Positions 1 through 32,671 of a stretch of DNA of 32,671 nucleotides are shown here, in pieces (positions within the stretch are counted from its first letter, which is position 1; the number at the start of each line of letters is the position of its first letter). The notes beneath the pieces were generated by a model. The model was not told where the DNA came from. It saw nothing but the letters and a program-made list of their open reading frames with translations, and did not search any database. The DNA is from an uncultured Pelagibacteraceae bacterium. GTDB lineage: Bacteria > Pseudomonadota > Alphaproteobacteria > Pelagibacterales > Pelagibacteraceae. Position numbers and translations under genes: made by a program. The stretch is from contig CABZPB010000011.1 of NCBI GenBank assembly GCA_902527485.1, positions 1 to 32,671 of the forward strand. The letters run 5' to 3'.

Positions 1-346
1 CTTGGGGATTCTCTACATCTCCTGATCTTCTTGGTATTAAATGAAAATGGCAATGTAAAATTGATTGACCTGAAACTTTACCAATATTAGTTCCTAGATT
101 AAAACCCTCAACTTGTGGATCCTTCCTTACAATATCCTTTTTAATGATTTTTATAAGATCATTGCAAGCAACAAGTTCCTTATTTGTTAGGTCAAAAAAA
201 TTCTTCATATGTCTCTTGGGTATTATTAAGCAATGATATTTTGAAACTGGATAAGTATCGTAACTTACATAAGCCAAATGATTTTCGATTATAAAACCAC
301 TTTCTTTAGAGTCACAAAATAGACATGGATTATTCGGATCGCTCAT
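1..346 (-). CDS. HIT family nucleotide hydrolase/transferase (3' end cut by window)
   Basis: This is not in the ORF track because it runs off the left edge; I translated it from the ATG at 344-346. About 115 residues are visible. They start with a CLFC pair (a possible metal-binding cysteine pair seen in some HIT proteins) and end with LHCHFHLIPR, the histidine triad HxHxH in which the middle His is the nucleophile of the family. HIT proteins hydrolyse or transfer nucleoside phosphates, such as dinucleoside polyphosphates or AMP-lysine; the exact substrate cannot be told. The start lies 3 bp beyond the stop of the pabC-like gene, so it looks like the last gene of the metC-MFS-pabBAC run. The missing C-terminus is a window effect. 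Confidence 0.92.
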   Translation of the reverse strand, partial: MSDPNNPCLFCDSKESGFIIENHLAYVSYDTYPVSKYHCLIIPKRHMKNFFDLTNKELVACNDLIKIIKKDIVRKDPQVEGFNLGTNIGKVSGQSILHCHFHLIPRRSGDVENPQ

Positions 347-349
347 AAA

Positions 350-1120
350 TTAAAATTTATATAGGTTAGATTTATTTATAGCTAAATTATAATATTTAGA
401 AAATAATTTGTATTGATTTAATTTTTTTCTTTTCCAACCTATTTGTTTTATGTTCTTTACAGATGCAACTCCTTTGCCAGAACCAATTAATAATATTTCC
501 TCATAATCTTTTAAATTGTTGACAAAAATTTCTTTTTTTTTTATTTTTTTTTTGGACTTAAAAAATTTATATGTAATTCCTTCATAGAAATTTTTTGAAG
601 GAGAAAATATATTATTCTTACTAACAAATAAAAGATTTGAAGTTCCAGTTTCGAAAATTTTTTTTTTATTAACAAGACCTATATCTGATTTAGAATTATC
701 CATTTTAGATAAATAAGATAAAATTTTTTCATATTTAAGATTTTTGTGTTTAGGTTTTTCTCTTTTTAAATTCACAAGTCTTAAATTAAAATCCAATTTT
801 GGTTTCATTCTTTTTCTTAAAGAAATTGATATAATTTTTTTATTTAAGGCGACCCTTAAAAGATGATTATAATTTTTTTCTTTCGATAAATTTTTTTTAA
901 TTATTTTGAGAATATCATTTTTAAGATTTTTTTTATAAATGCCATAAGTTTTCAGTGACACCATAAGATTTTTTATATGATTCTTAAAAAATAATATTTT
1001 AGGTGGTTTTCCAAAAATCCACATGGTTGTGAAGATGCCATGATCACCCCATAAATCTTTAAAATTAATCTCTTTAAGATCTTTAAGACGATAAGATTTT
1101 TTTAATAAGTAAATTACCAT
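350..1120 (-). CDS. pabC: Class IV PLP aminotransferase, probable 4-amino-4-deoxychorismate lyase
   Basis: A 256-residue fold-type IV PLP enzyme. The N-terminal WGDHGIFTTMW matches the FGDGCFTT region of PabC. The Lys in NLKYEKILSYL aligns with the PLP lysine, and FETGTSNLLFV matches the cofactor-binding E-x(4)-N segment. PabC removes pyruvate from aminodeoxychorismate to give 4-aminobenzoate for folate. The assignment rests mainly on its place directly after pabA- and pabB-like genes; on sequence alone a D-amino-acid or branched-chain aminotransferase cannot be excluded. The ATG start lies 38 bp inside the end of the pabA-like gene, suggesting translational coupling. The protein is extremely Lys/Asn/Ile-rich, as expected from the base composition. 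Confidence 0.8.
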   Translation of the reverse strand: MVIYLLKKSYRLKDLKEINFKDLWGDHGIFTTMWIFGKPPKILFFKNHIKNLMVSLKTYGIYKKNLKNDILKIIKKNLSKEKNYNHLLRVALNKKIISISLRKRMKPKLDFNLRLVNLKREKPKHKNLKYEKILSYLSKMDNSKSDIGLVNKKKIFETGTSNLLFVSKNNIFSPSKNFYEGITYKFFKSKKKIKKKEIFVNNLKDYEEILLIGSGKGVASVKNIKQIGWKRKKLNQYKLFSKYYNLAINKSNLYKF

Positions 1121-1640
1121 TATTTGTTAAAAATGACTCTGGGTGAAATTGAAATCCATAAATCTTATCTTTTTTATTCTCAAAAGCCATAGCTACTTTT
1201 GACTCCAAACATCTCATAGTTATAGCAAAATCTTTTATTTTAAAAGGCTCTTTTAATTTTAAAGAATGATAGCGTCCAACTTTAAATATTTTATTTTTTT
1301 CAAATATTGAGCTATCATTTATAACTTTTACACGTGATTGATAACCATGGTAAATTTTATTTTGTTCAACAATTTTAGCGCCCTCACAAAACAAGATTTG
1401 TTGAAATCCTAAACATATTCCTATTATTTTTTTTTCACCTTTATATTGATAGTAAATTTCAGATGTTGAAGGATAATTTTTTGGATTTCCTGGTCCTGGA
1501 GAAAAGATAATTGATTCGGCTTGTCTAAGTTTTAATCTGTTTATATTATTATAATTATCACATTCGACTTTATCAAATAAAGAAAACTGATGGACCACAT
1601 TATGTGTAAATGAATCGTTATGATCAATTACGTATATCAT
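1083..1640 (-). CDS. pabA: Class I glutamine amidotransferase, PabA/TrpG type
   Basis: A 185-residue GATase1 domain protein. It has the oxyanion segment FSPGPGNP, the nucleophilic Cys in GICLGFQQI and the catalytic His-Glu in FQFHPES, so the triad is complete. It releases ammonia from glutamine for the chorismate-binding partner encoded just upstream. Its ATG overlaps the stop of the pabB-like gene in an ATGA, and its end overlaps the pabC-like gene. PabA and TrpG are one family and in some bacteria serve both pathways; the neighbouring pabC-like gene favours folate, but a shared role in tryptophan synthesis is possible. Confidence 0.88.
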   Translation of the reverse strand: MIYVIDHNDSFTHNVVHQFSLFDKVECDNYNNINRLKLRQAESIIFSPGPGNPKNYPSTSEIYYQYKGEKKIIGICLGFQQILFCEGAKIVEQNKIYHGYQSRVKVINDSSIFEKNKIFKVGRYHSLKLKEPFKIKDFAITMRCLESKVAMAFENKKDKIYGFQFHPESFLTNNGNLLIKKILSS

Positions 1641-2797
1641 TTAAAAAGATCAATTAGTGCTTTTGCTTTTATATAATTTTCGTTAAATTCTTGTCTCGAA
1701 TTACTATCGACAACCACACCTGAGGCTACAGAAATTTCAGAAATATTTTTAAAATTTAAGATAGATCTAATAATTATATTAAATTTTAAATCCCCATTAA
1801 ATTTTATATATCCAAAACTTCCTGTGTAAATATTTCTATTCTCTTTTTCTTGATTATTTAACAGGTTTAAAGTACTAATTTTTGGGCAACCTATAACTGA
1901 CCCCCCAGGCATCATAGCTTTAATAATGTCAATATTTTTAGTTTTCTCTTTAAGTTCGCCTTTAATTAAACTTACGTAATGAAAAAGATCTTTGTACTCC
2001 TCTACAACCTTTTCCTTAATTAATCTAACAGTACCAACCTTACATATTCTTGACATATCATTTCGTTCCATATCTACAATCATGTTATGTTCTTTAGTTT
2101 CTTTAAGATTATTTCTAAAATATTTTAAGGCTTTATTTTTTGTCATTTTTTTACTTTTCTTTACTGTCCCTGCAATAGGTTTAGTGGTTACTACTGGTCC
2201 AATTTTAGTAATTAAATTTTCAGGTGAGCAGCTGATTATGGAATAATTTTCATCTTTGATCATGAAAGCCTCTGGCGCTAGATTAGTGTGGGATAATCTA
2301 CAAAATAGATCCAAAGGATCAATTTTAGATTTCATCTTATATTTAGTGCAAATTTTTATTTGATATGTTTCACCACTTTTTATTTTTTTTTTAAATTTGT
2401 CGAAAATTTTTCTATAGTACTGACTATCTATATTTATTTTAAACTTTTTTTTAAAATTTATTCTAATTTTTGGATTATAAATTAATCTATTATTTAAACT
2501 TATTTTTGTCTCAGGTTTGTAAAATATACCTTGTGGAAACTTAATATTTCTTTGTTGTGGAACTTTAACACCAATAAGATTATTTAATAATTCGTAACCA
2601 AAAAAACCAATAAACAAATCTGTTTCTTTAAATCTTTTAGTCGAAATTTTTTGATTTAAAAAACGAAAAATATTCCTATTATTAAGAACAATCTTCTTAG
2701 AAAAATCGGTATACAAATCAAATCCCTTACTTGATTTATAAACAATATAAGATTTTTTTGTTTTATTAATATTCTGAAGTTGATTTGCTCTTTTCAA
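1637..2797 (-). CDS. pabB: Chorismate-binding enzyme, aminodeoxychorismate synthase component I-like (PabB/TrpE family)
   Basis: A 386-residue chorismate-utilising enzyme. Family motifs are GETYQI, SCSPE, KPIAGT, DMERNDMSRI and PGGSVIGCPK. It is shorter than typical TrpE or PabB (about 450-520 residues), and I see no LLES-type tryptophan feedback motif at the N-terminus. The pabA- and pabC-like genes directly downstream argue for PabB. However, residue 209 is Ala (PIAGT), as in anthranilate synthases, where PabB proteins usually carry Lys (PIKGT). The start codon is TTG at 2795-2797; an in-frame stop lies just upstream and no ATG is near. The gene starts 1 bp after the MFS stop. Confidence 0.8.
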   Translation of the reverse strand: MKRANQLQNINKTKKSYIVYKSSKGFDLYTDFSKKIVLNNRNIFRFLNQKISTKRFKETDLFIGFFGYELLNNLIGVKVPQQRNIKFPQGIFYKPETKISLNNRLIYNPKIRINFKKKFKINIDSQYYRKIFDKFKKKIKSGETYQIKICTKYKMKSKIDPLDLFCRLSHTNLAPEAFMIKDENYSIISCSPENLITKIGPVVTTKPIAGTVKKSKKMTKNKALKYFRNNLKETKEHNMIVDMERNDMSRICKVGTVRLIKEKVVEEYKDLFHYVSLIKGELKEKTKNIDIIKAMMPGGSVIGCPKISTLNLLNNQEKENRNIYTGSFGYIKFNGDLKFNIIIRSILNFKNISEISVASGVVVDSNSRQEFNENYIKAKALIDLFK

Positions 2798-2798
2798 T

Positions 2799-4019
2799 TT
2801 ATTCTGTTTTTAATCTTAACACTTGTTGTTCTTTAATTGGCAAATGAATTATTGCTGCAAAAACTGATAAAGCAATTGCTAAATACCACGCGTAATCATA
2901 TGACCCATAAAGATCATGAAACAAACCTCCTAAATATGCACCAAAAAATGAGCCTATCTGATGACTTAAAAAAACAATACCATATAAAAGGCCTAGATAT
3001 TTAGTTCCAAACATATGTGCAACTATTCCACTTGTGGCCGGCACAGTAGATAACCATAAAAAGCCAAATGTGGCTCCAAAAATAAATGAATTAATATTGC
3101 TTGCAGGTAAAAATATGAAGAAAATAATAGATAGTCCTCTTAAACTATAAATCGTACTTAATATTATTTTCTTACTCATTTTAGTAGAGAGATAACCACT
3201 ACAAAGAGATCCAAAGATATTGAATAAACCTATCAAAGATAAAATTGCAGCTGCTGTCCAGCTCTCTAATCCTCGATCAATCACATAAGTAGGAACATGA
3301 GTGCCGACTAAAGTTATGTGAAAACCACATACAAAAAAACCTGAAACTAAAAGAATATAGCTTTTAGATCCAAAAGCTTCTTTGATTGCCTCGGCCGTAG
3401 TTTGGGTATTGGGTGCTTCAATAGTTTGTTCTAAAGACGGAGATCTTACAAAAAATGATATGATTAAACCAATAGATAAAGCTATCAAAAAAGCTACTAA
3501 AGTAATTTGCCATCCATTTTCAGTAAGAGAATACTCTGTTAAAATTGGGGATAGAAAATATCCGAAAGATCCTACCGCAGTAACTATACTCATCGCAATT
3601 GTTCTATTTGATAGTGGAAAATGTTTTCCGACAATTGACATGGGAATACTAATTGCTGTACCACCTAATCCAATTCCCACTAAAACTCCTAAATCAATCT
3701 GAAAAAAAATCCCAGTATTTGGGCCTGCATATAAAAAATAAACACCAGCAATAAAAAAAATAAATGCTAACGCTATTGCTTTATGACCGCCATATTTATC
3801 TGCAATAGCCCCAAAAATAGGACCTGTTAACCCCCACATTAACATTTGAAGTCCAACAGATAAACCAGATTGAGTTAAAGAAATCCCTAAGTCATCTCTG
3901 AAATCCATGAAGAACATTCCAAAAGTTTGCCTAACACCTAAAGAAATTAAAACTACTAAACTTGCAGCTATCAAAGTAATTAATGCAGTTCTGTTTCTTA
4001 TAAATTTTTCTGCTTTCAT
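2799..4019 (-). CDS. MFS transporter (OFA/monocarboxylate-like)
   Basis: A 406-residue protein with about 12 hydrophobic segments and the MFS loop 2-3 signature GAIADKYGGHK after the second helix. The first helix contains LGVRQTFGMFF, a pattern I associate with the oxalate/formate and monocarboxylate-type MFS branch. It should be an inner-membrane secondary transporter; the substrate is unknown. It lies between the metC-like gene (6 bp gap) and the pabB-like gene (1 bp gap), so it is probably co-transcribed with both. Position next to a trans-sulfuration enzyme could hint at an amino- or keto-acid substrate, but that is inference only. Confidence 0.85.
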   Translation of the reverse strand: MKAEKFIRNRTALITLIAASLVVLISLGVRQTFGMFFMDFRDDLGISLTQSGLSVGLQMLMWGLTGPIFGAIADKYGGHKAIALAFIFFIAGVYFLYAGPNTGIFFQIDLGVLVGIGLGGTAISIPMSIVGKHFPLSNRTIAMSIVTAVGSFGYFLSPILTEYSLTENGWQITLVAFLIALSIGLIISFFVRSPSLEQTIEAPNTQTTAEAIKEAFGSKSYILLVSGFFVCGFHITLVGTHVPTYVIDRGLESWTAAAILSLIGLFNIFGSLCSGYLSTKMSKKIILSTIYSLRGLSIIFFIFLPASNINSFIFGATFGFLWLSTVPATSGIVAHMFGTKYLGLLYGIVFLSHQIGSFFGAYLGGLFHDLYGSYDYAWYLAIALSVFAAIIHLPIKEQQVLRLKTE

Positions 4020-4025
4020 GAAATA

Positions 4026-5201
4026 TTAACTTAAGTGTTTTAAGGCTTGTTTAATATCAGCGATAAGGTCGCTTGAGTCTTCGAGTCCTATATGCAACCT
4101 AACAAGGTGCTCATCTTTCGCCAAATTCATGTATTTTCTTTTTCCAATCTCTTTATTTTCCTGATGTAGCACTAAACTTTCAAAACCACCCCAACTATAT
4201 CCGTATCCAAAAAGCTTAAGGGAATTTACAAATTTTCTAACCGAAATTACATTTTGAGCTTTAATCTTTAACCCCATTAAACCAGATGCTCCTGAGTAAT
4301 ATTTTTTCCACATTCTAAAATTTTGTGAATTTTTTTTATATGGATATAGAAGTTGAATTTTTTTATTCTTTGATAAGAAAGCTGCCACTTTTTTTGCATT
4401 ATTGTTATGTCTATCTAATCTAACGTCAAGAGTTCTTAAACCTCTTGTGATTAAATAAGCATCATCCGGTCCCAATCTTTGACCTGTAATTTTTTCGGCA
4501 AATTTTACTTTGGGAAATACTTTCTTATTCACTGCTAAACTCCCTCCCATTACATCTGAGTGACCTGAGTAATATTTTGTTGCGGAAACTATTGACATAT
4601 CGAAACCTAATTTAATAGGTTTAAGATAATAAGGTGTCCCCCAAGTATTATCGATTGCGGTATATACTTTATTTTTTTTTGCAATAGAAATTATTTTATT
4701 CAAATCTTGAAAATCAAAGGTATTACTACCAGGATTTTCAACAAAAATTAATTTAGTTTTAGGAGTGATATTTTTTTGTAAAGTTTTTAAATTGTGAGGA
4801 TCATAAAAAATAGTTTTAATATTAAACTCTTTTAAATAATTCTCAGTTAAAACTCTTGTAGGATTATATACAGGATCAGCCACTAATATTTCATCACCAG
4901 GTCTCACAACACTAAATATAGCCAAGAATACTGAACCAAAACCTGTTTGAGTAGTAAAGACATGATAACTTTCCTCAAGTTTTGTTAAAATTTTTTGTAA
5001 AATATAAGTGGTTGAAGTACCTGTTCTCGCATAATCAAAATACCCTCCTTTAGGATTTTTAATTGCTTTATTTTGCATCTTCCTAATTTCTCGCATAGAC
5101 TTAAATATGATTGTTGATGCCCTTACAACTGGTGGATTTACAGACTGATTATGGAAATCTTTAGCAGTGTGTTTTAAAAATGTCTTAAACGATTTAACCA
5201 T
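4026..5201 (-). CDS. metC: Cystathionine beta-lyase-like PLP enzyme
   Basis: A Cys/Met metabolism PLP enzyme of 391 residues from the ATG at 5199-5201. The PLP lysine lies in SATKYYSGHSDVMGG, preceded by DNTWGTPYYL, which contains the PLP-contacting Asp. The track extends the ORF 14 codons to a TTG. I prefer the ATG because it puts the PLP lysine at residue 209, next to Lys210 of E. coli MetC, and because the extra residues have no family counterpart. MetC cleaves cystathionine to homocysteine, pyruvate and ammonia; related enzymes act on cysteine or methionine, so the natural substrate is not proven. It is first in the minus-strand run leading to pabBAC and is divergent from the small basic ORF. 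Confidence 0.87.
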   Translation of the reverse strand: MVKSFKTFLKHTAKDFHNQSVNPPVVRASTIIFKSMREIRKMQNKAIKNPKGGYFDYARTGTSTTYILQKILTKLEESYHVFTTQTGFGSVFLAIFSVVRPGDEILVADPVYNPTRVLTENYLKEFNIKTIFYDPHNLKTLQKNITPKTKLIFVENPGSNTFDFQDLNKIISIAKKNKVYTAIDNTWGTPYYLKPIKLGFDMSIVSATKYYSGHSDVMGGSLAVNKKVFPKVKFAEKITGQRLGPDDAYLITRGLRTLDVRLDRHNNNAKKVAAFLSKNKKIQLLYPYKKNSQNFRMWKKYYSGASGLMGLKIKAQNVISVRKFVNSLKLFGYGYSWGGFESLVLHQENKEIGKRKYMNLAKDEHLVRLHIGLEDSSDLIADIKQALKHLS

Positions 5202-5276
5202 AAAAAAATTGATAACTTTGAAGGACAATGCTATATCCCACAAATAATTTCAATTAAATTATAACTAAAGGAAATA

Positions 5277-5360
5277 ATGGGGTACCCAAAAAAACATAGA
5301 GGCCGAAGAAAAATGGGCTCAAAGAAAAGAAGAGCCAGAAAAAAAAATAAAAAGAAATAG
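5277..5360 (+). CDS. 27-residue very basic mini-protein (unrecognised; ribosomal THX-like size and charge)
   Basis: Too short for the track. ATG at 5277 follows AAAGGAAAT, a good Shine-Dalgarno for this window, and TAG is at 5358-5360. The product starts MGYPKKHRGRRKMGSKKRRA and ends in a Lys/Asn tail. It is almost entirely Lys, Arg and Gly with no acidic residue, which points to RNA binding. The 27-residue length, the MG start and the basic Gly-Ser/Arg centre recall the small ribosomal protein bTHX, but I cannot align it convincingly. It lies 6 bp before the next gene, so the two may be coupled. Confidence 0.6.
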   Translation: MGYPKKHRGRRKMGSKKRRARKKNKKK

Positions 5361-5366
5361 TTCTCA

Positions 5367-6077
5367 ATGAATTCAATTGAAAAGGTAAGATCCATTAGCA
5401 TATGGATTTTTATAGTCCCTTTTGTTGCAGTAAATACCTGTCTAATATTAGTGACTCAATTCCATAGTTTATTTCCAAATCAACCAGATATTTTGCACAA
5501 TACTTTTCCATATTTTGATGGAGGTGCATCTATAAGTAGAACGGCAAGACCTTATCCTTCATGGTTAGTATTTAAGCCCGCAATGTTTTTGACATCTTAT
5601 CTCTTAATCAAATATTGGTTATTAAATAAAGACATCATTAAATATTTTGAAGTTGATAATAAAAATTTAAAAAAAGTAGTTTTTTTCGGTGTTGCGTCAG
5701 CAGTTGCTCTAACAGTGCATTCAATTTTTTTAGGTATTAAGTTTGATAATGATTTGTACAAACTTTTTAGAAGATTAATCATGCTGTCTTTTATTGTTTT
5801 TGAAATAATCGCCCAGGCTTACTTAGTAGCAACCTTTTGGTCTTTTAAAGAAAAATTGAAAGATTATATAAACCCATTAATTCTAAATCTTAAAATAATT
5901 TTAATTTCTATATTAATTATAGTTGCGGTCATAAGCATACCTATAATCAGTTTACCAGGTGATAATTTTTTTGGAATCCAATTAAAGTTTTTAAAACATG
6001 CACTAGAGTGGGATTATTTTATTGGAGTAATAACTTTCTATTTACTAACATTTTTTATGTGGAAAAAACCAAGTTAA
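5367..6077 (+). CDS. Six-helix membrane protein, FRAG1/DRAM/Sfk1-like
   Basis: 236 residues with about six hydrophobic segments, near residues 10-30, 70-88, 102-123, 135-157, 175-198 and 215-232. The long first loop carries [20 protein letters not shown]. This resembles the polar loop after helix 1 of FRAG1/DRAM/Sfk1 membrane proteins, where a Pro-Tyr segment is followed by Ser, Asp and Gly and later Pro. No enzymatic motif is evident and the role is unknown. It lies 6 bp after the basic mini-ORF. Its stop overlaps the end of convergent mnmA by 4 bp, leaving no room for a terminator between them. Confidence 0.6.
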
Positions 6078-7192
6078 TTTTTGATCCAACCACCACCTAA
6101 AACTTTCAAACCAAATTTATCTTTATCATAAAAAACACACGCCTGACCTGGAGATATTCCATCCTCAAATTTCTCTAAGTTAACTAAAGCTGTTTTACCT
6201 TTATTGAAGTTTACTTTTCCTTTAAGAAGTTTGCCTGTAGATCTTACTTTAACAAAGATGTTATTTTTAAATTCATCTTTGTTAACAAGTAAATTCAAAT
6301 TTTTAAGATTGATATCTTTTTTTCCAAGTTTTTCTCTTGGACCAACAACAATTTCATTTTTTTCTGCATCAACCTTTATTACGTATAAAGCATCTTTATC
6401 TGAAACTTTTATTCCTTTTCTTTGACCAACTGTAAAATTAATAATTCCATCGTGCACTCCGATCACTTTTCCCTTTAAGTTTTTTATGTTTCCTTTTTTA
6501 AAAGCGTCAGGCCTAAACTTTTGAATTACAGATGCATAATTACCATTGGGCACAAAACAAATATCTTGACTATCTGGCTTATCTGCTACATCAAGATTTA
6601 GTTTTTTTGCTATAGATCTTGTTTCATCTTTAAGCATACCTCCTAGTGGAAATCTTAGATAATTTAATTGTTCTCTAGAAGTATTAAATAAAAAATAACT
6701 TTGATCTCTATTTTCATCAATAGCTCGATACATATTTGTTTGATTGTCAGTGGTTATACTTTTTACGTAATGACCGGTAATTAATGCATCTGCTTTTAAA
6801 TCTTTTGCAACTTCAAATAAATCATTAAATTTGACAGTCTTATTACACTGCACACACGGAATAGGTGTTTCCCCTTTTAAATAACTATCAACAAAATTAT
6901 CAATTACTTCCTCCTTAAACTTGCTCTGATAATAAAGAATTTTGTGTTCAATATCTAATTTTTGAGCGACCCTTTTTGCATCCATTATATCCTGTCCTGA
7001 ACAGCATTGTTTTGATGCAGCAACCTCTTTACCATCATCATAAAGCTTTAAAGTTATACCTATAACCTTATAACCCTCTTTTTTCATCATTCCAGCAACA
7101 GTGGATGAATCTACACCACCAGACATTGCAACAACGACTGTTGTTTCTGAGGGTCTCTTTTTTAAACCAATGGAGTTTAAATTATTATTCAT
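6074..7192 (-). CDS. mnmA: tRNA-specific 2-thiouridylase MnmA
   Basis: 372 residues. The N-terminal PP-loop AMSGGVDSS binds ATP. CNKTVKF contains the first catalytic Cys (residue 116, equivalent to Cys102 of E. coli). DSQDICF contains the second (residue 212, equivalent to Cys199), and GHYV is also conserved. A C-terminal beta domain follows, with [14 protein letters not shown] near the end. MnmA activates U34 of Lys, Glu and Gln tRNAs with ATP and inserts sulfur from a relay protein. The length is normal. The ATG start is 41 bp from the divergent DUF3553 gene, and the 3' end overlaps the convergent membrane-protein gene by 4 bp. Confidence 0.97.
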
Positions 7193-7233
7193 TTCATGGT
7201 ATTTATACTTATTTCTAATATAAATTAAATTAA

Positions 7234-7410
7234 ATGATTTTTGATTTTGAACCAGGTGACAAAGTTTTCAATCCAGCTAATAAAGATTGGGGAATAGGAC
7301 AAGTCCAATCAATAATTAAAGGTAAAGTTACTGTAAATTTTCAAAATGTTGGTAAAAAAGTCATAAACTCTGAAAATGTAGAATTAAAAAAAATAAATGA
7401 TTCAAAGTGA
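7234..7410 (+). CDS. DUF3553 domain protein
   Basis: A 58-residue ORF missed by the track. It begins [20 protein letters not shown] and continues with IGQVQS and [13 protein letters not shown]. This matches the short DUF3553 domain, in which pG..V.nP...dWG.GqVqS is followed by vTV.F...GKk.i. In other alphaproteobacteria the domain occurs alone or fused to larger proteins; its function is unknown to me. It overlaps the start of the CysQ-like gene by 14 bp, so the two are a transcriptional unit and probably translationally coupled. It is divergent from mnmA. Confidence 0.9.
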
Positions 7411-8170
7411 TATAAAAAAAATTGTTGAAGATTTAGTTCAAACCTTTTTAGATGCAGGAAAAATTTCTTTAAATCTTAGAAGAAAAGGCCTCACTAAAGA
7501 AATAAAATCTGATAATACCCCTGTGAGTAATGGTGACTTAGAGGTCAACAAAATTTTGACCAAAAAAATATTAGATTTAACACCTAATATCTTAATAGTT
7601 TCTGAGGAAGCCTCAGAAAATAAAACACTAAACAACCTAGAAAATTTTTGGTTAATTGATCCGATCGATGGTACCTATGACTATATTAATGATCTCGATG
7701 AATTTACAATTAATGCAGGATTAATAATTGAAAAAAAACCTGTTGCTGGATTAATTTATGCTCCAGCAAAGAATAGAATGTTTTATTCTTATGGAGATGG
7801 TTTGTCTTTTGAGTTAATAAATGGAGAACCAATTAAATTAGATCACTCAAAAAATTTTAATAAAAACGAGATCAAATTTGTGTCCTACTCTAATAAAATT
7901 AAACCAGAAATAGATAAAATACATAAAAAACTTAATGTTAAAAAATATGTAAGAATGAAAAGTTCTTTAAAATTTTGTGTAATAGCTGCTGGAGAGTATG
8001 ATGGTTATGTTGCTGAGCCAAGAGCTTCAGAGTGGGATATAGCTGCAGGTCATGCAATTTTTAAACATTCTGGTGGAAGTGTAACTGATTTTAACGGACA
8101 AGAAATCCTTTATGGAAAAAAAGATTTTAAAAATCCAAGTTTAATCTTAAAAAGCAAAAATATTCAATAA
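7397..8170 (+). CDS. cysQ: Inositol-monophosphatase family phosphatase, probable 3'(2'),5'-bisphosphate nucleotidase
   Basis: 257 residues with the metal-binding motifs of the IMPase superfamily: SEEAS (Glu near residue 71), DPIDGTYDYI (near residues 91-100) and EWDIAAGHAI near residue 210. The order and spacing fit CysQ, which removes the 3' phosphate from pAp/PAPS by-products. Other members act on inositol phosphates or fructose bisphosphate, so the substrate is not settled by motifs. The ATG lies inside the end of the DUF3553 gene, and the stop overlaps the next ATG by one base (TAATG), indicating a tight three-gene unit. Confidence 0.85.
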   Translation: MIQSDIKKIVEDLVQTFLDAGKISLNLRRKGLTKEIKSDNTPVSNGDLEVNKILTKKILDLTPNILIVSEEASENKTLNNLENFWLIDPIDGTYDYINDLDEFTINAGLIIEKKPVAGLIYAPAKNRMFYSYGDGLSFELINGEPIKLDHSKNFNKNEIKFVSYSNKIKPEIDKIHKKLNVKKYVRMKSSLKFCVIAAGEYDGYVAEPRASEWDIAAGHAIFKHSGGSVTDFNGQEILYGKKDFKNPSLILKSKNIQ

Positions 8171-8313
8171 TGGATGAGCAGCTAAGAATTATTTTAATTA
8201 TAATTGTTTCAGTTTCTATTTTCGGTTTACTTGTTTTTGTCTTTGTAAAAAATTATATAAAAAATAAGATTAATTTTTTAGTAAAAGAAAATAAAAAAAA
8301 CACATCAAAGTAA
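8170..8313 (+). CDS. 47-residue single-helix membrane mini-protein
   Basis: Missed by the track. It starts MDEQLRIILIIIVSVSIFGL with a hydrophobic helix of about 21 residues, followed by a Lys/Asn-rich tail. The start codon shares a base with the cysQ stop (TAATG), a classic coupling arrangement, which is the main evidence that it is real. The last 9 bp overlap the 3' end of convergent recX. No family is recognised. A bitopic protein with the N-terminus outside is likely from the charge distribution. Confidence 0.55.
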   Translation: MDEQLRIILIIIVSVSIFGLLVFVFVKNYIKNKINFLVKENKKNTSK

Positions 8314-8868
8314 TTTTATTATTTTAATAAAATCATCTTTTTCAATTTCCATTACTTTTTTTGAGGTTTCAAAATCAAAGCCATTTCTTGCTAATAAAGA
8401 TATATCTTTTTTATAAAATAAAGATCTATTATCTTCAGTCCTCGCGGGACCAATTCTTTTTTTTTTACACAATTTAATTGCTGAAAAAAAATCTTGGTCT
8501 GAATTGTCATCATGAATTTTATTGACAGTTTCTTTAATATATTCACTGTTGATACCTTTGCCTATTAAGTAATTTCTAATTTTGTTTATTGAACTGCCTC
8601 TTTGAATCATGCTTTTAGCTTTGCTTTCAGAGTAAAATTTATCATTAATAAACTTATTCTTTTCTAAGTCCAACAGAACAATATCGATCAAATTGGTAAC
8701 GTCTTGTTTTTTCACATTTGGCACTGAAGTTTTTAAGTATTTTTTTAGTAGGTAAGTTTTAAGCTGTTGTTTTGATGGTGCATATTTTTCCACATAAGAA
8801 AATGCAAAATTTCTCATCTCCTCAACAGTTACTTTTAAAGTTTTTTTTTTATTTCTTATAGGAATCAT
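8305..8868 (-). CDS. recX: RecX family regulatory protein
   Basis: 187 residues, helical. It has three-helix repeats typical of RecX: an N-terminal segment with Y-x(9)-L-x(2)-YL, a middle segment KFINDKFYSESKAKSMIQRG, and IRNYLIGKGINSEYI (the RG...I...L..KGI pattern). RecX binds RecA filaments and limits recombinase activity. recX usually sits near recA in many bacteria, but here it stands alone, divergent by 28 bp from the ABA4-like gene. Its 3' end overlaps the mini-protein gene. Confidence 0.82.
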   Translation of the reverse strand: MIPIRNKKKTLKVTVEEMRNFAFSYVEKYAPSKQQLKTYLLKKYLKTSVPNVKKQDVTNLIDIVLLDLEKNKFINDKFYSESKAKSMIQRGSSINKIRNYLIGKGINSEYIKETVNKIHDDNSDQDFFSAIKLCKKKRIGPARTEDNRSLFYKKDISLLARNGFDFETSKKVMEIEKDDFIKIIKLL

Positions 8869-8896
8869 AGGAAGATTTAATATAATATATTCTAAA

Positions 8897-9370
8897 ATGA
8901 TCGAACAAATTTATAATTATTTTTCAATAGATATGCTCTACTATTGGGTAAATTTAGGAGTTCTCCCATTTTGGTTGATTCTAATTTTTTTTCCAACGTC
9001 TAATCTTTGCCGATATTTTGTGACTTCAATATTTCCAATTTTTATATTGAGCGGTGCTTACATATTTTTATTATATAAGTCTTATTTAAACTCGTATGAT
9101 TTTAATAGTAATTTTAGCCTCTATATGGGTATTGATGATACGACGGATTTATTTTCCAACAAAAATTTTCTTATGATGTTCTGGATACATTTTATATCAA
9201 TTAATTTATTTACTGGAGGTTGGATTGTAAAAGACTCACAAAAGTTTGTCATTAATAAATTCTTAATTTCAATACCACTCATCATTACTTATATAATCGG
9301 ACCATTGGGTTTATTAACTTATTGGTTAATAAGAATTTTCTATGCCAAAAATATAAGCTTATATGACTAA
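8897..9370 (+). CDS. ABA4-like (DUF4281) membrane protein
   Basis: 157 residues with four hydrophobic segments. The third region, FWIHFISINLFTGGWIVKDS, followed by IGPLGLLTYWLIR, matches the W.H....DLF.G.wi.rD...GP.GLL.Y pattern of the ABA4/DUF4281 family. The plant member is needed for neoxanthin formation; the bacterial role is not established. It overlaps the following DsbA-like isomerase gene by 8 bp, so the two form a unit. A weak TATAATAT box lies within the 28 bp separating it from divergent recX. Confidence 0.82.
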   Translation: MIEQIYNYFSIDMLYYWVNLGVLPFWLILIFFPTSNLCRYFVTSIFPIFILSGAYIFLLYKSYLNSYDFNSNFSLYMGIDDTTDLFSNKNFLMMFWIHFISINLFTGGWIVKDSQKFVINKFLISIPLIITYIIGPLGLLTYWLIRIFYAKNISLYD

Positions 9371-9941
9371 AAAAATTGATTTTTATTTTGATTTTATTAG
9401 TCCTTATTCATTTTTAGCACATAAAAAAATTATCAACTCTAATGATAGGATCAAGTTTAACTATAAAGCAATTCTGCTTGGTGGACTTCATAATTTAGGA
9501 GGCATTACTGCCCCCGCTTTTAATGAGAGAAAAATGAAAAATATGAAAAATGATTGCACTTTAATTGCTGAAAAAAATAAGATTGACTTTACTTGGAATG
9601 ACAAATTTCCGATTAATTCATTATATCTGATGAGAGGATATCTTTTTATAAATAATAATAAAAAAGATAAGTATTTTGATCTCTGTTTTGATGCTTATTG
9701 GAAAAATAACGAAGATATTTCAAATGGAGAAACTATAAAAAATATTTTATCGAGATGTGAAATAAATCATAATGATTTTGAAACAGGTATTAAAGATCAA
9801 AAGATTAAGGATGAGCTAAAAAATTTGACAAATATTGCTTTCAATAATGACATCTTTGGTGCCCCGACTTTTGTTATAAATAATAATTTATATTGGGGAC
9901 AAGATAGACTTGGGTATGCTTTAGATGAATTGAATAATTAA
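9363..9941 (+). CDS. 2-hydroxychromene-2-carboxylate isomerase family (DsbA/GST-kappa fold)
   Basis: 192 residues. FYFDFISPYSFLAHKKI at the N-terminus has Ser at the active position of the kappa-class fold, and FGAPTFVINNNLYWGQDRLG near the C-terminus carries the cis-Pro loop and the substrate-site WGQDR. Characterised members are glutathione-dependent isomerases of naphthalene breakdown, but most genomes carry paralogues of unknown substrate, so I would not infer aromatic degradation here. It overlaps the ABA4-like gene by 8 bp and ends with a 4 bp convergent overlap against the rhodanese gene. Confidence 0.88.
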   Translation: MTKKIDFYFDFISPYSFLAHKKIINSNDRIKFNYKAILLGGLHNLGGITAPAFNERKMKNMKNDCTLIAEKNKIDFTWNDKFPINSLYLMRGYLFINNNKKDKYFDLCFDAYWKNNEDISNGETIKNILSRCEINHNDFETGIKDQKIKDELKNLTNIAFNNDIFGAPTFVINNNLYWGQDRLGYALDELNN

Positions 9942-10321
9942 GTTATTTTAAATTTACTTTGTTTTAATGCTCCAAATCCTCCATCAATATGAGAGACTTT
10001 TTTAAATCCCATATCTTTTAAAGATTTAGCTGCGAGAGCTGATCTCATTCCACCAGCGCAAAATAAAACCATTTCTTTATTTAAATCTAGTTTGCCTTGC
10101 TTAAAATATGCACTCTCTGGATCAAGCCAAAACTCCAACATTCCTCTAGGAACATGATTTGAGTCATCAATTCTTCCCTCTCTCTCCAATTCTCTTACAT
10201 CTCTAATATCAATTAAGTTACACTCATTTTTAATAAATTTCTCAAAAGCTTCGTCAGTAGATATAGTCTTAATCTCTTTCAAAGCTTCTGCTACAAGAGT
10301 TTGGGATGATTTAATTGTCAT
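9938..10321 (-). CDS. Single-domain rhodanese-like sulfurtransferase
   Basis: 127 residues with one rhodanese domain. LIDIRDVRELEREGRI is the conserved entry motif. The active-site loop is FCAGGMRSALAA, with the catalytic Cys (near residue 88) and a following Arg-Ser, as in active single-domain rhodaneses. GFKKVSHIDGGFGALK is the C-terminal signature. It would carry a persulfide on Cys. There is no signal peptide, so it is cytoplasmic. It is divergent by 35 bp from the glycosyltransferase-like gene. A functional link to the persulfide dioxygenase-like gene 20 kb away is only a guess. Confidence 0.93.
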   Translation of the reverse strand: MTIKSSQTLVAEALKEIKTISTDEAFEKFIKNECNLIDIRDVRELEREGRIDDSNHVPRGMLEFWLDPESAYFKQGKLDLNKEMVLFCAGGMRSALAAKSLKDMGFKKVSHIDGGFGALKQSKFKIT

Positions 10322-10356
10322 TCTATTGTAAATATTTATATCATAAATAAAAAGAT

Positions 10357-11334
10357 ATGAAAAAGTTTTTCATAAAGATTTGTAAATTTTTTGGCCTCGA
10401 AATTATTGATCAAAATGAATTTACCTCTCCTACACTAAATAAAGAACTGAATGAAGATCTTTCAATTTTAAACCAAAAATCAATAGTGTTACCTATGGGG
10501 GAAGTAAAAATTACAAGAAAAGTAAATTCAATCCTTATAATTATTAGAGTTAATACAGAAATTGAAGTTTGGGATCAAAATAAAAGAAGATTATTCGAAA
10601 AACCAAAGGTAGAATATTCAATTCGATCAATAAATTCTTTAATAAAATCAATTAATCTTTGTCAAAAAAAATATACAGATTTAAAAATAAAGACAATAAT
10701 TCTTGATGATTCTTCAAAAAACGAAAATTTAAATAAAATAAAAGAAGTAATAAAAGATACAAATGTAGAGATAATTACCTTAAACACCAAAAAATTTGAA
10801 GCTAAAATTAAAAAACAAAAAACAGAAGAAACTTTTTCAAATTTAGCGAGTTTATTTCAATGCTTTGAGATTGGTAAAGATATTGGGGAAGACTTAATTT
10901 TCTTTATTGAAGATGATTATCTTCATTTTGACACTATGTTATCAGAGATGATTGCTACATATGAAAGGGTATCATCTCAATTAGGTAGAGATATTTTTAT
11001 GTGTCCCTCAGATTATCCCTATCTATATATGGATAATGAAAAAACGAATATTCTAATTGGAGATAAAAGACATTGGAGAACAATTAATAAGACTTTATGC
11101 ACTTTTATGACAAGCAAAAAATTATTAGATTTATATTGGCAAAATTTTTTAAAAAATTGTGAAGATCGTCATCATCCTTTTGAGAAGTATATTAATGAAA
11201 TTTACAAAAATGAGTTTTGTATATCTCCTCTAAAAAGTTTGTCTGTACATTTAACAAACATTAATTCAAGTTACGGTTTATCACCATTTATTGATTATAA
11301 AAAATTATGGGATGAGAATAAATTTGATGCTTAA
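10357..11334 (+). CDS. Glycosyltransferase-like protein (GT-A fold, family uncertain)
   Basis: 325 residues. ILIIIRVNTE... and KTIILDDSSKNENL resemble the start of a GT-A nucleotide-sugar domain. IFFIEDDYLHFDTM is a D-x-D-like metal site followed by a segment typical of hexosyltransferases that modify cell-surface polymers, and a late ...CEDRHHPFEKYINEIY segment may be the catalytic-base region. There is no signal peptide or membrane helix. The last 8 bp overlap the ATG of the bcp gene. The class is inferred from the DD motif and the overall pattern, not from a firm family match. Confidence 0.6.
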   Translation: MKKFFIKICKFFGLEIIDQNEFTSPTLNKELNEDLSILNQKSIVLPMGEVKITRKVNSILIIIRVNTEIEVWDQNKRRLFEKPKVEYSIRSINSLIKSINLCQKKYTDLKIKTIILDDSSKNENLNKIKEVIKDTNVEIITLNTKKFEAKIKKQKTEETFSNLASLFQCFEIGKDIGEDLIFFIEDDYLHFDTMLSEMIATYERVSSQLGRDIFMCPSDYPYLYMDNEKTNILIGDKRHWRTINKTLCTFMTSKKLLDLYWQNFLKNCEDRHHPFEKYINEIYKNEFCISPLKSLSVHLTNINSSYGLSPFIDYKKLWDENKFDA

Positions 11335-11797
11335 GGAGAATATCAAAGCTCCTGATATTAGATTACCTTCCACAGATAATACGGAGTATTTACTTAAAAA
11401 ATCGATTGGTAATTATGTAATAATATATTTTTATCCCAAAAATGACACTCCGGGTTGCACTTTAGAAACTAATGATTTTAATAAACTTCTTCCAAATTTT
11501 AGAAAGCTTAATTGTGAGGTATATGGTATTTCAAAAGACAGTCTTGAAAGTCACATTAAATTTAAAAAAAAATATAAAATAAAGTTCGATCTTTTATCTG
11601 ACCTAGATAAAAAAGTTTTAAAAAAATATAAAGTGTGGGGTAAAAAAAAATTTATGGGTCGAGAGTTTATGGGAGTAATCAGATCAACCTTTCTAATTGA
11701 TAAAAAGGGAAGAGTTTTAAAAATTTGGAACAACGTGAGGGTCAAAGACCACGCTAAAGAAGTATTGAACACACTTAAAAGGATAGCATGTAAATAA
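11327..11797 (+). CDS. bcp: Thiol peroxidase of the Bcp/PrxQ family
   Basis: 156 residues from the ATG at 11327. The track extends to a TTG at 11291, inside the previous gene, which adds residues without family counterpart. FYPKNDTPGCTLETNDF contains the peroxidatic Cys. Five residues later, where many Bcp proteins have the resolving Cys (CTxEAC), there is Asn, so this is either a one-Cys type or uses another Cys (KLNCEVYG, or the C-terminal IACK). It reduces H2O2 and organic hydroperoxides with thioredoxin or a small thiol. The ATG lies inside the end of the glycosyltransferase-like gene; a strong terminator follows 1-4 bp after the stop. Confidence 0.93.
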   Translation: MLKENIKAPDIRLPSTDNTEYLLKKSIGNYVIIYFYPKNDTPGCTLETNDFNKLLPNFRKLNCEVYGISKDSLESHIKFKKKYKIKFDLLSDLDKKVLKKYKVWGKKKFMGREFMGVIRSTFLIDKKGRVLKIWNNVRVKDHAKEVLNTLKRIACK

Positions 11798-11826
11798 AAA
11801 AGCCCCTCGAAGGAGGGGCTTTATTT
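11798..11826. terminator. Strong Rho-independent terminator, shared by bcp and amt
   Basis: An 8 bp perfect GC-rich stem (AGCCCCTC / GAGGGGCT, 11801-11820) with a GAAG loop is extended by A-T pairs. It is followed by TTTATTT on the plus strand and TTTTTTATTT on the minus strand, so it should act in both directions, ending bcp (plus) and amt (minus). It is by far the most GC-rich hairpin in the window. Confidence 0.93.
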
Positions 11827-11835
11827 AACTAACTT

Positions 11836-11895
11836 AGAGAGAGTTGAAAGGATCCTTCATTTAAATTATACAGGGAGTTAGAAGGATCCCTTTTC
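11836..11895. repeat. Two imperfect copies of a GGATCC-containing element in the amt 3' region
   Basis: AGAGAGTTGAAAGGATCCTT (from about 11838) and AGGGAGTTAGAAGGATCCC (from about 11872) are imperfect direct copies about 34-36 bp apart. Each core is nearly palindromic (AAGGATCCTT), so the two can also pair with each other as a long hairpin. They lie between the amt stop and the shared terminator. No T-run follows, so they are not a simple terminator. Confidence 0.5.
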
Positions 11896-11906
11896 TTTAT
11901 TAACAA

Positions 11907-13208
11907 CTAGTCGCGAATTGCGTATGCAATCACTCCTGTTTCAGTAACGTCTGTACCTTTAGTTTCAGCTTCTTTACTTAACCTGATACCAATAGTTGCT
12001 TTCATTAAGCTCCAAACAATCATAGCTACTACGAAAACAAAAACGTTAATTGAAATCACGCCTAATAATTGAGTTCCAAATGAAGTATCTGGATTTGTAA
12101 TCGGCACTGCTAATGTACCCCAAATACCAGCAAATAAGTGAGCCGGTATTGCTCCTACTACGTCATCAATTTTTAGAGAGAATAGAAGTTTAGTACCATA
12201 AACTACGATTACACCACCAACTGCACCAATTAATATTGCTGCTAATGGCGAAGGCATCAATGGTTCTGCAGTAATTGCAACTAATCCACCGATACATCCA
12301 TTTAACATTTGTACAACATCTGTTTTTCCAAAATTCAATCTTGTAACAGTTGCTGCAGCCATTACACCACCGGCTCCTGCTAAGAAAGTATTTAAAAATA
12401 TAGATGATACAGCGATCGCATCATCAGCTGTACCTATAGCTAATTGAGAACCACCATTAAATCCAAACCAACCTAACCATAAAATAAATACTCCTACAGT
12501 TACCAATGGAATTGAAGATGCAGCAAAAGGTTTTAGCGGTGCGGGTTGACCAGACTTAGTAAATCTTCCAAGTCTAGGACCTAACATTAAAGCGCCTGCT
12601 AGAGCTGCTGCTCCACCGGTTGAGTGTACAAGTGTCGATCCTGCAAAGTCTGAGAATCCAGCAGAAGCTAACCAGCCTCCACCCCACTGCCAACCCATTA
12701 CGATTGGATAAATAATTCCTGATAAAATTGCTGCAAATAAAAAGAATGGCCATAACTTAATTCTTTCAGCCAAAGTTCCTGATACAATAGATACAGTTGT
12801 TGCACAGAATACCATTTGGAAGTACCAGTCTGATCCATCTGCATATCCAGTGTCAACTGCACTAGCATCCGACCATGGAACAAAGCTACCAATATATCCT
12901 CCTTCAGGAATTCCATAAGCAAGATTGTAACCTACCATCCAGAACATTATTCCAGCAATTGATATTAATCCTATATTTTTTGCACAGATAACAGATACAC
13001 TTTTTGATGTAACCATACCTGACTCCAACATTGCAAATCCACAAGCCATAAAGAAGACTAGAAATCCACACATTAAAAATAGCAAGGTATTAAATATAAA
13101 ACCTATTTCAGCAGAGACTGTTGTTTCCGCCATAGCTGCACCACTCATGTTTAATAATAAAATTAAACTAACAAGCGGCACGCTTATTTTGTTAATTAGT
13201 TTTGTCAT
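11907..13208 (-). CDS. amt: Ammonium transporter, Amt/MEP/Rh family
   Basis: 433 residues. A cleavable-type signal sequence (cut near AMA/E, residues 26-28) is followed by 11 membrane helices. The twin pore histidines are in STLVHSTGG (His195) and IPAHLFAG (His357), equivalent to His168 and His318 of E. coli AmtB, and GWFGFNGGSQLA is conserved. It takes up ammonium at the inner membrane. No glnK/PII gene is adjacent, unlike the usual glnK-amtB pair. The 136 bp upstream gap to HU holds a palindrome and the HU hairpin. The gene is visibly richer in Ala/Gly codons than its neighbours, as expected for this conserved protein. Confidence 0.97.
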   Translation of the reverse strand: MTKLINKISVPLVSLILLLNMSGAAMAETTVSAEIGFIFNTLLFLMCGFLVFFMACGFAMLESGMVTSKSVSVICAKNIGLISIAGIMFWMVGYNLAYGIPEGGYIGSFVPWSDASAVDTGYADGSDWYFQMVFCATTVSIVSGTLAERIKLWPFFLFAAILSGIIYPIVMGWQWGGGWLASAGFSDFAGSTLVHSTGGAAALAGALMLGPRLGRFTKSGQPAPLKPFAASSIPLVTVGVFILWLGWFGFNGGSQLAIGTADDAIAVSSIFLNTFLAGAGGVMAAATVTRLNFGKTDVVQMLNGCIGGLVAITAEPLMPSPLAAILIGAVGGVIVVYGTKLLFSLKIDDVVGAIPAHLFAGIWGTLAVPITNPDTSFGTQLLGVISINVFVFVVAMIVWSLMKATIGIRLSKEAETKGTDVTETGVIAYAIRD

Positions 13209-13282
13209 AAAGACCCCTTCTGTTAAGAGGATACTTTTATTTTAATCGAAATGAATATCTAACGCTGATTGTGTAAATTTGG

Positions 13283-13299
13283 TATGCAGAATTTGCATA
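13283..13299. promoter_or_regulatory. 17 bp palindrome TATGCA-N5-TGCATA upstream of amt
   Basis: A perfect 6 bp inverted repeat with a 5 bp spacer lies about 75 bp upstream of the amt ATG, in the only long gap before it. The spacing suits a dimeric DNA-binding protein. The regulator is unknown. It also sits just after the HU 3' hairpin, so a role in RNA cannot be excluded. Confidence 0.35.
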
Positions 13300-13301
13300 T
13301 A

Positions 13302-13338
13302 GAAACAGCCTTAACGCGAATCTTGTTAAGGCTGTTTC
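13302..13338 (-). terminator. 14 bp perfect hairpin after the HU gene
   Basis: GAAACAGCCTTAAC and GTTAAGGCTGTTTC form a perfect 14 bp stem around a 9 nt loop, starting 7 bp after the HU stop on the minus strand. The sequence after the stem on the minus strand is TATATGCAAA, without a T-run, so it may act as an mRNA-stabilising 3' structure or an inefficient terminator before amt. Confidence 0.7.
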
Positions 13339-13344
13339 AAAAGA

Positions 13345-13620
13345 TTATTTGTTAAATACTTCTTTTAAAGCTTTAGCAGGTAAGAACTTAACTTTTTGTG
13401 ATGCAGCAATCTGAATCTGCTCACCAGTTCTTGGATTTCTTCCAACTCTAGCTTTTCTTTTAGCTACTTTATATGTACCAAAACCAGCAATTTTCACTGA
13501 ATCGTCTGCTTTTAAAGCATCTAAAATTGTGTTGGTAATTGTATCAAAAGTTCTCTCTGCATCAGCCTTACTAAGATTCAAAGCCCCAGAAATTTTGACT
13601 ACTAATTGTTTTTTGTTCAT
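13345..13620 (-). CDS. hup: HU family DNA-binding protein
   Basis: 91 residues, normal HU length. The N-terminal MNKKQLVVKISGALNLSKADAE helices are followed by FGTYKVAKRKARVGRNPRTGE, the HU/IHF signature with RNPRTG at the tip of the DNA-binding arm. It binds and bends DNA as a dimer. HU is favoured over IHF because of the KAxxVGRNPRTG arm and the single isolated copy. GGAG lies 6 bp before the ATG (CTCC at 13626-13629 on plus), one of the clearer ribosome sites here. A hairpin follows the stop. Confidence 0.96.
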   Translation of the reverse strand: MNKKQLVVKISGALNLSKADAERTFDTITNTILDALKADDSVKIAGFGTYKVAKRKARVGRNPRTGEQIQIAASQKVKFLPAKALKEVFNK

Positions 13621-13774
13621 TTTAGCTCCGGTTTTATTAGGTTAATTTCATTGTTGTCAAAAGTGTTGTTAAATCAAGACTTTTTTTAGTATTTCCTAAA
13701 AAGTTATACACAACATCTGGTGTGAACTTAAAAGTTGTTGATTTTATTAGGTTTCTAACCCTTTAAATGAATTA

Positions 13775-14887
13775 TTAATTGAGCAATCCTAAGTCTTTAA
13801 GGTCATTAAAAGTTGTGAAAAACATTAAAGATATCAGCAAAAATAATCCGATTCGAAAAAAACCTTCTTGTGTTTTTTGCGATAATGGACGACCTAACAT
13901 TTTTTCAAATGCATAAAACATTAAATGTCCTCCGTCCAACATCGGGATTGGAAACAAATTAACTAAACCAAGACTAATTGAGATGTATGCCATCATGCTG
14001 ATAAATGCCAAAACGCCGAATTCCGCTACCTGTCCTGAAATTTTTGCTATTCTAATAGGTCCTCCAAGCTGAGAGGTATCAGCCTTACCAAAAATCATTG
14101 CACCGATATATTTAAGAGAAGAAATACTCACATAGTAAACCTCATTAACTGCGTGATAAATTGATTGAGCAGGTCCCAATTTTACGTGATTAATTTCGTT
14201 ATTATACGCTCCTAATTTTATTCCAACTATCCTTTTATTAAGTTTATTTCCTAAATTATCTTCACCCAAAACCACATTTGGTTTTACTTTAAGGATTAAT
14301 TCATCGTAAGAACGTTTAATTTTAAAGTCAATTATTTCATCTGTAGACATAGTGATAAATTTGGAAACATCCATGATGCTTTCGACTTTATTGCCATCTA
14401 TTTCCAAAATTATATCATTTTGTTTTAGTCCCCCAACCATAGCTGGGCTGTCTTTCTGGACTTCATTGATTACAGCTGGTGTAAAATCTTTTCCAATAAA
14501 TGTATAAATTGAAAAGAATATCACCAAAGCTAGTAGAAAATTTGCTAAAGGACCACCAAATACAATTAAAGTTCTTTGATATAGAGGTTTTAAGATAAAT
14601 AATTTTTTTTGCTCTTCTTCATTATACTTTTCTAAAATCTCTTTATGGTCGGCTTGAGAATATACATTCCTATCTCCAAAAAATTTTACATAACCTCCAA
14701 GAGGTATCCAGCATATTTTCCATCTTGTACCCGATTTATCATTCCAGCCAAAAATTTCTTTACCAAACCCGATTGAAAAATCGGTAACTCCAACACCATA
14801 TTTTTTTGCAAAATAGTAATGACCATATTCATGTATAAATACAACAATTAAAATTAAAACAATAAAAGGTAAAATATAATCTAACAT
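13775..14887 (-). CDS. rseP: RIP metalloprotease RseP (site-2 protease)
   Basis: 370 residues. FIHEYGHYYFAKKYGVG in the first membrane helix holds the HExxH zinc site. The periplasmic middle has one clear PDZ domain (SPAMVGGLKQNDIILEIDG). The third zinc ligand is the Asp in LFPIPMLDGGHLMFY near residue 318. It cleaves membrane anchors of anti-sigma factors and remnant signal peptides. It starts 1 bp after the stop of the lactamase-fold gene. In many proteobacteria it lies between dxr and bamA; here its upstream neighbour is a hydrolase. Confidence 0.95.
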   Translation of the reverse strand: MLDYILPFIVLILIVVFIHEYGHYYFAKKYGVGVTDFSIGFGKEIFGWNDKSGTRWKICWIPLGGYVKFFGDRNVYSQADHKEILEKYNEEEQKKLFILKPLYQRTLIVFGGPLANFLLALVIFFSIYTFIGKDFTPAVINEVQKDSPAMVGGLKQNDIILEIDGNKVESIMDVSKFITMSTDEIIDFKIKRSYDELILKVKPNVVLGEDNLGNKLNKRIVGIKLGAYNNEINHVKLGPAQSIYHAVNEVYYVSISSLKYIGAMIFGKADTSQLGGPIRIAKISGQVAEFGVLAFISMMAYISISLGLVNLFPIPMLDGGHLMFYAFEKMLGRPLSQKTQEGFFRIGLFLLISLMFFTTFNDLKDLGLLN

Positions 14888-14888
14888 A

Positions 14889-15890
14889 TTAGTAATCTAT
14901 AATATCTGACATTTTGGAAATTTGTCCAATACTAAAAATTATCGCATCTTTTTTTTTAAATCCATATTTTTCAGCATTATCCTTAAATCTTTTAGGAGGT
15001 TCCATTATTGGTTCCAAAGACAAAACAAATGTTCCCCAATGCATTCCTAAAACTTTTTTGGTTTTCAATTCTCGTCCGATACTTAAAGCTTCCTCGGGAT
15101 TTGTATGATAAACAGATTTATCTTTGTAAGGCATTATTGGAAAAAAATTATACGCACCTATATTTATAATTGTAAGATCAATTGGTCCATACTTATTCCC
15201 CAGATATTTATAAATATTTCCAATTCCGGTATCGCATGCAAATAGTATTTTTTTTTTATTATACTCTATTAAAAAATTTCCCCATAAAGTTTTATTAGTG
15301 TCAGTTAAGCTTCTTTTTGACCAATGCACAGCTGGAAGAAATGAAATTTTTAAATTTTCATTGATCTTAATTTCATCATACCAGTCCATTTCATTGACAT
15401 CTTTATATCCATTAGTTTTGAAATATTTGCTAAGATTTAAAGGAACTAATACTTTTGCATCTTTGAAAGGAAATTTTTTTATGGTCATCATATCCTGATG
15501 ATCATAATGATTATGAGTAAGTAAAAATAAGTTAATTTTGGGTAATTGGTTCAATCTCAAAGCTGGATTTGTGAATCTTTTAGGTCCAAATATAAGTGGT
15601 CCTGCATTCTTAGAAAAAATGGGATCTGTAATTATGGTATTATTTCCCAATTTAATAATAAAAGTTGCGTGACCAATCCAACCAATATAGTCATCGTTTT
15701 TTAATTTTTCTAAATCTCTTAACACTTGATCTTTATTTAAAACGTGGCCATCAGTTACAGTCATATCTAGTTTTTTTTTTTCTTTATTAAATATTTTATA
15801 AGACCACTTTACATTAGGATCTATTTGAGGTGAGCCTTCAGGATTTCTAAATGTTCCATCAGGAAGATGGTGGTAAAGTTTTTTTTTCAT
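14889..15890 (-). CDS. Metallo-beta-lactamase-fold hydrolase (UlaG/NAPE-PLD-like)
   Basis: 333 residues. GWIGHATFIIKLGNNTIITDPIFS is the first strand region, THNHYDHQDM is the HxHxDH metal site, FACDTGIGN supplies the bridging Asp, and LGMHWGTF supplies the last His. The arrangement with the NPALRL segment after the first Asp resembles the RomA/NAPE-PLD-like group of Zn-dependent hydrolases, whose members cleave phosphodiester or lactone bonds. The substrate is unknown. It lies 2 bp downstream of tesA and 1 bp upstream of rseP. Confidence 0.88.
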   Translation of the reverse strand: MKKKLYHHLPDGTFRNPEGSPQIDPNVKWSYKIFNKEKKKLDMTVTDGHVLNKDQVLRDLEKLKNDDYIGWIGHATFIIKLGNNTIITDPIFSKNAGPLIFGPKRFTNPALRLNQLPKINLFLLTHNHYDHQDMMTIKKFPFKDAKVLVPLNLSKYFKTNGYKDVNEMDWYDEIKINENLKISFLPAVHWSKRSLTDTNKTLWGNFLIEYNKKKILFACDTGIGNIYKYLGNKYGPIDLTIINIGAYNFFPIMPYKDKSVYHTNPEEALSIGRELKTKKVLGMHWGTFVLSLEPIMEPPKRFKDNAEKYGFKKKDAIIFSIGQISKMSDIIDY

Positions 15891-15892
15891 CG

Positions 15893-16513
15893 TTAGTAAT
15901 TTTTTTTATTCTTTTTTAAAATTATCTTTTCTAATTTATTGCTAATAATAATTACTCCTTTATGATTCGGATGCATTCCATCGCTTAAATTAAGTTCAGC
16001 ATTCATAGCTACACCATCAAGTAAAAAAGGAATAAGTTCTAATTTATATTCTTTTGATAAATCTGAAAAAATCTTATCAAATTTTTTTTTATATTTTGAT
16101 CCATGCGAATTGGGGGCAATCAATCCAGTTAAAATGATATCGACATTTTTTTTCAGTGAAATTTGAATTATTTTTTCCAGATTATTTTTGGTTTCGCTCG
16201 GTTCAATACCTCTTAACATGTCATTAGCACCTAAACCTAAAATCATTAAATCTATCCCAGGCTCTGATAAAGTCCATTCTGCTCTATTTAGTCCTCCTGA
16301 TGAAGTGCTGCCTGACACACTTCCATTAATTACCTCTATATTGTAACCTTTAGATTTTAAGCTTTCTTGCAAAATGAATGACAAATGGTGCTGATTGGGT
16401 AAGCCATAACCTGCCATTATACTGTCTCCAAACAATACAATTTTTTCAATTGCATACGAGTTTATGGTCAGTAGACAGAGAACAATTATTTTAATAATAA
16501 AACTTTTATACAT
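15893..16513 (-). CDS. tesA: Arylesterase/thioesterase I TesA (SGNH/GDSL hydrolase)
   Basis: 206 residues from the ATG at 16511-16513. The track begins at a TTG 31 codons earlier, which would hide the signal peptide. The protein starts with a signal sequence ending near INSYA, followed by block I VLFGDSIMAGYG (Ser nucleophile), block III GANDM and block V DGMHPNHKG (Asp and His). It is a periplasmic esterase/lysophospholipase. It is divergent from a ybbA-ybbP pair, as in E. coli. Its ATG overlaps the ybbA ATG as CATG, leaving no intergenic promoter space. Confidence 0.92.
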   Translation of the reverse strand: MYKSFIIKIIVLCLLTINSYAIEKIVLFGDSIMAGYGLPNQHHLSFILQESLKSKGYNIEVINGSVSGSTSSGGLNRAEWTLSEPGIDLMILGLGANDMLRGIEPSETKNNLEKIIQISLKKNVDIILTGLIAPNSHGSKYKKKFDKIFSDLSKEYKLELIPFLLDGVAMNAELNLSDGMHPNHKGVIIISNKLEKIILKKNKKNY

Positions 16514-17177
16514 GAGTATTCTTCTTAAATTAAAAAAAGTAAATCTTAAATATAAAACTGGCAAGGATAATATAAGTGTATTGAATAATATTAACCTAAT
16601 TACCAAAAAAAAAGAAACTGTCTCAATAGTAGGTGAAAGTGGCTCAGGAAAAACAAGTTTAATAATGTTGGTGGGAGGGTTAGAGCGTGCAACATCAGGT
16701 AAAATATTTTTTCAAGGTCAGGAGTTAACTAAATTGAATGATGACCAAGTATCAAAGATTAGAAAGAAAAGTATTGGTATAATTTTTCAGTCTTTTTATT
16801 TAATTCCTAATTATACAGCTGTAGAAAATGTTGCTTTAACTCTTGAACTTAATAAATTTAAAAATCCTGAAAGAAATGCAAAAGAATTATTGGATAGATT
16901 TGGTCTAAGACATCGACTAAATAATTTACCAAGCCAATTATCGGGAGGTGAGCAACAGCGCGTAGCAATTGCAAGAGCAATTGCAATGAAACCTGAATTA
17001 ATTTTAGCTGATGAGCCAACAGGAAATTTAGATACAGAAAATTCTTTAATGATCTCTAAGATATTATTTAATTATGTCAGAGAAGAGGGTTCGTCATTAA
17101 TAATAGTTACTCATGACACAAAACTTGCAAATAAAACCGACAGAAAAATTAAAATTAAAGATGGAAAAATTAATTAA
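16512..17177 (+). CDS. ybbA: ABC transporter ATPase, YbbA/LolD type
   Basis: 221 residues from the ATG at 16512, which aligns with the start of E. coli YbbA; the track uses an ATG 16 codons earlier, inside antisense tesA. Walker A is VGESGSGKT, the Q-loop is FQSFYLIP, the signature is LSGGEQQR, Walker B is LILADEPTGN, and the H-loop is IVTHD. It powers the FtsX-like permease encoded next, with which it overlaps. In E. coli the same tesA/ybbAP layout occurs, with an unclear, possibly lipid-linked, export role. Confidence 0.92.
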   Translation: MSILLKLKKVNLKYKTGKDNISVLNNINLITKKKETVSIVGESGSGKTSLIMLVGGLERATSGKIFFQGQELTKLNDDQVSKIRKKSIGIIFQSFYLIPNYTAVENVALTLELNKFKNPERNAKELLDRFGLRHRLNNLPSQLSGGEQQRVAIARAIAMKPELILADEPTGNLDTENSLMISKILFNYVREEGSSLIIVTHDTKLANKTDRKIKIKDGKIN

Positions 17178-19698
17178 TTTATCTGAAATTAATATGATAT
17201 TTAAATATGCTTTCAGAGACTTGAGAAGGAATTATAAAAAAATATCAAGTATTATTGTAACGCTATTTATTAGTCTTTTTATATTAAGTGCAATTTTTTC
17301 AATCGAAGACAGTTTAAAAAAAGAATTAAATAATAATGCTAGAGCATTGCTTGGAGGAGATTTTGAAATTGATTATAATCGTAATCAAGGAAATTTGAAG
17401 TTAATAAATAAGGTCGAAGAATTCGCAACTGTCTCCCGAATGATTGAGTTTAGTACAATGCTTTCAACAACTAATCGTGAAGAAAATAAATCTTTATTTA
17501 CTAGAATAAAAACAGTCGATAAAAAATATCCTCTTTACGGTGAGATTATTTATGAGCCTACGGGAGCTTTTGAACGGATGCACAATGAACCAAAAACAAT
17601 TTTAATTAATGAGAGTTTGTCAAAAACTCTTGAAATTAAAATTAATGAAACTGTAAATATTCAAGATCAAGAATTTACAGTTATTGGTAAAGTAAAGTCT
17701 GTTCCAGATGTTAGTGGGTTTGTGGCTTTTGGTGATTGGGCTTTAGCAAGCGAACAAACTTTGAATATTTTGAAATTAAATGGAATTGGTAGTTTTTTAA
17801 ATTATGAGTACAGAGTAAAATTTAAACAAAATAAAAATTCGGATATTTTTGAAAAAAAAATTGAAAAAATTTTTAAGGATGATCAAAAAGTAAAGCTTAG
17901 ATATCCTGAAGACTCCGCCAGCGGATTGAAGCGAATTATTAATAATTTTTCACAGTTTTTGTCACTTGTATCAATTAGTGCAATGTTAATTGCTGGAATT
18001 GGAATTTCTAATACTTTTTTATCTTTCATTAATCAAAACAATATGTCCATTGCAGTAAGAAAGGCTGTTGGTTTTTATTCCGGAAATATTAAAAAAATTT
18101 ATTATCTTCAGTTAGTTATATTACTATTCATCATCAGCATTTGTGCATACTCCACTAGTTTCTTGACTGTACCTATTACAAATAAATATTTATCTGATGG
18201 TATTGGATTAAGTATTTATCCTTCTATTTCTTATATTAACTTTATTAAAATATTTTTTATAGGTTTATTAGTATTAATTATTTTTTCTATTCCGACTATC
18301 AGCTCCATTGACCAAGTTAAAGCTTCAAATTTATTTAGAAATGTATTTCAAAATTTACAATTTTATTATTCAAAAAAATTAGCTATTTTAAGCATTTTTT
18401 TTCTATCGATCTTAATCTTATTATTCACTTTCCAATCTGAAAATCCAAGCTACAGCCTGGGTTATTTTGGAGCATTTTTTATTTGTCTAATTGTGTTTTT
18501 TTTACTATCAAAATTTATAATTTTTTCACTTAAAAAATTAAAAGTTAACTTAGGTATCTCTTTAAAATTATCTATAAAAAATATAACTCAAACAAAAAGT
18601 ATTACACCTATTACAATTATGTCTTTAGGTTTAGGTGTTACTTTACTATTAACTTTAGCTCTAGTTGGAACAAACTTTCAAAGAGAAATAGCAAAATCAA
18701 TTCCTGATATTGCTCCAGATTATTTCTTTGTAGGAATTCAACATGGAGATAGAGAAAAGTTTAAGAAAAAGATTTTGTTAATGGATCCTGACGCAAATAT
18801 TGAAATCGTACCAATGGTTTCTTCAGGCATTATTAAAATAAACGGTATAAATCCAAATACGTATATTGATAGTGATAATGATAGTTACTGGGTCATTGAA
18901 AGTGAAAGGAGATCATCGTGGTCAAAAAATGTACCTGAGGATAATCTAATTGTAAAAGGTCAGTGGTGGGATTTATCTAAACCTAATAACCTTCAAATAT
19001 CTTTAGACGCAAAAGTAGCGAAAGATTTTAATATCAATTTGGGCGATATATTCACTTTAAATATATATGGCAAAGAGGTAGACGGTGAAGTAATTAATTT
19101 TAGGAAGGTTGATTACAGAGATCTTAACATAAATTTTGCAATGCTGTTTAATCCCGAATTTGCAATGAAAATTCCTCATGAGTACTTAGCAACTACAAAA
19201 TTTAAAAATTTAGACAAATTTAATGAAATAGAAATGCTTAAAATTTTTCCAAGTTTATCAATGATAAAAATTGCAGATTATTTGAATAAAGTAACCTCTA
19301 TTTTAAATAAAGTTTTTATAGCTGTTATATTAATTTCAGCAGTAACAATCGTTATTGGTTTAATAGTGATTTCAAGTGCAATAATTGTACAAGGAAAAAT
19401 GAAAGAATATCAAAATTTAATTTTTAAAATTTTAGGATTTTCGAAAAAGGAGATTGTTTTTTCATCGTTAATTGAATTTTTAATCATTTTTAAATCAGTG
19501 ATATTAATTGCAGTATTTTTTTCGGTTTTTGGCTCAAAATTTATTATTGAAAATATATTTGATTTAGCATGGAAATTTGATTTTAAAGTTTTAATATACC
19601 TTTGTATTACTATTGGATTAACTACTTTAATTTTAATTTTATTAACTAATTTAAAATATTTAAATCCAAAAGTTTACCCACTTATAAGAAACCAATAA
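17161..19698 (+). CDS. ybbP: FtsX-like ABC permease, YbbP type
   Basis: 845 residues from the ATG at 17161. The track uses 17113, which overlaps ybbA by 65 bp; an ATG at 17194 is also possible and would leave a 16 bp gap. Layout: one helix near residues 30-55 (FISLFILSAIF), a large periplasmic domain, three helices around 270-400 (first FtsX domain), a central helix pair, a second periplasmic domain, and three C-terminal helices (second FtsX domain). VRKAVGFYSGNIKKIYYLQ and IFKILGFSKKEIVFSSLIEF are the repeated FtsX cytoplasmic loops. It forms a MacB-like exporter or extractor with YbbA. Confidence 0.9.
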   Translation: MEKLINLSEINMIFKYAFRDLRRNYKKISSIIVTLFISLFILSAIFSIEDSLKKELNNNARALLGGDFEIDYNRNQGNLKLINKVEEFATVSRMIEFSTMLSTTNREENKSLFTRIKTVDKKYPLYGEIIYEPTGAFERMHNEPKTILINESLSKTLEIKINETVNIQDQEFTVIGKVKSVPDVSGFVAFGDWALASEQTLNILKLNGIGSFLNYEYRVKFKQNKNSDIFEKKIEKIFKDDQKVKLRYPEDSASGLKRIINNFSQFLSLVSISAMLIAGIGISNTFLSFINQNNMSIAVRKAVGFYSGNIKKIYYLQLVILLFIISICAYSTSFLTVPITNKYLSDGIGLSIYPSISYINFIKIFFIGLLVLIIFSIPTISSIDQVKASNLFRNVFQNLQFYYSKKLAILSIFFLSILILLFTFQSENPSYSLGYFGAFFICLIVFFLLSKFIIFSLKKLKVNLGISLKLSIKNITQTKSITPITIMSLGLGVTLLLTLALVGTNFQREIAKSIPDIAPDYFFVGIQHGDREKFKKKILLMDPDANIEIVPMVSSGIIKINGINPNTYIDSDNDSYWVIESERRSSWSKNVPEDNLIVKGQWWDLSKPNNLQISLDAKVAKDFNINLGDIFTLNIYGKEVDGEVINFRKVDYRDLNINFAMLFNPEFAMKIPHEYLATTKFKNLDKFNEIEMLKIFPSLSMIKIADYLNKVTSILNKVFIAVILISAVTIVIGLIVISSAIIVQGKMKEYQNLIFKILGFSKKEIVFSSLIEFLIIFKSVILIAVFFSVFGSKFIIENIFDLAWKFDFKVLIYLCITIGLTTLILILLTNLKYLNPKVYPLIRNQ

Positions 19699-19716
19699 TC
19701 AAATCACCTAAAATAA

Positions 19717-19746
19717 AGTTAAAAATATAAATTTTTTTATTTAACT
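19717..19746. terminator. Possible weak AT-only terminator between convergent ybbP and GNAT gene
   Basis: AGTTAAA (19717-19723) and TTTAACT (19740-19746) form a 7 bp stem of mostly A-T pairs with a long T-rich loop; further T-runs follow on the plus strand. In DNA this AT-rich such pairs occur by chance, so support is weak. Confidence 0.25.
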
Positions 19747-19764
19747 ATAAATTAAATAACTTTT

Positions 19765-20463
19765 TTATTTTTTTATGATTTCGTACTCAAAATTTTGAGA
19801 ATTTTCATTCACTTGTAGAAGCTTTGCACCATTTTTACTATGAAATTTTGTCGCCATTTTTGTGAGAGGCGACAGTGTTACTAGTCTATTTAAGTGATTT
19901 GAACTTTTAATTTTTTTAAAAACTTCATTAACAATTAATTTACCACCACCTTTTTTTTTGGACCAAACTGTGTATGCAATTGCAATTTGACCCACATTTT
20001 GCCCTCGAAGGGTGCTTTGTAAATATGCATCCTGACTGAACTTATCTAATTCCTCAACATTCTTGGGAACTTTATTTGTAAAAGCAAAACACATAACTGC
20101 ATGAATTTCTTTTTTGTATTTTACACCATAAATTTTTCTTCCATTACTTGTGCGGAAAGATACATCTAATTCTGGTCTTACTGGGTCCTCAGCTGTATTA
20201 CATTGTTTAAGTTCAACTAATTCTGCTCCCTTGATCCAACCAAAAAAATTATCAATATTTTTATTAATTATCTGCTTATTTTTTCTCAATCTAGCTTTAA
20301 TTCTAGGTTTAAATTTTTTGATATTTTTAGAGGTTTTTTTTTCAAGATATTTGGCAGTTAATTGATCCTTTACATTTTTGAGTATGTTGCCACTTTTTAG
20401 ATTATTGCTGTCCAAATATTTGGATGCTAATTTTTCTTTTACATTTTTAAATATTTCTTTCAT
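19765..20463 (-). CDS. GNAT-like acetyltransferase with duplicated basic N-terminus
   Basis: 232 residues. The C-terminal two thirds look like an acetyltransferase fold: IAIAYTVWSKKKGGGKLIVNEVF resembles the acetyl-CoA pyrophosphate loop (Q/R-x-x-G-x-G/A), and KMATKFHSKNGAKLLQVNE resembles the final GNAT strand and helix. The first 70 residues are very basic and contain a duplication: IFKNVKEKLASKYL (4-17) and ILKNVKDQLTAKYL (27-40), a 23-residue period. The target is unknown. It is downstream of the two-helix mini-protein and the ScfR-type regulator on the same strand, and convergent with ybbP. Confidence 0.5.
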   Translation of the reverse strand: MKEIFKNVKEKLASKYLDSNNLKSGNILKNVKDQLTAKYLEKKTSKNIKKFKPRIKARLRKNKQIINKNIDNFFGWIKGAELVELKQCNTAEDPVRPELDVSFRTSNGRKIYGVKYKKEIHAVMCFAFTNKVPKNVEELDKFSQDAYLQSTLRGQNVGQIAIAYTVWSKKKGGGKLIVNEVFKKIKSSNHLNRLVTLSPLTKMATKFHSKNGAKLLQVNENSQNFEYEIIKK

Positions 20464-20487
20464 GTTTAATCTTTCATTAGCAACTTA

Positions 20488-20652
20488 TTAAAAATATAAT
20501 AAAGTAAAAATTGCTCCTAAAATTACAACAATAATTATTGCAACAATGTAATTTATTTTGATATTAAATTTCTTATAAACTAATTCATTTATATTTTCCC
20601 AAAAAAGAACAATTAAGAAAACAATAATTGCTGGTATTATAAATTTAATCAT
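20488..20652 (-). CDS. 54-residue two-helix membrane mini-protein
   Basis: Missed by the track. It begins MIKFIIPAIIVFLIVLFWEN and has a second hydrophobic stretch near residues 34-54, joined by a short loop with NELVYKKFNIK. ATG is at 20650-20652 and the stop is TAA. It starts 11 bp after the regulator stop and ends 24 bp before the GNAT-like start, all on one strand, so it fits an operon. No family is recognised; reality rests on position and the clean two-helix hydrophobicity pattern. Confidence 0.5.
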   Translation of the reverse strand: MIKFIIPAIIVFLIVLFWENINELVYKKFNIKINYIVAIIIVVILGAIFTLLYF

Positions 20653-20663
20653 AAAACTTTAAA

Positions 20664-22097
20664 TTAAGAATTTTTGTCTCCAACATATACTGAAACACCT
20701 CTAGAATTAATATCAACATCAAATTTTTTGTGTAAAGGAGGAAAAGCTCTCTGAGAACAGTCTAATCTATCACATGTCCTACATGACACACCTATTGGTA
20801 TTTCTGTGGATTTGTCGTTAATGTTCAAATTTTCTGAGTAAATAAACTCCTTAGCATATTTTGCTTCGCATCCCAGTCCTATCGATAAAATACTTTTCGA
20901 TTGTCCAAATCTTCCAATTCCTTTTTCAACTGTTCTAGCAATACATACGTACTTTTCGCCATTGGACATTTTACTCACTGCAGCTTGAATAACCCCAGGT
21001 CTCGTCAAAGCTGAGTAAACGTTCCAACGTGGACAAGCACCTCCATATCTTGGGATTTCTATTCCAGATAAAGAAAATCTTTTAGAAATATTTCCGGCCA
21101 TATCCACTCTTAAAAAATGAAATGGAATTCCTGGTAATTTTGGATCTTGTAAACAAGTTACTCTATGCGCTACTTGTTCAAAAGAAGTCGCAAAGGTGTT
21201 TTGCAATAATTCTAAATCATATTTTAGCTTTTTACATTCCGCATGAAATAATTTATAGGGCATTAGTATTGCCGCTCCACAGTAATTTAATAATGCAACT
21301 TTAGTCAATTTTTTAGACTCATCGGAAGGAAATTTGAATTTAGTTAAATATTCCTCAATTTCTTTATCAGAACCTTCTTGAGCTATTTGGGCGGCTGCAT
21401 GAAGTTTTTTTGTTTCTAGAGAACTATAGTCACTTAATAAAAGCTCTTTTTTATTTTTTCGATATATCTTAGAAAAAGGTTTTTTTTCCTCTGGAATAAC
21501 ATCTTTTACAGTTATGTCATATTCTGATTTTAAATAATCACATAGAGATATATATCTTGTTCGATTATTTTTTTGAACTTTTTCAAAAACTTTATTTGCA
21601 AAATCTTCTAATTTTGGAAAATAGTTTTTATGTTCTTGTAAAAAATCTGAAATAACTTCGCCTGGAAACGAATTTTTTCTATTATCAACGATCTTACCAG
21701 ATATTGTCTCAATTTTATTGATCATTTCGTGATCTTTCTTTTTTAAAATATCTCCCAATCTTACTATTGCTCTGCCAATTTTAGGATTTGTACCAACAAG
21801 ATCTTTAACTTCTGGGGCTAAAATATCTAAATCTTCAAACAATTTATCATCAAGAATTTCTGACAAAGTATTTTCTAAATTAATGTCAGTTTTTGAGGTT
21901 AATTGAGAAAGCTCAATATTCAGCTTTTCACAAACTTTTAAAAGTAAATCTCCATCTATTTTTCTTTTGCCACCCTCTATTAAGTTTAAATAACTGGGTG
22001 AAATATTTAAATCTTCGGCTAATTTGTTAGCTTGAAGACCTAATTGTCTTCGAAAAGCCTTGATTTTTGGTCCCAATTTTAAATCTAATTGACTCAT
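20664..22097 (-). CDS. ScfR/RamB/PrpR-type transcriptional regulator (XRE HTH + IrrE-like + C-terminal Cys domain)
   Basis: 477 residues. Residues 8-62 are an XRE helix-turn-helix (IKAFRRQLGLQANKLAEDLN...SPSYLNLIEGGKR). A central IrrE-like (DUF955) region near LETKKLHAAAQIAQEGS lacks a clear HExxH zinc motif, as I expect in this family. The C-terminal DUF2083-type domain ends with CRTCDRLDCSQRAFPPL, a conserved Cys cluster. Relatives (RamB, PrpR/Rv1129c, PccR) control acetate, glyoxylate and propionate genes in response to acyl-CoA. Placement divergent from aceA, with a repeat array between, strongly suggests autoregulation and control of isocitrate lyase. Confidence 0.9.
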   Translation of the reverse strand: MSQLDLKLGPKIKAFRRQLGLQANKLAEDLNISPSYLNLIEGGKRKIDGDLLLKVCEKLNIELSQLTSKTDINLENTLSEILDDKLFEDLDILAPEVKDLVGTNPKIGRAIVRLGDILKKKDHEMINKIETISGKIVDNRKNSFPGEVISDFLQEHKNYFPKLEDFANKVFEKVQKNNRTRYISLCDYLKSEYDITVKDVIPEEKKPFSKIYRKNKKELLLSDYSSLETKKLHAAAQIAQEGSDKEIEEYLTKFKFPSDESKKLTKVALLNYCGAAILMPYKLFHAECKKLKYDLELLQNTFATSFEQVAHRVTCLQDPKLPGIPFHFLRVDMAGNISKRFSLSGIEIPRYGGACPRWNVYSALTRPGVIQAAVSKMSNGEKYVCIARTVEKGIGRFGQSKSILSIGLGCEAKYAKEFIYSENLNINDKSTEIPIGVSCRTCDRLDCSQRAFPPLHKKFDVDINSRGVSVYVGDKNS

Positions 22098-22104
22098 ATT
22101 TTCT

Positions 22105-22207
22105 ATTTGTAAATTTTGTAAATTTATTTTTACAAAATTTTTCTATGATTTACAAGCCTTTTTAACTTTTAAGTAGATTTTGTAAATTTTGTAAATTATA
22201 AGATTTA
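22105..22207. promoter_or_regulatory. Array of TTTGTAAA sites between the regulator and aceA side (putative operator)
   Basis: TTTGTAAATTTTGTAAA, a 9 bp-spaced pair of TTTGTAAA, occurs twice: at 22106-22122 and 22179-22195. Reverse copies follow at 22129-22136 (TTTACAAA) and 22149-22156 (TTTACAAG), and a partial TTTACAT overlaps the small ORF start. The consensus differs by one base from TTTGCAAA, the core reported for ScfR-family regulators such as PccR and PrpR. One cluster abuts the regulator start and the other the small ORF start, a layout for divergent control. Confidence 0.75.
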
Positions 22208-22208
22208 C

Positions 22209-22370
22209 ATGGAAGAAAAATTAAAAAACACTGAAAAAGAAGCTCAAATCATCAGACATGAAGATCTAGCTAGACACAATAGCAGAGGGATCTACATGCG
22301 AGATGACCATTGTGACTGGGGTTCTAGTGGAATGAACGATTTAACTGAGACACTTACAGAGTCAAACTAA
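22209..22370 (+). CDS. 53-residue unrecognised ORF upstream of aceA
   Basis: Missed by the track. ATG is at 22209 and TAA at 22368-22370. The sequence contains IIRHEDLARHNSRGIYMRDD and ends in an acidic, Thr/Ser-rich tail; there is one Cys in HCDWGSSGMND. It is hydrophilic without a signal or membrane helix, and its composition (several Asp, His, Arg, Trp) is unlike random AT-rich sequence, which supports coding. It starts directly after the second TTTGTAAA cluster and ends 63 bp before aceA. It has no obvious Shine-Dalgarno, so a leaderless start is possible. I do not recognise a family. Confidence 0.65.
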   Translation: MEEKLKNTEKEAQIIRHEDLARHNSRGIYMRDDHCDWGSSGMNDLTETLTESN

Positions 22371-22433
22371 ATCTTATAACTTCTACTAAATTTCATTTTT
22401 CAATAATAGCTTTTAAAACCAAAGGAAACGACA

Positions 22434-23711
22434 ATGAGTGCTGAAAATATCTCATACGATTTAAAAAGATTTGCAGGGATTAAAAGAGATTATACTCCAG
22501 AAGAAGTTGAAAGACTTAGAGGTTCTATTAAAATTGAATATTCAATTTGTAAACAACAATCCATAAAACTGTGGAAATTGTTAAATACTGAAAATTATGT
22601 AAATACTCTTGGGTCCCTGTCAGGCAACCATGCAGTCCAACATGCAAAAGCTGGTTTAAAAGCAATTTATTTAAGTGGTTGGCAGGTGGCTGCTGATGCT
22701 AACAGTGCAGGAGAAATGTATCCTGATCAATCTTTATATCCTTATGATAGCGCTCCGAAATTAGTAGAGTCTATGAATAATGCATTAATTAGAGCTGATC
22801 AAATCCAACATATGGAATTAAAAGATGGCGATATGAAAAAAGAAAAAAGAATTGATTATATGCTTCCAATTATAGCTGACGGTGAGGCAGGATTTGGTGG
22901 ACCTCTAAATGTATTTGAGCTCGCAAAAAAATTTATTAAAGCGGGTGCTGCTGGCGTTCATTTTGAAGATCAACTGGCGAGTGAAAAAAAATGTGGGCAT
23001 ATGGGTGGTAAAGTACTAGTTCCAACAGGTACGATGATTAAAAACTTAAAAGCTGCTAGGTTAGCAGCTGATATTGCAGATGTTCCTTTGATTATTTTAG
23101 CAAGAACAGATGCTAATGCTGCTAAATTAATTACAAATGATTTTGATGAAAATGATAAACCTTTCTTAACTGGAGAAAGATCTCCAGAAGGTTTCTATTA
23201 TGTAAAAGCTGGTATAGAACAAGCAATATCAAGAGGTCTTGCTTACGCACCCTACTCAGATTTAATTTGGTGTGAAACAGCAACACCAAATCTTGAAGAG
23301 GCCAAAAAATTTGCTGATGCAATTCATGAGAAATTTCCTGGAAAACTTTTAGCTTATAATTGTTCTCCATCGTTTAATTGGAAAAAACATTTATCGGATG
23401 AAGAAATAGCATCATTTCAACAAAAAATTAGCCAAATGGGTTATAAATTTCAATTTATTACACTAGCAGGATTTCATACTCAAAACATTGCTATTTTTGA
23501 ATTAGCAGAAAAATATAAAAAAGAAGGTATGGCTGCATACTCAAAAATTCAACAACTAGAATTTGCTCGTGAAAAAGATGGGTATACAAGCGTAAAACAT
23601 CAAAGAGAAGTTGGTACATCTTATTTTGACGCGGTGTCAAATACAATAAGTAGTGGTAAAAGTGCGACTACGGCAATGGAGGGCTCAACAGAGTCAGAGC
23701 AATTTCAATAA
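22434..23711 (+). CDS. aceA: Isocitrate lyase
   Basis: 425 residues, close to the 434 of E. coli AceA. The catalytic loop is KKCGHMGGK with Cys187. Metal and substrate segments [18 protein letters not shown] and ARTDANAA are intact, and [13 protein letters not shown] is conserved. It splits isocitrate to glyoxylate and succinate, the first step of the glyoxylate bypass. AAAGGAAAC, 5-8 bp before the ATG, is a good ribosome site. It is probably co-transcribed with the 53-residue ORF and controlled by the divergent ScfR-type regulator. No malate synthase gene is in the window. Confidence 0.98.
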
Positions 23712-23765
23712 AAATATTTAAGTATATAATATTAACTAATAAATACCCTAGTTATGATGGGTTGA

Positions 23766-24533
23766 TTAAGTCTTAATATTATAACCTTTTTTTAAGAGAA
23801 CTGATACAGATATCACACATATAACTAGAAATGAGACCATTGATCCTACACTTATCCAAATATTAAAATCTGATATTCCATAAAATGAAAATCTTAAACC
23901 ATCAATTAAGTAAACTACTGGATTGAAATAAGAAACAGTTTGCCAGAATGGTGGCAGCATATCAAGACTATATAAACTACCCCCTAAAAATACCATTGGT
24001 GTAATAACTAATGATGGAACAATAGACATTTGTTCAAAGTTTTTACTTATAACACCAATTAAAAAACCAAATAATGCAAAAGTAAAAGAGACTAAAACCA
24101 ATAAAAATACCATTAATACTGGATACTCAACAGACACATCAGCAAAAAAAGAAGCTGTAATAAAGATTACAGCGCCAACAATTAAAGTTTTAGTAGCTCC
24201 TGCTCCTACAAAAGCTAAGACTGTTTCAAGTGTAGAAATAGGTGCAGCTAAGATCTCAGTAATGGTTCCGTTAAATTTTGGAAAAAATATCCCAAATGAA
24301 GTATTACTTATTGATTGAGTGAGCAGTGTTAACATTAATAATCCTGGAACGATGTAAGAACCATAACTCACGCCATCAATTTTTTGAATGTAACCTCCAA
24401 TCACTGAACCAAAAACAACAAAATACAATGACGTGGATATTACTGGTGATAGAAGCGACTGACCTACAGTTCTTAAAAATCTATTCATCTCATGAACATA
24501 TATAGCTTTAAAACCGTAATAATTAAATTTCAT
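23766..24533 (-). CDS. ABC-2 type transport permease, YadH-like
   Basis: 255 residues with six hydrophobic helices and the ABC-2 permease motif ...[24 protein letters not shown]... followed by [34 protein letters not shown], the conserved region before the last helix. The size equals that of E. coli YadH. Its start overlaps the end of the ATPase gene by 11 bp. Together they form an exporter of unknown substrate. Confidence 0.9.
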
Positions 24534-25458
24534 TATTTTCCTTAACTAAATTAACAAATATTTTCTCCAAATTACTTTGCTCTGTTTTTAAATCTCTTAA
24601 TCTTAAACCAGTATCTTTTAAATCCTGCAATAAATTAGTTATGCCTGTTTGTTTTTCTTTCAAACTGTAAGTATAATTTAAAAACATTTTATTGTCTCCA
24701 ATATTTAAATTATATTTTTCTAATGATTTTGGTATTTCGTTAATGCTTTCTTGTAATTCAATTATAAGTTTTTTTTGGCCCATCTTTTTTAACAATTCTT
24801 TTTTTTCTTCAACAAGTATTATTTCGCCCTGGTTAATCACCCCAACCCTATCTGCTATTGCTTCAGCTTCTTCAATATAATGAGTTGTTAAAATAATTGT
24901 CACTCCTGTTTTTCTTAATGTATCTACAACTTCCCACATTTCTTTTCTTAATTCCACATCTACCCCTGCTGTGGGTTCATCTAAAAATAATATCTTTGGT
25001 TCATGAGATAGAGCTTTAGCAATTAAAACTCTTCTTTTCATCCCGCCAGATAATTGTCTTAATCTTTGATTTTTTTTATCCCATAAACTTAAATCCTTTA
25101 AAATTTTTTCTATGTGTTCAGGTTTTGGGGATTTACCGTATAAACCTCTTGAATATGATACGGTATCAAAAACTGTTTCAAAAGACTCTAAACTTAATTC
25201 TTGAGGTACCATGCCGATTCTAGATCTTGTCTCTCTATAATCCTTGATAATATCAAAACCATCAACAGAAACAGAACCAGATGAGGGTGTAACAATGCCA
25301 CAAATTATACTTATTAAAGTAGTCTTTCCTGCACCATTTGGTCCGAGCATTGCAAGGATTTCACCCTGTTTAACTTCAAGACTAACTTTTTTTAATGCAT
25401 TAAACCCATTATCATAAACTTTGGAAAGATTATTAATTACTATTTGGTTAACTGACAT
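24523..25458 (-). CDS. ABC-2 type ATPase, YadG/CcmA-like
   Basis: 311 residues: an ABC domain over residues 5-225, then a C-terminal extension of about 85 residues as in YadG and NodI. Walker A is GPNGAGKT, the signature is LSGGMKRR, Walker B is [12 protein letters not shown], and the H-loop is [10 protein letters not shown]. It partners the downstream permease. The ATG lies inside a perfect palindrome, CTGACA-TTG-TGTCAG (25452-25466), which could hide the start codon in an RNA hairpin or serve as an operator. Confidence 0.93.
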
Positions 25459-25466
25459 TGTGTCAG
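25452..25466. promoter_or_regulatory. Palindrome CTGACA-TTG-TGTCAG over the YadG-like start codon
   Basis: A perfect 6 bp inverted repeat with a 3 bp spacer spans the first codon of the ATPase gene and the bases just upstream. In RNA it would form a short hairpin containing the AUG. The function is inferred only. Confidence 0.3.
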
Positions 25467-25505
25467 ACTTATAGACATTAATTTTTCTAATGCAATCGAC
25501 TAATA

Positions 25506-26948
25506 TTAAAACCTTTTAGCTTTTAAAACTAATAATGGTAAAAAAGTTGCAATTACAAAAGATAAAAATAATAATGACTGTGACACAATAGGTATAAACA
25601 ATTCTTTGGGTAAAAGGATACCAACTAATAAACTTTTAGAAAAATCAGGAGCAGGAAACATTAAAAAACCTCCAATCAGTCCAATTATAATTGAAATATA
25701 CGCATTTTTTTCTTTAATGTTTTTATTATAAAAACTGTAAAAAACGGTAAGCACAAAAGCACAACAGAATAAATCAGCTAGTAAAAATAAATATAAAATA
25801 TCAAAACCTTTTGATGCAACTATAAAAGAAATAAAAGATAAAAATAAAATTACATATTTGGATAAATCTAAATAATTTGTTTTTTTATCTAGATTAAATG
25901 TTGCTTTACCATCTACAACAATTAAGCTTGATATAGCATTTACCAAAGTATCTAAAGTTGAGATAGTTAATGCCAAACCTAATATAATTACTACAACAGA
26001 AAGTAGTTCTGTTTGATCTTTAAGTAATAATGTAAAAAAACCAAGATCTGGTCTCTTAGTTGGATCTATTGAGAAAGCGACCATTCCTGAAAATCCCATG
26101 TAAAATACAATAGGTATAATTATAAAAAAAGATATAATTAAGCTTTTTCTAAGAGTTTCAAAATTCTTTGCAGCATACACTCTTTGCCAATTACCCTGAT
26201 GAAATAAATTAGTTGCTGCTACTGCAATAAAAAAAGTTAGACCAGCTGTATAACTTGGCACATAAGAATAGCTTAATAGTTGAGGATTTTTTTCTTTTAT
26301 AAAATCAAAAGAAAATTCAGATCCTGTAAAAGAGCTTATATAAGCTAAAGAAATTAACAAAAGAACTGCAATAACAACCATCTGAATATTATCAGTAAAT
26401 ATTGACGCTCTTAAACCCCCGTACAAAGTATATGCAAGTGTAGATATAAGCACAATTAGAGCAGTTATCCAAAGCTCTGTACCTGAAATATAATTAATTA
26501 AAACAGCTACAGCAGTAACTTCAGCACACAGAAAGATAAACATATAAAAAATTGTCATTAATAAAATTAATTTAAATAAACTTTTTCCAAACTTTTTGCG
26601 CATAAACTCAATCAAAGAAGACCCTTTAGGGAAGTCTTTTCTAATTTTTTTTCCAAGATATATTAAAAAAAACATTGGAAAGGCAGTTCCAAGTGAATAT
26701 CCTATAATAGCTCCTATTCCTCCCCATGTTGCTGCTGATGCTGGGCCGAATAGTATCCAGGCTCCTAAAGCTGAAGCAGTTAAACTTGTTGTTAAAGAAA
26801 ATAATCCAATATTTCTATCTGCGGTTAAATAGTTGTTTAAACCTTGATAGTTTCTCGAGTTATATAGGCCCAACAAAACAAATATCAAACTTATAATAAT
26901 AACTAAAGTTAGTGAAGTTGATTGGCTTAAAAAAAATGTGTTATCCAT
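25506..26948 (-). CDS. thiV: Sodium:solute symporter, probable thiamine-pyrimidine precursor transporter
   Basis: 480 residues with about 13 membrane helices. The SSS-family elements include [20 protein letters not shown] at the N-terminal side, [16 protein letters not shown] in the first core helix, and [20 protein letters not shown] in the middle. Substrate specificity comes from regulation: a TPP riboswitch lies immediately upstream. In SAR11, a TPP-riboswitch-controlled SSS protein named ThiV has been proposed to import the pyrimidine precursor of thiamine. The gene name here follows from that context, not from sequence comparison. Confidence 0.87.
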
Positions 26949-26950
26949 TT

Positions 26951-27016
26951 GTATCCCTTTCTGAATTACCGGACAGGTTCTTAGGGTTTAATCTCAGTCT
27001 GTTAAGACACCCCTTT
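26951..27016 (-). promoter_or_regulatory. TPP (THI-box) riboswitch upstream of thiV
   Basis: On the minus strand the conserved aptamer elements appear in order: GGGGTGTC, the GTCT/AGAC stem, CTGAGA, ACCC, GAACCTG, GGTAAT, and AAAGGGAT. The AGGG of the last element is only 6-8 nt before the ATG, so it doubles as the likely Shine-Dalgarno. Ligand binding would therefore block translation directly, without a separate expression platform. The aptamer also starts about 10 bp after the stop of the 95-residue gene. Confidence 0.95.
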
Positions 27017-27025
27017 AAAGTTTAA

Positions 27026-27313
27026 TTATACTTTATTACCCATGATTTCAACCATACATTTGGTTGCATATTCTTTCCATTCAGCTGAATTTTTGCCTTT
27101 GAGACTATTTAAGTGATCACGATTATTTTGAATATTTTCTTTATGTTTAATTTTATCTTTTTCATCTAAATTTGCCTCCATGTTTACTAAATTTGTCTCC
27201 ATGGCTCTTATCCAGCTATTTCCTAACTCAACACGCTTTTTATCATCTTTTTCATCGCAAATTTGTTTAAAAAAGTTAAAAATAACATCGTCTGTCTTTA
27301 CTGAGTTATTCAT
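27026..27313 (-). CDS. 95-residue soluble hypothetical protein
   Basis: Not recognised. It is charged and mostly helical in appearance (FNFFKQICDEKDDKKRVEL, WIRAMETNLVNMEANL), with three Trp/Cys-containing conserved-looking segments and no signal or membrane segment. It ends just before the riboswitch on the same strand. The 59-residue membrane ORF starts upstream with an 10 bp gap, so the two may be a pair. Confidence 0.65.
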   Translation of the reverse strand: MNNSVKTDDVIFNFFKQICDEKDDKKRVELGNSWIRAMETNLVNMEANLDEKDKIKHKENIQNNRDHLNSLKGKNSAEWKEYATKCMVEIMGNKV

Positions 27314-27323
27314 AAAATGAATA

Positions 27324-27503
27324 TTATTTTTTAAAGCAATTATTTACTAAGATTGCCATTAAAATCCACATTACAAAAACTTCACCATTTGTAAAAGAAT
27401 AATCCGCTCCGGCAAAACCAGCGGCAAAATTTATTGCATAAATAATTATTGTGGAAATAACCAAACTTATAAAAAGATTTATAAGCCCGCTTACATATTT
27501 CAT
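27324..27503 (-). CDS. 59-residue two-helix membrane mini-protein
   Basis: Missed by the track. It starts MKYVSGLINLFISLVISTII, has a mid-loop FAGADYSFTNGE and a second helix FVMWILMAILVNN, and ends NCFKK. ATG is at 27501-27503. It lies 10 bp upstream of the 95-residue gene on the same strand. The clean two-helix profile and the GFAGADYSFTNGE loop, with non-AT-driven residues, support coding. No family is recognised. Confidence 0.55.
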   Translation of the reverse strand: MKYVSGLINLFISLVISTIIIYAINFAAGFAGADYSFTNGEVFVMWILMAILVNNCFKK

Positions 27504-27596
27504 GATTTTATCTTAACCAGAATTAATGTTAATGCAAATAATATTTCTATTCTAAAGTGAATTTTTTATGAAGGCTGAATATTACAAAACAGTCAG

Positions 27597-27651
27597 GTTG
27601 TATTCAAGAAATATATTTTATTTAAATTAAAATAAATTAGTTGAATACAAC
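27597..27651. repeat. Long AT-rich inverted repeat GTTGTATTCAA / TTGAATACAAC
   Basis: A perfect 11 bp outer stem encloses about 33 nt, inside which TTTTATTT and AAATAAAA can form an inner stem. The outer arms contain G/C positions, which makes chance less likely than for pure A/T repeats. Confidence 0.6.
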
Positions 27652-27676
27652 TTAACTAAGATTTAGTATTTTTTCA

Positions 27677-27836
27677 TAAGGAGGTAGTTTCTATGAATAA
27701 AATGCCACCTGATACTTAGCTGGCTAGCTTTATATTTCATAAAAACGAAAACAGAAAAAAAAGTCTAGTTAGACTTAAGTGCCAAAGAAGTGATTAAGGG
27801 ATGCTTTTTTGGTTAAATAACCAAAAAGCAAACCCT
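27677..27836 (+). ncRNA. Candidate structured RNA or leader with perfect Shine-Dalgarno and 8-codon ORF
   Basis: TAAGGAGGT (27677-27685) is a full 9-nt match to the 16S anti-Shine-Dalgarno, spaced 7 nt from ATG at 27693. That ORF reads MNKMPPDT and stops at TAG (27717-27719); the frame then stays open 25 more codons to TAA. Downstream are AAGTCTA-GT-TAGACTT (27761-27776) and a 12 bp near-perfect hairpin GCTTTTTTGGTTA/TAACCAAAAAGC inside AAGGG...CCCTT (27796-27836). This could be a small RNA, a leader-peptide element without a downstream gene, or a decayed gene. No known RNA family is recognised. Confidence 0.35.
27796..27836. terminator. Strong hairpin at the cytochrome c' 3' side
   Basis: AAGGG-AT-GCTTTTTTGGTTA-AA-TAACCAAAAAGC-AAA-CCCTT folds into a long stem with one bulged base. 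It lies 15 bp beyond the cytochrome c' stop (minus strand) and could terminate that gene, but no T-run follows in either direction. Confidence 0.5.
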
Positions 27837-27851
27837 TCGTCAATTCTAAAT

Positions 27852-28307
27852 TTAATGTGGTGCTCTAAATTTACTATGACAAGCTTTGCAATTGCTCCAC
27901 ATCATTTGAGTTAGAGAAGCCCTAATATCATCAGAGTCCTCTATTAATGATGTTAATTTGATCATATCATCCGATGATTTTTTCATTAAATCATTGAACT
28001 CTTTTTTATTTTCCCAGATCAAAGGAAGGGCCTCGGTTTTAAAACCTTCTTTTGAATTTTCTGGAAAATATTCAATTAAAGTTTTGTAATTTTCACTCAT
28101 TTCTATCATTAAAGATTTCGACTTATCAAATTCTCCTTTACTGGCCAAAGCTTGTACTCTTTTTGCAGTGCTATAATTCTTGCTAAATAGAGCTTTTCTT
28201 CCTTTTATTATTTCCTCAACAGACATTTCAGAATTAACTGGAAGTGACAATAATACGAAAATTAAAATGCAGAAAAAATATTTAATTACTTTTATAATAA
28301 ATAACAT
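27852..28307 (-). CDS. Cytochrome c' (class II c-type cytochrome)
   Basis: 151 residues. A signal peptide (FFCILIFVLLSLPVNS, cut near NSE) exports it to the periplasm. The body is helical, and the single haem site CKACHSKFR is at the C-terminus, as in class II cytochromes c with a four-helix bundle. It probably carries electrons or binds small ligands such as NO. It is divergent from a cytochrome b561 gene with abutting start codons (CATATG); the two are likely redox partners. No alternative downstream start would keep the signal peptide. Confidence 0.9.
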   Translation of the reverse strand: MLFIIKVIKYFFCILIFVLLSLPVNSEMSVEEIIKGRKALFSKNYSTAKRVQALASKGEFDKSKSLMIEMSENYKTLIEYFPENSKEGFKTEALPLIWENKKEFNDLMKKSSDDMIKLTSLIEDSDDIRASLTQMMWSNCKACHSKFRAPH

Positions 28308-28835
28308 ATGAAATTAAAGAATACCCTAACAGAATATGGAGCTATTTCCAGAATATTTCATTGGTTAAGTGCCACAGTATTAATAATTCAAATTCCTTTA
28401 GGCATGTATCTAGTAGAAATGGATTTTAATGAGAAAAGATTAACCATAGAAAATATTCACGTTATAGTCGGTATTAGTATATTTTACTTAACTATACTTA
28501 GGCTTATTTATAAAACTTTTAATCCAACTCCAAAATTAAATAATAGTATTTTTCCTGGTCAGAAAATAATTGCAAAATTAAATCATGTGTTTTTATATAT
28601 TTCAATTTTAATGATTACTATCTCAGGTGCTCTAAAAAAATTATATAACGGTGAGGAGCTTAATATGTTTTTTTTTAATCTTGAAATTCAAGATAATTTT
28701 GATTTAGCAGAAATATTTTACGAAATACATATAATCGGAAATTACACGCTTATAGGATTAATAACATTACATATATCTGCCGTTATAATCCACAAAATTA
28801 TATTTAAAGAAAATTTACTAAGAAGAATTTTATAG
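28308..28835 (+). CDS. Cytochrome b561 family membrane protein
   Basis: 175 residues with four helices. The first helix is preceded by YGAISRIFHWLSAT, whose His is a haem ligand. Further His residues are in KLNHVFLYI, YEIHIIGNYTLIGLITLHIS and IIHKIIF, matching the two b-haem sites of the bacterial b561/YodB group. It likely passes electrons between quinol and the periplasmic cytochrome c' encoded divergently. The start ATG touches the partner's start codon. Its end overlaps the methyltransferase gene end by 6 bp. Confidence 0.92.
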   Translation: MKLKNTLTEYGAISRIFHWLSATVLIIQIPLGMYLVEMDFNEKRLTIENIHVIVGISIFYLTILRLIYKTFNPTPKLNNSIFPGQKIIAKLNHVFLYISILMITISGALKKLYNGEELNMFFFNLEIQDNFDLAEIFYEIHIIGNYTLIGLITLHISAVIIHKIIFKENLLRRIL

Positions 28836-29541
28836 AATAGTACAAATTAATTTATCTTTAAATCTTAGCATACTTCTGTGTTTGGATTGAATTTCTTCTA
28901 TTCCTTGAATAATTTGTTTTTCTTTTAAGGGTATCAAAACTGAGATATACCTTCTTTTAATCATCTCTATATAATTTTTTTTTTTAATCTTTACTTTATA
29001 GATAAATTTTTTTTTAATTACGTGGGGATATAATTTTTTGATTATTTTTTGTATCTTCATATCTCGTATAAGAGATTTATTAAGTTTTTGCCTCATCTTT
29101 TTGAATGTTGGGATTTCATTTTTATTCGTATCTAAGGTAAAAATTAGAATTTTACCATTTTGGTTTAACTTTTTTTTTAATAGATTTAATATCTTTTTTA
29201 TTTCATTAAACTTCATTAAGTGAATTGTTTGCTTGATTATTATAAAATCAAATTTTTGATTATTTTTTTTTGAAAAATTTATTGCATTAATCCTTTCAAA
29301 ATTAATTCTTTTATCTCTGTCTTTGTGATCAATGATATCAATTCCTAAAGGTTTTTTATTGAATTTTAATTTTGAGCTTAGAGAGCCTATAATATTACCC
29401 CTTCCACATCCTATATCTAAGAATTTAGAGTTTGAACTAATACTGATATTTTTTGATTAAAAATTTATTGAATGCATTAATATAACTTTTTGAAGATAGC
29501 CAAGTTTGATTATCCCAATTTTTAATGACAGTTGATGCCAT
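28830..29541 (-). pseudogene. Class I SAM-dependent methyltransferase, frameshifted
   Basis: The track shows only the last 128 residues. Translating further upstream, the same frame carries SKFLDIGCGRGNIIGSL (SAM motif I), PLGIDIID (motif II) and KFDFIIIKQTIH. The N-terminus, starting MASTVIKNWDNQTWLSSKSY at the ATG 29539-29541, is in another frame. The frames switch at an A6 run on the minus strand (29449-29454); removing one A (or adding two) restores a protein of about 236 residues. The substrate is unknown. The start overlaps the DUF4396 gene end by 20 bp. Either a true pseudogene or a sequencing error. Confidence 0.8.
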
Positions 29542-29961
29542 ATTTCTTTAATTTCCAATAATTATAAGGCCATGGTGTTAAAAAACCTACAATAAGCATT
29601 AAAGGTACGACCCACCATGTTAATATTGCTCCACCAGTTAAAAAATAATCTGTTAAGTTCATTGTGGTTTCCATACTTATCATTGAAATAAAACTCATAC
29701 CTAAAGCGGTTTTTATTGCATTTTTGAATTTAAAATTTTGACGCAATAAAATAATAGTTTCGAGTATTATGCTAGTTATCAAGCCATTTAAAATAGCTAA
29801 TAACATTATGGCCAAAACAGGAAAAGTTATTTTTGTTATTTGAAAAAAAATAAAATAGTTCCAAAATCTCCTATTGAACAACCAAGTAAACACCATGCAG
29901 TATTTTTTGCACTTTGTCTCCAGGAATTTTTACATGACCATTCAAATCTGGTGGTTTGCAT
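29522..29961 (-). pseudogene. DUF4396 membrane protein, frameshifted
   Basis: The track's N-terminus (MVFTWLFNRRF) is out of frame. From the ATG at 29959-29961 another frame reads MQTTRFEWSCKNSWRQSAKN followed by TAWCLLGCSIGDFGTI, a typical DUF4396 start. The track frame continues the family with QITKITFPVLAIMLL, ALGMSFISMISMETTMNLTDYFLTGG and FLTPWPYNYWKLKKYG. The switch is at T8 on the minus strand (29843-29850); one more T joins them into about 146 residues. It has four membrane helices with several conserved Cys/His/Met residues; function unknown. It is divergent by 22 bp from the ETHE1-like gene. Confidence 0.85.
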
Positions 29962-29983
29962 GATATTATGATAATATTTAATA

Positions 29984-30666
29984 ATGATTTTTAAACAAGT
30001 TTTTTTGACCAAAAATCCAGTACTTACACATACATAATTGCCTCAGCAAAAGGAAGAGAGGCATTAATTATAGATCCCGTTTTAGAGAACGTTGAAGATT
30101 ATATTAAAATACTTAATCAATTAAATTTAAAATTAGTTAAAGTAATAGATACTCACATTCATGCTGATCACGTTACAGGTGCAGGTAAATTAAGAGATAA
30201 AACAAAGTGTGTTACTATAATGGGAGAACATACTCCAACAGATGCTGTTGAAGTAAAAGTGAAAGATGATGAAATAATTGAACTTGATAGTGTCAAAATC
30301 AGAGCGCTCTATACACCTGGGCATACATCTGATAGTTTTTGTTTTTTGATGAAAAATTATTTATTTTCTGGTGATACTTTACTAATTAATGGTACTGGTA
30401 GAACTGATTTTCAAAATGGAAGTTCTAAAGATGCTTATAATTCAATTTTTAATAGACTATTGAAATTGCCTGATGAAACACTTTTGTATCCAGCCCATGA
30501 TTATAAAGGCGAAACAGTTAGTACAATCGGGAAAGAAAAAAGATCTAATCCAAGATTACAGGTTAGAAATGTAGATGAGTATATTGATATTATGAACAAT
30601 CTTAATTTAAGAAAACCAGAAAAAATTGATTTCAATGTTGAATGTAATCTTAAATTAGGATCTTAA
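29984..30666 (+). pseudogene. ETHE1-like persulfide dioxygenase (metallo-beta-lactamase fold), frameshifted near start
   Basis: The track starts at 30220, losing the metal site. Upstream in the same frame is SSTYTYIIASAKGREALIID followed by DTHIHADHVTGAG, the HxHxDH site. The real ATG is at 29984 (MIFKQVF) and becomes out of frame at T7 (30000-30006); one extra T gives MIFKQVFFDQKSSTYTYI, the usual ETHE1 start, and a 227-residue protein. Other ligands: YTPGHTSDSF, FSGDTLLINGTGRTDFQNG and YPAHDYKG. It would oxidise glutathione persulfide to sulfite. Its stop overlaps the convergent thioredoxin-like gene by 4 bp. Confidence 0.85.
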
Positions 30667-31058
30667 ATCTTAATCGAGGATTTTATAGCTTCGTAAATTA
30701 AATCTTCAGTTGTTTCACCAACACTTCTATATATCTCCTCATTATTTTTGAAAATTAAAAGTGTAGTTTGATATTGTACATTTAATAAATTTGAAATTTC
30801 TTTATTCGTTACGTCAAAAGAGAAATATTCAATATTATCAAATTTGATATCCGATAATTCACCCTTTTCTTTTGCGGTTTTTAAAATTTTCATTTGACCC
30901 GCGCAAGAGGAACAGTATTTAATCCAAGAACTCACCACAACAAATTTACCTTCGGATTGTGCTTTGTTAAACAGGTCTTTACTGAAAGTTGTTTTTTTAT
31001 CCATCGCAATAGCATTAAAAGAAATGATGCAAAAAAACAAAATTAATAACTTTTTCAT
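30663..31058 (-). CDS. Periplasmic thioredoxin-fold protein with CSSC motif
   Basis: 131 residues from the ATG at 31056-31058. The track's TTG start adds six residues ahead of the signal peptide and overlaps azlD. MKKLLILFFCIISFNAIA is a signal sequence, followed by FVVVSSWIKYCSSCAGQ with an active-site CSSC (residues 49-52) and a C-terminal half with TTLLIFKNNEEIYRSVGE, the cis-Pro position being Thr (YQTTLLIF). It is likely a periplasmic thiol reductase or oxidase. It lies 7 bp after azlD and is convergent with the ETHE1-like gene. Confidence 0.82.
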   Translation of the reverse strand: MKKLLILFFCIISFNAIAMDKKTTFSKDLFNKAQSEGKFVVVSSWIKYCSSCAGQMKILKTAKEKGELSDIKFDNIEYFSFDVTNKEISNLLNVQYQTTLLIFKNNEEIYRSVGETTEDLIYEAIKSSIKI

Positions 31059-31065
31059 AAAAAAT

Positions 31066-31380
31066 TTATATAACAAAAATTAAAAGCCAGTAAGAGACTA
31101 ATCCAGAAAATATTGTCGCAATTATACTTCTTGTAAATATCCCTATAACTGTTGCAATTATTGCTGCGATTATTTTTGGGTTATTATCTATTTGAAATAA
31201 ACCTAGGTCATTTATTAAAATTGCAGGAAAAATAATAGCTGGAAATATCGCTGAAGGTACAAATGACAACACTTCTCTCATCCTGTCACTAAACATCTCC
31301 TTTTTGACTAGAGCAATCATCGTAAATCTCGTTAGATAAGTAATTATTCCACAATATATTATCAAAGCCCAATTACTCAT
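31066..31380 (-). CDS. azlD: AzlD-type branched-chain amino acid transport subunit
   Basis: 104 residues with four hydrophobic segments. TRFTMIALVKKEMFSDRMREVLSFVPSAIFPAIIFP matches the AzlD pattern (tR..p......r.....l.yvP.avlpAli.P). It is the small partner of AzlC, with which it overlaps by 4 bp (ATGA). The pair exports branched-chain or related amino acids. The order azlC-azlD is the usual one. Confidence 0.93.
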   Translation of the reverse strand: MSNWALIIYCGIITYLTRFTMIALVKKEMFSDRMREVLSFVPSAIFPAIIFPAILINDLGLFQIDNNPKIIAAIIATVIGIFTRSIIATIFSGLVSYWLLIFVI

Positions 31381-32069
31381 TTTGCATTAACTTTTCTTGT
31401 TAGTATCATTGCCGTAAACAATCCAGTCAAAGCAGCGACTATTATATAAGCTTTAAAAGGAATAAAATTGTAGCCAAACGTAGCCACTAATCCTGAGACA
31501 ACTATTACAATTACATTTGTGAATTTTCTAAAATCATTTACTAGTAATGCTAGAAAAGTTAATGGAACCGCAAAACTCAATCCAAGTTTTTCTGGAATAG
31601 CTGATCCTAGTATGATTCCCAATAATGTAGTTGATTGCCAAATAATCCAGCATGTGGCACCACCTCCAACTAGGTGAAAATATTTATTTCTCTCTTTGGT
31701 TTTTTTAAAATATTGATTTGATATTGCAAATGCTTGATCTATTAAGAAATAAGAAATTACGATTTTCCAAATTAATTTTAAGTCTGATAAATGTTCTGAT
31801 ACAACTGCGCCATAAAGCAAATGTCTTGAGTTTACTGCACCAACTGAACTTATAATAACTAAAGAAGATGCTCCCCCCGAAAATAGTTGTAAAAGAACAA
31901 TTTGCGAGGCACCACCAAATACTATTAAAGACATTCCGATTGTTTGCACTGGAGTAAATCCAACATCAATCGCCAAAACACCAAATATTAACCCAAATGG
32001 TATCACTGGTATCATCAATGGACTTACATCAATAATTCCTTTTAAAAAAATTTTAAACTTGCTGTGCAT
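31377..32069 (-). CDS. azlC: AzlC-type branched-chain amino acid permease
   Basis: 230 residues with seven to eight helices. GLIFGVLAIDVGFTPVQTIGMSLIVFGGASQIVLLQLF near the N-terminus and NSRHLLYGAVVSEHL in the middle are AzlC hallmarks. It forms an amino acid exporter with AzlD. It lies 15 bp after the iron-type ABC ATPase on the same strand, though a functional link between them is not evident. Confidence 0.94.
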   Translation of the reverse strand: MHSKFKIFLKGIIDVSPLMIPVIPFGLIFGVLAIDVGFTPVQTIGMSLIVFGGASQIVLLQLFSGGASSLVIISSVGAVNSRHLLYGAVVSEHLSDLKLIWKIVISYFLIDQAFAISNQYFKKTKERNKYFHLVGGGATCWIIWQSTTLLGIILGSAIPEKLGLSFAVPLTFLALLVNDFRKFTNVIVIVVSGLVATFGYNFIPFKAYIIVAALTGLFTAMILTRKVNAK

Positions 32070-32084
32070 TTTTAAAAGCTTTTA

Positions 32085-32671
32085 TTAGAAGCAAACTATA
32101 TGATCAATATGAATTGGTCTTTTAATACCAAATTTTTCATCTATTTCGTGTTGATGAATGTGGTGAGAATGAACAAAAACAGGAATAAGCGTTTCACTTG
32201 GTGTTTTAAGAGTATAAATAAAATTAGTACCCCTAAATTTCCTATCAACTACTTCAAATTTTAAGTTACTTTTATCGTCATGATGCAGATCTTCTGGTTG
32301 CACTAAAAGCTTTACTTTAGATCCTATTGGAAAAGGTTTAGTAAAATTTCCTGTAATTGTTCCAAGGTCTTTATTCTCTAAACTTTTAGGACTTGTTACT
32401 TCTGCCGGGATAAGAGTTCCTCTATTTAAAAAGTTAACTACTTCAATCGAGTTTGGTAAGTGATAAACATCATAAGGATCATCAAATTGTTTTAGCTTTT
32501 GATTTAAGATTATTCCACATTTTGATCCTAGATAAAAAGCCTCATATGAGTCATGTGTTACTATTATTGTTGTGATTTTAGAATTTTTTAATATCTTTTT
32601 TAATTTCTCCTGAATTTCTTCCTTAAAGCTTTGGTCAACGTTTGATAGTGGTTCATCTAACAACAATAAAT
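32085..32671 (-). CDS. fbpC: ABC transporter ATPase C-terminal part, Fbp-like iron(III) type (5' end outside window)
   Basis: About 195 residues are visible. The frame stays open to the window edge and opens with Walker B LLLLDEPLSNVDQ, then the H-loop IVTHDSYEAFYLG, so the Walker A and signature lie outside; the track's start at a TTG inside Walker B is not real. The C-terminus is a TOBE-type regulatory domain (LLVQPEDLHHDDKS) with an unusual His-rich segment FVHSHHIHQHEI. The domain layout resembles FbpC/AfuC ferric-iron ATPases; a polyamine- or sulfate-type ATPase cannot be excluded. Confidence 0.85.
   Translation of the reverse strand, partial: LLLLDEPLSNVDQSFKEEIQEKLKKILKNSKITTIIVTHDSYEAFYLGSKCGIILNQKLKQFDDPYDVYHLPNSIEVVNFLNRGTLIPAEVTSPKSLENKDLGTITGNFTKPFPIGSKVKLLVQPEDLHHDDKSNLKFEVVDRKFRGTNFIYTLKTPSETLIPVFVHSHHIHQHEIDEKFGIKRPIHIDHIVCF

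Follow-up and report, generated by a model that had tools for sequence, protein, structure and literature searches.

A conserved array of paired boxes between scfR and aceA in Pelagibacter as the probable operator of a class-2 RamB-like regulator

The window analysed here is the whole of a 32,671-nucleotide stretch of DNA from an uncultured Pelagibacteraceae bacterium (contig CABZPB010000011.1). The SAR11 bacteria, to which it belongs, are the most abundant bacteria in the ocean and have few transcription regulators. Within the window, a gene for an ScfR-family regulator is divergent from a small open reading frame (ORF) and the isocitrate lyase gene aceA, and an array of repeats lies in the intergenic region. 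The features are as follows, with boxes lettered in order from the scfR side.

20664 to 22097, minus strand: scfR, ScfR-family regulator of 477 aa with HTH_3, M78-like, and ScfRs C-terminal domains
Between 22097 and 22209: scfR/small-ORF intergenic region, 111 bp
22106 to 22122: site 1, TTTGTAAA-T-TTTGTAAA, formed by boxes a and b and placed upstream of the scfR start codon at a distance of 8 bp
22129 to 22136: box c, inverted half-box TTTACAAA, the reverse complement of TTTGTAAA; its TTTACA core is invariant in 64 loci
22149 to 22156: box d, inverted half-box TTTACAAG, kept also in three other SAR11 genera
22179 to 22195: site 2, TTTGTAAA-T-TTTGTAAA, formed by boxes e and f; its start follows that of site 1 by 73-74 bp in 64 of 64 Pelagibacter loci
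22197 to 22202, plus strand: TATAAR, -10-like element of the leader/aceA unit by conservation, one base past site 2
22209 to 22370, plus strand: small ORF of 53 aa with the core RDDHCDWGSSGM, ahead of aceA
22434 to 23711, plus strand: aceA, isocitrate lyase of 425 aa (NF011645, 724 bits, cutoff 562)

The copies of TTTGTAAA start at 22106, 22115, 22179, and 22188 on the plus strand. Within each pair the starts are 9 bp apart, leaving one base between the 8-mers. The first-pass annotation, made from the letters of the sequence, had described tandem pairs with this spacing and reverse copies; these are present where it placed them. The conserved feature is bigger than was first noted, taking in half-boxes c and d and the TATAAR element as well. 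In 20,000 dinucleotide shuffles of the 111-bp intergenic region, which is 85% A+T, not one tandem pair arose, where the actual sequence has two. The 32.7-kb window holds mildly more single TTTGTAAA-type 8-mers than expected, 16 against 9.15, with one in 100 shuffles reaching 16, thus isolated boxes carry little meaning. Across the 832,549 bases of the source genome (approximately 69% complete), the only exact pairs are sites 1 and 2, so the genome scan that had been proposed for further pairs returned the scfR/aceA locus and nothing else. No sign of a wider regulon of the paired box was seen in 12 genomes at one mismatch or fewer, where matches away from the locus are about as frequent as those of the reversed-pattern control (mean 2.6 per genome). 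Two such one-mismatch matches were checked and both are within long open frames. The repeats of the array are real, above chance, and conserved.

A total of 147 genomes of the order were searched, and conservation of the boxes was assessed in 64 alignable Pelagibacter loci. An scfR gene was identified in 69 of the 147. Together with a strong isocitrate lyase match it is present in 68; two genomes have aceA only and one has scfR only. All three of these exceptions are cut by contig ends, and in one of them, genome G092, the array and the beginning of the scfR coding sequence can still be seen. Wherever the flanks can be read in SAR11, the order is scfR, array, aceA, with aceA divergent and, in Pelagibacter, the small ORF in between. 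Both pairs and the two inner inverted half-boxes are present in all 64 alignable loci. The mean weighted conservation of the boxes is 0.91-1.00 (0.996 for box b), compared with 0.68-0.69 for the spacers between them. The distance between the starts of the pairs is 73 bp in 53 loci and 74 bp in 11, which corresponds to seven helical turns. The distance from the small-ORF stop to aceA is variable in the same loci, at 25 to 82 bp. A composite pattern of boxes a to d was found in 62 of the 147 genomes, one copy in each, with zero for the reversed-pattern control and no match in those of the 147 that have no aceA. Gene order that persists where the repeats are lost was the outcome that the first-pass annotation had set against its own reading; in related genomes the two are kept together.

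Outside Pelagibacter, in three other SAR11 genera with regulators that are about 60% identical, the scfR-proximal pair is flipped and box d is farther from site 2 by 10 bp. Nevertheless, three of the four loci from these genera keep a distance of 74 bp between a GNAAA core in the first site and site 2, the fourth having been read from a different start. Nine Pelagibacter genomes that are 92-98% complete have no isocitrate lyase, scfR, or array (G030, G056, G078, G112, G116, G129, G141, G142, and G145). For some members of the genus the whole scfR-array-aceA module thus appears to be dispensable.

On the side away from scfR the locus varies. Downstream of aceA there is an ABC-2 type transporter in the window, as against a set fitting the iron(III) transporter sfuABC in genome G011. 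The order in the latter (locus L186) is an ABC transporter set with sizes that fit sfuABC, aceA, the small ORF, and scfR, which fits the locus tags SAR11_1236 to SAR11_1242 (PMC2864753).

The core of the small ORF, RDDHCDWGSSGM, is near-invariant; in Pelagibacter it is found ahead of aceA, with a single copy in each genome. Searches of Pfam and NCBIfam with the small ORF gave no match. A related DWGSSG peptide is encoded ahead of aceA in another genus (L069). In 61 of the 64 loci the small-ORF ATG is 13 nt past box f, and because of this position its mRNA may be leaderless.

The hexamer one base past site 2 is TATAAA or TATAAG in 58 of the 64 loci. The match to a -35 upstream of it is poor, at 3 of 6 positions in 55 of the 64. 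A simple scan of the region found no sigma-70-like promoter above the level of shuffles, thus it is by its conservation that the hexamer is assigned as a -10. The search for a promoter of scfR yielded no assignment. With the hexamer as the -10, the aceA-side transcript would begin at the small-ORF ATG or beside it, and site 2 would be at about -30 to -14. Box d was considered as the -35 for this element and rejected, as it is approximately 48 bp away and too far.

The regulator encoded beside the array belongs to the ScfR family, as had been recognized in the first-pass annotation. It scores 198 bits for PF09856 (cutoff 24), 41.2 for HTH_3 (cutoff 23), and 40.3 for Peptidase_M78 (cutoff 22), and aligns over some 400 residues with the structures of Mycobacterium tuberculosis PrpR (MtPrpR) at an E value of 2.4e-61. 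It is probably the orthologue of SAR11_1242 of strain HTCC1062. With the NF038139 equivalog for class-1 RamB it scores 361 bits, which is below the cutoff of 700. Class-1 RamB, of the Corynebacterium type, has a role in acetate and glyoxylate metabolism. It is of the ScfR family like the SAR11 protein, yet its boxes have C where those of SAR11 have T.

The [4Fe-4S] cysteines of the window protein are Cys 355, 439, 442, and 447, matching Cys363 and the C-X2-C-X4-C of MtPrpR. All four are kept in every protein compared, these being from 61 Pelagibacter, 4 other SAR11, and 27 class-level loci. The CoA-pocket residues H319, R338, K347, and R348 of MtPrpR are also kept in the SAR11 ScfR. K217 and K410 are not kept, in loops where the alignment is less sure. 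F155 is replaced by Gly and R159 by Ser, while F240 (residue 232 of the window protein) is Leu or Ile in SAR11 only, being Phe in 27 of 27 other alphaproteobacterial relatives. In MtPrpR, F240 is one of two residues that stack on the CoA adenine and the change F240A abolished the response, F155 sets the choice of ligand, and the [4Fe-4S] cluster controls CoA binding. The Leu or Ile at the F240 position suggests that CoA binding is altered in the SAR11 protein and, since both F240 and F155 are changed, the ligand may differ or bind more weakly.

Six Pelagibacter genomes (loci L035, L038, L039, L041, L063, and L064) encode an ScfR of approximately 564-580 aa that has two tandem HTH domains. On the protein tree this trait requires three changes, perhaps a single gain followed by two losses. 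Both HTH domains retain a SxSYLNLIExxKR-like recognition segment. A chain with two such domains fits one HTH per 9-bp repeat, but the operators of these genomes resemble those of genomes in which the protein has a single HTH.

Boxes of this kind are known from relatives of the regulator. The class-2 RamB of Paracoccus denitrificans (Pden_1365) has two verified boxes, TGACAAACCTTACA and TGACAATACTGACT (PMC10370305), as read from the oligonucleotides, wild-type and mutated, that the study gives. Like the SAR11 protein it is an ScfR-family protein encoded beside its glyoxylate-cycle target, and in each of its boxes, as in the SAR11 pair, T(G/T)AC half-sites are repeated in tandem with a 9-bp period. 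On the other strand the SAR11 pair reads TTACAAAATTTACA, which is identical to TGACAAACCTTACA at 11 of 14 positions and to TGACAATACTGACT at 9 of 14. A consensus, TKACAAAYYTKACA, was drawn from the two verified boxes and the SAR11 and class-level pattern. Both SAR11 pairs match it at 13 of 14 positions, the top score in the window and one that two isolated single sites (4777 and 2509) also reach. The P. denitrificans protein represses the glyoxylate operon on succinate and activates it on acetate. Its binding to DNA does not require an added ligand, and it goes from tetramer to dimer with CoA esters, of which beta-methylmalyl-CoA is the best (PMC10370305). Its [4Fe-4S] cluster has been confirmed (PMC10370305), and in SAR11 the cluster cysteines are conserved. 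That an ScfR protein governs the glyoxylate operon in this species agrees with aceA as the likely target in SAR11, as the first-pass annotation had it. There are also differences. In Paracoccus there are two 14-bp boxes 18 bp apart, both of which are needed, whereas the full pairs of SAR11 start 73-74 bp apart, have two inner inverted half-boxes between them, and include a site beside the -10. The Paracoccus target is a malate synthase-isocitrate lyase operon, while the SAR11 unit is the small ORF and aceA without malate synthase.

The 17-bp site of MtPrpR consists of two 8-bp boxes with one base between them and is found also upstream of icl1 (PMC6765138). This is the same layout of two 8-mers as in SAR11, from a protein that is related over 400 residues and shares the four [4Fe-4S] cysteines, and it bears out the earlier statement that ScfR relatives bind boxes of this type. 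The MtPrpR boxes, TTTGCAAA and TTTGCgAA, have a C where all of the SAR11 pairs read have T. The main target of MtPrpR is the methylcitrate operon, and in the SAR11 protein other residues stand at the positions of F155, R159, and F240 in its pocket.

The T in place of C had been taken in the first-pass annotation as a possible AT-adapted version of the box. This does not hold, as GC-rich Alphaproteobacteria and the verified P. denitrificans boxes carry the T-form. The comparison took in 27 other alphaproteobacterial loci, of which 22 have a divergent aceA; in 14 of the 27 there are 19 TTTAC/GTAAA repeats with a period of 8-10 bp, compared with 0.07 in shuffles. TTTGC repeats are found in one of the 27. 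Several of these intergenic regions are 50-61% G+C and, with relatives as rich in GC as this retaining TTTAC/GTAAA, AT drift from TTTGCAAA was rejected. Judged from these loci and boxes, this branch normally uses the T-form, which is general to Alphaproteobacteria with an scfR-aceA pair. Paired TTTAC and GTAAA boxes also lie upstream of the top-scoring regulator from outside SAR11 (L188, genome G280; 43% identity). This regulator adjoins other genes, with aceA not nearby.

It is very probable that the SAR11 array functions as an operator, and the best reading is a class-2 RamB-like one with an arrangement distinct from that verified. Binding of ScfR to the array is predicted with high confidence, and local control of both scfR and aceA is only slightly less secure. 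That the array is the operator through which the adjacent class-2 RamB-like ScfR controls both of the divergent transcripts is probable. Each 9-bp repeat would hold one HTH domain, so that a tandem pair takes two. The pairs are seven helical turns apart, therefore one tetramer or two dimers could be bound on the same face of the DNA. In the default state, scfR and the leader/aceA unit would both be repressed; this is the most likely default because site 2 abuts the -10 and site 1 adjoins the scfR start codon. The bound state would be lost through acyl-CoA, the state of the [4Fe-4S] cluster, or both, turning on the glyoxylate shunt and the regulator together. A repressor site released by ligand is thus the most likely form of the switch, with a dual switch as the alternative. 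The sign of regulation is not transferable from P. denitrificans, since RamB also activates there and has boxes 18 bp apart. Repression rather than pure activation is favoured for SAR11 by a modest degree. Acyl-CoA, the signal foreseen in the first-pass annotation, is to a similar extent preferred; it is plausible and not assured, because Phe240 is Leu or Ile in SAR11 and F240A abolished the MtPrpR response. An iron-sulfur input to ScfR is possible, and tentative.

The same operator and regulator could instead serve mainly for ligand-dependent activation of aceA, with site 1 for autoregulation. Site 2 would then take the place of the poor -35, recruiting or reshaping RNA polymerase at a strong -10. 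The poor -35 match beside a conserved TATAAR-type hexamer agrees with this, and P. denitrificans RamB, Rhodobacter sphaeroides PccR, and MtPrpR all activate in some conditions. However, with TATAAR as the -10, the 17 bp of site 2 would fall within the core promoter (about -30 to -14), a position that is commoner for repressors, and for M. tuberculosis RamB, repression of icl1 has been described as the likelier role (PMC6765138). A mainly activating role is considered the less probable of the two.

The repeats could also belong to a different protein, such as Fur or another iron or energy regulator. A 2011 search by Steindler et al. for repeats combining tandem and inverted copies gave motifs ahead of SAR11_0964, SAR11_1242, and five further genes (PMC3090418). 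The repeats upstream of SAR11_1242 in that study are likely to be the boxes of the array. Fur was given there as a tentative candidate, the locus does respond to iron, and the regulator gene responds to light. The same authors reported no classical Fur box in HTCC1062 (PMC3090418), and the paired box is confined to the scfR/aceA locus, tracks the presence of scfR and aceA, matches ScfR sites, and is found beside scfR in other Alphaproteobacteria. Ownership by Fur or a similar regulator is thus very unlikely. The high A+T content and the inverted repeat formed by boxes b and c could suggest low complexity or a hairpin in a 5' leader. Yet tandem pairs did not arise in the shuffles, the spacers have drifted around boxes that stay fixed, and a hairpin does not need a tandem orientation. 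Nor is there a terminator-like site above shuffles in the region. A search of Rfam was without match, and a riboswitch or other Rfam RNA was rejected on this basis. That the array is an RNA-level or compositional feature is the most improbable of the explanations. An operator for the adjacent ScfR, most likely a repressor site, is preferred over all of these.

Published microarrays of HTCC1062 under iron limitation have aceA (SAR11_1240) 1.58-fold up (P 0.091) and the regulator SAR11_1242 1.60-fold up (P 0.054), so that the two rise together, with small changes (PMC2864753). SAR11_1242 is also higher in light (PMC3090418). In the literature searched, it is these iron and light studies only that mention SAR11_1242. 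It is conceivable, although rather doubtful, that ScfR reads the state of its [4Fe-4S] cluster besides or instead of acyl-CoA. Iron scarcity would itself then open the glyoxylate shunt, through a single-locus, helically phased RamB switch at the core promoter, for which the two-HTH chain of some lineages would match the two-box site.

In the literature searched, no regulator had been assigned to the induction of isocitrate lyase under iron limitation or to the response of the regulator gene to light. A candidate regulator, the exact DNA boxes, and two transcripts can now be named. A different owner can also be proposed for repeats that were probably seen in 2011 and tentatively tied to Fur. 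In addition, the T-form is general to Alphaproteobacteria with the scfR-aceA pair, as far as can be judged from the loci compared, which corrects the idea that the SAR11 box is an AT-drifted one.

Follow-up and report, generated by a model that had tools for sequence, protein, structure and literature searches.

A short conserved gene between an ScfR/RamB-type regulator and isocitrate lyase in SAR11 bacteria, probably an accessory of the glyoxylate shunt

The short ORF that precedes aceA in an uncultured Pelagibacteraceae bacterium (assembly GCA_902527485.1) is almost certainly a genuine protein-coding gene; with scfR on one side and aceA on the other it makes up a self-contained three-gene cassette (Table 1). 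The window analysed is the stretch of 32,671 nucleotides at positions 1 to 32,671 of contig CABZPB010000011.1. The small gene encodes a previously undescribed protein that probably serves the glyoxylate shunt as a dedicated helper or regulator. The original prediction of an undescribed 53-residue ORF between the operator and isocitrate lyase holds to its exact position on the + strand: the protein matches no family and is conserved in SAR11.

Table 1. Features of the scfR/small-gene/aceA locus (positions in the window)
Feature	Position	Strand	Support
Small protein gene, 53 aa (MEEKLKNTEKEAQIIRHEDLARHNSRGIYMRDDHCDWGSSGMNDLTETLTESN)	22209..22370	+	Conservation in hundreds of SAR11 genomes, dN/dS 0.13
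Invariant core, residues 27-42, GIYMRDDHCDWGSSGM	22287..22334	+	dN/dS 0.007; DDxxDWGxxG retained in sister genera
Paired operator TTTGTAAATTTTGTAAA ahead of the small gene	22179..22195	+	Zero expected by chance
Paired operator and inverted half-site ahead of the divergent regulator	22106..22136	+	
TTATAA box, likely -10 element, 7 nt before the small-gene ATG	22196..22201	+	
AGGA, Shine-Dalgarno-like site of aceA	22423..22426	+	AGG/GGA in 176/202 loci
Divergent ScfR/RamB-type regulator (HTH, M78 and ScfRs domains)	20664..22097	-	PF09856, E 1.2e-58
aceA, isocitrate lyase	22434..23711	+	NF011645, E 4.3e-218, above cut-off

The ORF has 53 codons plus a stop. Its ATG lies 13 nt past the second of the paired TTTGTAAA sites (22179-22195), and a gap of 63 nt separates its end from the aceA start (22434). 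The region is AT-rich with many spurious ORFs, which reach 79 aa, so that the length of the small ORF alone is no proof of a gene. These properties and the lack of a family match would suit a chance reading frame without product, but this view is refuted by conservation and retains practically no credibility. Relatives are found in 26 of 61 related genomes, every one in the same genus, in 72 of 197 family genomes at E<=10 (the weakest few being chance matches; about 67 at E<0.01) and on 521 contigs of the GTDB genome set. Across 107 distinct ungapped relatives the whole gene has a dN of 0.095 and a dS of 0.73 (ratio 0.131), to be compared with a dN/dS of 0.055 for aceA at the same loci. The ratio drops to 0.007 in the core formed by residues 27-42 (dN 0.004, dS 0.57), which is invariant across several genera. 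The original prediction looked to conservation and to the balance of synonymous and nonsynonymous change for its check, and these values bear it out as regards the gene; it named absence or frame disruption in close relatives as fatal, and not one of the 107 relatives has the frame interrupted, each of the remaining five frames carrying stops in 107/107. Such a low core ratio at a dS of 0.57 indicates selection on amino acids, not on RNA. Synonymous sites drift freely along the gene, core included, the RNA fold of the region is unremarkable (z -0.84), and neither an Rfam match nor a terminator was found. A structured RNA or riboswitch was rejected on the absent Rfam match and the unremarkable fold.

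Within the window's genus the core has the consensus G(I/V)Y(L/M/I)RDDHCDWGSSG(M/I). Sister genera have G-x-Y/F-x-x-[DE]D-x-x-DWG[SGN][SAG]G, in the versions GLYVNDDDQDWGSAGM, GVYVREDDQDWGSSGM or GLFINEDNQDWGSSGL. Only M1, G27, D33, D36, W37, G38 and G41 are fully invariant in a diverse set of 21 members. A metal site using H34 and C35 was rejected, since sister genera have D and Q instead. At the N-terminus 20-30 residues vary and are rich in Asn, Lys, Glu and Gln, and a variable tail, 8-13 residues long, comes after the core. Structure prediction, run on a shallow alignment of close relatives only, is uninformative (pLDDT 56, pTM 0.17, one short helix). Variable termini around an invariant core, combined with low pLDDT and pTM, are what one would expect of a disordered polypeptide that docks through a single motif, and we infer that the small protein is most likely such a polypeptide, disordered for the most part. 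Scanning of 21 diverse members gave no Pfam or NCBIfam family above the curated cut-off (best E 0.03), and the PDB profile search gave no significant match, its best hit, YTHDC2 (E 0.57), being rejected as a 12-residue chance match. Kinship with the C-terminus of succinate dehydrogenase/aspartate oxidase was also rejected: the likeness to PF02910 (succinate dehydrogenase flavoprotein C-terminus) is a chance-level SRGxxxRDD, with an E-value of 0.066, below cut-off, in one of 21 members.

The gene divergent from the small gene codes for a protein with PF09856 (ScfRs), PF01381 (HTH_3) and PF06114 (Peptidase_M78) domains, all above cut-off, that stays under the NCBIfam RamB equivalog cut-off (361 of 700 bits). 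Isocitrate lyase lies directly downstream of the small gene in 207/207 fetched loci and the divergent regulator upstream in 202/207. Three of the other five loci end before the regulator, one has an apparently frameshifted regulator and one lacks it. The frameshift, in locus L087, seems to lie near a T run, some 590-640 nt ahead of the small gene, and could be a sequencing error of this single-cell genome.

Genome-wide sampling of the order extends the linkage. Among 147 genomes, many of them incomplete assemblies and related to each other so that co-occurrence counts are not independent, aceA is present in 70 and the small gene in 68, all of them aceA carriers; a match in G096 (E 0.997) was taken as chance and left out. 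Short and conserved, the small protein is thus linked genetically to a single enzyme (207/207 loci, 68/68 carriers). In G228, one of the two aceA carriers without it, the contig stops 108 nt upstream of aceA and the small gene cannot be judged. The other, G065, retains scfR and aceA with a different small ORF of 78 aa in the small gene's place, related to a second small ORF found between the small gene and aceA in genus g12. Genera g8 and g12 both have this second ORF (L253:3318-3554; L180, L181) in the interval from operator to aceA; their versions share an NIESNCVS motif and are 45% identical across 45 residues. In g8 it is the sole small ORF there, and its stop codon overlaps the start of aceA. 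The regulator is likewise missing from 19 of the 20 good genomes without aceA, and the remaining one has only a fragment of it. Regulator, small gene and aceA are gained or lost as a cassette, and the patchy isocitrate lyase of subclade IIIa, in which malate synthase is common (PMC10030771), agrees with such loss.

The word "inserted", used of the ORF in the original prediction, proves apt in an evolutionary sense. A divergent ScfR homologue accompanies most of 28 other alphaproteobacterial aceA loci and none has a related small ORF in between; class-level searches returned nothing but chance matches outside the family. The small gene was therefore added, in SAR11, to a pairing of regulator and enzyme that is older. 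A phage origin was rejected, viral contigs holding no relative. The ScfR/RamB-controlled glyoxylate loci of Alphaproteobacteria, for example that of Paracoccus denitrificans (PMC10370305), resemble that of SAR11 in their divergent ScfR-type gene, paired boxes and glyoxylate genes downstream, but no small gene is described in between, and the Paracoccus operon includes malate synthase. The Paracoccus boxes are two, 18 bp apart (PMC10370305), whereas the operator of many relatives (window 22170-22195) reads as three direct repeats with a 9-bp period, TTTTGTAGA-TTTTGTAAA-TTTTGTAAA.

The paired operator is essentially unique to the scfR/small-gene/aceA locus. Not one was obtained in 100 shuffles of the window, and the two at the locus are the only exact pairs in the window's own assembly (69% complete). 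Exact pairs in ten other Pelagibacter genomes (97-100% complete) occur only at the aceA locus, bar one site in one genome, and one-mismatch sites elsewhere in these genomes are about as common as a reversed-pattern control. One such paired site with a mismatch, TTTGGAAAATTTGTAAA, recurs away from aceA in G095, G012, G103, G063 and G077 and may lie in a coding gene.

Among 135 distinct upstream regions from the window's genus, each base of the TTATAA box, at -13 to -8, is retained in 93-100%, the ATG lies 13 nt from the operator in 128, and a Shine-Dalgarno-like triplet precedes the small gene in only 2. No match to the sigma-70 consensus was found on the + strand in a simple scan. A likely -10 box standing at a fixed distance just before the ATG, with the Shine-Dalgarno missing, suggests a leaderless mRNA that may start at the small gene itself in this genus. 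In g12 and g15, which are more distant genera, the small gene is preceded by a normal site of the AGGAG type.

The strain HTCC1062 offers some expression background. Its aceA is SAR11_1240, and transcripts of SAR11_1240 and SAR11_1242 rise about 1.6-fold under iron limitation (P 0.09 and 0.05; PMC2864753). SAR11_1242, assigned by position as the regulator, is also up in light in starved cells (PMC3090418). The skipped locus number SAR11_1241 is probably the small gene; our literature search for SAR11_1241 of HTCC1062 found no mention of it.

The original prediction also proposed an accessory protein of the glyoxylate bypass. The strict co-occurrence with aceA fits this part of the proposal; an influence on isocitrate lyase, regulatory or enzymatic, is presumed. 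We tentatively favour a scheme in which the small gene and aceA, judging from their position, would be co-transcribed from the operator-controlled promoter, the former perhaps translated from a leaderless start and the latter from its own ribosome-binding site. Each time the shunt is turned on, the invariant 16-residue core would then dock onto isocitrate lyase, or onto a different enzyme at the isocitrate branch point, and alter how active, how stable or how well assembled that enzyme is. That the small protein docks on and tunes such an enzyme is a serious possibility, somewhat short of an even chance. No member of the AceK family was detected in 21 genomes (0/21), the E. coli positive control being detected, and the isocitrate branch point consequently needs some other control. 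The small protein could be the replacement for AceK-type control: AceK (isocitrate dehydrogenase kinase/phosphatase) is likewise a shunt accessory and would address the same branch-point problem, but it is a large, unrelated enzyme. The wider proposal, that a SAR11-specific small protein directly controls isocitrate lyase or the branch point in place of AceK and so sets the share of carbon that goes to respiration and to the glyoxylate shunt, is also a real possibility, if a slightly lesser one.

Small proteins that bind metabolic enzymes in cyanobacteria, among them AcnSP on aconitase, the glutamine synthetase inactivating factors and CP12 (PMC7760959), provide a precedent by analogy. AcnSP has 44 aa and CP12, described as intrinsically disordered, 74 aa (PMC7760959). 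Like the SAR11 protein they are small and tied to an enzyme of central metabolism, AcnSP acting one step upstream of isocitrate. No family match exists between the two groups, and the SAR11 gene, unlike the cyanobacterial ones, is placed in the operon of its putative target.

Linkage to aceA leads us to propose isocitrate lyase as partner, and linkage fits the regulator too, except in one genome, G094 (78% complete). There the small gene and aceA (locus L177) are relocated beside a tRNA gene, the operator is decayed (TTTAAAATATAGTTAA), and neither the regulator nor an exact paired operator was found in about 1 Mb of assembly, nearly all of it; the small protein retains its core. If G094 is no assembly artefact, the small protein is worth keeping with isocitrate lyase without the regulator, which points to the enzyme as partner. 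A co-factor or anti-factor that is produced from the regulated promoter and binds the ScfR/RamB regulator, so that its own operon is subject to feedback, would account for the regulator divergently adjoining the small gene at nearly all loci, for the joint absence of regulator and small gene from aceA-negative genomes and for the clustering of paired operators at the locus. It does not account for G094, and elsewhere in Alphaproteobacteria the regulator works without the small protein, the RamB of Paracoccus responding directly to CoA esters (PMC10370305); moreover the regulator has diverged to about 60% and the core has hardly changed. On the grounds of G094 and of a RamB that responds to CoA esters on its own, partnership with the regulator is less likely than with an enzyme, and we hold it to be unlikely. 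Isocitrate lyase itself can work without the small protein in G065, where another small ORF possibly serves it, and in other Alphaproteobacteria it is managed without one.

Action on a different branch-point enzyme when isocitrate lyase is induced, for example inhibition of isocitrate dehydrogenase or tuning of malate synthase GlcB, would answer the need to set the isocitrate partition without AceK. It would also suit the post-translational control of the HTCC1062 glyoxylate shunt, with its variable GlcB phosphorylation (PMC13198564). The small gene however tracks aceA, and malate synthase is reported to be common in SAR11 even in the absence of isocitrate lyase (PMC10030771), which makes this target rather unlikely. 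A cis-acting leader peptide, whose translation would control aceA through stalling or coupling with no role in trans, is suggested by the small size, the position between promoter and aceA and the fixed operator-start distance, as well as by small ORFs upstream of aceA in g15 and g8 that end within the aceA start. Against it, selection bears on mid-protein residues that are followed by the variable tail, the spacer to aceA ranges from 25 to 205 nt, and a second small ORF intervenes in g12; the absence of terminator and Rfam match, the ordinary fold and the free synonymous drift of the core are not those of a leader either. Mid-protein selection and the variable distance to aceA render a leader role less likely than partnership with an enzyme and, in our view, quite improbable.

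SAR11 bacteria are some of the commonest cells in the sea, and they retain the small gene only together with isocitrate lyase. If the favoured docking on this enzyme is true, small-protein control of a central enzyme would exist outside cyanobacteria, and ocean carbon flux would have, in a dedicated small protein that accompanies isocitrate lyase, a control point so far unrecognised.
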